A DNA stretch of 64,000 nucleotides, taken from Frigidibacter oleivorans. GTDB taxonomy: Bacteria; Pseudomonadota; Alphaproteobacteria; Rhodobacterales; Rhodobacteraceae. Each line of letters opens with the position of its first letter. The stretch's first letter is position 1. Location of the stretch: the NCBI RefSeq assembly GCF_003993775.1, contig NZ_RJRZ01000011.1:62001-126000 (forward strand), read 5' to 3'. Made by a program: the position numbers and the translations under genes. The notes below the pieces were generated by a model that saw nothing but the letters and a program-made list of their open reading frames with translations, ran no database searches and had not been told where the DNA came from. Positions 1-64,000 of this stretch are shown one piece after another.

Positions 1-667
1 CGAGGCTGCCGCCCCGGACCCGCGCGATCAGCGCCGAGGGTCCGTCCGCCCCCTGCAGGTCCTGCGCCTGCGCCACCACGAAGGGCAGCGTCCGCCGGTC
101 GGAGAAGTCATGGATCGCGCGGGCGATCAGCGACTTGCCCGTGCCGCTCTCGCCCGAGATCAGCACCGCGAGGTCGGTGTTCATCACCCGCGCCACCAGC
201 CGGTACAAGGCCTGCATCGCCGGGGTGCGTCCGACCAGCGGCAGGTCGCTGCCCGGCTCGGTCCGCGTCACCTCGGCCACCGGTTTCGGCGGGGCGGCGC
301 GGCGCTTCTGTTCCAGCGCCCGCGCCGCGCGCTTCATCAGGTCCGGCAGGTCGAAGGGCTTGGGCAGGTAGTCATAGGCCTCGGCCTCGGCGGCCTGGAT
401 CGCGGTCATGATCGTGTTCTGGGCCGAGATCACGATCACCGGCAGGCCGGGCCGCTCCTTGCCGATGCGGGGCAGCGCCTCCAGCCCGTTGCCATCGGGC
501 ATGATCACGTCCGAGATGACGAGATCGCCCTTCCCCTCCTCGACCCACCGCATCAGCGTCGTCAGCGACGAGGTCGCATGAACCTTGCAGCCCGCGCGGG
601 TCAGGGCCTGCGTCAGCACGGTGCGGATCGTGCGGTCGTCGTCAGCGACAAGAACGGTGCCGTCCAT
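1..667 (-). CDS. ntrC: Nitrogen regulation response regulator NtrC (N-terminal part, cut by window edge)
   Basis: Response regulator partner of NtrB in nitrogen control. The 222 visible residues hold a receiver domain (acidic pocket DDD at 9-11, phospho-acceptor Asp in the [10 protein letters not shown] segment, Lys in the LPKPF segment) and the start of an AAA+ domain with Walker A GESGTGKS. After Walker A the protein goes almost directly to an RGGSL segment, about 16 residues sooner than in enteric NtrC; the ELFGHEKGAFTGA stretch that contacts sigma-54 is absent. This is known for the sigma-70-dependent NtrC of Rhodobacter capsulatus. It starts 5 bases after the ntrB stop, so it belongs to the dusB-ntrB-ntrC operon. 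The C-terminal HTH lies outside the window. Confidence 0.93.
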
Positions 668-672
668 CGGGT

Positions 673-1782
673 CTACTCCTGCGGGGTCGTCGCCGCATCG
701 GCGCCCTTGGGCGCGATGGGCAGGGAAATGCGGAACACGGTGCGGCCGGGCACGCTGTCGACGCTGATCCAGCCACCATGGTCGCCGATGATCTTCGACA
801 CCAGCGCGAGGCCCAGACCCGTGCCGTTCTCGCGGCCCGAGACGAAGGGCTCGAAGATGTCCTGCGCGATGTCGGGCGGAATGCCGCGGCCGTCGTCGAT
901 GATCTCGACCTGCAGCGGCAGGCTGCGCCCGGTTCCGTCGCGGCGCCGCAGCCGCAGCGACAGGTCATAGAAGGTGCGGATGCGGATCGTCCCCGGCTCG
1001 CCGCGCGAGGCCTCGGCGGCGTTCTTCAGCAGGTTGAGGAAGACCTGCAGCAGCTGGTCCATGTCGCCCATGGTCGAGGGCAGCGAGGGATCGTATTCCT
1101 CGAGGATCTGCATATGGGCGGCAAAGCCCACCAGCGACGAGCGCCGCGCGCGGTCCAGCACGTCGTGGATGTTGACCGGGCGCAGTTCCGGCGGGCGCAG
1201 GTTGCCGAACTGTTCGACCTGTTCCAGCAGCTTCACGATGCGCCGGGTTTCCTCGACGATCAGGTCGGTCAGTTCGCGATCCTCGGCCGACAGCGACATG
1301 GACAGCAGTTGCGCCGCCCCGGCGATGCCGGCCAGCGGGTTCTTGATCTCATGCGCCAGCATCTCGGCCATGCCGATCGCCGATTTCGCCGCCGACTGCA
1401 CCACCTGCGCCCGGCCCAGCCGGTCGGCCAGCTCGCGCGGCGCAAAGGTCACCAGCAGCGTGGCATTGGCGTCGTTCAGGGGCGCGATCTGCATGTTGCA
1501 CAGGACCGGCGGCCGGTCACCGGTGCCCACGTCCACATCGTTGACGAACAGCGCCGACTGGTTGCCGCGCACCCGGGCCAGCACCTCTTCCATCGGGGCG
1601 TCGATGGCCAGGCGGTCGTTCAGCGGCGCGCCCGCCAAGGTGCGGGACGAGGCGTTGAGGAAATCCTCCGCCGCCGGATTGGCCGCGACCAGCCGGTCCT
1701 CGATATCCACGAGGATCGCGGGCAAGGGCAGCGCGTTCCAGATCGTCCCGGGCAGCGGCAGGCGTTCGGTGACCTTCTTCAT
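673..1782 (-). CDS. ntrB: Nitrogen sensor histidine kinase NtrB
   Basis: Cytoplasmic histidine kinase/phosphatase that phosphorylates NtrC and is normally controlled by PII. The 369 residues contain an N-terminal PAS domain (about 10-115), a HisKA segment with the phospho-acceptor His144 in [10 protein letters not shown], and an HATPase domain with DDGRGIP (G1) and GTGLGL (G2) boxes. No membrane segment is seen. The ATG overlaps the dusB stop in an ATGA junction, which fixes the start; a longer frame upstream is only dusB read in another frame. Length and domain order fit the family. Confidence 0.95.
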
Positions 1783-2825
1783 GCGGCCTCCGCCTCGGCG
1801 GCGCCGGCGGAACGGGCCGCCTCGCGGGCGGCGGCCTCGCTGGCGCGGTCGGTCTCGGCCAGACCCGCCCGCAGCAGCGCCAGCACCGCCGCCGGGCTGT
1901 CGACCGCCATCAGCCCGCGGCGCAGCGCCGGGTCGGCCCCCGCCGCAGCGCAATACCAGCCGAGGTGCTTGCGGGCGATGCGCAGGCCCAGGTCCCGGCC
2001 ATAGAAGTCCAGCATCGCCTCGTAATGCGCCGCCACCAGATCCGCACGGGCGGCGCCGTAGGGCACCGCCGGCGCGGGCGTGCCATGCAGGACATGGGCG
2101 ATCTCCGCCAGCCGCCAGGGCGCGCCCTGCGCCCCGCGCCCGACCATCACCCCCGCCGCGCCCGAGGCCGCGCGCGCCGCCCGGGCCGAGGCGGCATCGA
2201 CCACATCGCCATTGGCGATCACCGGCACCGTCACCGCCCGCACCACAGGGGCGATGGCGGACCAGTCGGCGCGGCCGGTGTAGAACTGCATTCGGGTGCG
2301 TCCGTGCACCGTGACCATCCGCACCCCCGCGCCTTCCGCCCGGCGGGCCAGATCGGCGGCGTTCAGGCAATCGCCGTCCCAGCCGAGCCGCATCTTCAGC
2401 GTCACCGGCACGTCGACCGCGCCCGTCACCGCCTCGATCAGCCGCAACGCATGGTCGAGGTCGCGCATCAGCGCCGATCCCGACAGCCCGCCCGTGACCT
2501 TCTTCGCCGGGCAGCCCATGTTGATGTCGATGATCGGCGCGCCCAGATCGGCCACGATCCGCGCCGCCTCGGCCATCGGTTCCGCCTCGCGCCCGGCCAG
2601 CTGGACCGAGGTGACGGGCCCCGCCCCCAGCCCCAGATCGACCCGCGCCTTGGCCCGGACCGAGGGCCGCGCCGTCACCATCTCGCCCGATGCCACCATT
2701 TCCGACACCAGCAGGCCCGCGCCGAACCCGGCGACGGTGCGGCGGAAGGGAAGGTCGGTGATGCCGGCCATGGGCGCCAGCAGCACCGGCGGGTCCAGCT
2801 GAAGACCTGCTAGCTGAATGGACAA
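1779..2825 (-). CDS. dusB: tRNA-dihydrouridine synthase DusB (NifR3 family)
   Basis: FMN- and NADPH-dependent reduction of uridines in tRNA. The 348 residues show the TIM-barrel opening LLAPMAGITDLPFR, the substrate loop with catalytic Cys105 in INMGCPAKKV, and the VHGRTR and GDV segments that bind phosphate of FMN. The start is TTG, preceded by AAGGA at 8 bases; no ATG fits the family N-terminus. First gene of a dusB-ntrB-ntrC operon, the nifR3-ntrBC arrangement known from Rhodobacter and rhizobia. The extreme C-terminus is Ala/Glu rich and probably unstructured. Confidence 0.94.
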   Translation of the reverse strand: MSIQLAGLQLDPPVLLAPMAGITDLPFRRTVAGFGAGLLVSEMVASGEMVTARPSVRAKARVDLGLGAGPVTSVQLAGREAEPMAEAARIVADLGAPIIDINMGCPAKKVTGGLSGSALMRDLDHALRLIEAVTGAVDVPVTLKMRLGWDGDCLNAADLARRAEGAGVRMVTVHGRTRMQFYTGRADWSAIAPVVRAVTVPVIANGDVVDAASARAARAASGAAGVMVGRGAQGAPWRLAEIAHVLHGTPAPAVPYGAARADLVAAHYEAMLDFYGRDLGLRIARKHLGWYCAAAGADPALRRGLMAVDSPAAVLALLRAGLAETDRASEAAAREAARSAGAAEAEAA

Positions 2826-2895
2826 GTGCCTAATCCTTAAGCGGTTGGCTTCGGGCTACGCCCTTGCCGGGGGAATCGCAACGCATGCCCGGCGG

Positions 2896-2924
2896 AAATA
2901 CCGGCAGAAACACGGGTTGCACAA
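2896..2924 (-). promoter_or_regulatory. Possible sigma-70 promoter for dusB-ntrBC
   Basis: On the minus strand TTGTGC (2924-2919), 17 bases, then GTATTT (2901-2896), lying in the only AT-rich patch of the 220-bp divergent gap between dusB and ispDF. Position (about 65 bases before the TTG start) is sensible. The match to consensus is weak. Confidence 0.35.
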
Positions 2925-3045
2925 TATTTGAGCGCCACTGCCGCAGATTGAACCGCCGCGCGCAGGGATGGCGGCATCCCTCGCCTTGCCGAAGCCCTGC
3001 GCGACGGCTATGCCCCGGCTGATCCCGCAGGACAGGTGACGCCGC

Positions 3046-4194
3046 ATGACCACCGCCGCCATCATCGTTGCCGCCGGGCGCGGAACCCGGGCCGGGGGCG
3101 AAATCCCGAAGCAGTGGCAGACACTTGGCGACCGGCCGGTGCTGGCCCATGCGGTCGCGGCCTTCGCGGGCCGGGTGGACCGGATCGTGGTCGTCGTGCA
3201 TCCCGACGACATGGGCCGCGCGGCGCTGCTGCTGGGGGGCCGGGTGACGCTGACCACCGGCGGCGCGACCCGCGCCGCCAGCACCCGCGCGGCGCTGGAC
3301 CTGCTCGACGGCGCGGGGGTGACCCGCGTGCTGATCCATGACGGGGCACGGCCCCTCGTCTCGCCGGACCTGATCGGGCGGGTTCTGGCGGCGCTCGACA
3401 CCTGCCCCGGCGCCGCGCCCGCGCTGGCGGTGACCGATGCGCTGTGGACCGGCGCCGGGGGCCGCGTCACCGGCACCCGCGACCGCGCGGGGCTGTGGCG
3501 GGCGCAGACGCCGCAGGGATTCCGCTTCGACGCCATCCTCGCCGCGCATCGTGACGGACCCGCCGAGGCCGCCGACGACGTGGAACTCGCCCGCGCCGCC
3601 GGGCTTGACGTGGCCATCGTCGAGGGCGAGGAGGACAATCTGAAGATCACCTGGCCCGGCGACCTCGCCCGCGCCGGGGCGATCCTGGCGCGACGGTTGA
3701 CGGGGAGGACGGCGATGGACGTGCGGATGGGCAACGGCTTCGACGTGCATGCCTTCTGCGAAGGCGATCACGTCATGCTGTGCGGGGTCCGGGTGCCGCA
3801 TGGCCGCGGCCTGCTGGGCCATTCCGACGCCGATGTCGGCATGCATGCCCTGACCGATGCGATCTACGGCGCGCTGGCCGAGGGCGATATCGGCCGCCAC
3901 TTCCCGCCCTCGGACCCGCAATGGAAGGGCGCGGCCAGCGAGATCTTCCTGTCCCATGCAGCGAGGCTTGCCCGGGCGCGCGGCTATGCCATCTCGTCGG
4001 TGGATGTGACGCTGATCTGCGAACGGCCGAAGGTGGGACCCCATGCCGCAGCGATGCAGGCCGAACTCGCCCGCATCATCGGCATCGCGGCCGACCGGGT
4101 GTCGGTCAAGGCCACCACGTCGGAACGCCTGGGCTTCACGGGGCGCGAGGAAGGCATCGCCGCGCTGGCGACCGCCACGCTGCTGCAGGGATAG
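3046..4194 (+). CDS. ispDF: Bifunctional IspD/IspF (MEP pathway)
   Basis: Fusion of 2-C-methyl-D-erythritol 4-phosphate cytidylyltransferase and 2-C-methyl-D-erythritol 2,4-cyclodiphosphate synthase, two non-consecutive steps of isoprenoid precursor synthesis. Residues 1-220 are IspD (nucleotide loop [12 protein letters not shown], then [18 protein letters not shown]). IspF starts near residue 224 ([10 protein letters not shown], metal ligands Asp and His; [30 protein letters not shown]). The fusion is usual in alphaproteobacteria. AGGTGA lies 6 bases before the ATG. pgpA follows after 6 bases. Confidence 0.97.
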
Positions 4195-4200
4195 GACGGA

Positions 4201-4764
4201 ATGGAACGCGAGACGCTGGCCGAACGGCTGAACCCGGACCCGCCGAAGAAGCTGCGCCGCGGCCCCTGGACCCTGCCGCTGGCGGTGGCGACGGTGGGCG
4301 GCATCGGCTATCTGCGCCCTGCCCCCGGCACATGGGCGGCGGCGGCGGCCATCGGCGCGGGGATCGCGCTGCACGGGATCGGGCATTTCCCGCTGCTGCT
4401 GGCGGCGGCGGTCGTCGCGGCCTTTGCCGGGTTCTGGGCCTGCGGGCGGGTGCTGCGCGACCGTCCGGGCGAGGACCCGGCCGAGGTGGTGATCGACGAG
4501 GTGGCCGGACAATGGCTGGCGCTGTGCTTCCCCTCGGCCGGGTTCTGGCTGATGGGGTTGGACAGCTGGCACTTCCCCTATCCGGGCTGGGTCGCGGCCT
4601 TCCTGTTCTTCCGCCTCTTCGACATCTGGAAACCCGGGCCCATCGGCCGTGCCGACCGGCGCAACGACGGCGCGGGGATCATGCTCGACGATCTGCTGGC
4701 GGGCCTCTTCGCCGGGGTGGCGACGATGGTGGCCGCCGGCATCGCCCACGGGCTGTTCATGTGA
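4201..4764 (+). CDS. pgpA: Phosphatidylglycerophosphatase A
   Basis: Membrane enzyme that removes phosphate from phosphatidylglycerophosphate to give phosphatidylglycerol. The 187 residues carry the family motifs PAPGTWA (about 40-47), EVVIDEVAGQW (acidic metal-binding segment) and FFRLFDIWKPGPI, with several hydrophobic segments. It is read six bases after ispDF and ten bases before the CinA-type gene, so all three are likely cotranscribed. Confidence 0.94.
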   Translation: MERETLAERLNPDPPKKLRRGPWTLPLAVATVGGIGYLRPAPGTWAAAAAIGAGIALHGIGHFPLLLAAAVVAAFAGFWACGRVLRDRPGEDPAEVVIDEVAGQWLALCFPSAGFWLMGLDSWHFPYPGWVAAFLFFRLFDIWKPGPIGRADRRNDGAGIMLDDLLAGLFAGVATMVAAGIAHGLFM

Positions 4765-4774
4765 GGGCCGGACG

Positions 4775-5257
4775 ATGACCCCCCTCGCCCCGCGCCTGCT
4801 GGAGGCCGCCCGCGCCCGGGGCGCGACGATCGCCACCGCCGAAAGCTGCACCGGCGGCATGGTGGCCGCGGCGATCACCGATGTGGCGGGATCGTCCGAT
4901 GTGTTCGACCGGGGCTTCGTCACCTATTCCAACGCGGCGAAACGGGCGATGCTGGGGGTGCGGGCCGAAACGCTCGACGCCCATGGCGCGGTGTCGGAAC
5001 CGGTCGCGCGCGAGATGGCCGAGGGCGCGCTGGCGCGATCGGACGCGGCGCTGGCGGTCAGCACGACGGGGATCGCCGGGCCGGGCGGCAGCGCGCACAA
5101 ACCCGAGGGCAGGGTCTGCTTTGCCCTGGCCCGCCGGGACGGGCCCACGGCGACGGAGACGGTGGAATTCGGCGCGCTCGGCCGCGACGCGGTGCGCCGC
5201 GCCAGCGTCGACCATGCGCTGCGGCTGCTGATCGGGGCGCTGCAGCCGCCCGCCTAG
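4775..5257 (+). CDS. pncC: CinA C-terminal family protein, likely nicotinamide-nucleotide amidase
   Basis: Stand-alone CinA C-terminal domain (160 residues), which in characterised members deamidates NMN to NaMN for NAD salvage. Family motifs seen: TAESCTGG near residue 20 with the likely nucleophile Ser, the SNAAKRAMLGV segment, and STTGIAGPGG. The ATG lies ten bases after the pgpA stop; an in-frame extension upstream is inside pgpA and was dropped. The stop codon shares a CTAG with the stop of the convergent CorC-type gene. Confidence 0.9.
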   Translation: MTPLAPRLLEAARARGATIATAESCTGGMVAAAITDVAGSSDVFDRGFVTYSNAAKRAMLGVRAETLDAHGAVSEPVAREMAEGALARSDAALAVSTTGIAGPGGSAHKPEGRVCFALARRDGPTATETVEFGALGRDAVRRASVDHALRLLIGALQPPA

Positions 5258-6549
5258 GCCTCGACCGGGCGGATGCGCAGCTTGGTCACGCGGTTGTTCT
5301 TGCGCGCCACCACCTCGAAGCGGAAGCCGTGGAAGGTGAAGACTTGCCCCTGCGTCGGGATCGTCTCGGCCTCGTGGATCACCAGACCGGCGACGGTATT
5401 GGCCTCGTCATCCGGCAGGTGCCAATCCTGCGCCCGGTTCAGGTCGCGGATCGTCACCGACCCGTCCACCAGCCAGTCGCCCTCGGGCGTCTTCTTGATC
5501 GCCTCGGCCTCGGCGGGGTCGAATTCGTCGGCGATCTCGCCCACGATCTCCTCGATGATGTCTTCCAGCGTGATCAGCCCGCGCAGGTCGCCGTATTCGT
5601 CCACCACCAGCGCGAAATGCGTCCGCCGCTTGAGGAATTCGCGCATCTGTTCGTCCAGCGGCGTGGTTTCCGGCACGAAATAGGCCGGCATCGCCACCGA
5701 CAGCACGTCGAGCTCGCTCAGCTTCGCGCGGCCGTCCGGCCCGGTCGCGGCATTGCGTTCGACCGCGCGCAGCAGGTCCTTGGAATGCAGGATGCCGAGG
5801 ATGTTCTCGCGCTCCGTCCGGTAGATCGGCAGGCGGGTATGCGACGAGGCCAGCACCGCCTTCACGATCTCGCGCGGGTCGAGTTCCGCGTCGATCATCT
5901 CGATCTGGCCGCGCGGCAACATGATCTCCTCGACCGTGCGGTCGGCCAGGTCGAGCGCCCCCAGCAGACGGTCGCGGTCTTCCTTTTCGACCGTGCCCTC
6001 CTGATGGCCGAGCGCCAGCGCGCCGAGGATCTCGTCGCGGACCGAGAACATCGCCGCGCGCGGATCGGTGCGCACGCCCACCAGCCACAGCAGGCCGCGC
6101 ACCAGCGTGCGGACCACGGAGACCACCGGCGACAGCACCAGCACCAGCACCCGCACCGGGGGGGCCACCCGGGCGGCGGCGGCCTCGGAATTGGTGATGG
6201 CATAGGTCTTGGGCATCACCTCGGAAAAGACCAGCACCAGCGCCGTCATCACCAGCGTCGCCAACGCCACGCCCGACTGGCCGAACAGCCGGGTCAGCAG
6301 CGCCGTCGCCAGCGAGGCGGACAGGATGTTGACCACGTTGTTGCCAAGCAGCAGCGCGCCGATCAGCCGTTCGCTGTCCTCGGTGATCCGCAACGCCACG
6401 GCCGCGCCGCGGTCGCCGCGTTCGGCCCGCCCGTGCAGCTTGGCGCGCGAGGCGGCGGTGAGGGCGGTTTCGGAACCGGAGAAGAAGGCGGATAGCGCCA
6501 GAAGCACGAGGATGGCGGCGGCGGTCAGCCAGAAGGTGAGGTCTAACAT
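5254..6549 (-). CDS. Hemolysin-family/CorC-type membrane protein (DUF21-CBS-CBS-CorC)
   Basis: 431-residue inner-membrane protein linked in the family to divalent cation (Mg/Co) handling. An N-terminal DUF21/CNNM membrane domain (about 1-190; [11 protein letters not shown] motif, then hydrophobic segments) is followed by two CBS domains (about 205-335, with LPIYRT and [23 protein letters not shown]-type segments) and a C-terminal CorC_HlyC transporter-associated domain. The name hemolysin is historical; toxin activity is not implied. Which ion it handles cannot be read from sequence. Confidence 0.9.
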
Positions 6550-6692
6550 CTCTCGCAGGTCATGGGAGGGCCGGCGGCGGCCTCCGGTCCGTTATGACGG
6601 TCGGCGCGCGCCCCTGCAAGGGCGCATCCCCGGCACCGGGGGGCCGCCGGCCCGCCGTCGCGCGGCCCTCCGCCGGCCCGATTCTGCCGCGG

Positions 6693-6721
6693 TTGCGAAT
6701 GTTCACCTTTCGTTTACTATT
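6693..6721 (+). promoter_or_regulatory. uvrA promoter with embedded LexA-type box
   Basis: TTGCGA (6693-6698), a 17-base spacer and ACTATT (6716-6721) form a sigma-70-like promoter about 60 bases before uvrA. Inside the spacer lies GTTC-ACCTTTC-GTTT (6701-6715), one mismatch from the alphaproteobacterial LexA box GTTC-N7-GTTC. The stretch is strikingly AT-rich against its surroundings. A repressor bound here would block RNA polymerase. Confidence 0.6.
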
Positions 6722-6779
6722 CCGGCTTGGAGACTCGGGCGGCCTGCCCTATCTCTTGCCAGTCGAAAGCGGGGGCATC

Positions 6780-9653
6780 ATGGCCGAACAGAAGTTCATC
6801 GAGGTGCGCGGCGCACGCGAACACAACCTCAAGGGCGTCGATGTCGACATTCCCCGGGACAGTTTCACCGTGATTACCGGCCTGTCGGGGTCGGGCAAGT
6901 CCTCGCTGGCCTTCGACACGATCTATGCGGAAGGCCAGCGCCGCTATGTCGAATCGCTGTCGGCCTATGCCCGGCAGTTCCTCGACATGATGGGCAAGCC
7001 GGACGTGGACCATATCTCGGGCCTGTCCCCTGCCATCTCGATCGAGCAGAAGACCACGTCGAAGAACCCGCGTTCGACCGTGGGCACCGTGACCGAGATC
7101 TACGACTATCTGCGCCTGCTCTATGCGCGGGCCGGTACGCCCTATAGCCCCGCGACCGGCCTGCCGATCACCGCGATGCAGGTGCAGGACATGGTGGATG
7201 CGGTCATGGCCCTGCCCGAGGGCAGCCGCGCCTATCTGCTGGCCCCGATCGTGCGCGACCGCAAGGGCGAATACCGCAAGGAGATCGCCGAGCTGCGCAA
7301 GCAGGGCTTCCAGCGGCTGAAGGTCGACGGCAATTTCCACGAGATCGACGAGGTGCCGGCGCTGGACAAGAAGTTCCGCCATGACATCGACGTGGTGGTG
7401 GACCGGATCGTGGTGCGCGAGGGGCTGGAAACGCGGCTGGCCGACAGCCTGCGCACCGCGCTGGACCTTGCCGACGGCATCGCGGTGCTGGAAATGGCCG
7501 CCCCCGCCGAGCCGCCCGAAGGCTTCGTGCCCGAGCGGATCACCTTTTCCGAGAATTTCGCCTGCCCGGTCTCGGGCTTCACCATCCCGGAAATCGAGCC
7601 GCGGCTGTTTTCCTTCAACGCGCCCTTCGGCGCCTGCCCGGTCTGCGACGGGCTGGGGATGGAGCTGTTCTTCGACGAACGGCTGATCGTGCCCGACGTG
7701 ACGCTGAGCCTGGCGCAGGGCGCACTGGCCCCCTGGGCGAAGTCGAAAAGCCCCTACCAGACCCAGACCATCGACGCGCTGGCCAAGTTCTATGGCTTCG
7801 ACAAGCGCAAGCCGTGGAAGGACCTGCCCGAAGCGGTGCACAAGCTGCTGCTGCACGGATCGGGCGGCGAGGAGATCCCCTTCCGCTTCGACGAGGGTGG
7901 CCGGGTCTATTCCGTCACCCGCAGCTTCGAGGGGATCATCCCCAACATGGAGCGGCGCTATCGCGAGACCGACAGCGCCTGGTCGCGCGAGGAAATGGAA
8001 CGCTGGCAGAACAACCGCCCCTGCCATGCCTGCGGCGGCTACCGGCTGAAGCCCGAGGCCCTGGCGGTGAAGATCGCGGGCCTGCATGTGGGCCAGGTCG
8101 TCGAGATGTCGATCAAGGAGGCCTTCGCCTGGGTCGAGACGGTGCCCGCCGCGCTGAGCGCCCAGAAGAACGAGATCGCCCGCGCGATCCTGAAGGAGGT
8201 GCGCGAACGGCTGGGCTTCCTCGTCAATGTCGGGCTCGACTACCTGACGCTGTCTCGCGCGGCGGGCACGCTGTCGGGCGGCGAAAGCCAGCGCATCCGG
8301 CTGGCCAGCCAGATCGGCTCGGGCCTGACCGGGGTTCTCTATGTGCTCGACGAACCGTCCATCGGCCTGCACCAGCGCGACAACGACCGGCTGCTGACCA
8401 CGCTGAAGAACCTGCGCGACCAGGGCAACACCGTGCTGGTGGTGGAACATGACGAGGATGCGATCCGCCATGCGGATTACGTGTTCGACATGGGGCCAGG
8501 CGCGGGGGTGCATGGCGGCGCGGTGGTGGCGCATGGCACGCCCGCAGCCATTGCCGCCGACCCGGCCAGCCTGACCGGCCAGTACCTGTCGGGCCATCGC
8601 GAGATCGCGGTGCCCGCGACGCGGCGCAAGGGCAACGGCAAGAAGCTGGTGGTGGAACGCGCGACCGGCAACAACCTGAAGGCGGTGACCGCCGAATTCC
8701 CGCTGGGCCGCTTCGTCTGCGTCACTGGCGTGTCCGGCGGCGGCAAGTCCACCCTGACCATCGAGACGCTCTACAAGACCGCGGCGCTGCGGCTGAACGG
8801 CGCGCGGGAGACGCCCGCCCCCTGCGACACGATCCGCGGCTTCGAGCATCTGGACAAGGTGATTGACATCGACCAGCGCCCGATCGGCCGCACCCCGCGG
8901 TCGAACCCCGCCACCTATACCGGCGCCTTCGGACCGATCCGCGACTGGTTCGCGGGCCTGCCCGAGTCACAGGCGCGGGGCTACAAGCCCGGTCGGTTCA
9001 GCTTCAACGTCAAGGGCGGGCGCTGCGAGGCCTGCCAGGGCGATGGCGTGATCAAGATCGAGATGCATTTCCTGCCCGACGTCTATGTCGAATGCGAGAC
9101 TTGCAAGGGCAAGCGCTATAACCGTGAGACGCTGGAAATCAAGTTCAAGAACAAGAGCATATCCGACGTTCTTGACATGACGGTCGAGGATGCGCAGGGC
9201 TTCTTCGCCGCCGTGCCCGCGATCCGGGAAAAGATGGATGCGCTGGTGCAGGTGGGGCTGGGCTATATCAAGGTCGGCCAGCAGGCGACGACGCTGTCGG
9301 GCGGCGAGGCGCAGCGGGTGAAGCTGTCGAAGGAGCTCAGCCGCAGGTCCACGGGCCGCACGCTCTATATCCTCGACGAACCGACGACCGGCCTGCATTT
9401 CGAGGATGTGCGCAAACTTCTTGAAGTGCTGCATGAACTGGTCGAGCAGGGCAACACCGTCGTGGTGATCGAGCACAACCTCGATGTCATCAAGACCGCC
9501 GACTGGATCATCGACATCGGCCCCGAGGGCGGCGACGGCGGCGGCGAGATCGTCGCCACCGGCACCCCGGAACAGGTGGCCGAGGCCGAGCGCAGCCATA
9601 CCGGGCGCTACCTCAAGCCGATGCTGAAGCCGCGCCGGGTGGCGGCGGAATAG
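6780..9653 (+). CDS. uvrA: UvrABC system protein A (excinuclease ATPase)
   Basis: Damage-recognition ATPase of nucleotide excision repair, working as a dimer with UvrB. The 957 residues match the usual length. Two ABC ATPase halves are visible: first Walker [13 protein letters not shown] near residue 35 and signature [12 protein letters not shown]; second Walker [13 protein letters not shown] and signature [12 protein letters not shown], each with LYVLDEPS or LYILDEPT Walker B. Zinc-binding CxxC pairs occur ([26 protein letters not shown]). The start at [17 protein letters not shown] fits the family; an upstream in-frame extension crosses the promoter and was dropped. Confidence 0.97.
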
Positions 9654-9654
9654 C

Positions 9655-10056
9655 TCAGTCCAGCAGCGCGAGCCCGGTCACGTCCATGACTTCCAGCACC
9701 GCGTGGGTTTCGGCATCCACGCGGTAGGTCACGCCCTCGGCGCGGTAATAGCGCCAGTTGCCGGTGACCGCCGGCAGGCCATAGCGCGGCGGGTCGATCA
9801 GCATGTTGTGGTCATAGATCGGGAAGGTGTCGCCCACGGCGAAATCGCTGCCCGGGGCCGGCGCGGCGGTGGGGGTGACGCGGATATGCTTGGCGCCGGT
9901 CGGACCGATCGAGGTCTCATGCAGCGCCAGCACGCAGGGGGCGGTGCCGTCGATGGCGGTGATGGTGCGGGTGCAATGGTCGGCGCTGGCGGCGACGGGC
10001 AGCAGTCCGGGCGTCAGGCACAGGCCGGCCAGGGCCAGGGAACGGGCGAGCGTCAT
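9655..10056 (-). CDS. Small secreted protein, possibly RcnB-like
   Basis: A 133-residue protein with a signal peptide (MTLARSLALAGLCLTPGLLP, cleavage near ASA-DHC), then two cysteines (in DHCTRTI and APCVLAL) that could form a disulphide. The C-terminal part (GDTFPIYDHNMLIDPPRYGL, then WRYYRAEGVTYRVDAETHAVLEVM) resembles the RcnB fold seen in small periplasmic proteins, but the match is loose. AGGA lies 8 bases before the ATG chosen; an ATG three codons upstream is possible. It converges on uvrA with one base between stops. Function unknown. Confidence 0.6.
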   Translation of the reverse strand: MTLARSLALAGLCLTPGLLPVAASADHCTRTITAIDGTAPCVLALHETSIGPTGAKHIRVTPTAAPAPGSDFAVGDTFPIYDHNMLIDPPRYGLPAVTGNWRYYRAEGVTYRVDAETHAVLEVMDVTGLALLD

Positions 10057-10149
10057 GGCTAACATCCTGTCACGGAAGGGTGAATTGCCGTGACAACGAC
10101 CGTGCGCGGCTTTGGTTCCGCCCCGGTCGCCTTTCCGCACTCCGCCGTC

Positions 10150-11721
10150 TCAGCGCGCCTTGAACAGCCCGCCGAGGATGCCGCGCACCAGCGTCCGCCC
10201 CGCCTGATTGCCCACCTGCCGCGCGAGGCTTTTGCCGAAGGTTTCGACGATGCTGTCGGACCGCGAGCTGCGCCGCGCGGTGCCGGCGGGACGCGCGGTA
10301 GACTTGCCCACCGTCTTGCCGTCATAGCGGCGGGCAGACCGGAACTCCCGCTCCTCGGCCTCGGCCCGGGCCTCGGTTTCCTCGGCCGCGGCGGCGGCCT
10401 TCCCGGCGGCCTCCGCCCGTGCCGCGAGCCGCTCGAAGGCGCTGTCGCGATCCACCGCCACCGCATATTTCGCGCCATAGGGCGAGGCCGCGACGATGGC
10501 CGCGCGCTCTTCCCCGGCGATCGGGCCCAGCTGGCTCGCCGGCGGGCGCACCAGCGTGCACTGCACCATCCCCGGCACGCCCTTGGCCTGAAGGAACGAG
10601 GTCACGGCCTCGCCGGTCCCCACCTCCCGGATCGCGGTTTCGGTGTCGAACCCGGGATTGGCGCGATAGTTCTGCGCGGCACGGGCCAGATCCTTCTGGT
10701 CCTTCGCGGTGAAGGCGCGCAGCGCGTGCTGCACCCGGTTGCCCAGCTGGCCCAGCACGTCGTCGGGCACGTCGGCGGGGTTCTGGGTGACGAAATAGAC
10801 GCCCACGCCCTTGGACCGGATCAGCCGGGCCACCTGTTCCACCTTGTCCACCAGCGCCTTGGGCGCGTCGTCGAACAGCAGATGCGCCTCGTCGAAGAAG
10901 AACACGAATCTCGGGCGGTCGGGGTCGCCCACCTCGGGCAGTGTCTCGAAGAGTTCCGACAGAAGCCACAGCAGGAAGGTCGCGTACAGCCGCGGCGCCC
11001 CCATCAGCCGGTCGGCGGCAAGGATGTTGACCCGGCCCGCCCCGCCAGGCGCGGGGGCCATCATGTCGGCCAGATCCAGCGCCGGTTCGCCGAAGAACCC
11101 CGCCCCGCCCTGATTTTCCAGCACCAGCAACTGCCGCTGGATCGCGCCGATGCTGGCGGCGGCGACATTGCCATAGCGCAGGCCGATGGCATCGGCGTTC
11201 TGCCCGATCCAGACCAGCATCGCCTGCAGGTCCTTCAGGTCCAGCAGCGGCAGGCCTTCTTCATCCGCCAGCCGGAAGGCGATGTTCAGCACGCCCTCCT
11301 GCGCCTCGGTCAGGTCGAGCAGTCGGGCCAGCAGCAGCGGCCCCATCTCGGTCACCGTGGTCCGCACCGGATGGCCCTGCTCGCCCCAGAGATCCCAGAA
11401 GGTGACAGGGGTCGCGGCATAGGCCAGGTCGTAACCGATGGTGGCCGCGCGTTCGGCGAAGGCGGCGTGCAGCTTGCCCGCGGGGTCGCCGGCTTTGGCC
11501 ATGCCCGCCAGATCGCCCTTCACGTCGGACAGGAAGACCGGCACCCCCGCGGCGGAAAACCCCTCGGCCAGAACCTGCAGGGTCACGGTCTTGCCGGTGC
11601 CGGTCGCCCCCGCGATCAGGCCGTGGCGGTTGCCGTATTTCAGCAGCAGATGCTGGGGTTCGGCATGGCCCGGGCCGCCGCCGCCGACGAAGATCGCCTC
11701 GCCCTCCAGAATACCCGTCAT
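10150..11721 (-). CDS. HerA-like ATPase, DUF853 (YjgR) family
   Basis: 523-residue P-loop ATPase. Walker A GATGTGKTVTLQ is near residue 40 and Walker B FVFFFDEAHLLF near residue 235; LIRSKGVGVYFVTQNPADVP is typical of HerA/FtsK-type motors. The C-terminal 100 residues are rich in Ala, Glu and Arg and probably helical. Family members are widespread in Proteobacteria and poorly characterised; a DNA translocase role is inferred from fold only. The start MTGILEGEAIFVGGG fits the family; the frame runs on upstream without signs of coding. Confidence 0.85.
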   Translation of the reverse strand: MTGILEGEAIFVGGGGPGHAEPQHLLLKYGNRHGLIAGATGTGKTVTLQVLAEGFSAAGVPVFLSDVKGDLAGMAKAGDPAGKLHAAFAERAATIGYDLAYAATPVTFWDLWGEQGHPVRTTVTEMGPLLLARLLDLTEAQEGVLNIAFRLADEEGLPLLDLKDLQAMLVWIGQNADAIGLRYGNVAAASIGAIQRQLLVLENQGGAGFFGEPALDLADMMAPAPGGAGRVNILAADRLMGAPRLYATFLLWLLSELFETLPEVGDPDRPRFVFFFDEAHLLFDDAPKALVDKVEQVARLIRSKGVGVYFVTQNPADVPDDVLGQLGNRVQHALRAFTAKDQKDLARAAQNYRANPGFDTETAIREVGTGEAVTSFLQAKGVPGMVQCTLVRPPASQLGPIAGEERAAIVAASPYGAKYAVAVDRDSAFERLAARAEAAGKAAAAAEETEARAEAEEREFRSARRYDGKTVGKSTARPAGTARRSSRSDSIVETFGKSLARQVGNQAGRTLVRGILGGLFKAR

Positions 11722-11817
11722 GCCGCCCCCCCCTGTCGTCTTGCGGGCCGGACACGGCCGGCGCCGGTCCGACAATACATCCTTAACCGGCTCGCGCCAG
11801 AGTGGGCGGGCCGCGCC

Positions 11818-11886
11818 GTAGTCCCGCGCGGCATGTGCTTCCTCCCTGTCGGACTGGGCCGTGTCTGCGGACGCGGCCCTTTTTTC
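11818..11886 (+). ncRNA. Candidate cuckoo/CcsR-type small RNA with anti-Shine-Dalgarno motif
   Basis: The element has the two-hairpin layout described for cuckoo RNAs of alphaproteobacteria. Hairpin 1: AGTCC (11820-11824) pairs with GGACT (11851-11855) and exposes CTTCCTCCC (11838-11846), the anti-Shine-Dalgarno motif of that family, in its loop. Hairpin 2: a 10-bp stem GGGCCGTGTC/GACGCGGCCC (11856-11879) with one G-U pair, loop TGCG, followed by six T, forms a terminator. The 5' end is not certain and no clear promoter was found. CcsR RNAs of Rhodobacter are stress-induced; any function here is inferred. Confidence 0.55.
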
Positions 11887-12020
11887 GCGCATCGCGCCGC
11901 GGGCAGGCCCCGCGCCGTCGCACCGCCGCCCGGATCGCGGGCATCGGGTCTGCCGGGCGCCCGTCTGCAAGGCAATGGCGGCCGCCGCTTCATGCATCGC
12001 ATATGGGGAATTCGTTCCTG

Positions 12021-12049
12021 TTGACGCCTGCCGCCGAAGTGCCTAGCGT
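12021..12049 (+). promoter_or_regulatory. Strong sigma-70-like promoter before second small RNA
   Basis: TTGACG (12021-12026), exactly 17 bases, then TAGCGT (12044-12049). This is the best promoter match in the gap. Transcription would begin near 12056 and meet a terminator 70 bases later, with no start codon and reading frame of use in between. Confidence 0.6.
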
Positions 12050-12055
12050 CCCCTG

Positions 12056-12126
12056 CAATCACTAAGTCGGCCAGTCCGACAGGGAGCGCATCGGGAAAAG
12101 GGTCCGTCCGGGGCCCTTTTCCTTTT
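12056..12126 (+). ncRNA. Candidate ~70-nt small RNA, complementary to the upstream RNA
   Basis: Predicted from promoter to terminator. The 5' part holds a small hairpin GTCGG/CCGAC (12067-12080); the 3' part is a terminator, GGAAAAGGG (12094-12102) paired with CCCTTTTCC (12114-12122) then a T-run. CCAGTCCGACAGGGAG (12071-12086) is perfectly complementary over 16 nt to 11842-11857 of the upstream candidate, covering half of its anti-Shine-Dalgarno motif. This suggests the two RNAs pair, perhaps as RNA and sponge. An alternative is a single longer transcript. Confidence 0.5.
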
Positions 12127-12238
12127 TCCGGCCCCCGCAACGGCCCGCGGACGCCCGGCGCAGGCATCGCGGCAGCCATCGCGGCGGCGGGATCGCGCAA
12201 TCGTCACGCCAGTCCGCCCTTGATCGCCGCTTCGGCAC

Positions 12239-12267
12239 CTGACACTACGGGGACCGCGTGCTAGACC
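12239..12267 (+). promoter_or_regulatory. Candidate promoter of the IalB-family gene
   Basis: CTGACA (12239-12244), 17 bases, TAGACC (12262-12267), about 35 bases before the ATG. The -35 has five of six consensus bases, the -10 is weak. Confidence 0.4.
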
Positions 12268-12301
12268 GGCGCGCGAAGAGCTCTGACCCACGGTGCATGA
12301 C

Positions 12302-12985
12302 ATGACCGATTTCAAGACCCCGCTCCGCCTCGCGCTCGTTCTGGCGCTCGGTGCGGCCCTTCCCGCCGTCGCACAGGACGCCGCGCCGGCCGCGCCGGCA
12401 GAAACGCCCGCCCCCGCTGCCGAGGCGCCCGCCGATGCCCCCTCCGCCGATGCGCCCGCTGCTGCCGAGGCTCCGGCCGAGGAAGGCGGCATCGGCCAGC
12501 CCTATGTCGCGGCGACGCATGGCGACTGGCAGCAGCGCTGCCTGCGCACCGAATCCGGCGCGGACCCTTGCCAGCTGTACCAGCTGCTGAACGACGACCG
12601 CGGCAATGCGGTGGCCGAGTTCAGCATGTTCGGCCTGCCCGAGGGGCAGGAGGCGGTGGCCGGTGCCACGATCATGGCCCCGCTGGAAACCCTGCTGACC
12701 GAGGCGGTGATCCTGCAGATCGACGGTGGCGAGGCCAAGCGCTATGGCTTCACCTTCTGCGCGCAACAGGGCTGTGTGGCGCGGGTCGGCTTCACGCAGG
12801 CCGAACTCGACGCCTTCCGCCGCGGCAACGAGGCGACCGTCGCTATCACGCCGCTCGGCGCGCCCGACCAGCGCGTGGCGCTGACACTGTCGCTGCGGGG
12901 CTTCACCGCCGGGTTCGAGGCGGTCGCCGCCGCGAACGAGAAGGCGAACGCGGCCGCGGCCGCCGCAGCCCCGTCCGGCAACTGA
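12302..12985 (+). CDS. Invasion-associated locus B (IalB) family secreted protein
   Basis: 227-residue exported protein: signal peptide (TPLRLALVLALGAALPAVAQ), an Ala/Pro/Glu-rich low-complexity linker (about 21-62), then the IalB domain (GDWQQRCLRTESGADPCQLY, two cysteines, and a second pair in FCAQQGCVARVGFT). IalB proteins are common in alphaproteobacteria; the invasion name comes from Bartonella and is not evidence of virulence here. A GTG nine bases upstream is an alternative start. A 14-bp tandem duplication spans the stop codon. Confidence 0.85.
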   Translation: MTDFKTPLRLALVLALGAALPAVAQDAAPAAPAETPAPAAEAPADAPSADAPAAAEAPAEEGGIGQPYVAATHGDWQQRCLRTESGADPCQLYQLLNDDRGNAVAEFSMFGLPEGQEAVAGATIMAPLETLLTEAVILQIDGGEAKRYGFTFCAQQGCVARVGFTQAELDAFRRGNEATVAITPLGAPDQRVALTLSLRGFTAGFEAVAAANEKANAAAAAAAPSGN

Positions 12986-13028
12986 TCGCGGGCAACTGAT
13001 CGCGGGCAACCGCGGCGCCCGAACGCAG

Positions 13029-13057
13029 AACGCCGCCCCGACCGGGCGGCGTTTCGC
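13029..13057 (+). terminator. Terminator after IalB-family gene
   Basis: Perfect 10-bp stem AACGCCGCCC/GGGCGGCGTT (13029-13053) with a 5-base loop, then TTCG. It lies between two convergent genes; the stem suits either direction, the T-run is short. Confidence 0.6.
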
Positions 13058-13080
13058 ATTCCGGCCGCCGTCGCGCGCAC

Positions 13081-14313
13081 TCAGGCGCGGCGCAGCGCGA
13101 TCACCGCGTTCAGCCCGCCGAAGGCAAAGGCGTTGGACAGCGCGACCTCGACCCGCGCCTCGCGCGCCACGTTCGGCACCACGTCCAGCGCGCATTCCGG
13201 GTCCGGCTCCTCATAGCCCACGGTGGGCGCGACGATGCCGTCGCGCAGGGCCAGGATGCAGGCCAGCAGCTCCACCGCGCCGGTGCCGCCGATGATATGG
13301 CCATGCATCGACTTGGTGGAGGAGATCATCACCCGGTCGGCATGCTGGCCGAAGGCATGGGCGACGGCCGCGCTTTCGGTCTTGTCATTGGCGGCGGTGC
13401 CGGTGCCGTGAGCGTTGATATAGCCCACTTCCTCGGGGTTCAGCCGCGCGTCGCGCAGGCAGCCGGAAATCGCCCGCTCGGCCCCCTGCTGCGAGGGCAT
13501 CACGATATCCGACGCGTCCGAGGACATGGCGAAGCCGATCACCTCGGCCAGGATATCGGCACCGCGGGCGCGGGCATGGTCCCAGTCCTCGAAGACGAAG
13601 ACGCCCGCGCCCTCGCCCTGCACCATGCCGTTGCGGTTGGCGCTGAACGGCCGGCAGGCGTCGCGCGACATCACCCGCAGCCCCTCCCAGGCCTTGATGC
13701 CGCCGAAGGTCAGCATCGCCTCGGACCCGCCGGTCACCATCGCCTTGCAGGCGCCCGAGCGGACCATCTGGAAGGCGAGGCCCATGGCGTGGTTGGAACT
13801 GGCGCAGGCGGTCGAGACGGTGAAGGAGGGGCCGCGCAGGTTCCATTCCATGCTGACATGGCTGGCCGCGGCGGAATTCATCAGCTTCGGCACCACGAAG
13901 GGGTGGACGCGGTTCTTCCCCTCTTCATAGACCAGCCGGTAGTTGTCGTCCCAGGTGTTCATGCCGCCCGCGGCGGTCCCCAGCACCACCCCGGCTTCAT
14001 AGCCCAGGTTGCCGTTGAAGTTCAGGCCCGACTGGTCGATCGCCTGACGGGCGGCCAGCAGGGTGAACTGGGTGAACCGGTCGTAGAGCGCGATCTGCTG
14101 GCGGTTGAAATGCGCCTCGGGATCGTAGTCGCGGACCTGCCCGCCGATGCGGATCGACAGCCGGTCCACGTCACGGAACTGCAATTCGCCGATGCCGCAG
14201 CGGCCCTCGCGGAAGGCGTCGAAGGTGGCGGCAACGTCATGGCCGAGCGCGTTGATCGTGCCCGCGCCGGTGATCGCGACGCGCCGGGGCGCGCCGGGTC
14301 GTGCCTCGGTCAT
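13081..14313 (-). CDS. Beta-ketoacyl-ACP synthase (FabF/KAS II family)
   Basis: 410-residue condensing enzyme. The Cys-His-His triad is visible: Cys170 in TVSTACASSNH, His in INAHGTGTAANDKTE and His in STKSMHGHIIGGTGA; glycine-rich C-terminal segment NAFAFGGLNA. It overlaps the acyl carrier protein gene by an ATGA junction and lies just downstream of it and lpxD. That pairing suggests it extends acyl chains on a dedicated ACP for lipid A or another special lipid rather than bulk fatty acids; this role is inferred. It could also be named NodE-like. Confidence 0.88.
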   Translation of the reverse strand: MTEARPGAPRRVAITGAGTINALGHDVAATFDAFREGRCGIGELQFRDVDRLSIRIGGQVRDYDPEAHFNRQQIALYDRFTQFTLLAARQAIDQSGLNFNGNLGYEAGVVLGTAAGGMNTWDDNYRLVYEEGKNRVHPFVVPKLMNSAAASHVSMEWNLRGPSFTVSTACASSNHAMGLAFQMVRSGACKAMVTGGSEAMLTFGGIKAWEGLRVMSRDACRPFSANRNGMVQGEGAGVFVFEDWDHARARGADILAEVIGFAMSSDASDIVMPSQQGAERAISGCLRDARLNPEEVGYINAHGTGTAANDKTESAAVAHAFGQHADRVMISSTKSMHGHIIGGTGAVELLACILALRDGIVAPTVGYEEPDPECALDVVPNVAREARVEVALSNAFAFGGLNAVIALRRA

Positions 14314-14582
14314 GCGGTCTGCCCGGCGATCAGCTTTTCCACCGCCGCGACGATGGCCGCGACCGAGGAGATGTCGAACTCGCTCTGCGACGGATCGTTG
14401 GCGTTGAACGGAACCGAGATGTCGAAGGCCTCCTCGATGGCGAAGATCGATTCGACGAGCCCGAGGCTGTCGATCCCCAGATCCTCGAGGCTCGAGTCCA
14501 GCGTCACCTGTTCGGGGTCCAGCACGGCCTGTTCGGCGATGATGGCGATGACGCGGTCCTTGACGCTTGCGCTGTCGCTCAT
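14310..14582 (-). CDS. Acyl carrier protein, specialised
   Basis: 90-residue acidic acyl carrier protein with the phosphopantetheine site Ser39 in EDLGIDSLGLVE. It differs from a housekeeping AcpP by the extended C-terminal half (ISVPFNANDPSQSEFDISS). The start MSDSASVKD is chosen; an upstream in-frame extension of Arg-rich sequence overlaps the end of lpxD's gap and is not coding-like. It is followed directly by a FabF-family gene and preceded by lpxD, so it may resemble AcpXL of rhizobia in purpose, though not closely in sequence. Confidence 0.88.
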   Translation of the reverse strand: MSDSASVKDRVIAIIAEQAVLDPEQVTLDSSLEDLGIDSLGLVESIFAIEEAFDISVPFNANDPSQSEFDISSVAAIVAAVEKLIAGQTA

Positions 14583-14616
14583 GGTTCTATCCTTCCATCG
14601 CCCGAACGCCGGGCGG

Positions 14617-15717
14617 TCAGCCCTTCTGGCCGAGCTTTGTAACAGCTTCTTTAAGTTCCGCCACCTGCGCGAACAGCCGCCCCAGACGGCGGATGTTCTT
14701 CCACGCCTCGACATGGCTTTCCATCTTCAGCGCGGGCGAGCCGAGCAGCACCCGCCCCGCCGGCGCATTGGTGAAGATCTTGGTAGCCCCGCCCGCGATG
14801 ACGTCGTCGCCCACGAAGATGTTGTCGCTGACCCCGCATTGCCCGCCCAGCACCACCCGGTCGCCGATCCGGGCCGATCCGGCGATGCCCACCTGCCCGC
14901 ACAGCAGGCAGTCGCGGCCCACCTGCACGTTGTGGCCGACATGGACGAGGTTGTCGAGCTTGGTGCCGTCTCCGATGCGGGTGGCGCGCACCGTGCCCCG
15001 GTCGATGGCGCAGTTCGCGCCCACCTCGACGTCGTCGCCGATCTCGACCGTGCCCAGCGAATGGATCCGCAGCCAGGGCTGGGCGGTGACCGCACCGCGC
15101 TCGCCCAGGGTTTCGCGGATTTCCTCGACGCCCGATTTCTGCTCGGTCACGAAGGAGAAGCCGTCCGAGCCGATCACCGCGCCCGGCTGGCAAATGAAGC
15201 GGTCGCCGATCGCCACCCGCGCCCCGATCCGGGCGCCCTGCAGGATCAGCGCGTCGCTGCCGATCCGCGCGCCTTCGGCGATGCTGGCATGGGCGGCGAT
15301 GCGGGCGCCGGGGCCGATGACCACGTCCGCGCCGATGGTGACGAAGGGACCGATGGCCGCGCCGGGGCCGATGAAGGCGGCGGGATCGACGATGGCGGCG
15401 GGATGGATGCCGGGCGCGATGGCCGGGCCGGGGTCGAAGACCCGCGTCAGCCCCGACATGGCCAGGCGCGGCCGGTCGATCAGGATGGCGCCGGCGAGGC
15501 CCATCCCCTGCCAGTCCGCCCCGTCCCACAGCACCGCCGCCCGCGCCTGCCCCTGTGCCAGCCCGGGCGCATATTTCGGGTCCATCGCCAGTGCCAGCTG
15601 GGCAGGGCCCGCCTGCGCGGGTTCGGCGGCGCCCGTCACCCGCAGCGCACCGTCGCCGCAGACCCGCCCGCCGATGGCCCGGGCGATCTCGGTCAGGGAA
15701 TGGTCGGTCGCGCGCAT
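14617..15717 (-). CDS. lpxD: UDP-3-O-(3-hydroxyacyl)glucosamine N-acyltransferase LpxD
   Basis: Third step of lipid A synthesis: adds a second 3-hydroxyacyl chain from ACP to the glucosamine nitrogen. The 366 residues show an N-terminal uridine-binding domain (about 1-100), then a left-handed beta-helix of hexapeptide repeats (about 100-320; IGPGAAIGPFVTIGADVVIG) with the catalytic His in LDNLVHVGHNVQVG, and a C-terminal helix. Start ATG at 15717; the frame extends upstream into the next gene and was trimmed. Downstream are ACP and FabF-type genes. Confidence 0.92.
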   Translation of the reverse strand: MRATDHSLTEIARAIGGRVCGDGALRVTGAAEPAQAGPAQLALAMDPKYAPGLAQGQARAAVLWDGADWQGMGLAGAILIDRPRLAMSGLTRVFDPGPAIAPGIHPAAIVDPAAFIGPGAAIGPFVTIGADVVIGPGARIAAHASIAEGARIGSDALILQGARIGARVAIGDRFICQPGAVIGSDGFSFVTEQKSGVEEIRETLGERGAVTAQPWLRIHSLGTVEIGDDVEVGANCAIDRGTVRATRIGDGTKLDNLVHVGHNVQVGRDCLLCGQVGIAGSARIGDRVVLGGQCGVSDNIFVGDDVIAGGATKIFTNAPAGRVLLGSPALKMESHVEAWKNIRRLGRLFAQVAELKEAVTKLGQKG

Positions 15718-15758
15718 CTCACCTCCGCCGGCGACCGATCGGGCCACCTTCGGACGAT

Positions 15759-17366
15759 CTAGCCACCAACCGCCGGAAGTGCCACCCCGGCGGCGGCCAG
15801 CGCGTCGAAAATCGCCGCATCGCGCCCGTAGATGTCGCGACGATAGTCCATCCGCCCCCGCGGGGTCGGCCAGGCGGTGAAATAGACCAGATGCACCGGC
15901 ACCGGCCGGTCGAGGTTGATGCGCGATTCCCGGCCCGGGTCCAGATGCGCGGCGAACAGGCCCTCGGGGTCGTCGGACTGGGCGGCCAGCAGCGCATAGG
16001 CGAAGTCGAAGGGCCGGCCCAGCCGGATGCAGCCGTGGCTGAAGGCGCGCACCTCTTTCTGGAACAGCGACTTCGACGGGGTGTCGTGCAGGTAGATGTT
16101 CCACTGGTTGGGGAACATGAACTTCACCAGCCCGAGCGCATTGGCATCCGACGGCGGCTGGTTGATCGAATAGGGGAAGGTGCGGGCGCTGTAGGCCGCG
16201 AAGTTGACCGAGGAGCGGCTGACCACCCGCCCCGACCTGTCGACCACGTTCAGATGGCTGACGGCGTTGGGGTTCTTCTGCAGCATCGGCAGATATTCCT
16301 TCACCGTGATGCTGCGGGGCACATACCAGGTGGGGTTGACCACCATGTATTCCATCATGTCCGAGAATTCGGGGGTGCGGCGGTCGGACTGGTTCATGCC
16401 GACGACGCTGACCGTCTCGAAGGTCACGCTGCCATGGTCGACGATGCGGGCGGTGAAATCGGGCAGGTTGACCCAGACATGCCGGTCGCCCAGTTCGGTG
16501 CCGTTCATCCAGCGCAGCCGCTCCATCGCGACGATCACCGATTCCATCCGCGCCTCGGGCGGGACGTTGACCTCGGCGATGGTCGCCTCGCCGGCGATGC
16601 CGTCCGGGGTCAGCCCGTGGTCGAGCTGGAACTGCTGGACCGCCCCCTGCAGCATGCCGTCGAAGTCGCGCGTGGCGGTGCGGCCCAGATAGCCCATCGC
16701 CGCCAGCCGGTCGCGCAACGCCACCACCGCCGGGCCGCTGTCGCCCGGCTGCAGCTTGCCCGCCGGAACCTCGGCACCCCAGCCACCGCCCTCGATGGCG
16801 CGCCGCAGGTCGAGCCGGGCCTTGCGCAATTGCGCATATTGCGGCGCCTGCGGCGCCAGCCCCCGCAGCACCCGCGCCGGATCCGCCCCCGCGATGGCCG
16901 CCAGCAGCGCCGCCGGATCGGGGCGGTGCAGCTCTCGCACGATCCCGGCGTCGATCCGCGCCGGGTCCAGCACGCCCGAACTGATGTCATGCGCATAGGC
17001 GAGGAAGGCGAGGCTCAGCTCTGCCTCGATCCGGGCGCGGTCGCTTTCGCTGCGGATCGCGGCGATGCCCGCGCGCAGGCGGACGGGGTCATAGCGGCCC
17101 GTCGGCAGCCCGTGATCCGCCGCGCCGTCCAGCGCCGCGAACAGCGCCGCGCGCCGCGCGCCATCCTCGGGCGTGGTCCAGATCGGCATCTGGTTACGCG
17201 CGCGGTAGAAGTCCTGCAACACCCCGGACCCGGCGCTGGCCTCGGCCAAGGCCTGCGCGAAAGGCGAGATCAGGCTGTCGGCGGTCGCGCCCGCCATCTG
17301 CGGCGCCCCCGCCAGCAGCGCCGCCACCGCCGTCCATCGCCCGAACCGCCCGATCGCAGACCGCAT
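15759..17366 (-). CDS. L,D-transpeptidase (YcbB/LdtD type)
   Basis: Periplasmic enzyme that makes 3-3 cross-links in peptidoglycan. 535 residues: signal peptide (about 1-28), a scaffold helical region, a peptidoglycan-binding domain (about 200-265; LQPGDSGPAVVALRDRL and FDGMLQGAVQQFQLDHGL), and a YkuD catalytic domain with Cys446 in FSHGCIRLGRP. Size and order match LdtD-like proteins rather than small Ldts. It diverges from a DUF882 murein hydrolase gene across 312 bases. Confidence 0.92.
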   Translation of the reverse strand: MRSAIGRFGRWTAVAALLAGAPQMAGATADSLISPFAQALAEASAGSGVLQDFYRARNQMPIWTTPEDGARRAALFAALDGAADHGLPTGRYDPVRLRAGIAAIRSESDRARIEAELSLAFLAYAHDISSGVLDPARIDAGIVRELHRPDPAALLAAIAGADPARVLRGLAPQAPQYAQLRKARLDLRRAIEGGGWGAEVPAGKLQPGDSGPAVVALRDRLAAMGYLGRTATRDFDGMLQGAVQQFQLDHGLTPDGIAGEATIAEVNVPPEARMESVIVAMERLRWMNGTELGDRHVWVNLPDFTARIVDHGSVTFETVSVVGMNQSDRRTPEFSDMMEYMVVNPTWYVPRSITVKEYLPMLQKNPNAVSHLNVVDRSGRVVSRSSVNFAAYSARTFPYSINQPPSDANALGLVKFMFPNQWNIYLHDTPSKSLFQKEVRAFSHGCIRLGRPFDFAYALLAAQSDDPEGLFAAHLDPGRESRINLDRPVPVHLVYFTAWPTPRGRMDYRRDIYGRDAAIFDALAAAGVALPAVGG

Positions 17367-17678
17367 CACCTTGTCCCCACATCGCTTTTGCCGCGCCTTC
17401 GGCGGAAGGTGCGGCTTTGCCGCGCGGCTGTCCACGGGTGGCGCGCAGCGCAAGCGCAGAATTGTCGCATCTTGGCCACAGGCAGGCGCGCCGGCTGTCC
17501 ACGGCCCGGCAATGCCACGGGATTAAGCAATATTCTGCCTATTCCCGCAGCCGGCCCGCCCGTTCGTCCACGAGAGCGTTGGCAGGATGCCCCGGGCATG
17601 GCATAAACGCGGTGCACTTGGGGATAACTTGAAGAATGCCGCAAAAAACTGCGGCGAGACGACGGGACAGGCGCATCC
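17367..17678. other. 312-bp divergent control region
   Basis: No gene seen. GGCTGTCCACGG occurs twice in direct orientation (17426-17437 and 17493-17504, 67 bases apart). A 6-bp hairpin GCCGCA/TGCGGC with an A-rich loop (17638-17655) lies in the leader of the DUF882 gene. No confident promoter found. Confidence 0.5.
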
Positions 17679-18245
17679 ATGACTGACCACACCGGTTGCA
17701 TCTCGCGGCGCGGGGTGCTGGGGATTTTCGCGGCGACGGCTGTCGTGGCGGCCCCGACCTACTCCAATGCCTTCGGCTTCCTCCGCGGCGCGGGCGATGT
17801 GCGCCGCATCCGCATGTATTCGGGCCGGACGGGCGAAAGCCTCGACACGATCTACTGGCTGGACGGCGAGTACATCCCCGAGGCGATGACCGAAATCAAT
17901 CACTTCATGCGCGACTGGCGCACGGATCAGGCGGTGCGCTTCGATGCGCGCACCATCGACATCGCCGCGGCCTCGCACCGGCTGATGGACGTGTCGGAAC
18001 CCTACATGATGCTTTCGGGCTATCGCTCGCCCCAGACCAATGCGATGCTGCGGTCGCGGTCGGGCGGCGTGGCGAAGAACTCGCTGCACATGAAAGGCCA
18101 GGCGGCGGACCTGCGGCTGACCTCGCGGTCGGTGTCGCAGATGTTCAAGGCGGCCTCGGCCTGCAGCGCGGGCGGCGTCGGCAAATACTCGCGGTCGAAC
18201 TTCGTGCACATGGATTGCGGTCCGGTCCGCACCTGGGGCGGCTGA
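17679..18245 (+). CDS. DUF882 / MepK-like murein endopeptidase, Tat-exported
   Basis: 188-residue protein with a twin-arginine type leader (CISRRGVLGIFAATAVVAAP) and an M15-like DUF882 domain. Zinc-site segments are visible: SLHMKGQAADLRL (His and Asp) and FVHMDCGPVRTW (His). The best-known relative, E. coli MepK (YcbK), cuts 3-3 cross-links made by L,D-transpeptidases. Its divergent position next to an Ldt gene fits a matched pair of synthesis and cleavage; the pairing is inferred. Confidence 0.88.
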   Translation: MTDHTGCISRRGVLGIFAATAVVAAPTYSNAFGFLRGAGDVRRIRMYSGRTGESLDTIYWLDGEYIPEAMTEINHFMRDWRTDQAVRFDARTIDIAAASHRLMDVSEPYMMLSGYRSPQTNAMLRSRSGGVAKNSLHMKGQAADLRLTSRSVSQMFKAASACSAGGVGKYSRSNFVHMDCGPVRTWGG

Positions 18246-18282
18246 ACCGCCTCCCCCTTCGCGATGCGGGCCCTGGCCCGCG

Positions 18283-18308
18283 AAAGGCGCCCTCCGAGGC
18301 GCCTTTTT
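18283..18308 (+). terminator. Terminator after DUF882 gene
   Basis: Perfect 9-bp stem AAAGGCGCC/GGCGCCTTT (18283-18303) with a 6-base loop followed by a T-run. Confidence 0.85.
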
Positions 18309-18423
18309 CATGCCGGGCCGCCGGACTGCCGCCGCGCCATGCTTGCGTCCCGCGCCGCGACACCGCCAGATATGCGGGCTGCCAGCCCTTCCCTGCGAGC
18401 CAGCTTTTCCCTGCGAGGATGCC

Positions 18424-19389
18424 ATGACCCAATCGCCGCCCGAAGCCGCCGCCCGGACGGGCAAGATCGCCTGTCACCTGATCGGCGCGCCCGTCGATAC
18501 CGGCCAGCGCCGCCCCGGCTGCCTGATGGGGCCGGCCGCCTATCGGGTCGCGGGGATCGCCGGGATGCTGGCCGACCTCGGCCATCAGGTGACCGACCGC
18601 GGCGATGTGGCGCTGCCGCCCCTGCGCGAGGTGACCTGCCCCAACCCGGCGGTGCATTCCCTTGCCGAAACCGTGGGCTGGACCGAGGCGCTGTCCGCCG
18701 CGGGCCGGGCGGCGCTGGCCGAGGGCGGGTTCCCGATCTTTCTCGGCGGCGACCATTCGCTGTCGCTGGGGTCGGTCGCGGGCGTCGCCGCCCATGCGCA
18801 GGCGGTGGGCCGGCCGCTGTTCCTGCTGTGGCTGGACGCGCATTCCGACTATCACACGCCGCTGACGACGAAGTCCGGCAACCTGCACGGCACGCCCGTG
18901 GCCTATATCGCCGGGCGCCCGGGCTTCGACGCCTTCCCGCCCTTCCCCGCGCCGCTGCCGACCGGGAACATCAGCCTCTATGGCATCCGCTCGGTCGACC
19001 CCGCCGAACATGCGGCGCTGCAGGAGGGCGAGATCGACATCAACGACATGCGGGTGCTGGACGAATTCGGGATCGTGGCGCCGTTGCGGGAATTTCTGGA
19101 CGTGGTGAAATCCCGGAACGGATTGCTGCATGTCTCGCTGGACGTGGATTTCCTCGACCCGTCGATCGCGCCTGCCGTGGGCACCACCGTTCCGGGCGGC
19201 ACCACCTTCCGCGAGGCGCATCTGGTGATGGAACTGCTGCACGAAAGCGGGCTCGTCACCTCGCTCGACCTCGTGGAGCTGAACCCCTTCCTCGACGAAC
19301 GCGGGCGGACGGCCCGGCTGATGGTCGATCTGGTGGCGAGCCTGATGGGCCGGAAGGTGTTCGACCGGCCGACGCGGGCCTTCGTCTAG
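18424..19389 (+). CDS. Arginase/agmatinase-family ureohydrolase, likely arginase
   Basis: 321-residue binuclear manganese hydrolase that releases urea. Metal motifs are all present: [27 protein letters not shown]. The substrate loop and the C-terminal [16 protein letters not shown] segment look more like arginase than agmatinase, so ornithine plus urea from arginine is the best guess. The ATG is preceded by GGATGCC; an upstream in-frame start lies in the terminator region and was rejected. It ends 15 bases from a convergent GMC oxidoreductase gene; no urease or ornithine genes are nearby. Confidence 0.85.
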
Positions 19390-19404
19390 GACGTCGCGAC
19401 GCCG

Positions 19405-21033
19405 TCAGCGCGCATCCTCCAGCACCATCTCGGCCGCCTTCCAGCCGACGAGGATCGCCGGGGCGTTGGTGTTTCCGCCGGGGATGGTGGGAAAGATCGA
19501 GGCATCGGCGACCCGCAGCCCCGGCACGCCATGCACGCGCAGCCGCGCATCCACCACCGCGCCGGCCGGGTCCGGCCCCATCCGCGCCGTGCCCGAGGCG
19601 TGATAGACGGTCCCCGACCGCAGCCGGAAATCGGCGATCAGCTCCTCATCCGTGGCGGTGGCGGGGCCGGGGCGCAGCTCCTCGGCGATCAGCCCGGCCA
19701 GCGGCGGGGCGGCAGCGATCCGGCGCAGGAATTTCACCGCCGCCAGCATCTCGGCCACGTCGCCCTCGGTGGAAAAGGCGTTGGGCTGAATGCGCGGCGC
19801 GGCGAAGGGATCGGCACTGGCGAGCCGGATCCAGCCCCGGCTGGACGGGCGGCAGTTCGACAGGCCCAGCGACAGGCCCGGGAAGGGATCGGGCGTCAGC
19901 ACCGGCCGTTCGCCCACGCGCGGGATGATGGTCGAGAAGGCCTGCATGTAAAGCTGCATGTTCGGCCGGTCGAGCGCCGGATCGGTGCGGAAGAAGCCGC
20001 CGCCCTGGTTGATCGACATCGACAACGGTCCCGCCCCCGTCAGCAGCCAGCGCGCTCCGGCCAGCGCCTTGCCCCACCAGGGGCGCAGCTGCTGGTTCAG
20101 CGTCGGCACCGTCATCCGCCAGGTGTAGTTCAGGCCCTGATGGTCCATCAGGTGCTGGCCGACATTCGGATTGTCGTGGCGCACGTCCAGGCCCATCGCC
20201 CGCAGCTCCGCCCCCGGCCCGATCCCCGACAGCAGCAGCAGTTGCGGCGTGTTGACCGCCCCGGCGGCGAGGATCACCTCGCGCCCCGCCCGCGCCCGCC
20301 GCTCGCCCCCGCGATGCCGGTAAGTCACGCCCGTCACGCGGTTGCCCTCCCAGATCAGGCCGGTGGCCTGCGCCCGGGTCCGCAGCACCAGGTTGCGTCG
20401 CCGCAGGGCCGGGCGCAGGAAGGCCCGCGCCGCCGACATCCGCCGCCCGCCCTTCACCGTCAGCTGGTAGATGCCCGCGCCCTCTTGCTGCGCGCCGTTG
20501 AAATCCGGGGTCTCGGGCAGGCCCGCGGCGGCGCAGGCAGCGACGTAGGCATGGGTCAGCGGATGCAGCCCGGCGCGGTTGGCCGAGATGTGCAGCGGCC
20601 CGCCCTGCCCGCGCCAGTCGTCGGCGCCGCCCTCCCAGTCCTCGATGGCGCGGAAGGCGGGCAGCACCGCGTCCCAGCCCCAGCCCGGATTGCCCGCGTC
20701 GCGCCAGTCGTCATAGTCGCTGCGATGCCCCCGGATCCAGACCATCGCGTTGATCGAGGAGGAGCCGCCCAGCACCTTGCCGCGCGGCCAGTAATCGGCC
20801 TGCCCGGCCAGCCCCGGATCGGGTTCGGCGCGATAGGCCCAGTTGACCCCGGTGTCGTAGAACAGCTTGCCATAGCCGAGCGGCATCTGCACGAACAGCC
20901 GCAGGTCGCTGCCGCCCGCCTCCAGCAGCAGCACCCGGTACCGGCCCGAGGCGGTCAGCCGTTCGGCCAGCACGCAGCCGGCGGACCCGGCGCCGACGAT
21001 GATGTAGTCGAAATCCTCGTCCGTCACCGTCAC
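19405..21033 (-). CDS. GMC-family FAD oxidoreductase (choline/alcohol dehydrogenase-like)
   Basis: About 542 residues. FAD-binding GAGSAG lies near residue 15, GMC signature 1 in [18 protein letters not shown], signature 2 in [15 protein letters not shown], and the C-terminal active-site His in [10 protein letters not shown] followed by GGNTNAPAI. Substrate unknown; likely an alcohol. The start is uncertain: a GTG at 21033 gives [14 protein letters not shown], the family N-terminus, while the open frame continues to a TTG at 21123. It diverges from a TRAP transporter binding-protein gene, which may supply its substrate (guess). Confidence 0.88.
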
Positions 21034-22594
<1,561 letters not shown>

Positions 22595-22616
22595 TCCCGG
22601 ATCGCATCGAGTGACG

Positions 22617-22648
22617 AGGCCCCGCGGTGATGCCGCGGGGCCTTTTTT
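22617..22648 (+). terminator. Terminator of dctP
   Basis: 10-bp stem GGCCCCGCGG/CCGCGGGGCC (22618-22642) with a 5-base loop and six T. Confidence 0.92.
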
Positions 22649-22693
22649 GCATCTCGTCGTGGAATGCCGGCACCGATAGCCTGCCCCCCGGAA

Positions 22694-22723
22694 ACGGAAA
22701 CGGCGGCCCCAGGGGGCCGCCGT
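22694..22723 (-). terminator. Terminator of TRAP permease genes
   Basis: Minus-strand stem CGGCGGCCCC/GGGGCCGCCG (22722-22701) with a 2-base tip, followed by TTTCCGTTTCC. Confidence 0.75.
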
Positions 22724-22743
22724 GTGTCGTCTGGACGAGGCGA

Positions 22744-23028
22744 TCAGTTGCCCGCAGGCGCCGCCGTCCCCGGTTGCTGCAGCCCCGGCGGCAGCCCGCC
22801 AAGGCCGCCCGGCTGTGCCGGGGCAGGTGCCGCCGGGGTGGCCGGCGCGGGTGCCGGCGCGGCCCCCGGAGCCAGTCCTGGTGCCAGTCCCGGAGCCAGT
22901 CCGGGCGCGGCCCCCGGCGCGGGCGCGGCGCCCGGTGCCGGTGCCGTGCCGCCCAAGCCACCGCCGAGACCACCGCCGAGACCGCCGCCCAGGCCACCCA
23001 GCCCGCCGCCACCCAGCCCGCCGCCGAG
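22744..23028 (-). repeat. Low-complexity coding repeats in DctM tail
   Basis: Encodes about 95 residues made of imperfect short repeats: GGGL/GGL units (residues 536-562), AP-GA units, then three PGLA units, then an Ala/Pro run. At DNA level there are tandem 12-base units (GGTGCCAGTCCC-like near 22870-22905) and GCC-rich units near 22960-23030, which points to growth by slippage. Confidence 0.8.
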
Positions 23029-24630
23029 CTGCGGCAGGGTGATCGTGACATTCTCCATGTCCACGGCCGGGCCCCTGTAGTGCATGACCATCTGCGGGAA
23101 GGCCACCACCACCACGATCATCACCAGCTGGATCACCAGGAACGGCACCGCGCCGAGGTAGATCTGCCCGGTCGTCACCGGCTGCACCGTCTGGCCCGTC
23201 ACCCGGTCCTTGAACGGCAGCCGCGGCGCCACCGATCGCAGGAAGTGCAGCGCGAAGCCGAAGGGCGGGTGCATGAACGAGGTCTGCATGTTCACCGCGA
23301 GGATCACCCCGAACCAGATCAGGTCGATCCCGAGCGCCTCGGCCGGCGGCACCAGCAGCGGCACGATGATGAAGGCCAGTTCGAAGTAGTCGAGGAAGAA
23401 GGCCAGGAAGAAGACCAGCACCGACACCACGATCAGGAAGCCCACCTCGCCGCCCGGCAGCGAGGTCAGCAGATGTTCGACCCACAGATGCCCGTTCACC
23501 CCGTAGAAGGTCAGCGAGAAGACCCGCGCCCCGATCAGGATGAACATGACGAAGGCCGACAGCCGGGTCGTCGAGTGCAGCGCCTGGCTGATGACGCCCA
23601 TGTTCAGCCGGCCCTTGGCCGCCGCGAGGACCAGCGCCCCCACGGCCCCCATCGCCCCGCCTTCGGTCGGCGTCGCCACGCCGAGGAAGATGGTGCCGAG
23701 CACGAGGAAGATCAGCGCCAGCGGCGGGATCAGCACGATGATCACCTGCTGCGCCAGCCGCGACATCAGGTTCAGCTTCAGCCCCTTGTCGATCAGCGCG
23801 GCGGCATAGATCACCAGCACCCCGATGCCGAAGCCGATGATGTCGGCATCCGCGCCCATCGAGGGTTCCAGCCAGTAGATCGCGCCCCAGGTGATCGCGA
23901 TGCAGACCGCCATCGCCACGAAGAACGAGGTGATGCCCGATCCCAGCGTCCGCGCCTCCTTCGGCAGGGCCGGCACGCGCGACGGTGCGACGATCGACAG
24001 CACGAAGATGTAAAGCAGGTAGAAGCCGGTCAGCACCAGCCCCGGGATCAGCGCGCCCTTGTACATGTCGCCGACCGACCGGCCCAGCTGGTCGGCCAGC
24101 ACGATCAGCACGAGGCTCGGCGGCACGATCTGCGCCAGCGTGCCCGAGGCCGCGATCACGCCCGAGGCCAGCCTGCGGTCATAGCCATAGCGCAGCATGA
24201 TCGGCAGCGAGATCAGGCCCATGGCGATGACCGAGGCCGCGACCACGCCGGTGGTGGCGGCCAGCAGCGCGCCCACGATCACCACGGCATAGGCCAGGCC
24301 GCCCCGCACCGGGCCGAACAGCTGGCCGATGGTGTCGAGCAGGTCCTCGGCCATGCCGGACCGTTCCAGCACGATCCCCATGAAGGTGAAGAAGGGAATG
24401 GCAAGCAATGTCTCGTTCGACATCACCCCCCACAGCCGGTTCGGCATGGTGTTGAGCAGCGGCCAGTCGAGCGAGATCACCCCGTTCGACAGCGGCGCAA
24501 GCTCGACCCCGATAAAGAAGAACAGCAACCCGTTCGCGGCCAGCGCGAAGGCCACGGGATAACCCACGATCAGGAACAGGATCAGCGATCCGAACATGAT
24601 CGGGGCGAGGTTGGTGGCGATGAATTCCAT
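22744..24630 (-). CDS. dctM: TRAP transporter large permease DctM with Gly/Pro/Ala-rich C-terminal tail
   Basis: 628 residues. Residues 1 to about 515 form the usual DctM permease with many membrane segments (SNETLLAIPFFTFMGIVLER; GVVAASVIAMGLISLPIML). Residues 520-628 are not part of the family: after VDMENVTITLPQL comes a run of GGGL units, then AP and PGLA units, ending in PGTAAPAGN. The frame through the tail is open with normal codon use and ends just before a terminator, so it appears translated. The ATG overlaps the dctQ stop by one base (TGATG). Confidence 0.93.
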   Translation of the reverse strand: MEFIATNLAPIMFGSLILFLIVGYPVAFALAANGLLFFFIGVELAPLSNGVISLDWPLLNTMPNRLWGVMSNETLLAIPFFTFMGIVLERSGMAEDLLDTIGQLFGPVRGGLAYAVVIVGALLAATTGVVAASVIAMGLISLPIMLRYGYDRRLASGVIAASGTLAQIVPPSLVLIVLADQLGRSVGDMYKGALIPGLVLTGFYLLYIFVLSIVAPSRVPALPKEARTLGSGITSFFVAMAVCIAITWGAIYWLEPSMGADADIIGFGIGVLVIYAAALIDKGLKLNLMSRLAQQVIIVLIPPLALIFLVLGTIFLGVATPTEGGAMGAVGALVLAAAKGRLNMGVISQALHSTTRLSAFVMFILIGARVFSLTFYGVNGHLWVEHLLTSLPGGEVGFLIVVSVLVFFLAFFLDYFELAFIIVPLLVPPAEALGIDLIWFGVILAVNMQTSFMHPPFGFALHFLRSVAPRLPFKDRVTGQTVQPVTTGQIYLGAVPFLVIQLVMIVVVVAFPQMVMHYRGPAVDMENVTITLPQLGGGLGGGGLGGLGGGLGGGLGGGLGGTAPAPGAAPAPGAAPGLAPGLAPGLAPGAAPAPAPATPAAPAPAQPGGLGGLPPGLQQPGTAAPAGN

Positions 24631-25211
24631 CAGCGGCTCTCCCCGGCCGAGGCTTCGGCGACCGTATCCGCCGCGCCATGGGACGAGCCATGCGGCCCGT
24701 CATCGGGGATCTGCCCGGTCATCACCGCGATCTTCTTGATGATCTCCGACACGCCCTGCAGCGCCAGCAGGAAGAAGCCGATCAGCAGCAGCAGCTTGGC
24801 CGGCCACAGGATCAGCCCGCCCGAATTGGTAGAGACCTCGCCCAGTTCCCAGGACCGCAGCACATAGGGGACGAGATAATAGATCATCAGCAGGGCGAAG
24901 GGCATCAGGTAGAAGATATGCCCCAAGAGGTCGATCCAGTGCTGCACCCGCCGCGGCAGCGCGCCATAGAGGATGTCGATGCGGATATGTTCGTTCTGCT
25001 TCAGCGTATAGGCCGCGGCCAGCAGGAACGCCGCCCCGAACAGATACCATTGCAGTTCCAGCCATGCGTTCGACGATGTGTTCAGCGTCTTGCGCACGAT
25101 CGCGTTGCCTGCGCTCACCACGATTGCCACGAGGATCAGCCAGGCCACCGCCCGCCCGATCGCCTCGTTGGCGCGGTCGATGAGCCTGGAAAGGCCTAGA
25201 AGCCCACCCAT
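24630..25211 (-). CDS. dctQ: TRAP transporter small permease DctQ
   Basis: 193-residue small membrane subunit with four hydrophobic segments (about 20-42, 58-78, 98-120, 138-160) and the family WLELQWYLFGAAFLLAAA and HIRIDILY segments. The C-terminal 30 residues are hydrophilic. The start MGGLLGLSRLIDR is chosen; the open frame upstream is Arg-rich and not family-like. Cotranscribed with dctM through a TGATG overlap. Confidence 0.9.
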   Translation of the reverse strand: MGGLLGLSRLIDRANEAIGRAVAWLILVAIVVSAGNAIVRKTLNTSSNAWLELQWYLFGAAFLLAAAYTLKQNEHIRIDILYGALPRRVQHWIDLLGHIFYLMPFALLMIYYLVPYVLRSWELGEVSTNSGGLILWPAKLLLLIGFFLLALQGVSEIIKKIAVMTGQIPDDGPHGSSHGAADTVAEASAGESR

Positions 25212-25429
25212 ACCGTCCTCCCTGTCACCTGTACCCCTGTTGGATGCGGCCGTTCCGGCCCCATTGCGCCTTCCTATGGCGAAGCCGCGATAAGGCGTCA
25301 ATCACGCTGCTGTCGCAGGGGGGGCTTCCCGGGCGTCAATTGTGGAAAACCGCAGGCGCGGCTGCGGGCACGGCCCGGACCCGGCCGGGCCCGGCAGGAC
25401 AAATGCCGAGTCCGGGACTATGAAATAGA

Positions 25430-25456
25430 GGGAAGACCGGCCCCGCACGGGGCCGG
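25430..25456 (-). terminator. Terminator of opgG
   Basis: Minus-strand perfect 8-bp stem CCGGCCCC/GGGGCCGG (25456-25437) with loop GTGC, followed by TCTTCCCTCTATTTC. It separates opgG from dctQ. Confidence 0.7.
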
Positions 25457-25468
25457 AGGACCGGGCGC

Positions 25469-27115
25469 TCAGCGGGCGCGGTCGTATTGCGCGGGCTGCA
25501 CCTGGCCCAGCCAGGTCTCGGTCAGCGGCTGGCCCTGCCGCGACAGATAGGCCCGGATGTCCACCGTCTCGGCCCCGTTGGCGGCGATGTCGAAGATCAG
25601 CCGCCAGCGGTCGGTGCCCACCACCGGCAGCGCATAAGCCTGCACCAGATCGACGCCCTCCGGCAGCGTGATCTCGGGCGTGACGCCGTCCTGCTGGCCG
25701 AGGCCGTCGACCGCCGGCCCCTCGAAATCCAGCGCGAATTTCAGGTGCCCCGCCGGGCGCGGATGGCCGGGCACGCCGCCCGCGCCGATCCGGCTGGCCA
25801 CGGTGCGGGCCAGCGGCGAGGAGACGGGCGCATCGACGCCCCAGTGCAGGCGATAGTCGAAGTCCAGTTCCTGCCCGGCCTGGGGCGGCTCGGCCGGGTT
25901 CCAGTAGGCGACGATATTGTCGTAGATCTCGTCATTGGTCGGGATCTCGACCAGTTGCACCTGTCCCTTGCCCCAGGGCGACAGCGGCTCGATCCAGACG
26001 GCGGGGCGCTTGTCGTAGAACACCCCGTCATCCTCGTAATTCTCATAGTCGCGGTCGCGCTGGATCAGGCCGAAGCCCTGCGGGTTTTCCGTCACGAAGC
26101 TGGAGGTGACGACGCGCGAGGGGTTGTGCAGCGGGCGCCAGACCTGTTCGCCATTGCCCATCACCATCATCAGCCCGTCGGTGTCATGCACCTCGGGCCG
26201 CCAGTCGAAGCCCAGCACCCGGTTCGTCTCGGAATACCAGAACATCGAGGTCAGCGGCCCGATCCCCAACCGCTCCACCGGCTGGCGGAAGAACAGGCGG
26301 CTGGAGATCTCCATCACCTGCCCCTGCCCTTCGGTATTGGTCGTCACCATCCGGTAGGCGCCGGTGACCGAAGGGCTGTCCATCAGCGCATGGATGATCA
26401 CCGTGGCCGATCCGTCCTGCGGCTTCTCGATGTAGAACTCGCTGAAACGCGGAAATTCCTCGGGGATCGACAGGCCGGTGTTGATCGCCAGGCCGCGCGC
26501 CGACAGGCCGTATTGCCGCAGCGCGCCGTCGGTGCGGAAATAGGCGCCGCCGAGGAAGCTGATCCAGTCGGTCTTCATGTCCGGCCGCATCAGCCGGAAC
26601 CCGGCAAAGCCCGTGCCCTGCGTCAGCGCCCGGGCGGGGCTGTCCTCGGGCATGTCGAAGAAGCGCGGATCGTACAGAACCTCGCGCGCCTCGCCGCCCT
26701 CGACGACGCTCATCTTCACCGGGCTGCGGAAATAGGTGCCCAGATGGAAGAACTGCATCGGCACGTCGCCCACCGTCACCGTCGCCTCGGGGCGAAAGCG
26801 GATGCGCCAATGCGCGTCATAGTCGATCCGTTCCAGCACCTCGGGCTGGGCCACCTCGGGCGCGTGCCAGGGCGCCGCCGCCATCGCCCGGGCGCGTTCG
26901 GCCAGCAGGTCGAAGCTGAAGGGCTGCGCCGCGCCATAGGCCGGGGCGAAGGCCGGTTCCGCCGCCGGGGCGGAAACCGGGATTGGCTGTCCGGGCGCGG
27001 TCTCGGCGGCCAGCGGGCCGGCGGCCAGCGCGGCCACGAGGACCAGCGCCGCGGGCATCAGCCGGCGGAACGCGGGCCGGGGGGACGGTGTGACGGGACG
27101 CAAGGGTCGCAGCAC
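25469..27115 (-). CDS. opgG: Glucan biosynthesis protein G (periplasmic OpgG/MdoG)
   Basis: Periplasmic protein needed for osmoregulated periplasmic glucan synthesis, probably shaping the backbone branches. About 548 residues with a signal peptide (MPAALVLVAALAAGPLAAETA) and an OpgG domain from residue 60 (FSFDLLAERARAMA; FFHLGTYFRSPVKMSVV; SETNRVLGFDWRPEVHDTDG; NDEIYDNIVAYWNP). The start is uncertain: GTG at 27115 has GGAG nine bases upstream; a TTG at 27139 and ATG at 27058 are alternatives. No opgH is adjacent. Confidence 0.92.
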   Translation of the reverse strand: MLRPLRPVTPSPRPAFRRLMPAALVLVAALAAGPLAAETAPGQPIPVSAPAAEPAFAPAYGAAQPFSFDLLAERARAMAAAPWHAPEVAQPEVLERIDYDAHWRIRFRPEATVTVGDVPMQFFHLGTYFRSPVKMSVVEGGEAREVLYDPRFFDMPEDSPARALTQGTGFAGFRLMRPDMKTDWISFLGGAYFRTDGALRQYGLSARGLAINTGLSIPEEFPRFSEFYIEKPQDGSATVIIHALMDSPSVTGAYRMVTTNTEGQGQVMEISSRLFFRQPVERLGIGPLTSMFWYSETNRVLGFDWRPEVHDTDGLMMVMGNGEQVWRPLHNPSRVVTSSFVTENPQGFGLIQRDRDYENYEDDGVFYDKRPAVWIEPLSPWGKGQVQLVEIPTNDEIYDNIVAYWNPAEPPQAGQELDFDYRLHWGVDAPVSSPLARTVASRIGAGGVPGHPRPAGHLKFALDFEGPAVDGLGQQDGVTPEITLPEGVDLVQAYALPVVGTDRWRLIFDIAANGAETVDIRAYLSRQGQPLTETWLGQVQPAQYDRAR

Positions 27116-27365
27116 GGGCGGAAACTCCACGAAGGGCAACAGGAACGAAGGGCGCCCGCTGCAAGCGCGGGCAAATCTGCTGCGTGCCTATGTCGTAGCT
27201 TAACCCGTTCTGGCAAGGGCGGCGAATGCCGCGCGCGCGAAATGCGGTTCCGGTCGCGGCTTTTCGCACACAAGATGGTCGCGGGCGGGCGAGACGCCGC
27301 CGGCGCGGGCGGCCAGGCTCCCGCCCCGTGCAACCCGCCGATGACATCGGCGCAAACCGAAGGCC

Positions 27366-28202
27366 ATGCCTGTGACCATCGACTGGGACGACGCCTATGC
27401 CAATGCCGCCCATATCCCCGGCGGCGCCGACTATCCGGCCCGCTGGCAGGCGCGGGCAACGGGCTTCGTGGCGGATCTGCGCGACGCGACGCCCGGGCGC
27501 GTCGAGGCCGGGCTGCGCTATGGCACCGATCCGCGCGAGTGCCTCGACCTCTTCCATCCGGATGGCCCGCCCCGTGGGCTGGCCCTCTTCCTGCATGGCG
27601 GCTACTGGATGGCCTTCGGGCGCGAGGACTGGTCGCATCTGGCGGCGGGGGCGCTGGCCCGGGGCTGGGCGGTGGCGATCCCCTCCTACCCGCTCGCGCC
27701 CGGGGCGGACCTGCCCGGCATCCTTGCCGCCTGCGCCGCGGCGGCCGGCGCGGCGGGGGCCCGGGTGCCGGGGCCGATCCGGCTGGCGGGGCATTCGGCC
27801 GGGGCGCAACTGGCGCTGCGGCTGGCCTGCGCCGACAGCCCTCTGGCGGAGCCGGTGGCCCGCCGCCTGACCGGGGTGCTGGCCATCAGCGCGCTGGCCG
27901 ACCTGCGGCCGCTGCGGCACACGCGCATGGCGCCGGCCCTGGGGCTGACGCAGCTCGCCGCGGCCCGCGCCGAAAGCCCCGCGCTCTGCGAACCGCGCGA
28001 CGGGATCGAGGTGACGGCCTGGGTCGGTGCCGGGGAACGGCCTGCCTTCCTCGGCCAGACCCGCACGATCGCCGCCGTCTGGTCCGGGCTCGGCTGCCCG
28101 GTCCGCAGCGTCGAACAGCCCGGCCGGCACCATTTCGACGTGATCGACGATCTGGCGCGGCCGGATTCGGCGATGGTGGCGGCGTTTCTGGGCGAGGACT
28201 GA
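27366..28202 (+). CDS. Alpha/beta hydrolase, kynurenine formamidase-like
   Basis: 278-residue alpha/beta hydrolase. The oxyanion motif HGGYW (near residue 77), nucleophile Ser in GHSAGAQL, and catalytic His in HHFDVID with an Asp before it make a full triad. HGGYW is characteristic of arylformamidase and related HSL-family esterases. No kynureninase or tryptophan dioxygenase gene lies nearby, so the substrate is open. Its ATG has no strong ribosome site. Confidence 0.82.
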   Translation: MPVTIDWDDAYANAAHIPGGADYPARWQARATGFVADLRDATPGRVEAGLRYGTDPRECLDLFHPDGPPRGLALFLHGGYWMAFGREDWSHLAAGALARGWAVAIPSYPLAPGADLPGILAACAAAAGAAGARVPGPIRLAGHSAGAQLALRLACADSPLAEPVARRLTGVLAISALADLRPLRHTRMAPALGLTQLAAARAESPALCEPRDGIEVTAWVGAGERPAFLGQTRTIAAVWSGLGCPVRSVEQPGRHHFDVIDDLARPDSAMVAAFLGED

Positions 28203-28444
28203 CCGGCACGCCGCCGGATGCGGCGCGAATGTCGGAATCCCGGGCCAAAGCGTCGGTTTCCTGCGACTGCGACTGCAGCACCTCGCGTCCCATCTGACGC
28301 GGGGGCAACCGCCGCGCAGAAGCGGCCCCCTGCACCGGAACGCAGTGTCACATTACTTACGCGAACCGCCGCTAGGCCCGCCGCTGGAGACTGGGCGGCA
28401 CCTTGCCGACGGTCGAACCGGAACCGGAACCCTGGGAGTTGAAG

Positions 28445-29545
28445 ATGATCACCAAAGTGACGGGCACGCTCGCCCTCGCCTCGCTCTTGGCCTCGACCGC
28501 GATGGTCCAGGCGCAGTCGATGGCCGAACTGGAAGCCGCGGCCAAGGCCGAAGGCATGCTGACCACCATCGCCCTGCCCCATGACTGGTGCGGCTATGGC
28601 AAGGTCATCGAGGGCTTCAAGGCGAAGTATCCCGAGATCGAAGTGAACGAGCTGAACCCCGACGCGGGCTCTGCCGACGAACTGGAAGCCGTCCGCGCCA
28701 ACCAGGGCAACACCGGCCCGCAGGCGCCCGACGTTCTGGACGTGGGCCTCGCCTTCGGCCCGCAGGCCAAGGACGAGGGCCTGATCCAGCCCTACAAGGT
28801 CGCGACCTGGGACGAGATCCCGGATGACGTGAAGGATCCGGACGGCTACTGGTATGGCGACTATTACGGCGTCATGGCCTTCGGCGTGAACACCGATCTG
28901 GTGGACAACGTGCCGATGTCCTGGGAAGACCTGCTGAAGCCGGAATATGCCGCCTCCTTCGCGCTGACCGGCGACCCGCGCGCCTCGAACCAGGCGATCC
29001 TGGCGCTGATGTCGGCCGGCATGTCGCGCGGCGCCGAGCCGGGCACCGAGTCGGGCGAGAAGGGCCTCGAGCTGATGGCCGAGATCAACAAGGCCGGCAA
29101 CTTCGTCCCGGTCACCGCCAAGTCGGGCACCATCGCCCAGGGCCAGACCCCGATCGTCGCTGCCTGGGACTACAACCTGCTCGCCTGGCGCGACTCGCTG
29201 GCCGGCAACCCCCCGATGGAAGTCGTGATCCCCGAAGGCCCGAGCCTCGCCGGCGTCTACGTCCAGGCGATCTCGGCCTATGCGCCGCATCCGAACGCGG
29301 CCAAGCTGTGGATGGAATACCTGTACTCGGACGAAGGTCAGCTCGGCTGGCTGGCCGGCTACTGCCACCCCGCCCGCTTCAACGCGATGGTCGAGGCCGG
29401 CAAGATCCCGCAGGAACTGCTGGACGCGCTGCCCCCGGCCGAGGGCTATGCCCGCGCCGTGTTCCCGACCGTGGAACAGCAGGAAGCCAACAAGGCCGCC
29501 GTGTCCGGTGGCTGGGATAGCGTCGTCGGCGCCAACGTCCAGTAA
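28445..29545 (+). CDS. ABC transporter substrate-binding protein, polyamine/AfuA-like
   Basis: 366-residue exported binding protein: signal peptide ending in MVQAQ-S, then a type II periplasmic-binding fold (EGMLTTIALPHDWCGYGKVIEGF; YPEIEVNELNP; PDVLDVGLAF; VPMSWEDLLKPEY; GTIAQGQTPIVAAWDYN). It looks like the extracellular solute-binding family 1 group with potD and afuA. The ligand cannot be told. GGGAG lies 7 bases before the ATG. First gene of a four-gene importer. Confidence 0.88.
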   Translation: MITKVTGTLALASLLASTAMVQAQSMAELEAAAKAEGMLTTIALPHDWCGYGKVIEGFKAKYPEIEVNELNPDAGSADELEAVRANQGNTGPQAPDVLDVGLAFGPQAKDEGLIQPYKVATWDEIPDDVKDPDGYWYGDYYGVMAFGVNTDLVDNVPMSWEDLLKPEYAASFALTGDPRASNQAILALMSAGMSRGAEPGTESGEKGLELMAEINKAGNFVPVTAKSGTIAQGQTPIVAAWDYNLLAWRDSLAGNPPMEVVIPEGPSLAGVYVQAISAYAPHPNAAKLWMEYLYSDEGQLGWLAGYCHPARFNAMVEAGKIPQELLDALPPAEGYARAVFPTVEQQEANKAAVSGGWDSVVGANVQ

Positions 29546-29553
29546 CGCCTCGG

Positions 29554-29613
29554 GGGGCCGCGCCCGCGGCCCCGACCGCAAGCCGAAACGAGGTCCGGCC
29601 CCCGCGGCCGGAC
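29554..29613 (+). promoter_or_regulatory. Two stem-loops between binding-protein and permease genes
   Basis: Perfect stems GGGGCCGC/GCGGCCCC (29554-29573, loop GCCC) and GTCCGGCC/GGCCGGAC (29593-29613, loop CCCGC), with no T-run. Such intercistronic hairpins commonly protect the upstream binding-protein message and lower read-through to the permeases; that role is inferred. Confidence 0.6.
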
Positions 29614-29632
29614 CCGCAACCGGGGGACAGGG

Positions 29633-30544
29633 ATGACCGAGATGACCGGCGCGACCTCTGCCGACAGCGCGGGCGCGGCACGACCGGCGCGCAGGCCGCT
29701 GCGCCTGCCGACGACATGGATCGGCATCGCGCCCTTCGCCGCCTTCGCGGTGCTGTTCCTGATCCTGCCGACGCTGAACATCGTGCTGGGCGCGTTCCGC
29801 ACGCCCGAGGGTGCCTTCACCCTGGGCAACCTTGCGGGCCTGTTCACGCCGCAGATCCTCGGCCCCTTCTGGATTTCCATCAAGCTCAGCCTGATCTCGG
29901 CCGGGCTCGGCTGCCTGTTCGGGCTGCTGCTGGCCGCCGCCGTCACCCGCGGCGGGCTGCCGCCGGCGATCCGCTCGGCGCTGATGACCTTCTCGGGCGT
30001 CGCCTCGCAATTCGCGGGCGTGCCGCTGGCCTTCGCCTTCATCGCCACGCTGGGCCGGCTGGGGCTGGTCACGGTGCTGCTGAACGAGCTGTTCGGCATC
30101 CGGCTGATGGCGCTCGGCTTCAACCTGATCACCTTCACCGGGCTGGTGCTGACCTATCTCTACTTCCAGATCCCGCTGATGGTGCTGATCATCACCCCCG
30201 CGCTCGACGGGCTGAAGCGGGAATGGCGCGAGGCGGCCGAAAGCCTGGGCGCCACCGGGGCGCAATACTGGCGCATGGTGGCGCTGCCGGTGCTGTGGCC
30301 CTCGCTGCTCGGCACCTTCGCGCTGCTCTTCGCCAACAGCTTCGGCGCGGTGGCGACGGCGATGGCGCTGACCGGGTCGTCGCTGTCGATCGCGCCGATC
30401 ATCCTCTTCGCGCAGATCCGGGGCGATGTGCTGGGCAATCCGCATCTGGGATATGCCGTGGCCTTCGGAATGATCGTCATCACCGGGCTTGCCAACCTGG
30501 CCTACATCCTCTTGCGCGCCCGCGCCGAACGGTGGCTGAAATGA
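29633..30544 (+). CDS. ABC transporter permease (PotB-like)
   Basis: 303-residue inner-membrane permease with about six membrane segments and the EAA loop around residue 198 (EWREAAESLGATGAQYWRMVALPVLWPSLLG), which contacts the ATPase. The stop overlaps the next start in ATGA. Second gene of the importer. Confidence 0.9.
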   Translation: MTEMTGATSADSAGAARPARRPLRLPTTWIGIAPFAAFAVLFLILPTLNIVLGAFRTPEGAFTLGNLAGLFTPQILGPFWISIKLSLISAGLGCLFGLLLAAAVTRGGLPPAIRSALMTFSGVASQFAGVPLAFAFIATLGRLGLVTVLLNELFGIRLMALGFNLITFTGLVLTYLYFQIPLMVLIITPALDGLKREWREAAESLGATGAQYWRMVALPVLWPSLLGTFALLFANSFGAVATAMALTGSSLSIAPIILFAQIRGDVLGNPHLGYAVAFGMIVITGLANLAYILLRARAERWLK

Positions 30545-31428
30545 CCGTGCAGGACCTGTCCCCCCGCGCCCCCGTCGCCGGCCCCGTGCCCGGTTCCCTG
30601 CCGGCCCCCGGCCCGGGCCGCCGCTTCCGGCCGAACCTCGCCTCGCCGAAGGTCTGGTCCTGGATCGCCTTCGTGCTGGGGCTGCTCTATTTCTTCCTGC
30701 CGCTGATCGGCATGTTCGAGTTCAGCCTGCGGGCGCGGCGGGGCGAATATTCCTTCGACGCCTATCGCAACGTGCTGAGCGATCCGCAATTCGTCGCCAC
30801 CTTCAGCTATTCGGTGGTGATGGCGCTGTGCACGATCGTGCTGGGGGTGCTGATCGTCGCCCCCACCGCCTTCTGGGTGCGGCTGAAACTGCCCTGGCTG
30901 CGGCCCTATGTGGAATTCGTCACCCTGCTGCCGCTGGTGATCCCGCCCATCGTCATCGTCTTCGGCTATATCCGGCTCTACAACACCTCGAGCTGGCTGC
31001 CGATGACCGGCACCGCGATGGGCACCAACATCCTGCTGATGTTCGGCTATGCCACGCTGTCCCTGCCCTACATGTACCGGGCCGTGGATACCGGGCTGCG
31101 CACCATCGACGTGGGCACCCTGACCGAGGCCGCGCAAAGCCTCGGCGCCGGCTGGGGCACCATCCTCGGCCGGATCATCCTGCCGAACGTGCTGGTCTCG
31201 ATCCTGTCGGGCGCCTTCCTGACCTTCGCCATCGTCATCGGCGAATATGTCCTTGCGGCGCTGCTGAACCGCCCCGCCTTCGGCCCCTACATGGTCTGGA
31301 TGGGCGGCAACCGCGCCTATGAACCCGCCGCGCTGGCGGTGATCGCCTTCACCATCACCTGGGCCTGCATGGGCCTGATCCAGCTGGCCACGCGGCTGAG
31401 CAAACACAACAGGGTAGAGCGTCGATGA
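30541..31428 (+). CDS. ABC transporter permease (PotC-like)
   Basis: 295-residue second permease. The first 35 residues are a Pro/Ala/Gly-rich hydrophilic extension, then about six membrane segments and an EAA loop (LTEAAQSLGAGWGTILGRIILPNVL). ATGA overlaps link it to both neighbours. Confidence 0.9.
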   Translation: MTVQDLSPRAPVAGPVPGSLPAPGPGRRFRPNLASPKVWSWIAFVLGLLYFFLPLIGMFEFSLRARRGEYSFDAYRNVLSDPQFVATFSYSVVMALCTIVLGVLIVAPTAFWVRLKLPWLRPYVEFVTLLPLVIPPIVIVFGYIRLYNTSSWLPMTGTAMGTNILLMFGYATLSLPYMYRAVDTGLRTIDVGTLTEAAQSLGAGWGTILGRIILPNVLVSILSGAFLTFAIVIGEYVLAALLNRPAFGPYMVWMGGNRAYEPAALAVIAFTITWACMGLIQLATRLSKHNRVERR

Positions 31429-32477
31429 CCTTCCTCACGATCGAGCATCTGGAAAAGTCCTTCGGACCCACCCGCGTCGTCAAGGATTTCAGCCTGTCGG
31501 TGGAGAAGGGCGAGTTCGTGTCCTTCCTCGGGCCGTCGGGCTGCGGCAAGACCACGGTGCTGCGGATGGTGGCGGGGTTCGAGACGCCGACCTCGGGCAC
31601 GATCCGCATCGACGGCAAGGACGTGACGCATCTGCGCCCGAACCAGCGCAGCATCGGCATGGTGTTCCAGGCCTATGCGCTGTTCCCCAACCTGACCGTG
31701 GCCGAGAACGTGGCCTTCGGGCTGAAGGTCAAGGGCGTGGGCGGCGAGGAGCGCGCCCGCCGCGTGCAGGAGATGCTGCAGATGATCGGCCTGCCCGATC
31801 TGGGCGCCCGCTATCCGTTCCAGCTGTCGGGCGGCCAGCAGCAGCGGGTGGCGCTGGCCCGGGCGCTGGCACCGCGCCCGCAGGTGCTGCTGCTCGACGA
31901 GCCGCTGTCGGCGCTGGACGCCAAGATCCGCGTCAGCCTCCGCGCCCAGATCCGCGAGATCCAGCGCGACCTCGGGATCACCACGATCTTCGTCACTCAT
32001 GACCAGGAAGAGGCGCTGTCGATTTCCGACCGGGTGGCGGTGATGTATGGCGGCATCGCCGAACAGATCGGCCGCCCCTTCGAGATCTACAACCGCCCCG
32101 CCACCCGCTTCGTCGCGGAATTCGTGGGGCAGCTGAACCGGATCGAGGCGGCGGTGCTGGACCCGAACGCGGGCCGGGTGCGGATCGGCCATCAGGAAGT
32201 GGCGCTGTCCCGCCCCCTGCCCGCGGGCGAGCGGGTGACGCTGGCCTGCCGGCCCGAGGCGGTGAGCCTGGGCGCGGCGCCGGGCCGCGACCTGATCCTG
32301 CCTGCCGAGATCACCGAGGTCGATTTCCTGGGCGCGGTGATCCGGGTCAAGGCGAAGGCGGGGCTGTCGACCCTGTCGCTCGACACCTTCAACCGCCCCG
32401 ACCAGCCCCCGCCCCAGCCGGGCGACCGGGTGCAGGTCTCGCTGGCGCCCGCGGACCTGCTGGTGCTGGAGGGCTGA
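31425..32477 (+). CDS. ABC transporter ATP-binding protein (PotA-like)
   Basis: 350-residue ATPase of the importer. Walker A GPSGCGKTT (about 37-45), signature LSGGQQQRVALARAL, Walker B VLLLDEPLSALD, switch His in VTHDQEEA, and a C-terminal TOBE/OB regulatory domain (about 245-350). Last gene of the operon; a repeat element with a strong hairpin follows directly and probably ends transcription. Confidence 0.93.
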   Translation: MTFLTIEHLEKSFGPTRVVKDFSLSVEKGEFVSFLGPSGCGKTTVLRMVAGFETPTSGTIRIDGKDVTHLRPNQRSIGMVFQAYALFPNLTVAENVAFGLKVKGVGGEERARRVQEMLQMIGLPDLGARYPFQLSGGQQQRVALARALAPRPQVLLLDEPLSALDAKIRVSLRAQIREIQRDLGITTIFVTHDQEEALSISDRVAVMYGGIAEQIGRPFEIYNRPATRFVAEFVGQLNRIEAAVLDPNAGRVRIGHQEVALSRPLPAGERVTLACRPEAVSLGAAPGRDLILPAEITEVDFLGAVIRVKAKAGLSTLSLDTFNRPDQPPPQPGDRVQVSLAPADLLVLEG

Positions 32478-32480
32478 GAG

Positions 32481-32555
32481 GGCGGAGGGGGGCGCTGCCC
32501 CCCGGCTGCTGCCGCAGCCTCCCCCCGGGATATTTGGGTCAGCTGCAGGGGGCGG
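32481..32555. repeat. Dispersed GC-rich repeat, copy 1
   Basis: GGGGGGC-GCT-GCCCCCC hairpin (32487-32503), a GC-rich middle, then CCCCCCGGGATATTTGGGTC and AGCTGCAGGGGG. The same arrangement recurs at 40551-40630. It sits between the ABC operon end and the convergent lysis cassette. Confidence 0.65.
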
Positions 32556-32558
32556 GCG

Positions 32559-32975
32559 CTAGCGCCGCGCCGCCAGCACCGCCGCCACGCCCTTCGCCGC
32601 GGAAAGCCCGAAAAGGCTGAGCAGGATCGAGCCCTGCCAGTCCGCCATCGGCCCCGGCAGCGCCTGCACGACCCAGCCGGGGAACAGGCCCGGCAGCGCG
32701 CTGTCGAGGCAGACGGCGCCGAAATGCGCGGCGGCGGGCAGGCCCGCGGTCATCACCAGCGCCCGCATCTCCCACTGGCCGGCGGTGGCCCGACGCAGGT
32801 CGGCCAGACGGGCGGCGGCGGCCTCTTCCGCCTCCAGCGCGCGGATCCGCAGGTCCGCCTGCAGGCGATCGGCCTCGGTCGCGGCGGCGGCGCGGGCCGT
32901 GTGGGCCTCCGCCAGCCGGGCCGCGATCGCCCGGCCGCCGCCGCGCAGGAGCCATGCCAGCAGCCGCGCGATCAT
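32559..32975 (-). CDS. Small membrane protein with coiled coil, phage lysis-type
   Basis: 138 residues: short N-terminal hydrophobic segment (ARLLAWLLRG), Ala/Glu/Arg-rich probable coiled coil (about 20-66), and two hydrophobic segments (about 70-90 and 117-136; DWQGSILLSLFGLSAAKG). The final part resembles the last helix of phage holins. ATGA overlap with the upstream two-helix gene. No close family recognised; a holin or spanin-like role is inferred from context. Confidence 0.6.
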   Translation of the reverse strand: MIARLLAWLLRGGGRAIAARLAEAHTARAAAATEADRLQADLRIRALEAEEAAAARLADLRRATAGQWEMRALVMTAGLPAAAHFGAVCLDSALPGLFPGWVVQALPGPMADWQGSILLSLFGLSAAKGVAAVLAARR

Positions 32976-33169
32976 GTCCGGCCTCCGCGCGCCCTGACCC
33001 GGGCATAGGCGGCCTCGGCCAGCATGCCGATCAGCGCGCCGAGGATCAGCGCCAGATCGGGATCGACGGCGATCTGCCGGCCGGTCTCGGGGGCAAGCAG
33101 GCCATAGGCCACCAGTGCGCCCGCGGCATAGCGCAGCGCGATCCGGGCGAGGACGGGGGAGAGATGCAT
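32972..33169 (-). CDS. Putative holin-like two-helix membrane protein
   Basis: 65 residues with two hydrophobic segments (LARIALRYAAGALVAYGLL and LALILGALIGMLAEAA) separated by a short polar turn, and a basic C-terminus (RVRARGGRT), the layout of small phage holins. The ATG overlaps the lysozyme stop in TGATG; a GTG one codon upstream is also possible. Confidence 0.6.
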   Translation of the reverse strand: MHLSPVLARIALRYAAGALVAYGLLAPETGRQIAVDPDLALILGALIGMLAEAAYARVRARGGRT

Positions 33170-33810
33170 CACGCGACCCTCCCCGCCAGCAGCCGTGCGG
33201 CGGCCCGGACCAGCGCGTCGATCCAGCCCGGCGCGGGTGGCGCCTTTGCCGGTGCCTGGACCAGCGCCGCCGCCGCCTCGGGCGAGAGCTGCCGCAAGGG
33301 CTGCCAGCGGACGCGGCCTGCGGTGTCCACCTGCCAGACCGGCACCGGCTGGTCGGGATAGATGCCGTCGCGGAACAGCCTCTGTTCCGCCTCGCGCCGC
33401 GGACGCAGGGCGGCGGGCCGGGTCCAGTTCATCATCGCCGCCGCCGCGCCCGGCCGGTCGCCCGCGTTCAGCCGGCGCACCCAGTCGGCCCGGGCGATGG
33501 CGCCGGTGTTGAAATGGAAGCTGACCGCCGCGTCGAATTCATGCGCCGCGACCGGCACCGCCAGTGCCGCCGCCACCTCTGCCGCGTGGCGCGCCAGATC
33601 CGCGGCGAAGAGCTGCACCGCCCGCGCCAGTGCCGCGTCGAGATCCGTGGGCATCCCGCGCGGCATCCGTGCCGGATCGGGCGCGCCGGCGGCGGCGGTA
33701 TGGCCGATGCCGAAGGTCCAGATCCCCGCCGCGTCGCGATAGGGCGCGGGCACGATGCCCTCATGCGCCATCAGCGCCGCGATCCCGCGCGGCGAGCAAG
33801 CCTGTCTCAT
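33169..33810 (-). CDS. Phage-type lysozyme (GH24 muramidase)
   Basis: 213-residue muramidase. The T4-lysozyme catalytic spacing is exact: Glu in AHEGIV, eight residues, Asp in YRDAAG, five residues, Thr in IWTFGIGHT. A helical GH24 core follows (AAVSFHFNTGAI; ADWVRRLNAGD), and the last 60 residues are an extra domain with WQVDTAGRVRWQPL and a Pro/Ala linker. No signal peptide, so release through a holin is expected. First gene of a three-gene overlapping cassette with no other phage genes around. Confidence 0.85.
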   Translation of the reverse strand: MRQACSPRGIAALMAHEGIVPAPYRDAAGIWTFGIGHTAAAGAPDPARMPRGMPTDLDAALARAVQLFAADLARHAAEVAAALAVPVAAHEFDAAVSFHFNTGAIARADWVRRLNAGDRPGAAAAMMNWTRPAALRPRREAEQRLFRDGIYPDQPVPVWQVDTAGRVRWQPLRQLSPEAAAALVQAPAKAPPAPGWIDALVRAAARLLAGRVA

Positions 33811-33937
33811 GCCGGTCCCTCCTGCCCCGCGCCCGTCGCGGGGCGCGGCACAGTCAGCCGCAGCGCCGGTCACCGTCGGGTATCGGGGGCGCGCGCGGGC
33901 GCGGGAGGGGCCGCAACACGGGGAGCCGGACATGACA

Positions 33938-33962
33938 AGGGCGGCCCCGGATCGGCCGCCCT
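33938..33962 (-). terminator. Possible terminator before lysis cassette
   Basis: Perfect 9-bp stem AGGGCGGCC/GGCCGCCCT (33938-33962) with a 7-base loop; T-run almost absent. It lies after the 53-residue gene on the minus strand. Confidence 0.4.
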
Positions 33963-33996
33963 GTTCGAGGGTCATCGCGGCGTCGCAGCCGGCGTG

Positions 33997-34158
33997 TCAG
34001 TCTTTCTCGCCGTGGCGCAGTTCGCGATTCTCCTCGGAGATCGGCTTCGCCGGCTCTGCCGGCCGCTGCGACTCGCCCTTGCGGGTGGTGGAGCCGGGAT
34101 GGTCCGAGGGCGTGCCCTCCGGGGCGGCTTCGTCGGGACGCTTCGTGCTGTCGCTCAT
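33997..34158 (-). CDS. Small hydrophilic protein, function unknown
   Basis: 53 residues, very polar and Pro/Glu/Lys rich (MSDSTKRPDEAAPEG), probably unstructured. A perfect GGAG stands 7 bases before the ATG, the main reason to call it. Not recognised as any family. Confidence 0.5.
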   Translation of the reverse strand: MSDSTKRPDEAAPEGTPSDHPGSTTRKGESQRPAEPAKPISEENRELRHGEKD

Positions 34159-34233
34159 GTCGGCCTCCTTGCGATTGCGCAGGGCCAACGAACCAGCCAC
34201 ACGCCCGGTTCCGCAAACCGGAGCCCCGACAGC

Positions 34234-34259
34234 AAAACGCCCCGGACGATGCCGGGGCG
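34234..34259 (-). terminator. Terminator of tRNA-Val
   Basis: Minus-strand perfect 8-bp stem CGCCCCGG/CCGGGGCG (34259-34238), 6-base loop, then TTTT (34237-34234), 20 bases after the tRNA 3' end. Confidence 0.85.
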
Positions 34260-34278
34260 CGGGCGCAGGCGCGAATGA

Positions 34279-34353
34279 TGGTGGGTGATAAGAGATTCGA
34301 ACTCCTGACATCTTCGATGTGAACGAAGCGCTCTACCGCTGAGCTAATCACCC
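34279..34353 (-). tRNA. tRNA-Val (anticodon CAC)
   Basis: Full cloverleaf on the minus strand: acceptor GGGTGAT/ATCACCC, D stem GCTC/GAGC, anticodon stem CTTCG/CGAAG with loop TTCACAT (anticodon CAC), T arm with TTCGAAT loop and one G-U pair in the stem, discriminator A and an encoded CCA. 75 nt including CCA. It reads GUG codons. Confidence 0.95.
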
Positions 34354-34363
34354 GGTGGCGTGC

Positions 34364-34392
34364 TGGATAGCCTCACTCGGCCGGCTCTGCAA
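34364..34392 (-). promoter_or_regulatory. Promoter of tRNA-Val
   Basis: Minus-strand TTGCAG (34392-34387), 17 bases, TATCCA (34369-34364), ten bases before the tRNA 5' end. It overlaps the stop codon of the HU-like gene. Confidence 0.6.
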
Positions 34393-34876
34393 GCCCCTCG
34401 GCGGCAGTTTCTGCGCCGCTTTCGGCAGCCGTGCCGGCGGGCTTCTTCGCCCCGCCCCGGCGCAGCTTGACCGTCAGCGTGGCCCCGCCCGCGGCGGTGT
34501 CCTTGGTCTTGGTGCGATGGGCATGGCCGAAGGGCGGCAGCACCAGCTGGTCGCCCGCGGCCAGCGCGTCGCCCAGCACCTGCAGCGTCGCCTCGACCAC
34601 GTCCTTCGCCACCTTCTTCTTCGCGCCCGAGGCCGCGACCACCCGGTCGATCAGGTCCTTCTTCCGCAGGACCGGCCCGGCGGGCGCCGGCTCGGCGGCC
34701 TCCGGCGCGGGTGCGTCAACGAGGGTGTCTGCAGGGGTGACGGCAGGCGCCGCCGCGGCCTTGGGCTTGCGGGCGGGCGTCTTCTTCGCCGGGGCGTCGG
34801 CGGCCGGATCGGCCTTGGCGGCCGTGCTGCGGCTGCGGGATGCGGCCGGGCTGCGCGGGGTCGGGGTCTTGGTCAT
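34373..34876 (-). CDS. HU/IHF-family DNA-binding protein with long N-terminal tail
   Basis: 167 residues. The first 68 are an Ala/Pro/Lys-rich, histone H1-like disordered tail (KKTPARKPKAAAAP). Residues 69-150 are a divergent HU domain (RKKDLIDRVVAASGAKKKVAKDVVEATLQVLGDAL; then LPPFG and KLRRGGAKKP). It lies after lon on the same strand, as hupB does in E. coli, but a terminator between them suggests separate transcription. The start MTKTPTP is chosen over longer frames. Confidence 0.85.
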   Translation of the reverse strand: MTKTPTPRSPAASRSRSTAAKADPAADAPAKKTPARKPKAAAAPAVTPADTLVDAPAPEAAEPAPAGPVLRKKDLIDRVVAASGAKKKVAKDVVEATLQVLGDALAAGDQLVLPPFGHAHRTKTKDTAAGGATLTVKLRRGGAKKPAGTAAESGAETAAEGLAEPAE

Positions 34877-34980
34877 GCGGGTCGCCTTCCGGGCCGGTGA
34901 AACGGATACAGGCGAATCATATCGCAGCGCTGCCCGCACCGCCAGCGGCACGATTCGGCCAGACCGCATGGCCGGAACAG

Positions 34981-35008
34981 AAAGGGGCGCGCCCGACGGC
35001 ACGCCCCC
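34981..35008 (-). terminator. Terminator of lon
   Basis: Minus-strand stem GGGGCGTGCC/GGCGCGCCCC (35007-34984) with one G-U pair, loop GTCG, then TTTCTG. Confidence 0.7.
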
Positions 35009-35033
35009 TTCCCGTTTCAATCCCGTGGCAGGA

Positions 35034-37445
35034 TCAGTGGGCCACGTGGCCCATCTGCCCGCTGCCGGCCTGCTGGGCCGCCGCGCGGGCCGCCGCCTCT
35101 TCGGCCGCCTCGTCCCATTCCACCGGCTCGGGCTGGCGCACCAGCGCGCGGGCAAGAACCTCGCGCACATGGCTGACCGGAATGATCTCCAGCCCCGATT
35201 TCACGCTGTCCGGGATCTCGGGCAGGTCCTTGGCATTCTCTTCGGGGATCATCACGGTCTTGATGCCGCCCCTCAGCGCCGCCAGCAGCTTTTCCTTCAG
35301 CCCGCCGATCGCCATCGCGTTGCCGCGCAGCGACACCTCGCCGGTCATGGCGATGTCCTTGCGCACCGGGATCTGGGTCAGGACCGACACGATGGAGGTC
35401 ACCATCGCCAGACCTGCCGAAGGCCCGTCCTTGGGCGTCGCCCCGTCCGGGACGTGGACATGGATGTCGATCTTGTCGAAGACCGGGGGCTTGACCCCGA
35501 CCGCCGGCGCCACCGAGCGGACATAGCTCGACGCCGCCTCGATCGACTCCTTCATCACGTCGCCCAGCTTGCCGGTGGTCTTCATCCGGCCCTTGCCCGG
35601 CAGCTTCAGCGCCTCGATCTGCAGCAGGTCACCGCCCACGCTGGTCCAGGCCAGCCCGGTGACGACGCCCACCTGATCCTCCTTCTCGGCCAGGCCATAG
35701 CGGAACCGCTTCACGCCGAGGAAGTCCTCGACATTGTCGGCGTCCACGGTGACGGTCTGCGCCTCTTTCTTGAGGATCTTGGTCACGGCCTTCCGCGCCA
35801 GCTTGGCGATCTCGCGTTCGAGGTTCCGCACCCCGGCCTCGCGGGTATAGGTGCGGATCATCTCGGTCAGGCCGGCATCGGTGACGGTGAACTCGCCCTT
35901 CTTCAGGCCGTGGTTCTTGACCTGCTTCGGCAGCAGATGCTGCTTGGCGATCTCGCGCTTCTCGTCCTCGGTATAGCCGGCGAGGCTGATGATCTCCATC
36001 CGGTCCAGCAGCGGGCCGGGCATGTTGTAGCTGTTGGCGGTGGTCAGGAACATCACGTTCGACAGGTCGTATTCCACTTCCAGATAGTGGTCCACGAAGG
36101 TCGCGTTCTGTTCCGGGTCCAGCACCTCCAGCATCGCGCTGGCCGGGTCGCCGCGGAAGTCCTGCCCCATCTTGTCGATCTCGTCGAGCAGGATCAGCGG
36201 GTTGGTCGTCTTGGCCTTCTTCAGCGCCTGGATGATCTTGCCGGGCATCGAGCCGATATAGGTCCGCCGGTGGCCGCGGATTTCGGATTCGTCACGCACG
36301 CCGCCCAGGCTGATGCGGATGAACTCGCGCCCCGTGGCCTTGGCCACGCTGCGCCCCAGCGAGGTCTTGCCGACGCCCGGAGGGCCGACGAGGCAGAGGA
36401 TCGGCCCCTTGAGCTTGGTCGAACGCGCCTGCACGGCGAGATATTCGACGATCCGCTCCTTGACCTTTTCCAGCCCGTAGTGATCGGTGTCGAGCACCTT
36501 CTCGGCCAGCGACAGATCCTTCTTGACCTTGGACTTCACGCCCCAGGGCAGCGACAGCATCCAGTCGAGGTAATTGCGCACGACCGTCGCCTCTGCCGAC
36601 ATCGGCGACATCGACTTCAGCTTCTTCAGCTCGGCCTGCGCCTTCTCGCGCGCCTCCTTCGAGAACTTGGTGGCGGCGATGCGCTCTTCCAGTTCCGCAA
36701 TCTCGTTCTGGCTTTCGTCGCCATCGCCAAGCTCGCGCTGGATCGCCTTCATCTGCTCGTTCAGGTAGTATTCGCGCTGCGTCCGCTCCATCTGCGTCTT
36801 GACGCGCGACTTGATCTTCTTCTCGACCTGGATGACGGACATCTCGCCCTGCATCAGGCCAAAGACCTTTTCCAGCCGCGTGGCGATGTCGAGCGTTTCC
36901 AGCAGGTCCTGCTTCTGCGCGACCTCGATCCCCAGATGCCCCGCCGCGATATCGGCAAGCTTCGCCGGATCGCGCGCCTCGGCGACGGCGGTCAGTGCCT
37001 CTTCGGGGATGTTCTTCTTGATCTTGGCGTAGCGCTCGAAATCCTCGGCCACGGACCGGACCAGCGCGGCCTCGGCCTCGCGGTCGCCCACGGTTTCCGA
37101 CAGGCGTTCGGCGCGGGCCTCGAAAAAGGCGTCGTTCGGCAGGAATTCGGTGATCTTCACCCGCGCCCGCCCCTCGACCAGCACCTTCACGGTGCCGTCC
37201 GGCAGCTTCAGCAGTTGCAGCACCGAAGCCAGCACGCCGACACGGTAGATGCCGTCGGCGCCGGGATCGTCCACGGCGGGGTCGATCTGGCTGGACAGCA
37301 GGATCTGCTTGTCATCGGCCATGACCTCTTCCAGCGCGCGCACCGACTTTTCGCGGCCCACGAACAGCGGCACGATCATGTGGGGGAAGACCACGATGTC
37401 GCGCAGCGGCAGGACCGGATAGCTGGAGGCAAGGGGTTCGTTCAT
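35034..37445 (-). CDS. lon: ATP-dependent protease Lon
   Basis: 803-residue AAA+ serine protease of protein quality control. N-terminal substrate domain (about 8-200; [20 protein letters not shown]), coiled coil, Walker [10 protein letters not shown], Walker B ILLDEIDK, and a protease domain with Ser676 in DGPSAG and the partner Lys about 40 residues on in GGLKEK. The C-terminus carries a Glu/Ala/His extension after the fold ([20 protein letters not shown]). A heat-shock-type promoter stands upstream. Confidence 0.97.
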
Positions 37446-37521
37446 GCTCTATCCTCTGTTCGGCAGGAAGGTCCCGGCCCCGGCTTTCGGCAGCCCTCGG
37501 CCTTCCCCGCATTTCCGCCCC

Positions 37522-37552
37522 AATATCTGGGGGCGTCACAGAACCGTTTCAA
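37522..37552 (-). promoter_or_regulatory. RpoH (sigma-32) type promoter of lon
   Basis: Minus-strand TTGAAA (37552-37547), 14 bases, CCCCAGATATT (37532-37522). This fits the heat-shock pattern CTTGAA-N13-15-CCCCATnT. Transcription would start about 70 bases before lon, a known heat-shock gene. Confidence 0.6.
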
Positions 37553-37701
37553 CCTGACTGATCCGCCGGTCACGGAAAAGCGCGCCGCGGTTCGGGGCAG
37601 AATGACGAGCCGCGCGCCGGCATTCAAGCGGCTTCTCGCGCCTCTCGCCCCCGGGATGGCTTGCGGCCGCGCGGCATCCCCGCGGGCTTCCGTCCGCCGC
37701 C

Positions 37702-38841
37702 TCAGCGACCCGCCAGCGCCCGCATCCGCATTTCCAGTTCTGCCAGCAGCCGGGCATTGTCAAAACGCGCCTCGGCCACCTGCCGGGCGCGGGCGCCCAT
37801 GGCCGCAAGCCCCGGATCCGCCAGCGCCGCGGCGATGCGGGCGGTGAATCCCGGCTCGTCGCGTTCGGCCACCAGCCAGCCGGTCGCGCCTTCCTCCACC
37901 GCCTCGGGAATGCCGGCATGACGGGTCGAGATCACCGCACAGCCCGCCGCCATCGCCTCCTGGATGGCGGTGGGCAGGCCTTCGGTATTGCCCTGCGCAT
38001 CGGTCAGCGAATGCTGCAGGAAGACCTCCGTTTCGGCCAGCATCGCGCGCACCCGGTCATGCGGCAGCGCACCGTGCAGGGTGATCCGCCCCGTCATCCC
38101 CAGCCCGTCGACCAGCGCCCGGCACTCCTCCAGCAGCGGGCCGTCGCCGGCCACGTCGAGCCGCGCCCCGGGCCGGTCGCGCGCCGCATCGGCAAAGGCG
38201 CGCAGCGTGATCTGCGGCGCCTTCTTGTCGATCAGCCGGCCCACGGCAAGGAAGCTGCCGGGCCGCTTCTCTCCCGGCACGAAGCGGCGCACATCCACGC
38301 CCGAGGGGATGACGAAGCTCTGCGGATGGCGGATGCCATGGGCCGCGAGATTATCGAGAAGGAAGCGCGACACCGCGAAAACACCCGCCAGCTTCGGCAT
38401 CGCCCGGCGATAGGCCTCGCAGACCCGCTCCTTGCGCAGGTCCTTCGACGCATCGTAGCCGCGGAAGTAGCCGAAGATCGGCAGGCCCAGCCCCTCGGCC
38501 ACCGGGGCGAGCGCGATGGCCTCGGACCCGAATTCCGCGAGGATTGCCTCTACCCTCTCGGCGCGCAGGAAGGCTTCCAGCGCGCGGCGGGTGCGGCCAT
38601 GGGGCACGGTGGTGGTGGACCAGCGGCGCATCCCCTGCAGGCTCGCCACCGGCTGCTGCCACAGGTCGGCGGCGGCGAAGCGGGCGCGACGGCGCGTGGC
38701 GCAGGGCTTGTCATAGGGATTGCCGTCGCGCAGCCGGTTCGCCACGACCACGGTATCGCCGCCGAACAGATGCTGGATATGCCGGTTGACGAAGGTTTCC
38801 CCGGGCTTCCAGTAGCCCCCCGTGGCGATGGCAGTGCGCAA
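37702..38841 (-). CDS. Glycosyltransferase family 4 protein
   Basis: 379-residue GT-B retaining glycosyltransferase. The C-terminal half has the GT4 pattern: FLAVGRLIDKKAPQITLRAF, LDVAGDGPLLEECR, ITLHGALPHD, and the nucleotide-sugar E-x7-E motif within EGLPTAIQEAMAAGCAVI. The start is TTG, the first possible one after an in-frame stop, 12 bases after the FkbM gene. Sugar and acceptor unknown; surface glycan assembly is likely from its neighbours. Confidence 0.88.
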   Translation of the reverse strand: MRTAIATGGYWKPGETFVNRHIQHLFGGDTVVVANRLRDGNPYDKPCATRRRARFAAADLWQQPVASLQGMRRWSTTTVPHGRTRRALEAFLRAERVEAILAEFGSEAIALAPVAEGLGLPIFGYFRGYDASKDLRKERVCEAYRRAMPKLAGVFAVSRFLLDNLAAHGIRHPQSFVIPSGVDVRRFVPGEKRPGSFLAVGRLIDKKAPQITLRAFADAARDRPGARLDVAGDGPLLEECRALVDGLGMTGRITLHGALPHDRVRAMLAETEVFLQHSLTDAQGNTEGLPTAIQEAMAAGCAVISTRHAGIPEAVEEGATGWLVAERDEPGFTARIAAALADPGLAAMGARARQVAEARFDNARLLAELEMRMRALAGR

Positions 38842-38853
38842 GCCGGACCCCCG

Positions 38854-39510
38854 TCAGTGCCAGTCGAAGTGATAGCGTTCGGCCAGCCCCGCCGCCTGAA
38901 GCCGCGCGATCACCTCGGCCTTCTGCGTCTCCAGCCCCTCGACCTTGCCGACATGGCATTCGACGAAGGCCTCGCCCACCTGCGGCGCAAGGCCCGAGTC
39001 GATCAGTTCCGCCAGGACGCGGTATTCCATCCCCTCGATATCCATCTTCAGTAGCCGCACCGGCCCGCCAATGCCCGCCACGATCTCGCTCAGCGGCCGG
39101 CCCGGCACCTCGACCGCATGGCTGTAATCCAGGTCGGACTTGCCCTCGGCCAGCGTCGAGCCCTGATAGAAGGCGTTCTTCCGCACGGAGTCGCGGAAAT
39201 AGAGCGTGACCGGACCTGCGGTGTCGGACACGGCCTCATTGTAGACGTGAATGTTGGGATAGCCCGCGGAGCGCTTGCGCAGCTCGGCGAAGATGCCGGG
39301 ATGCGCCTCGAAGGCATGGACCACGGCCCCCCGGCGCGCGAACTCGGCCGCGACCTCGCCGACATGCGCGCCAAGGTCGATGACGACATCGCCCGGCCCG
39401 ACCGTCGCCGCCAGCCGGCGCACGCGGCGGCCGTTGTCGTTGAGCAGGAAGGTGGGCGGCCGCAGGCCATGGCGTTTCATGAACCGGCGCAGCCGCTTGG
39501 CGATGCTCAT
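38854..39510 (-). CDS. FkbM-family methyltransferase
   Basis: 218-residue SAM-dependent methyltransferase. Motif I is VVIDLGAHVGEVAAEFARRG, the acidic residue ending strand 2 is in VHAFEAHP, and the FkbM-typical LLKMDIEGMEYRVL follows. Family members often O-methylate sugars. It lies between two glycosyltransferase genes on the same strand, 12 bases from the GT4 gene, so glycan methylation is the best guess. Confidence 0.88.
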   Translation of the reverse strand: MSIAKRLRRFMKRHGLRPPTFLLNDNGRRVRRLAATVGPGDVVIDLGAHVGEVAAEFARRGAVVHAFEAHPGIFAELRKRSAGYPNIHVYNEAVSDTAGPVTLYFRDSVRKNAFYQGSTLAEGKSDLDYSHAVEVPGRPLSEIVAGIGGPVRLLKMDIEGMEYRVLAELIDSGLAPQVGEAFVECHVGKVEGLETQKAEVIARLQAAGLAERYHFDWH

Positions 39511-39649
39511 CCGACGTCCCTCCTCGGCGGGCGGGAAGGCGCCTGTTCCGGCACGATCCGGTCGCGCGGGCCCTCACCTTATCTCGCAGATACGGGGTCG
39601 CGGGCCGGACGACAATCGTGGAAATCGCGCGCGCGACAATCGCGCGGCA

Positions 39650-40483
39650 TCAATCGGCGGGGCGGCGCGCGGCGATCCCCGCCTCGGCCCAGACCTTGCC
39701 CGACCGCCGGGCATGGGCGATCTTCGCGCGGTGGTCGCGGATCTTCGCCGCGTCCTTGTAGCCGCGCGGATGGTCCAGATGCACCAGCGGCGCGGTGAAG
39801 CGGACATGGCGGCCCCTCACGCCGGAGTTTTCCAGCCGGATGCCGAATTCCTTGTCGCCGCCGCCGTATTTCATCGTCTCGTCGAGCCCGTTCACCTTCA
39901 GGATCGCGGCGCGATAGGCCGATCCGTTCGCCCCGCACCAGTTGCGCCCGACCGGATAGACCGTCTCCAGCAGGTCGCCCGCCCAGGGGGGCAGCAGCCC
40001 CGCCTTCAGCCGGGTGCTGAACCGCCGGAAGGTGCCGGTCCGCGCGAGCCAGCCCCGGTCGAAAACCCGGCCCGACAGCACGTCCTCCTCGGTCACCGCC
40101 TCGGTCGTGGGCGTGTCGAGCCGGATCAGGCTGCCCGACAGGAACCGGTCGGGCCGCGCCAGCTGCAGATGCCGCGCGACGAAGCCCGGATGGATCAGGC
40201 AGTCGCCGTCGATGAAGACGAGGTAGTCCGCCGTCGAACTGGCGATGGCGCGGTTCAGGATCTCGTTCTTCTGGAAGCCGCGGTCCTCGTGCCAGACATG
40301 GCGGAAGGGCAGGTCCGGGAAGCGGGCGCGCATCTCCTCGATCACCGCCAGCGTCTCGGGCCCCGAGCCGTCATCGGCCACGCAGACGGAGTCCGGCCGC
40401 CGGCTCTGCCGGGTGACGGAAAGCAACGTCAGCTTCAGCGCGCGGGGGCTGTTATAGGTGGACAGGATCAGTTCGGTCTGCAT
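39650..40483 (-). CDS. Glycosyltransferase family 2 protein
   Basis: 277-residue GT-A enzyme. N-terminal ELILSTYNSPRALKLTLLSV and VADDGSGPET bind the nucleotide sugar; the metal motif is FIDGDC (DxD-like); the C-terminal WCGANGSAYRAAILKVNGLDE and GGGDKEFGIRL segment is the galactosyltransferase-type C-terminal domain. Start ATG at 40483. It is upstream of the FkbM and GT4 genes, separated by 139 bases. Confidence 0.88.
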   Translation of the reverse strand: MQTELILSTYNSPRALKLTLLSVTRQSRRPDSVCVADDGSGPETLAVIEEMRARFPDLPFRHVWHEDRGFQKNEILNRAIASSTADYLVFIDGDCLIHPGFVARHLQLARPDRFLSGSLIRLDTPTTEAVTEEDVLSGRVFDRGWLARTGTFRRFSTRLKAGLLPPWAGDLLETVYPVGRNWCGANGSAYRAAILKVNGLDETMKYGGGDKEFGIRLENSGVRGRHVRFTAPLVHLDHPRGYKDAAKIRDHRAKIAHARRSGKVWAEAGIAARRPAD

Positions 40484-40550
40484 GGCCTTCCCTATGTGGC
40501 GCGGGCGGGCGCGGGGCGCAAGCCGTGCGCGGGATGGCGGGGACGGCAAG

Positions 40551-40630
40551 GCGGGGGCTCTGCCCCTCCGGGCGCGTGCCGCGCCCGTTCACCCCGGGAT
40601 ATTTTGGTCAGCCGCAGCGGCGCGCAGGGG
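40551..40630. repeat. Dispersed GC-rich repeat, copy 2
   Basis: GCGGGGGCTCTGCCCCTCCG, a GC-rich middle, then ACCCCGGGATATTTTGGTCA and GCCGCAGCGG. Same order of parts as at 32481-32555, in the same orientation. Confidence 0.65.
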
Positions 40631-40727
40631 GATCGGAATGGGGGCGGCGCTTGCGGCAGGGGCGCGCCGGCGCTATGGGCTGGCCCCAGTTCCGCCCCCC
40701 AGTTCCGCCCCGATGAAAGGCCCGCCG

Positions 40728-42035
40728 ATGATCCCGCGCTATGCCCGCCCCGAGATGGTCGCCATCTGGTCGCCCGAGACCCGGTTCCGCATCTGGTTCG
40801 AGATCGAGGCCCATGCCTGCGACGCGCAGGCGGCCCTGGGCGTGATCCCGCGCGAGAATGCCGAGGCCGTCTGGAAGGCCCGCGACGTGACCTTCGACGT
40901 GGCCCGCATCGACGAGATCGAGGCGGTGACCAAGCATGACGTGATCGCCTTCCTGACGCATCTGGCCGAACATGTGGGCGCAGACGAGGCGCGCTTCGTC
41001 CATCAGGGCATGACCTCCTCGGACGTGCTCGACACCACGCTGAACATCCAGCTGGTGCGCGCGGCCGACATCCTGCTGGCCGACATGGACCGGCTGCTGG
41101 CGGCGCTGAAGGCACGGGCGATGGAACATCGCCACACGCTGCGCATCGGCCGCAGCCACGGCATCCATGCCGAGCCCACCACCATGGGCCTGACCTTCGC
41201 CCGCTTCTATGCCGAGATGGACCGCAACCGCCGCCGGCTGCTGGCGGCGCGCGAGGAGGTGGCGACGGGAGCGATTTCCGGCGCGGTCGGCACCTTCGCC
41301 AATATCGACCCCGAGGTCGAGGCGCATGTCTGCGCCCGGATGGGGCTGGTGCCCGAGCCGATCAGCACCCAGGTCATCCCCCGCGACCGCCATGCGATGT
41401 TCTTCGCCACGCTCGGCGTCATCGCCTCGTCGATCGAGAATGTGGCGATCGAGATCCGGCACATGCAGCGGACCGAGGTGCTGGAGGCCGAGGAATATTT
41501 CTCGCCCGGCCAGAAGGGGTCGAGCGCGATGCCGCACAAGCGCAACCCGGTGCTGACCGAGAACCTGACGGGTCTCGCCCGGCTGGTGCGGATGGCGGTG
41601 ATCCCGGCGATGGAGAATGTGGCGCTGTGGCACGAACGCGACATCTCGCATTCCTCGGTGGAACGCGGCATCGGCCCGGACACGACGATCCATCTGGATT
41701 TCGCGCTGAACCGGCTGGCGGGGGTGATCGAGAAGCTGGTGATCTATCCCGAGAACATGATGAGGAACCTCAACAAGTTCAACGGGCTGGTCATGTCGCA
41801 GCGGGTGCTGCTGGCGCTGACCCAGGCGGGCGTCAGCCGCGAGGACGCCTATCGGCTGGTGCAGCGCAACGCGATGAAGGTCTGGGAGCAGGGCGCCGAC
41901 TTCAAGGCCGAGCTTCTGGCCGATCCCGAGGTGACGGCGGCCCTGTCGCCTGCCGAGATCGAGGAGAAGTTCGACCTCGGCTATCACACCAAGCATGTGG
42001 ACACGATCTTCGCCCGGGTCTTCGGCGAGGCGTGA
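40728..42035 (+). CDS. purB: Adenylosuccinate lyase
   Basis: Purine synthesis enzyme acting on SAICAR and adenylosuccinate. 435 residues with the fumarase/lyase superfamily signature GSSAMPHKRNP, the TSSDVLDTTLN segment and the catalytic His in GRSHGIHAEPTT. The start MIPRYARPEM is standard and has AAAGG eight bases upstream; an ATG 15 bases further up is in frame. A tandem copy of CAGTTCCGCCCC lies just before it. Confidence 0.96.
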   Translation: MIPRYARPEMVAIWSPETRFRIWFEIEAHACDAQAALGVIPRENAEAVWKARDVTFDVARIDEIEAVTKHDVIAFLTHLAEHVGADEARFVHQGMTSSDVLDTTLNIQLVRAADILLADMDRLLAALKARAMEHRHTLRIGRSHGIHAEPTTMGLTFARFYAEMDRNRRRLLAAREEVATGAISGAVGTFANIDPEVEAHVCARMGLVPEPISTQVIPRDRHAMFFATLGVIASSIENVAIEIRHMQRTEVLEAEEYFSPGQKGSSAMPHKRNPVLTENLTGLARLVRMAVIPAMENVALWHERDISHSSVERGIGPDTTIHLDFALNRLAGVIEKLVIYPENMMRNLNKFNGLVMSQRVLLALTQAGVSREDAYRLVQRNAMKVWEQGADFKAELLADPEVTAALSPAEIEEKFDLGYHTKHVDTIFARVFGEA

Positions 42036-42139
42036 GCGCCGCCGCCGGCGGCCTTGCCGTCACGCAGGCGTGATGCGGGGCGACTCGGGCGGGCGTGGTC
42101 TTTTGGACCCATGCCATACCCGCCCGAGGAGGACTGACG

Positions 42140-42355
42140 ATGCCGGTCGCGATCCCGCCTTCCACCCCGTCCCGCTACCCTGCCGCCCTTGCCCGCCTGC
42201 GCCGCGCCCTGTCGGCGCTGGCGCTGTTGCCGGTGCTGCTGGTCCCCGGCCTTGCCGCCGCGCAGGGCTGCGAGCATGACGAGGCGCGGCTGTCCTGCGC
42301 CCAGGGCACGCAATGGGACGAGGCGAGCCAGAGCTGCATCACCGTTTCCAGCTGA
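42140..42355 (+). CDS. Small secreted Cys-containing protein
   Basis: 71 residues: basic N-terminus, signal peptide (ALSALALLPVLLVPGLAAAQ), and a 29-residue mature part with three cysteines and a CxxGTxWDxxxxxC pattern (SCAQGTQWDEASQSC), reminiscent of the core of chitin-binding type-2 modules. GAGGAGG is ten bases before the ATG. Function unknown. Confidence 0.7.
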   Translation: MPVAIPPSTPSRYPAALARLRRALSALALLPVLLVPGLAAAQGCEHDEARLSCAQGTQWDEASQSCITVSS

Positions 42356-42425
42356 CGGCGTAACGCGGCCTTAACGCCGCCGCCCGATCCTGCCCCGGCA
42401 CTCCACAGCACGGAGCCCGGGCAGA

Positions 42426-43514
42426 ATGACCGCCGCCTTTCCGCTTGCCGCGCAGGATCCCCTGCCCGGTATCCCCGCCGCCGGACCCGGCCGCGCCGGC
42501 CGCGCGCCCGGCCGTCCGCAGGGGCGGCTAACGGGGCGGCAGAAGGCGGCGATCCTGATCCGGCTGATGGCGCGGGAAGGGATCGACCTGCCGCTGGCGC
42601 AGCTGCCCGACGACCTGCAGGCCGCGCTGGCGGAAGAGGTGGGGCGCATGCGGCCTGTGGACCGCGCCACCGTCGACGCGGTGCTGGAGGAATTCCTGTC
42701 GGGGGTGGAGGATATCGGCCTCTCCTTTCCCGAAGGCCTGCCCGGTGCCCTCACGCTGCTGGAACCGCATCTGTCGCCCGCCGCGCGGCACCGGCTGCGG
42801 CTGGTGGCGGGCGAGGCCGCGGATGCCGATCCTTGGGCGCGGATCACGGGGCTCGATCCCGACCGGCTGCTGCCCCTGGTCCTTGCCGAAAGCCCCGAGG
42901 TGGCGGCGGTGCTGATGTCGAAGCTGCCGGTGGCGCGGGCGGCGGCGCTGCTCGGCCGGGTGCCGGGCGACCGGGCACGGCGCATCGCCTATGGCGTGTC
43001 GCTGACCGGCAAGGTCGATCCGGCGACGGTGCTGCGCATCGGCCGGGCGCTCGCCGCGCAGCTGGAGGCGCAGCCGGTCGCGGCCTTCGACGAGGGCCCG
43101 GTGGAACGGGTGGGCGCGATGCTGAACGCCTCGGCCGCCACCACCCGCGACGAGGTGCTGGAGGGGCTGGAGGCCGAGGACGAGAGCTTCGCGCAGGAGG
43201 TGCGGCGCGCGATCTTCACCTTCGCCAACATCCCCGTCCGCATCGACCCGCGCGACATCCCCAAGGTGCTGCGCCGGGTCGACCAGACGGTGCTGACCAC
43301 GGCGCTGGCCGGCGCCGCCGGGCGCGAGGCCGCCAGCACGGAATTCATCCTGTCCAACATCTCGCAACGGATGGCCGCCGCGTTGCGGGAAGAAATGGCG
43401 GGCCGCAGCGTGAAGCCGAAGGAGGCCGAAGAGGCGCAGGCCGCCATCGTCGCCGCCATCCGCGAGCTCGAGACGGCGGGAGAGCTGTTCCTCGTCTCGG
43501 CGGAGGAAACCTGA
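42426..43514 (+). CDS. FliG-like flagellar motor switch homologue (isolated)
   Basis: 362 residues with a Pro/Gly/Ala-rich head (1-35), then FliG N-terminal, middle and C-terminal domains (GRQKAAILIRLMAREGIDLP; the EHPQ-like ESPEVAAVLMSKLP; VRRAIFTFANIPVRIDPRDIPKVLRRVD, close to the FliG torque helix region; FILSNISQRMAAALREEM). No other flagellar gene is in the window. It may be a true rotor part encoded apart, or a repurposed copy. Confidence 0.85.
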   Translation: MTAAFPLAAQDPLPGIPAAGPGRAGRAPGRPQGRLTGRQKAAILIRLMAREGIDLPLAQLPDDLQAALAEEVGRMRPVDRATVDAVLEEFLSGVEDIGLSFPEGLPGALTLLEPHLSPAARHRLRLVAGEAADADPWARITGLDPDRLLPLVLAESPEVAAVLMSKLPVARAAALLGRVPGDRARRIAYGVSLTGKVDPATVLRIGRALAAQLEAQPVAAFDEGPVERVGAMLNASAATTRDEVLEGLEAEDESFAQEVRRAIFTFANIPVRIDPRDIPKVLRRVDQTVLTTALAGAAGREAASTEFILSNISQRMAAALREEMAGRSVKPKEAEEAQAAIVAAIRELETAGELFLVSAEET

Positions 43515-43714
43515 GGGCGGCGGCGCGGCGCCCCGGATCGCGCGCCCGGCATGGCGTCCCTCGCCCCCCTGTCGCCCCCATCGCACACCACCCCCCCCCG
43601 GCCGGGCTTGTCGCCCCGGCGCGCCGTGCCTATAGCCGGTGCGGGCAGGCTGCGGGCTGCCGGACAAGGGGCCGGCCGCGGCGGGGCCGCGCGCAGGATG
43701 CAAGAGATCGCCAG

Positions 43715-44593
43715 ATGACAACCGTTCCGCTCTTCCTGTCGCAACCCGGCCGGGGCATCGTCCTTATGCTGGGCGGGCTCGTCTGTTTCACGCTGATGGA
43801 TGCGGTGGCCAAGTTCCTCACCGGCCAGTATCCGCCGCTGCAGGTGGTCTGGGCGCGCTATGCGGGGCAGATGCTGCTGCTGACGCTCGTCTTCGCGCCC
43901 CGGCTCGCCACGGTGCTGCGCACCCGCGCGCTGCCGCTGCAGGTCGGCCGGTCGATCCTGCAATTCGGCGCCACGGGGCTGTTCTTCCTGGCGCTGCCGC
44001 ATATCGGCCTGGCCGAGGCGACGGCGATCATGGATGTGAACCCGGTGCTGATCACGCTCGGCGCGGCGCTGTTCCTGGGCGAACGGCTGGGGCCGCGCCG
44101 GGCCATCGGCATCGCCGCGGCCCTGACCGGGGCGATGATCGTGATCCGGCCGGGCAGCGGGGTGTTTTCGGTGGCGGCGCTGCTGCCGCTCGGCGCGGCC
44201 TGCTGCTATGCGGGCTTCGCGCTGCTGACCCGGGCGGCGGGCGGGCGCGACGGGGCGGCGACCTCGCTCTTCTATGCGGCGATGGTGGGCACGGCGGTGA
44301 CCACGGCGATGCTGCCCGCGCTGTGGCAGCCCGTCGCCGCCGCCCATGTCGCGGCCTTCGCGGGGCTGGGACTGCTGGGCGCGGCGGGGCAGTTCTTCAT
44401 GATCCGCGCCTTCACCGTGGCCGAGGCGGGGGCCATCGCGCCCTTCGGCTATCTGGGCCTGATCCTCGCCGCGCTGTGGGGGTGGCTCTTCTTCGACGCG
44501 GTGCCGGATCGCTGGACTGTCCTCGGTGCGCTTGTGATCGCCGGGGCCGGTCTCTATGTCTGGCGGCGCGAGGCGCGGGCGGCGCGGGGCTGA
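43715..44593 (+). CDS. DMT-family transporter (EamA, RhaT/RarD-like)
   Basis: 292-residue membrane protein with ten predicted segments in two EamA repeats (about 14-145 and 155-288; second copy begins VAALLPLGAACCYAGFALL). Likely an exporter of small metabolites; substrate unknown. Start MTTVPLFLSQPGRG chosen on family grounds; the longer frame upstream runs through the fliG-like gene. Confidence 0.88.
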   Translation: MTTVPLFLSQPGRGIVLMLGGLVCFTLMDAVAKFLTGQYPPLQVVWARYAGQMLLLTLVFAPRLATVLRTRALPLQVGRSILQFGATGLFFLALPHIGLAEATAIMDVNPVLITLGAALFLGERLGPRRAIGIAAALTGAMIVIRPGSGVFSVAALLPLGAACCYAGFALLTRAAGGRDGAATSLFYAAMVGTAVTTAMLPALWQPVAAAHVAAFAGLGLLGAAGQFFMIRAFTVAEAGAIAPFGYLGLILAALWGWLFFDAVPDRWTVLGALVIAGAGLYVWRREARAARG

Positions 44594-44640
44594 CCGGCCC
44601 CCTGCCCCGCGCGCGTCCCGCAGCTTGCGCGAAAGGCCCG

Positions 44641-45585
44641 ATGACAGACCCGACCCCATCCATGCCCGACCCCGACCTGCCGCGTCCCGGCCTCGCCGAC
44701 CGGGCGAGCGACGCGGCGCTGCGCGGGTTGCTGGGGCTGGGGCGGATGCTGCCCTATCGCCGCCGGGTGCCGCTGACCGGCTGGATGACGGCGCATCTGG
44801 TGGCCCCGCTTGCCGGCTGGCGCGGGCGCATCCGCGACAACCTCGCCCATGTCTGGCCCGACCTGCCGGAGGCCGAGCTGCGGCGGATGCTGGTGGCGGT
44901 GCCCGACAATATCGGCCGCACGGTTGCGGAGCTTTATTCCGGGCAGGAATTCGTGGACCGGGTCCGCGCGATCCCGCTGGAAGGCCCGGGCGCGGCGACG
45001 CTGGCCGCCGCGCATGAGGCGCAGCGGCCCGTGGTGCTGGTAACCGGGCATTTCGGCAATTACGACGTGGCGCGGGCGGCGCTGATCGCCCGGGGCTACC
45101 GGGTGGGCGGGCTCTACAAGCCGATGAAGAACCGCCTGTTCGACGCGCATTACATCCGCGCGATTTCCAGCCTCGGCGAGCCGCTGTTCCCGCGCGGGTC
45201 GAAGGGGCTGGCGGGGATGGTGCGCTTCCTGCGCTCGGGCGGGATGCTGGGCATCGTCGTGGACCAGCACATGATGCACGGGCTGCCGCTGACCTTCTTC
45301 GGGCAGGTGGCGATGACCGCGACCTCGGCCGCCGACCTCGCGCTGAAATACGACGCGCTGCTGGTGCCGATCTACGGCATCCGCCAGCCCGACGGGCTGT
45401 CCTTCCGCATCCGGGTCGAGGCGCCGGTCCCCCCCGGCACGCCGGCCGAGATGACGCAGGCGCTGAACGACAGTCTCGAGGCGCAGGTGCGCGCCCATCC
45501 CGGTCAATGGTTCTGGGTGCACCGGCGCTGGAAGGGGCCGGGCGGCAAGCGCGGCTGGTCCGCGATCCGCCGGGCGCGGGACTGA
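44641..45585 (+). CDS. LpxL/HtrB-family lipid A acyltransferase
   Basis: 314-residue lysophospholipid acyltransferase family protein. The catalytic HX4D motif is in VTGHFGNYDVA; also VDQHMMHGLPLTFFG and HPGQWFWVHRRWKG, typical of lipid A late acyltransferases. A hydrophobic segment near residues 45-60 probably anchors it. It starts 47 bases after the exporter gene. A link to the lpxD-ACP-FabF group at 13-15.7 kb is a reasonable inference. Confidence 0.88.
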   Translation: MTDPTPSMPDPDLPRPGLADRASDAALRGLLGLGRMLPYRRRVPLTGWMTAHLVAPLAGWRGRIRDNLAHVWPDLPEAELRRMLVAVPDNIGRTVAELYSGQEFVDRVRAIPLEGPGAATLAAAHEAQRPVVLVTGHFGNYDVARAALIARGYRVGGLYKPMKNRLFDAHYIRAISSLGEPLFPRGSKGLAGMVRFLRSGGMLGIVVDQHMMHGLPLTFFGQVAMTATSAADLALKYDALLVPIYGIRQPDGLSFRIRVEAPVPPGTPAEMTQALNDSLEAQVRAHPGQWFWVHRRWKGPGGKRGWSAIRRARD

Positions 45586-45604
45586 GCCGACGACGCCGGT
45601 CCGC

Positions 45605-46582
45605 CTATTGCAGCCGTTCGGCGGCGAGGATGCGGCCCGGACCCGGTTCCTGCACGATGACCACCAAGGGTTCCGTCCCCGCGACCTCGGCCGTCAGGTC
45701 CAGCACCGAACGCCCGTCCCATTCCGCGACCGGGCGCCAGTCGGTGACGATGTTGCTGTAGGTGATCTGGCGGCCGGCATTCTCGCCCCGCTCGATCGTC
45801 ACCGTTTCCTGCGGGCGATACCGGACCAGCTGCACCAGCGCCGGGCCGGGCAGCGGCGGCCGCGCCTCCAGCCGGATGGCGACGCCATTCGCGGCGCGCG
45901 ACAGGTCCAGCCGCACATGGCTGGTCCGCGCGGCCCGGTCGTCGATCTGGCCGACCAGCTGCACCGGCCGGTGGCCGACTATCCGCGCCTCGCCCGCCAC
46001 CACCATCTGCGGGGTGTAGATCGCCTTCTCGCCGGCGCTGCGGGCATAGGCCTTCTGCCGGCGGGTGAAGTCGGGCGAGGCGAAGCGGTCCGCCCAGCCG
46101 ATGTAGTCCCAGTAGTCGACATGCAGGGCCAGCGCGATCACGTCCTCGCGCCCGGCGAATTCCGCCAGCAGCGCATCGGCAGGCGGACAGGCGGAACAGC
46201 CCTGAGAGGTGTACAGCTCGACGACGACGGGGTGCTGGTCGAGGATCGGCGCCTCCGCTGCGGCGGCGGTGCCCGTATTCGCGGGCGCCGTCGCCGGGGC
46301 TGTGGTGGGGGTGGGGCGCGGCTGCTGCATCAGGCTGAAGCCCGCCGCGCGGTCGATGGCGCCGCGCAGGAAATCCTCGAGCCCTTCCAGCCCCTCGTCC
46401 GAAACCCCGGGCGAACCCGCGGCATCGGTGCCCGCGATCCGCTCCCCGGGCGCGGCGGCCGCGCCCGACTGCCCCGCCTGACGCTGATCTTGCCCGGCCC
46501 CCTGCCCGAAGGCGGCAGGTGCGGCGGCACACATCGTCAGCCCCAGCCAGAAGCCGAAGGCGGCGCAGGTCTTGCGGCGCAT
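45605..46582 (-). CDS. DUF1223 family secreted thioredoxin-like protein
   Basis: 325 residues: signal peptide (FWLGLTMCAAAPAAFGQ), a disordered Gly/Ala/Gln region (about 28-115), then the DUF1223 domain with a CxxC in VVVELYTSQGCSACPPADAL, thioredoxin-like. Function not established in the family. Start ATG at 46582 chosen because the signal peptide follows directly; the open frame runs 180 bases further. Confidence 0.85.
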   Translation of the reverse strand: MRRKTCAAFGFWLGLTMCAAAPAAFGQGAGQDQRQAGQSGAAAAPGERIAGTDAAGSPGVSDEGLEGLEDFLRGAIDRAAGFSLMQQPRPTPTTAPATAPANTGTAAAAEAPILDQHPVVVELYTSQGCSACPPADALLAEFAGREDVIALALHVDYWDYIGWADRFASPDFTRRQKAYARSAGEKAIYTPQMVVAGEARIVGHRPVQLVGQIDDRAARTSHVRLDLSRAANGVAIRLEARPPLPGPALVQLVRYRPQETVTIERGENAGRQITYSNIVTDWRPVAEWDGRSVLDLTAEVAGTEPLVVIVQEPGPGRILAAERLQ

Positions 46583-46778
46583 GGTGGTCGTCCCGATCCC
46601 CGTTGTCGTCTTCTTCCCTAATCCCGGCCCCTGCGGCGGGCCAATCAAGGTTTTGCGAGATGCGGGGGATCGTGGCCGGGGTGCGTCCTTTCGGCACCGC
46701 CCCCGAACCTCCCCGATGATCCCCGGGATGATCCTTTGCCGGCATCCGCCGCCGGACAGCACGATTTTTTGTGCACCA

Positions 46779-46787
46779 TGGTATACA
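46779..46787 (+). promoter_or_regulatory. Possible extended -10 promoter element of acnA
   Basis: TGGTATACA (46779-46787) matches the TGn-TATAAT extended -10 form in an AT-rich patch about 90 bases before acnA. No good -35 was found. ACCATGGT just before it is a palindrome and could be part of an operator. Confidence 0.35.
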
Positions 46788-46879
46788 TTCGGGGTCCTCC
46801 CCCCTTGATCGCGTGGCCCCGATGCGGCATGACGGGCGCAGCCTCACCCCGTTCCTCGTCACGCGAAGGGAGCCACCCC

Positions 46880-49633
<2,754 letters not shown>

Positions 49634-49655
49634 TCCGGGACGGAGGGATGACAGG

Positions 49656-49681
49656 GGGCCGGCGGCGACGCCGGCCCTTTT
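49656..49681 (+). terminator. Terminator of acnA
   Basis: Perfect 8-bp stem GGGCCGGC/GCCGGCCC (49656-49677), 6-base loop, four T. Confidence 0.85.
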
Positions 49682-49774
49682 GTCTTGCCCGCCCCGTCCC
49701 CGCGGTGACGCTGGCACGGAATCGCGCTAGGCTGGCCGCGACTGGAACCCGGGACAGCCAGGGACGGGACGCGC

Positions 49775-50464
49775 ATGCACAGGGACGGCAATGACGGGCT
49801 GATCGGCCAGGGCGATGCGATCACCGGCAACCATGCCGCGCCGCGCAACGCCCATCAGCAGATGGCCTATGAGTGGCAGAGGCAGGACATGCGCCGGCGC
49901 GCGCAGGGCGGCGGCGGCAATCGCGGCGCGGGCGGGCTGGTCGCCATCCTGGTGCTGGGGGGCGGCTTCCTCGCGGTGACGCAGGTCGCGGGCTTCGTCG
50001 GGCGGAATTCCGGCGCGCTGATGCTGGGCGGGGTCGTGCTGGCGCTGGTGGTCTGGCCCGTCATGGGCGCGCTGATCGACCGGCAGCCCGGCGGCCCCGG
50101 CTTCGGGGCGCGGCTGCTGCGCCGCGCGGGCCGCAGCCTGCTGTTCGCCGCGGTCCTCGCGCTGACGCTTTTCGCGGCGGCGCTCGCCAGCCAGATGCTG
50201 GGCCATGTCGCCGGGTCCGGCCGCTGGCGGATGGCCGATGCCGATGCCCGGGTCTGGATGCTGACACTCGCCGTTGTCGTGGCGGTTACGGCGGTCCTGT
50301 CCCGGCTGGGCGGGCGGCTGCTGGCCGGCCGCAGGGGCGGCATGCTGGCACCCGTCGTCGCGCTTGTCGCCGTGGCGCTGATCGGCGCCGGCCTGTCGGA
50401 CCGGCCCGACGGCGCGGGACAGATGATCGTCGACGTGCTGCCTTTCCTGCCGCCGCCGGGCTGA
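49775..50464 (+). CDS. Integral membrane protein, function unknown
   Basis: 229 residues: polar N-terminus (1-52), then five hydrophobic segments (about 54-72, 80-100, 120-142, 160-182, 192-210). No family recognised. An antisense frame over the first half is open but lacks any coding feature. Confidence 0.65.
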   Translation: MHRDGNDGLIGQGDAITGNHAAPRNAHQQMAYEWQRQDMRRRAQGGGGNRGAGGLVAILVLGGGFLAVTQVAGFVGRNSGALMLGGVVLALVVWPVMGALIDRQPGGPGFGARLLRRAGRSLLFAAVLALTLFAAALASQMLGHVAGSGRWRMADADARVWMLTLAVVVAVTAVLSRLGGRLLAGRRGGMLAPVVALVAVALIGAGLSDRPDGAGQMIVDVLPFLPPPG

Positions 50465-50488
50465 TCCGCAACCCCTGATCCGGCGCCG

Positions 50489-51025
50489 CTACTGCCCGCC
50501 CGCCGCGGCCAGCGCCGGGCGGATCTGCTCCTCGATCGCGCGCTGCGTCAGCGGGCCGGCGAAGCGCAGCACCACCTTGCCCGCGCCGTCGATCACATAG
50601 GTCTCGGGCACGCCATAAAGGCCCCAGTCCAGCGCCATCCGCCCGGAACCGTCCGCGCCGATGGCGGTGTAGGGGTTCCCCAGCTCCTCCAGGAAGGCCA
50701 CCGCCTTTTCCGGGTCGTCCTTGTAGTTGACCCCGTAGATCGCCAGCCCCTCCTCTGCCAGCGCCTCCAGGTTCGGATGCTCCACCCGGCAGGGGGCGCA
50801 CCAGCTCGCCCAGTAGTTCACCAGCTTCACCTGCCCGTCCCGCAGGCGCGCGTCGTCGAAGGCCGGACCCTGCCCCGGCAGCGGGGTCAGCACCACCGGC
50901 GGCGCCGGCTGCCCGGCGATGGCCGACGGCAGCGCGGTCGGATCGTCGCGGTTCATCCCCCACAGGAACAGCCCGGCCATCACCGCGAAGATCGCCGGCG
51001 GCAGCAGCAGCAGGATCCTACTCAT
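50489..51025 (-). CDS. ccmG: Cytochrome c biogenesis thiol:disulphide oxidoreductase CcmG/DsbE
   Basis: 178-residue membrane-anchored thioredoxin that reduces apocytochrome c cysteines. N-terminal anchor (RILLLLPPAIFAVMAGLFLW), active site WASWCAPC, cis-Pro in YGVPETYVID. The start MSRILLLL overlaps the end of ccmD by 8 bases. Last gene of the ccm block. Confidence 0.94.
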   Translation of the reverse strand: MSRILLLLPPAIFAVMAGLFLWGMNRDDPTALPSAIAGQPAPPVVLTPLPGQGPAFDDARLRDGQVKLVNYWASWCAPCRVEHPNLEALAEEGLAIYGVNYKDDPEKAVAFLEELGNPYTAIGADGSGRMALDWGLYGVPETYVIDGAGKVVLRFAGPLTQRAIEEQIRPALAAAGGQ

Positions 51026-51176
51026 GGACGCGCCCCATCCGCCGTTCCTGATCGGCCAGCAGCCGCCGCACCCGCGCGTCGCGGCGCAGCGACAGCGCAA
51101 CGATCCCCGCCAGCAGCAGCAACGTCACGCCATAGGCCGACAGCACCTCGACCGCGTATTTTCCCAGTTCGGGCAT
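51018..51176 (-). CDS. ccmD: Heme exporter protein CcmD
   Basis: 52-residue single-pass membrane protein (VEVLSAYGVTLLLLAGIVALS, then a basic tail) needed to release holo-CcmE. Identified by size, one helix and position between ccmC and ccmG, with a TGATG overlap to ccmC. Confidence 0.88.
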   Translation of the reverse strand: MPELGKYAVEVLSAYGVTLLLLAGIVALSLRRDARVRRLLADQERRMGRVHE

Positions 51177-51904
51177 CAGGCCATCCTTTCCCGCGCTTCC
51201 AGCGCCTTCAGCCGCCGCAGCCGGATCTCGGTCCGCGTGCGCAGCAGGACCAGCGTCAGGAACAGCAGCACGAAGCCCGCGAGGCAGACCAGCAGCGGAT
51301 ACCAGAAGACATCGGCCATGTTCTGCTCGCGGTCCAGCGACAGCGAGGCGCCCTGATGCAGCCCCTGGTTCCAGAAGTTCACCGCATAGCGGCTGAGCAG
51401 CGCGAAAACCGACCCGACGAGGCAGAGGACCGAGGTCAGGTCCGCCGCGGTGTCCGGGTTCTCCACCGCCTCCCACAGGGCGATATAGCCGAGGTAGAAC
51501 AGGAACAGGATCAGGAACGAGGTCAGCCGGGGATCCCAGGCCCACCAGGTCCCCCACATCGGCTGGCCCCAGATCGCCCCGGTCACCAGCGCGATCAGCG
51601 TCATCACCAGCCCGACCGGCGCCGCCGCCTTGGCCGCCAGCGCCGAGACGTGATGCCGCCGGATCAGCCAGACCAGCGAGGCCACCAGCATCATCCCCCA
51701 GGCATTGATCGCCATCATCGCCGAGGGCACGTGGATATACAGCAGCTTGACCGTCGCGCCCTGCCGATAGTCGTCGGGGGTGAGGAAGAACCCCCACAGC
51801 AGCCCCGCCGCAAGCATCAGCCCCGCCGGCACCGCCACGAAGGGCAGCAGCCGGTCGGTCGTCTGCATGAATTTCTTCGGGTTGGCGTAGTCCCAGATCG
51901 ACAT
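51176..51904 (-). CDS. ccmC: Heme exporter protein CcmC
   Basis: 242-residue membrane protein with six segments and the heme-handling tryptophan-rich motif WGTWWAWDPRLT; His in IHVPSAM and in the last loop. It attaches heme to CcmE. Confidence 0.95.
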   Translation of the reverse strand: MSIWDYANPKKFMQTTDRLLPFVAVPAGLMLAAGLLWGFFLTPDDYRQGATVKLLYIHVPSAMMAINAWGMMLVASLVWLIRRHHVSALAAKAAAPVGLVMTLIALVTGAIWGQPMWGTWWAWDPRLTSFLILFLFYLGYIALWEAVENPDTAADLTSVLCLVGSVFALLSRYAVNFWNQGLHQGASLSLDREQNMADVFWYPLLVCLAGFVLLFLTLVLLRTRTEIRLRRLKALEARERMA

Positions 51905-51958
51905 GGGTTTCTGCTAGGTCCTCTCGGCGGCGCGCTCAACTGAATAGCATGTGAGGGG

Positions 51959-52615
51959 TCAGCGCAAGTTGACGCGGATTGCCGCAGCGGCGGCGAAGGG
52001 CAGCCCCGCCAGCGCCCCCGCGGTGATCGCAGCCAGCAACATCAGCGGCGTGGCGAAGTCCAGCCCCCCCGCGCCGCGGCGCACCGCCTCGGCCCCGAAG
52101 ATCAGCGTCGGCACATAGAGCGGCAGCACCAGCAGCGACAGCAGCAGCCCGCCCCGCTTCAGCCCCACGGTCAGCGCCGCGCCGAAGGCGCCGATCACCG
52201 ACAGGGCCGGCGTGCCCACCGCGAGCGAGGCGACCAGCGCCCCGTAGCCCGGCCCCGGCAGGTTCAGGAGCAGCCCGAAGACCGGCGCCGCCAGCACCAG
52301 CGGCAGGCCGGTCGTCAGCCAGTGCGCCAGCGACTTCACCGCCACCACCGCCTCCAGCGGGATCGGCGCCGTCGCCAGCAGGTCCAGCGACCCGTCCTCG
52401 AAATCCAGCGCAAAGATCCGGTCCAGAGACAAAAGGCAGGCCAGCAGCGCCCCAACCCACAGGATGCCGGGCGCGATCCGCGCCAGCGTGCCGCCCTCGG
52501 GCCCGACGCCGAAGGGCACCAGCGCGGTGACGATCAGGAAGAAGGCCAGCCCCAGCCCGAAGCCGCCCCCGGCGCGCACCGCCAGCCGCAGGTCGCGGGC
52601 CAGCAGCGCGATCAC
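51959..52615 (-). CDS. ccmB: Heme exporter protein CcmB
   Basis: 218-residue membrane subunit of the CcmAB transporter with six hydrophobic segments and the family [13 protein letters not shown] segment near residue 70. ATGA overlap with ccmA. A 54-base gap separates it from ccmC. Confidence 0.94.
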
Positions 52616-53289
52616 GCGAAGGCCTCGTCGAAGCCATTGTCGAAGCGGCCGGCAAGGCCGCCCTCGGCCGGCGGGCGGGCGCGGAAGGGCGCGAGGTCCA
52701 GCACCGCCGCCCCGGGCAGGCCAAGGTCGATATGCGTGGCCATCACCGCCGCCCCGCCGCGCGCCAGATGCGCCCGCACCGCATCGGCGAACAGCGCGAC
52801 CGAGCCTGCGTCCAGCGACACGGTCGGTTCGTCCATCACCCAGACCGGCCGGCCGCTGACCAGCATCCGCGCCAGCGCCAGCCGCCGCTTCTGCCCCGCC
52901 GACAGGGACCCGGCCGGGCGCCCCTGCAGCGCCGTCAGGTTCATCGCCGCCAAGGCGGGGCCGATCCCGGCCGAGCCATGGATCGCCGCCCAGAAGGACA
53001 GGTTTTCGGCCACGGTCAGCGTCGCCTTCAGCCCGTCGGCATGGCCGGCATAGGCCACGGCCTCGGCCGCACCCTCGATCCGTCCCGCCAGGGGCGGCTG
53101 CAGCCCGGACAGCGTGCGCAGCAGCGTGGTCTTGCCGATTCCGTTCGGCCCGCGGATGACCAGCGCCTGGCCGGGCGACAGGGCGAAGCTCACCCCCTCC
53201 AGCACGGCGATCCCGGCCCGCGCCACGGCAAGGCCGGTCACGGCGAGGCTGGCATCGGGGGCGGAAAATCGGTCCATGCGCAGCGGCAT
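52612..53289 (-). CDS. ccmA: Cytochrome c biogenesis ATP-binding protein CcmA
   Basis: 225-residue ABC ATPase. Walker [13 protein letters not shown], signature [15 protein letters not shown], Walker [13 protein letters not shown]. Start ATG at 53289 has GGAGGGGG ten bases upstream; ATG at 53277 is possible. Confidence 0.94.
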
Positions 53290-53379
53290 AGCGGAAAGAC
53301 CCCCTCCCGGGAAGTGCGACACGCGCGCCCCGGCCTCAACTCCGAGGAAAGCGCCGAAGCGGCACGGCAAGGCAGGCGC

Positions 53380-53745
53380 TCAGCCCGCCGCGCCCACCGG
53401 GATAAGCGCGCAGGCGACGCGCCGCCCTTCCGACACCAGTACGTTGTAGCTGCGCGCGGCCGTGGGCGAGGCCATCACCTCCAGCCCGATTCCTGCCGCC
53501 TCGACCGCGGCGCGCAGGGCGGCGGGGGGATGCGCGATCTCGTCGCCCATGCCCAGCAGGATCACGTCGATCTGCCCCGCCAGCGCCACCAGCGGCGCGG
53601 GATCGTCTAGGCCGGCCCAGTCCTCCACCGCCTCGGCCCGCACCAGCACCGGCCCGTGCACCACCTGCCCGCCCGCGCGCCAGAAGCCCGGCCCGTAGCC
53701 CTCGATCGCGGCGGCGCCGCCGAAATCGGTTTCGGACAGCCGCAT
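53380..53745 (-). CDS. Mth938-like domain protein (DUF498)
   Basis: 121-residue small globular protein of the Mth938/NDUFAF3 family (IEGYGPGFWRAGGQVVHGPV; IDVILLGMGDEI; TAARSYNVLVSEGRRVACAL). The human relative NDUFAF3 helps assemble complex I near membrane insertion machinery; location directly after secF through TGATG is conserved in many alphaproteobacteria. Confidence 0.88.
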   Translation of the reverse strand: MRLSETDFGGAAAIEGYGPGFWRAGGQVVHGPVLVRAEAVEDWAGLDDPAPLVALAGQIDVILLGMGDEIAHPPAALRAAVEAAGIGLEVMASPTAARSYNVLVSEGRRVACALIPVGAAG

Positions 53746-54722
53746 CAGGACCCTTTCGCGGCGAACTGGGTGCCGGCGGGCGTGTCGCCCGGCTTCGACC
53801 AGTCGCGCTTCACCCCCAGCCACAGCACCACGTTCTTCGCCACATAGACCGAGGAATAGGTGCCCACGACCACGCCCCAGGTCATCGCGAAGACGAAGCC
53901 CCGGATCACGTCGCCGCCGAAGACCAGAAGCGCGATCAGCGCGATCAGCGTGGTGCCCGAGGTCATCACCGTGCGGCTCAGCGTCTCGTTCACCGAGAGG
54001 TTCATCAGGTCGCGCAGCGGCGTGGTCTTGTACTTGATCAGGTTCTCGCGCAGCCGGTCGAAGACCACGACCGTGTCGTTGATCGAATAGCCGACGATGG
54101 TCAGCAGCGCGGCGATGATCGACAGGTCGAACTTGATCTGGAACAGCGCGAAGATGCCCAGCGTCAGCACCACGTCATGGACCAGCGACACCGCCGCCCC
54201 CACCGCGAACTGCCATTCGAAGCGCAGCCAGATGTAGAAGGCGATGGCGGCGGTCGCGACCAGCACCGCGATGACCGCCTGCCAGATCAGCTCGCCCGAC
54301 ACTTTCGGCCCCACGGATTCGACCGAGGGGAAGGTGATCGACGGGTCGATCTGCTGCAGCGCCGCCTCGACCGCGGTGATGGTTTCGGGGCTGACCGCCT
54401 CCTGCCCGGGCAGGGCCTGCAGCCGGATCATCGCCACATGCCGGTCGGCGCCGAAGGACGGATCGAACACCTCGGTGATGACGATGTCGCCCTCGGCCAC
54501 GGTGGAGACCGCCTGCCGGTAGGCGCCCACGTCGACGGGCTGGCTGCTTTCGGTGCGGATCGTGGTGCCGCCCTGGAAGTCGATGCCCCAGTTCATGCCC
54601 ATCACCAGCACCAGCACCAGCGACAGGACCGACAGCACCGCCGACAGGCCGAAGGTGATCTTCTGCGCCCTGAAGAAGTCGATGCTGGTGTCTTCGGGAA
54701 CGAGTTTCAGACGGAAGGCCAT
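53745..54722 (-). CDS. secF: Protein translocase subunit SecF
   Basis: 325-residue RND-type membrane protein assisting Sec export. First membrane helix after residue 22, GIDFQGGTTIR motif, periplasmic domain (about 55-150), then five helices with GYSINDTVVVFDRLREN. Confidence 0.96.
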   Translation of the reverse strand: MAFRLKLVPEDTSIDFFRAQKITFGLSAVLSVLSLVLVLVMGMNWGIDFQGGTTIRTESSQPVDVGAYRQAVSTVAEGDIVITEVFDPSFGADRHVAMIRLQALPGQEAVSPETITAVEAALQQIDPSITFPSVESVGPKVSGELIWQAVIAVLVATAAIAFYIWLRFEWQFAVGAAVSLVHDVVLTLGIFALFQIKFDLSIIAALLTIVGYSINDTVVVFDRLRENLIKYKTTPLRDLMNLSVNETLSRTVMTSGTTLIALIALLVFGGDVIRGFVFAMTWGVVVGTYSSVYVAKNVVLWLGVKRDWSKPGDTPAGTQFAAKGS

Positions 54723-54732
54723 GGCATCCCCC

Positions 54733-56397
54733 TCAGACGGTCAGTTGCTTGGGCCGGGCTCGGCCGAGCCAGATCACGATCAGCATGCGCGTGACCCAGA
54801 TCGCCGAGAAGACCGAGGTGGCAAGCCCGATCACCAGCGTCACGGCGAAGCCGCGCACCGGACCGGAGCCGAGGAAGAACAGGATCAGCCCGGTGATGAA
54901 GGTGGTCAGGTTGCCGTCGATGATCGCCGACAGCGCCCGGTCGAAGCCGAGGTCAATGGCCCTGGCCGGGCCGCGCCCGCGCTTCAGCTCCTCGCGGATG
55001 CGCTCGAAGATCAGCACGTTGGCATCCACCGCCATCCCCATCGTCAGCACCAGACCGGCGATGCCCGGCAGGGTCAGCGTCGCGCCGATCACCGACATCA
55101 CGCCGAGGATCAGCAGCATGTTCACGATCAGCGCGAAGGTCGCGAACAGCCCGAACAGGCCATAGCTCGCGATCATCAGCACGATCACCGCGACGAAGCC
55201 CACGATGGCCGCGACCCGGCCGGCCTCGATGCTGTCGGCGCCCAGTTCCGGGCCGATGGTCCGTTCCTCGAGGAAGATCATCTCGGCCGGCAGCGCGCCC
55301 GCGCGCAACAGGACGGCGAGGTTGGTGGATTCCTCGACGGTGAAGTTGCCGGTGATGATGCCCGACCCGCCGGGAATATGGCTCTGGATCTGCGGGGCGG
55401 AAATCACCTCGTCATCCAGCACGATGGCAAAGAGCTGGCCGATATTGGCGGCGGTGTAGTCGCCGAAGGCCCGCGCCCCCGTGGGGTTGAAGCGGAAGCT
55501 GACGGCGGGCCGCCCGTTCTGGTCGAAATCGGGCCGGGCATCGGTCAGCTGTTCGCCCGACACGACGGGCGACTGTTCGAGGACGTAGAACACCCCCGGC
55601 TCCTCGGCCGAGGGTAGCAGCATGTTGCCCGCCCCGGGCAGGGTGCTGCCGTCGCTGGTGCGGCTGACGACCGGGTGGAAGGTCAGCCGCGCCGTGGTAC
55701 CGATCAGCGCCTTCAGCTCGGCGGCCGAACCGATGCCGGGCACCTGGATCAGGATGCGGTCGTCGCCCTGCCGCTGGATCGTCGGTTCGCGGGTGCCGAC
55801 CTCGTCGACCCGGCGGCGCACGATCTCGACGCTTTGCTGCATGGTGCGGTCGTCGGTGGCGGCGCGTTCCGCCTCGCCCAGACCCACGACCAGCGTGTCG
55901 CCCTCGCCGCGCACCTCCAGATCGGTCTGCCCGACCCCGGTCAGCGACACCACCGGCGTCGCCAGCGTGCGCGCCAGTTCGACCGCCCGGGCCATGCCTT
56001 CGGGCTGCGAGATCTGCACCCGCAGTTCGGCCGGGTCCGAGGCGACGCGGCGGATGGTGCCGACTGTCGCCCGCTCCTGCCGCAGCAGGTCGCGCAGTTC
56101 CGGCCACAGCGCGTCCATCCGGTCGGCATAGACATCGGCCACCCGCACCTCGGCCAGAAGATGCGCGCCCCCCCTCAGGTCCAGACCCAGATTGACCAGC
56201 CCGGCAGGCAGCCATTCCGGCCAGCCCGCGCGGTCGGCGGCCAGTTCCGGCGTCTCGACGCCGGTCTGCGCGATGCTCGCCACCGCGTCATTGTGACGCT
56301 CCACCCGCCCGTAGAAGGCATTGGGCAGCGCGGTCAGCAGGCCGGCCAGCACGATCGTCCAGACGACGATCCGCTTCCAGAGGGGGAAGTCCAGCAT
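54733..56397 (-). CDS. secD: Protein translocase subunit SecD
   Basis: 554-residue partner of SecF. N-terminal helix, NLGLDLRGGAHLL, two periplasmic domains (about 75-375), then the membrane domain with GMAVDANVLIFERIREEL, which holds the Asp of the proton path. Ten bases before secF and ten after yajC. Confidence 0.96.
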   Translation of the reverse strand: MLDFPLWKRIVVWTIVLAGLLTALPNAFYGRVERHNDAVASIAQTGVETPELAADRAGWPEWLPAGLVNLGLDLRGGAHLLAEVRVADVYADRMDALWPELRDLLRQERATVGTIRRVASDPAELRVQISQPEGMARAVELARTLATPVVSLTGVGQTDLEVRGEGDTLVVGLGEAERAATDDRTMQQSVEIVRRRVDEVGTREPTIQRQGDDRILIQVPGIGSAAELKALIGTTARLTFHPVVSRTSDGSTLPGAGNMLLPSAEEPGVFYVLEQSPVVSGEQLTDARPDFDQNGRPAVSFRFNPTGARAFGDYTAANIGQLFAIVLDDEVISAPQIQSHIPGGSGIITGNFTVEESTNLAVLLRAGALPAEMIFLEERTIGPELGADSIEAGRVAAIVGFVAVIVLMIASYGLFGLFATFALIVNMLLILGVMSVIGATLTLPGIAGLVLTMGMAVDANVLIFERIREELKRGRGPARAIDLGFDRALSAIIDGNLTTFITGLILFFLGSGPVRGFAVTLVIGLATSVFSAIWVTRMLIVIWLGRARPKQLTV

Positions 56398-56407
56398 GCG
56401 CGGCGGC

Positions 56408-56755
56408 TCAGTTCGTGTTCGCGGCAGCCGCGGCCGGTTCGGTCTTCGACACGACCGAGGCGATGGTGGCGCGCACGACGCGGACCTTCACGCCCTCGGC
56501 GATCTCGACCTCCAGCTCGCCATCCTCGCGGACCTTCGCCACCTTGCCGATGATGCCGCCCTGGGTCACGACCGTGTCGCCCCGGCGCAGCTGCTCGACC
56601 ATGGCGCGATGGTCCTTCACCTTCTTCTGCTGCGGGCGGATCAACAGGAAATACATGATCCCGAAGATCAGGATCAGCGGCACGAACTGGGCGAAGGCAC
56701 CAGCGGCGCCGCCCGCGCCACCGGCGGCCTGAGCGAAGGCGGGAGTTGCGAACAT
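56408..56755 (-). CDS. yajC: Preprotein translocase accessory subunit YajC
   Basis: 115 residues: Ala-rich N-terminus, one membrane helix (LILIFGIMYFLLIRPQQKK) and a small cytoplasmic domain (GDTVVTQGGIIGKVAKV). First gene of the yajC-secD-secF-Mth938-ccm block. Confidence 0.94.
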   Translation of the reverse strand: MFATPAFAQAAGGAGGAAGAFAQFVPLILIFGIMYFLLIRPQQKKVKDHRAMVEQLRRGDTVVTQGGIIGKVAKVREDGELEVEIAEGVKVRVVRATIASVVSKTEPAAAAANTN

Positions 56756-56978
56756 GCGGTCTTCCTCTCGTGGCCGGCTGCCGCGCGGCGGCGCGACCGG
56801 CTGTCATTGACATCTGTCCCCGCCCGGCCGGGCCGAAAGGCCGGGCCGGAAAGTCGGCCGGCACCCTATAGCCGCCCCCGGCCCTTGGCAAGCGGCGCCC
56901 CGGCGGCCGGAAGACGGCCTTGTGCGCGGCGGCGGCGACGGCCAGTCTGCCGCCGCGAGGCGGTGGCACGGGGGACAG

Positions 56979-57605
56979 ATGGGGGGTCGATGCGGCGGCG
57001 CAAGGGCGGCGGGGCTGGCCCTGCTGACGATGCTGGGCGCGGTCGCCGCGGGGGCCGAGCCCGGGCCGCCGGATGCGCCGGCCGACATGCTGCCCGCCAT
57101 CGGCCGGCTTGCCCCCGCCGATCCGCTGCCCGAGGGCGCGGCGATCTGCACCGGCACGCTGGTCGCGCCCGATCTGGTGCTGACCGCCGCCCATTGCATT
57201 CCCGGCTGGCCGGACGCGCCCCGCCCGCAGGCGCTGGTGTTCCGGGCCGGCGGCAGAACCGTCCGGGGCGCGGCGGCGCTGCCCGCGCATCCGCCCCGCG
57301 ACCCGGTGACGGACCTGGCCTTCCTGCGGCTCGACCGCGCGCCCGGTCCCGCCCCGCTGCCCTTGGCTCCGCCGCCCGCCGCCGGCGACCTGCGCCTGCT
57401 GGCCTTCTCCCGCAGCGCGCCGGAGGTCCGCAGCGACCGGACCTGCCCGCTGATCGGGCGCGAGGGCGCGCTCCTGGCGGTCGGCTGCGCCGTCGTCTCG
57501 GGTCAATCCGGCGCGCCGCTGCTGGCCGATGGGGCGCTGGTGGCGGTGGTGGTGGCGGCGATGGGCGGGCAGGCGCTGGCGCGGGTGGCGCCGCCCCTGC
57601 CCTGA
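56979..57605 (+). CDS. Secreted trypsin-like serine protease
   Basis: 208 residues with a signal peptide (AAGLALLTMLGAVAAGAE) and an S1-fold domain: catalytic His in LTAAHCIPG, Asp in VTDLAFLRLD, Ser in VSGQSGAPLL (GxSGxP rather than GDSGGP). Two cysteine pairs likely. Extracytoplasmic; substrate unknown. Start ATG at 56979 preferred over a GTG 57 bases upstream. Confidence 0.82.
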   Translation: MGGRCGGARAAGLALLTMLGAVAAGAEPGPPDAPADMLPAIGRLAPADPLPEGAAICTGTLVAPDLVLTAAHCIPGWPDAPRPQALVFRAGGRTVRGAAALPAHPPRDPVTDLAFLRLDRAPGPAPLPLAPPPAAGDLRLLAFSRSAPEVRSDRTCPLIGREGALLAVGCAVVSGQSGAPLLADGALVAVVVAAMGGQALARVAPPLP

Positions 57606-57690
57606 GCTGGCCCGAGCCGCCCAAATCCCCGTTTGATCCCCGCGCGCCGCTGGGGCATATCCGGGGCCGGACCAACCAGAGGGCCTAGCC

Positions 57691-58983
57691 ATGCACGACA
57701 TCCGCGCCATCCGCGACAATCCCGCCGCCTTCGACGCGGCGCTTTCGCGCCGGGGCCTTGCCGGCATGTCGTCGCAGGTGCTGGCGCTGGACGAGGCGCG
57801 CCGCGCCCGGATCCTCGCCGCCGAAACCGCGCAGGCCGCGCAGAACGCCGCCTCGAAAGAGGTGGGTGCGGCCAAGGCGCGCGGCGACGAGGCGGAGTTC
57901 GAGCGGCTGCGCGCGCTGGTGGCCGAGAAGAAGGCCGAGAACGCCGCCCTGACCGAGGCCGCGAAGGCCGATGACGCGGCGCTGCGCGAGCTGCTGATGA
58001 CGATCCCGAACCTGCCCGCCGCCGATGTGCCCGACGGCGCCGACGAGACGGGCAATGTCGAGATCCGCCGCTGGGGCACGCCGCGCCGCTTCGACTTCGC
58101 CCCCCGCGAACATTACCAGCTGCCCGCCGTGCAGCAGGGCATGGATTTCGAGACGGCCGCGAAACTGTCGGGCAGCCGCTTCGTCGTGCTGTCGGGGGCC
58201 GTGGCCCGCGTCCACCGGGCGCTGGCGCAGTTCATGCTCGACACCCATGTCGGCGACCATGGCCTGACCGAGACCTGGACCCCGGTGCTGGTGAAGCCCG
58301 AGATGATGTTCGGCACCGGCCAGCTGCCGAAGTTCGGCGAGGACAGCTATGAAACCACCAACGGCTGGTGGCTTGTGCCCACCGCCGAGGTGACGCTGAC
58401 CAATATCGTCAATGACGAGACGCTGGCCGAATCCGCCCTGCCGCGACGCTATGTCGCCCATACCCAGTGCTTCCGCTCCGAGGCGGGCAGTGCCGGGCGC
58501 GACACGGCCGGGATGCTGCGCCAGCACCAGTTCGAGAAGGTCGAGATGGTGTCGGTCACCCGCCCCGGGGAGTCGATGGCCGAACACGAGCGGATGACCC
58601 GCTGTGCCGAGGCCATCCTCGAAAAGCTGGGCCTGCCCTACCGCACCGTCGTGCTCTGCACCGGCGACATGGGCTTCGGCGCGATCAAGACCCATGACCT
58701 GGAGGTCTGGCTGCCGGGGCAGGATTGTTACCGCGAGATCTCCTCGGTGTCGAATTGCGGGGATTTCCAGGCCCGGCGGATGAATGCCCGTTGGAAGCCC
58801 GATACGGGCGGCAAGCCGGACTTCGTCCATACGCTCAACGGTTCCGGCCTCGCCGTCGGCCGCTGCCTGATCGCGGTGCTGGAAAACGGCCAGCAGGAGG
58901 ACGGCTCCGTCCTGCTGCCCGAGGCGCTGCACCCCTGGCTGGGCGGCAAGACCCGGATCACCGCCGAGGGCGCGCTGGCCTGA
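57691..58983 (+). CDS. serS: Serine--tRNA ligase
   Basis: 430-residue class II synthetase. N-terminal coiled-coil arm (about 28-105) that grips the long variable arm of tRNA-Ser, motif 2 in [20 protein letters not shown], motif 3 in [17 protein letters not shown]. Typical length. Confidence 0.97.
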
Positions 58984-59131
58984 GGATCGGCCGCCGCCCC
59001 CCGCACCTGATCGAAACATCCCGCAGGGGGTGCAGGGGGTGCGCTTCCCGCTTCGCCCCCCGCCATCGGCGACCGGCGAAAATATAGCCGCACCCGCCGC
59101 GAACCTTCCGCATCCCGCAGCGTTGGATGCG

Positions 59132-59839
59132 ATGGAACATCGCGCGCCCGCCCTCCTGCTGCTGATCGCCAGCCTCGCCTTTGCGGCGGCGCCCTTCCTC
59201 GTGCCGTCCTTCTCGGGCTACGACCCGGCCGCCTTCCCGCATCCGATCGACGAGGTGCCGTTGCAGCCGGTGGGCTGGGCCTTCGCGATCTGGGGCGTGA
59301 TCTATGCCTGGCTGGTGGTGCATGCGGGCTATGGCGCGGTGCACCGGCCCGAGGATCCGGCCTGGGCGCTGCCACGGGTGCCGCTGGGGTTCGCCCTGGT
59401 GCTGGGCGCCTTCTGGCTGCCCGCCGCGCAGACGGCGCCGCTGGCCGCCACGGCGATGATCTGGGCGATGGCGGCGCTGGCCACGCTGGCGCTGTGCCGC
59501 ACGCGGGCGGCGCCGGACGGATGGCTGCTGCGCGCGCCCATCGCCCTTTTTGCGGGCTGGCTGACCGCCGCCACCGCGGTGGCCAGTGCCACGGTGCTGA
59601 CCGGCTTCGGCCTGCTGCCACCGCTCGGTGCGGCGCTGCTGATGCTGGTGGCGGCGCTGGTGGCGGCGCTGCTGGTGCTGCGGCGCACCGGGTCCGCCGT
59701 CTATGCCGGGGGCGTTCTCTGGGCCCTGGCCGGGGTGGTGGTCGAGAACCTCGACCAGAACCTGCCGATGCTGGTGGCGACCCTGCTGGGCGGGGCGCTG
59801 CTGGCCGACCGGACGCAGCGGCGGGTCACCCCGGGCTGA
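59132..59839 (+). CDS. TspO/MBR-related tryptophan-rich membrane protein
   Basis: 235 residues with about seven hydrophobic segments and the motif PVGWAFAIWGVIYAWLVVHAGYG, like the TspO-related group. TspO proteins bind tetrapyrroles; whether this one does is not known. ATG at 59132 chosen; TTG nine bases upstream is possible. A possible fragment of the GC-rich repeat family lies in the gap before it (59010-59095). Confidence 0.7.
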   Translation: MEHRAPALLLLIASLAFAAAPFLVPSFSGYDPAAFPHPIDEVPLQPVGWAFAIWGVIYAWLVVHAGYGAVHRPEDPAWALPRVPLGFALVLGAFWLPAAQTAPLAATAMIWAMAALATLALCRTRAAPDGWLLRAPIALFAGWLTAATAVASATVLTGFGLLPPLGAALLMLVAALVAALLVLRRTGSAVYAGGVLWALAGVVVENLDQNLPMLVATLLGGALLADRTQRRVTPG

Positions 59840-59887
59840 GGCCGCCCCGAAACGCCACCCCGAAACGTCGCCCCCGGATGGCGCCGG

Positions 59888-61354
59888 TCAGTCCGTCCGC
59901 TTGCCCGTGCGCCCGGCCTCGACATGCTTGCGCAGCCGCGAGGGGGTGGATTTCTTCCGGTCCTTGTAGGGGTTCTTGTCGCCCTGCCCGCGAAAGATCA
60001 GCCGGATCGGCGTGCCCGGCATGTCGAAACTTTCCCGCAGCCCGTTGACCAGATAGCGGCTGTAGCTTTCCGGCAGGTCGTCGGGGCGCGAGCACATGAC
60101 CACGAATTGCGGCGGCCGCGTCTTTACCTGCGTCATGTAGCGCAGCCGGATGCGGCGCCCGCCGGGCGCGGGCGGCGGATGCGCCTCGGTCATCGCCGAC
60201 AGCCACTGGTTCAGCTTGGCGGTGGTGATCCGCCGGTTCCAGACGTCATGCGCCTTCAGGATCGCGGCATGCAGCCGGTCCAGCCCCTTGCCGGTCTTGG
60301 CGGACACGGTGACCAGCGGCGCGCCGCGCAGCTGCGGCAGCAGTCGTTCGAAGGATTCGCGCAGCTGGTTCAGCTTCTGCGGCTTGTCCTCTTCCAGATC
60401 CCACTTGTTCGCCGCCACCACGACGGCGCGGCCCTCGGTTTCCGCGAAATCGGCGATGCGCAGGTCCTGCTGCTCGAAGGGCACCTCGACATCCAGCAGC
60501 ACCACCACCACCTCGGCGAAGCGCACGGCGCGCAGCCCGTCGGCGACCGACAGCTTTTCCAGCTTGTCCACCACCCGCGCCTTCTTGCGCATCCCGGCGG
60601 TGTCGAAAATCCGCATCGGCGTGCCCATGAACTCGGTCGAGACCGAGATGGCGTCGCGGGTGATCCCGGCCTCGGGCCCGGTCAGCAGCCGGTCCTCGCC
60701 GAGGATCTTGTTGATCAGCGTGGATTTCCCCGCATTGGGCCGGCCGATCACCGCCAGCTGCAGCGGCCGCGCGGCGGTGGGGGCATGGCTTTCGACCTCT
60801 TCGCCCTCGACCACCTCGACATCGGTGACCGGCGCCTCCTGCCAGCTTTCCGCGTCGAAGGCATCGGCCAGCGGGCGCAGCACGTCGTACAGGTCGTCCA
60901 GCCCCTCGCCATGTTCGGCGGAAATGCGGATCGGCTCGCCCAGGCCGAGCGCGAAGGCCTCGAGCGCGCCGGCATCGCCCGCACGCCCCTCGGCCTTGTT
61001 GGCGGCCAGGATCACATGGGCGTTCTTGCGGCGCAGGATGTCGGCGAAAACCTCGTCCGTGGGGGTGACGCCGACGCGGGCGTCGATCACGAACAGGCAG
61101 ACATCGGCCTGTTCCACCGCCCGTTCGGTCAGCCGCCGCATCCGGCCCTGAAGGCTGTCGTCGGTGATCTCCTCCAGCCCGGCCGTGTCGATGACGGTAA
61201 AGCGCAGGTCCACCAGCCGCGCCGCGCCCTCGCGCAGGTCGCGGGTCACGCCGGGCTGGTCATCGACCAGCGCCAGCCGCTTGCCGACCAGCCGGTTGAA
61301 CAGCGTGGACTTGCCCACATTGGGACGCCCGACGATGGCGAGGGTGAAGCTCAT
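59888..61354 (-). CDS. der: Ribosome biogenesis GTPase Der (EngA)
   Basis: 488-residue double GTPase for 50S assembly. G1 motifs [12 protein letters not shown] (near residue 8) and [12 protein letters not shown] (near residue 205); NKAE and NKWD G4 motifs; C-terminal KH-like domain (about 375-470) with a basic tail. Downstream of bamB- and yfgM-type genes, as in E. coli. Confidence 0.96.
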
Positions 61355-61400
61355 GACTGCTCCGTTCAGACAGAAGCCGCCCGCTTACACGGCTTTCGCG

Positions 61401-62732
61401 TCAACGGAAAGCGAGAAGCTGCCCGTTGCCCGACACGAGGTAGAGAACGCCGCCCGCCACCGCCATCGAGCTTGCCGCGCCGCCGGGGATGTCGGCCTCG
61501 GCCACCAGCGCGCCCGTCGCCGGGTCGAAGCTGCGCAGCACCCCGTCGGACGAGGCGATGCGCAGCCGCCCGCCCGCCAGCACCGGCCCGTATTGTACAT
61601 GGATGTCGCGCCGCCGGCCGGCGCGGCGGGTCTTTTCGTAGAAGGGCAGGTCGATGGCCCAGACCCGCTGGCCGCTGGCCGCGTCGAGCCGGATCAGACG
61701 GTTTTCGTCCGAGACGAGGAAGACCGCGTTGCCAAAGGCCGCGACCGGCCCGCCATAGACGCCCTCCTCGGTCAGCCAGCGCCGGTCGCCCGACAGCGAC
61801 ACGGCGGCGACGCGGCCCGAGGACGATCCGGCGATGACGGTGTCCCCAGCGATGACCGGATCGCCGGTCACGTCGCGGATATTGGCGAAAGCGATGCCGA
61901 GCCGCCGGCCCGACAGCATGCTGACCCATTTGCGGCTGCCATCGGCGGCGGACAGGCCCAGCACCTCGCCGCTGACCATCGGGATCACGACCGTGTCGCC
62001 CGACACCGCGGGCGTCGCCGCCCCGAGAATGCCGGTGGGCGAGACCATGCCCTTGGTGTTCCACAACTCGCGCCCGTCCGCGGCACGGATCGCCCAGGCG
62101 GTGGAATCCCGTGCGGTGACGAAGACGGTGCCCCTCGCGACCGCGGGCGCGCCGCCGATCCCGGCGTCGAAGCGCTGCCGCCACAGGATGCCGCCCGACG
62201 CCGCGTCCAGCGCCAGAAGCTCGCCATAGCCGGTGGAGACGTACAGCCGGCCATCGGCATAGGCGAGCCCGCCGCCGGTGGCATCGCCCCCCTGCCGGCC
62301 GGCCACCGGGATGGCGCTGGTCTGCCACAGGGCCTGGCCGCCGGTGCTGGTGGCGGCGACGGTATTGGCGGCGTCCATGGTGAAGATGCGGCCGGCGGCC
62401 ACCACCGGGTCGGCGGTCACGCGCAGCCGTCGTCCGTCGCCCCGGCCGATCTTCGTCGACCAGGCCAGCTGCGGCGCCGGCGACAGCGCGACATGGCCCA
62501 GCCGGTGGGTCGCGGCGCCGCCCATCTGCGGCCAGTCGCCGTTCACCACCGGCGCGGGCAGCGCCAGCGGGCCGGGGGCCACGAAGGTTTCGGGCGTCGG
62601 GGTGCCGGACAGCGCGTCCTCGGGGTCGAGCCGGACGCCCGGAAGGCGCGGTTCGTCGTTGCAGGCGGCCAGCATGGCCAACAGCAGCACGGCCAATGTG
62701 CCGCGCGCACCCGTCGCGAAAGGAAGCGTCAC
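61401..62732 (-). CDS. PQQ-like beta-propeller lipoprotein, BamB-type
   Basis: 443 residues. A lipobox (LLAMLAAC) marks a lipoprotein; the mature part is a beta-propeller of PQQ-enzyme repeats (ALDAASGGILWRQ; AIRAADGRELWNT; RLDAASGQRVWAI). BamB is an outer-membrane assembly factor; position before der supports it. GTG start with GGAGGA eight bases upstream. Confidence 0.9.
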   Translation of the reverse strand: MTLPFATGARGTLAVLLLAMLAACNDEPRLPGVRLDPEDALSGTPTPETFVAPGPLALPAPVVNGDWPQMGGAATHRLGHVALSPAPQLAWSTKIGRGDGRRLRVTADPVVAAGRIFTMDAANTVAATSTGGQALWQTSAIPVAGRQGGDATGGGLAYADGRLYVSTGYGELLALDAASGGILWRQRFDAGIGGAPAVARGTVFVTARDSTAWAIRAADGRELWNTKGMVSPTGILGAATPAVSGDTVVIPMVSGEVLGLSAADGSRKWVSMLSGRRLGIAFANIRDVTGDPVIAGDTVIAGSSSGRVAAVSLSGDRRWLTEEGVYGGPVAAFGNAVFLVSDENRLIRLDAASGQRVWAIDLPFYEKTRRAGRRRDIHVQYGPVLAGGRLRIASSDGVLRSFDPATGALVAEADIPGGAASSMAVAGGVLYLVSGNGQLLAFR

Positions 62733-62849
62733 TGCCCCGGTCCTCCATCTGGCGGCCGGCCGCTCCGGGCCGGGCTGCGCCGTCGTTCTGCCGTCATCCT
62801 GCCGCCGCCCGCCCCCGCCCGGTCCCGGGCCGGGGCAGCGCGTACCGGA

Positions 62850-63503
62850 TCAGGCGGCCTCCGGCTGCGCGCCGAGCGCCACCATCAACTGTGTCGCGCG
62901 CCGGCGCAAGCCTGCCGGCACCCCCTGTTCGTCCAGAAGCGCGCGCAGCCGCTCCACCGCCGCGTCCCGCTCGCCCGCGGCGACCAGATCCAGCGCCTGT
63001 TGTTCCAGCGCCAGCGGCCGGTAGGGCGCGCCGGGCTGGGCGAGCTGGTCCAGCGCCGCGCCGCGGTCGCTCGCGGCCATGTCGGGATCGGCGATCACCC
63101 GCTTGATCAGCGCCAGCTGACGCCAGGCCGGGGGCAGGTCCGCATCCGCGGCGATCGCGTCGAGCGCGGCCAGCGCCTCGGCCCGGCGGCCGGCTTCCAG
63201 TTGCGAGGCGGCCTCCAGCATGCCGCGGATGGCAGTGGCGCGGCCGTCCTCGGCCGGAAGGGCGGCCAGCGCCGCCGCCCGCGCCTCGGCGGTGTCGGCC
63301 TGCATCGCGGCCAGCAGCGCATCGCCGAAGGCGCGCGCCTCGGCGCGGTCGCGGGCGCGGCTCCATTCCGTCCAGGCGGCGCCGCCGACGATCAGCAGCA
63401 CCAGCACCACGAAGGCCCAGCCCCAGCGGCGCAGGAAGGCGAACAGCCGGTCGCGGCGGACCTCGTCGGTCACCTCGTCGATGAAGCTGTCGCTGTTGCT
63501 CAA
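62850..63503 (-). CDS. Tetratricopeptide-type membrane protein, YfgM-like
   Basis: 217 residues: short cytoplasmic N-terminus (FIDEVTDEVRRDRLFAFLRR), one membrane helix (WAFVVLVLLIVGGAAW), then Ala-rich helical repeats outside. YfgM works with PpiD near SecYEG. TTG start with GGGAG six bases upstream. Probably cotranscribed with bamB and der. Confidence 0.88.
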   Translation of the reverse strand: MSNSDSFIDEVTDEVRRDRLFAFLRRWGWAFVVLVLLIVGGAAWTEWSRARDRAEARAFGDALLAAMQADTAEARAAALAALPAEDGRATAIRGMLEAASQLEAGRRAEALAALDAIAADADLPPAWRQLALIKRVIADPDMAASDRGAALDQLAQPGAPYRPLALEQQALDLVAAGERDAAVERLRALLDEQGVPAGLRRRATQLMVALGAQPEAA

Positions 63504-63584
63504 GGCCGTCTCCCACTTCCGTTGCGGCCCCTCTTACACGCGCGCGGCGGCGATTGCCAAGCCCGGCGCCGCGCGCGGTCGCGG

Positions 63585-64000
63585 TCACAGCGCGGCGAGC
63601 GCCGCCCGCACCGTTTCGGCCATCGGCGTGGTCGGGCGGCCGATCAGCCGCGACAGGCTGCGGTCGTCCGAGGCCAGCGCCCCCTCCGCGGCACGGGCGC
63701 TCCAGCTGGCGATGGCGGCGGCGAGCCAGGATTCGAGCCCGGCCTCCGCCAGGGCGGCGGCATAGCCCGCCTCGCCCAGATCGCGATAGGGAATGTCCCG
63801 GCCGGTCTGGCGCGACAGTTCGGCGGCGAGATCGGCCATCGTCCAGCCCTCGTCGCCCGCCAGTTCGTAGACCTTGCCCGCATGGTCCCCCGCCAGCAGC
63901 ACCGCCACGGCGGCGGCGGCGTAGTCAGCGCGGGCCGCGGAATTGATCCGGCCCTCGCCGGCCGCCCCGATCACGGCGCCGGCCGCCAGGGACGCCCCCA
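63585..64000 (-). CDS. NmrA/QOR2-like NAD(P)-binding oxidoreductase (C-terminal part, cut by window edge)
   Basis: The visible 138 residues are the C-terminal half of an atypical short-chain dehydrogenase of the NmrA/quinone oxidoreductase 2 type (GRINSAARADYAAAAVAVL; VYELAGDEGWTMADLAAELS). The nucleotide-binding N-terminus is outside the window. The frame is open through the edge, so no start is given. Confidence 0.8.
   Translation of the reverse strand, partial: GASLAAGAVIGAAGEGRINSAARADYAAAAVAVLLAGDHAGKVYELAGDEGWTMADLAAELSRQTGRDIPYRDLGEAGYAAALAEAGLESWLAAAIASWSARAAEGALASDDRSLSRLIGRPTTPMAETVRAALAAL

Follow-up and report, generated by a model that had tools for sequence, protein, structure and literature searches.

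Sponging of small RNAs (sRNAs) by other RNAs has been described in Alphaproteobacteria. In Caulobacter crescentus, the sRNA CrfA has been proven experimentally to sponge four siblings, SisA-D, which are alpha-R8 sRNAs, with UUUCCUCCCU as the anti-Shine-Dalgarno (anti-SD) core (PMC12559287), and in R. sphaeroides one sRNA, StsR, acts on another, UpsM (PMC8307010). The earlier note on the DNA discussed here, which proposed a small RNA with an adjacent sponge encoded on the same strand, knew of no description of such a unit; the concept has, nevertheless, been described, for both CrfA-SisA-D and StsR-UpsM. SorX and SorY, also from R. sphaeroides, are stress sRNAs connected, according to papers that cite the primary work, with singlet oxygen and with polyamine and malate transport, and they have potA and takP as targets; no antagonist of SorX or SorY was found in the literature searched.

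The locus lies in a 64-kb stretch of the Frigidibacter oleivorans genome (the window) and its features are collected in Table 1. The segment CCAGTCCGACAGGGAG at 12071-12086, in what we call the second RNA, is the exact reverse complement of CTCCCTGTCGGACTGG at 11842-11857 in the first RNA, and the 16-nt perfect complementarity between two same-strand RNAs that the earlier note had reported is therefore correct in its coordinates. Its statement that the pairing segment covers about half of the anti-SD motif is likewise accurate, as CTCCCTGTCGGACTGG shares five of the nine bases of CTTCCTCCC (11838-11846). In the 64-kb window this is the sole perfect inverted repeat of at least 16 nt with arms at most 400 nt apart, and neither the 16-mer nor its complement has an exact copy beyond the locus in the 4.05-Mb genome. 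The next-longest perfect inverted repeat of the window within this distance is 15 nt long (18501-18515 and 18707-18721), with arms about 200 nt apart. The divergent ORF upstream of the RNA pair is one that we take to encode a HerA-like/DUF853-type ATPase, and a HerA-like homologue adjoins the RNA locus in 210 of the 215 loci with a match.

Table 1. Features of the two-RNA locus and its flanking genes, in window positions.
Feature	Position	Strand	Basis or remark
HerA-like/DUF853-type ATPase gene (presumed)	10150..11721	-	ORF; divergent, upstream of the RNA pair
Probable first-RNA promoter region	11783..11803	+	TTAACC at 11783-11788; extended -10-like CGC-CAGAGT at 11795-11803
First RNA, SorX/SorY-like sibling sRNA	11812..11886	+	SorX/SorY models; 5' end deduced
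First-RNA seed	11838..11857	+	CTTCCTCCC anti-SD motif, then CTGTCGGACTGG; second RNA complementary to 11842-11857
Intrinsic terminator, first RNA	11856..11885	+	10-bp stem 11856-11879, then T6
Second-RNA promoter TTGACG-17-TAGCGT	12021..12049	+	-35 at 12021-12026; -10 at 12044-12049; consensus of 217 loci
Second RNA, candidate sponge, ~70 nt	~12057..12126	+	Covariance model R1, 71.6 bits; start deduced to within 2-3 nt
Hairpin GUCGG-CCAGU-CCGAC	12066..12080	+	Compensatory and wobble changes over 217 loci
Pairing segment CCAGTCCGACAGGGAG, near-invariant core GTCCGACAGGGAG	12071..12086	+	Conservation across relatives
Second-RNA terminator	12094..12127	+	Hairpin 12094-12122, then T5; sequence and fold
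IalB-like protein gene	12302..12985	+	Downstream of the second RNA

The promoter that the earlier note had assigned to the second RNA was verified in its coordinates and is strongly conserved over 217 related loci, where the consensus is ctGTTGACg-N-TAgCgT with a near-invariant GTTGAC (TTGAC was the extraction criterion for these loci and the other letters were free). A simple sigma-70 scan did not report this promoter, as its -10 is too distant from TATAAT. The terminator about 70 nt downstream is also present as the note had described, and it is found in relatives too. The fold of the second RNA comprises a 5-bp hairpin (GUCGG-CCAGU-CCGAC), a single-stranded AGGGAG and the terminator hairpin. 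Over the 217 loci, compensatory or wobble changes occur at stem pairs 1, 2, 4 and 5 of the first hairpin; these comprise three loci with C-G in place of U-A, a single locus each with A-U in place of G-C for pairs 1, 4 and 5, and some G-U cells, with about 12 cells broken, most of them at the first pair. In the RNAalifold result for the second-RNA alignment only this first hairpin is meaningful, because unequal linker lengths misplace the terminator. Rfam release 15, applied at gathering scores to the whole window, returned one tRNA only and no family for the second RNA; the BjrC68 model gave 12.1 bits at 12071-12126 against a cut-off of 39.

Scanning genomes with the pattern GTCGGCNNGTCCGACAGGGAG yielded at least 118 loci, and the matches listed come nearly all from Rhodobacterales or alphaproteobacterial MAGs. 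Loci from Aureimonas and Streptomyces and a further one (L151), all without the promoter, were set aside. Since the core of pattern-selected loci is fixed by the pattern, covariation was assessed on a covariance-model set, the model itself having been built from pattern-selected sequences. With this model at E 0.01, the second RNA was detected in 135 of 149 Rhodobacteraceae genomes, one per genus (132 of the 149 genera at E<=1e-5, counted from the match table), and searches of the other families of the class gave only noise, the best match there reaching 24 bits where the RNA of the window scores 71.6. The near-invariant core across the family is AAGTCGGCCAGTCCGACAGGGAG. This conservation marks the second RNA as a genuine gene, retained across Rhodobacteraceae.

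The first RNA shares with SorX (RF02784) and SorY (RF02651) of R. sphaeroides the seed CUCCCUGU(U/C)GGAC and the terminator layout. It scores 35.2 bits (E 8.6e-7) in the SorX model and 26.6 bits in the SorY model, under the respective gathering scores of 46.6 and 111, and because it lies below both cut-offs we file it as a SorX/SorY-like sibling and as neither of the two. Its identity as SorX is excluded, as the best SorX match of the genome is an orthologue elsewhere (C22:8666-8740, 76.6 bits), and its identity as SorY is excluded as well, given the low score and a separate orthologue at C5:53998-54079 (63.5 bits); both orthologues carry the seed CTCCCTGTTGGACTT. The suhB/alpha-R8 model (RF00519) gives the first RNA 20.3 bits, under a gathering score of 41, and has no match in the F. 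oleivorans genome at E 0.01. Many related loci, inspected by eye, have a similar arrangement ahead of the first RNA, with TTAACC and then, about 6-9 nt further on, TGC-CANNNT. We also note that this TTAACC is similar to a CtrA half-site, that in several loci (L074, L119, L135, L146 and others) the loop of the first RNA's 5' hairpin contains an extra pyrimidine motif such as TGTCCTCTCCTG, and that some genomes (G014, G026, G032, G005 and others) possess additional SorX/SorY-class RNAs, some of them in tandem about 150-220 nt apart.

The core of the second RNA complements not only the neighbouring seed but also the SorX and SorY orthologues. The 14-mer CTCCCTGTYNGACY, which is complementary to this core, has four matches in the 4.05-Mb F. 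oleivorans genome, namely the first RNA, the SorX orthologue, the SorY orthologue and, on the other strand, the second RNA itself, with 0 matches for a reversed-pattern control. Across ten genomes, 28 of the 33 non-self matches, assigned by hand, fall in SorX/SorY-class RNAs, and the control gave 4. Anti-SD seeds are complementary to any RNA with AGGGAG, but 13-14 contiguous pairs well exceed that. The predicted binding energies of the F. oleivorans second RNA are -23.6 kcal/mol with the first RNA, -19.2 with the SorY orthologue and -18.0 with the SorX orthologue, and shuffled targets give -8 to -9 kcal/mol (sd 2.6-2.8); in R. sphaeroides 2.4.1 the corresponding values are -16.5, -18.9 and -18.0 kcal/mol, with shuffled targets at about -9 to -10. 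By these matches and predictions, the second RNA possesses complementarity to an sRNA seed beyond chance, as a sponge should. The earlier note had cast it as the sponge of the adjacent RNA; sponging remains the best reading of its role, but at least three partners are predicted, and the neighbour is only one among them. Genomes with and without these partners also differ, as 50 of the 55 genomes with a SorX-like RNA have the second RNA and none of the 6 without a clear SorX-like RNA does (Fisher p 8e-6, with genomes counted without correction for phylogeny).

When the two pairing segments are compared across loci, own first-second pairs are predicted to bind slightly better than swapped ones, at -34.47 versus -33.90 (permutation sd 0.10; relatedness is not corrected for). 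The loop AAGT of the second RNA accompanies ACTT in the first RNA with a Fisher p of 3e-7 over leaves, but on the HerA-protein tree this amounts to about five independent changes only, too few to give a phylogeny-corrected test any power, with two independent pairs for the association and one against; a few of the ACTT counts derive from sequence beyond the seed (L212, L087), by which the association is weakened and not created. In most relatives an A.C mismatch interrupts the duplex formed with the adjacent RNA, and some clades show deletions in the pairing segment of the first RNA that are unmatched in the second. The second RNA often pairs with the SorX/SorY seed over more contiguous pairs than with the seed of its neighbour, and for this reason a sponge of the whole SorX/SorY class would fit.

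In R. sphaeroides 2.4.1, SorX and SorY were found at 2,598,225 and 1,632,645, the published positions being 2,598,224 and 1,632,642, and the RNA pair lies between katE (RSP_2779) and ialB, the catalase and IalB having been recognised by eye from their sequences. The counterpart of the second RNA is at 1,426,514-1,426,606 (-). Here (1426912-1428378) katE, with OxyR beyond it, replaces the usual HerA-like neighbour, and the RNA pair is downstream of the catalase gene on the same strand. An sRNA of this species, RSs2778, has been renamed UdsE and is reported to be 5' UTR-derived, with a 5' end that coincides with the transcription start, to occur in an sRNA-mRNA co-transcript detected by RT-PCR, and to involve RNase E and PNPase; that report gives no target or function for it (PMC8625941). 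The second RNA lies where UdsE would be expected, in the interval that separates RSP_2779 (katE) from the gene after it, and RSs2778 bears the number of the gene that neighbours katE. From position and number, the second RNA is probably UdsE/RSs2778, in which case it too, and not only the concept, had been described before the earlier note, with no function given; it is possible that the first RNA is UdsE/RSs2778 instead. StsR was also considered as the identity of the second RNA and is excluded by position, as it is RSs0827 (a locus deduced from gene numbering).

With moderate confidence, we propose, as the best mechanism predicted from sequence, that the second RNA acts by sponging sRNAs of the SorX/SorY class. 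It would be expressed in F. oleivorans as an independent sRNA some 70 nt long and possibly serve also as the ialB 5' leader through read-through of its terminator. The unpaired AGGGAG, imitating a Shine-Dalgarno sequence, would meet the CUCCCU of SorX/SorY-class sRNAs in the cell, and pairing would then zip on through the GUCGG-CCAGU-CCGAC hairpin to reach 13-16 base pairs. The resulting duplex would hide the anti-SD seed, with decay of one or both RNAs as a probable consequence and with Hfq and RNases presumably involved, the second RNA acting as sponge and not as target. The sponge would sequester its SorX/SorY-like neighbour and, from their distant loci, the orthologues of SorX and SorY. 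A wider proposal, which we give an even chance, is that the second RNA is an ancient sponge which, with its near-invariant 13-nt core, is found in about 90% of Rhodobacteraceae genera, buffers stress-induced anti-SD sRNAs (SorX, SorY and the newly recognised third sibling), and stands head to tail with one of them, forming a module of a regulator and its own titrator.

The chief rival to the sponge is a role as leader and target, in which the second RNA would mainly be the leader of ialB and SorX/SorY-class sRNAs would alter its cleavage or read-through, in the way StsR acts on UpsM and the dcw leader. We consider this unlikely, and the two roles could coexist. Of the 193 testable loci, 190 do have an IalB-like gene downstream in the same orientation, the likely counterpart UdsE is reported to derive from a 5' UTR and to be co-transcribed with mRNA (PMC8625941), and StsR-UpsM provides a precedent within the same species, R. 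sphaeroides (PMC8307010). However, the second RNA ends in a strong intrinsic terminator of which the pairing segment is clear, the core lies about 300 nt (median 310) from the IalB match and away from the start codon, and a single leader alone leaves the complementarity to every SorX/SorY-class RNA unexplained. This complementarity would be a by-product of SD-like and anti-SD usage if the second RNA were a conventional trans-acting sRNA that regulates its own set of mRNAs, which the SD-like character of AGGGAG and the independent structural conservation of the hairpin would allow; since the complementarity continues through CCGAC over 13-14 contiguous pairs and the 14-mer is almost confined to SorX/SorY-class RNAs, we regard such an origin as improbable.

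Two further readings concern the nature of the transcript itself. Folded as one RNA, the stretch 11800-12126 does form the 16-nt stem (energy z-score -3.1), and it could accordingly be viewed as a single self-folded transcript; this is very improbable, as an intrinsic terminator lies between the arms and a separate promoter, itself conserved, precedes the second RNA. The two RNAs are also separable in relatives, where a first RNA is recognisable upstream on the same strand in 170 of the 217 loci (161 of the 201 on the tree) at a spacing of 98-365 nt (median 137); the second RNA occurs with no recognisable first RNA in 40 of 201 loci, some of which are misses of the automatic search, for example the first RNA of R. 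sphaeroides. The earlier note's view of two separate same-strand RNAs with conserved complementarity is upheld by these observations. The idea that the second RNA codes for a short peptide draws on relatives that have an ATG shortly before the core, with the frame TCG GCC NGT CCG, and we reject it as having hardly any probability: an ATG directly ahead of the core is absent from 181 of the 217 loci and from the window, and the 36 loci with one have it in two phases. In addition, a set of genomes differs in loop length by a single nucleotide, and the base that varies freely would occupy the first place of its codon.

Among the known systems, the proposed sponge of SorX/SorY-class sRNAs most resembles CrfA, in that both are alphaproteobacterial, a G/A-rich stretch of one sRNA complements an anti-SD seed common to several siblings, and the proposed outcome is inactivation of those siblings. 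Unlike CrfA, the second RNA adjoins one of its predicted targets, which are of the SorX/SorY class (the first RNA scoring 20.3 against 41 with the suhB/alpha-R8 model), and it has no recognised sequence relatives outside Rhodobacteraceae; CrfA is an experimentally proven sponge, whereas the second RNA is a candidate. With StsR-UpsM it shares the principle of an sRNA that acts on an sRNA, and the 72 nt of StsR are similar to its own length, but StsR (RSs0827) is encoded at another locus (PMC8307010). If the proposal is true, UdsE, for which no function has been given, would gain a testable role, and titration of anti-SD sRNAs would be a stable circuit part, given conservation of the sponge across so diverse a family. 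Together with CrfA of Caulobacter, it would then suggest that sponges of anti-SD siblings had more than one origin within Alphaproteobacteria.
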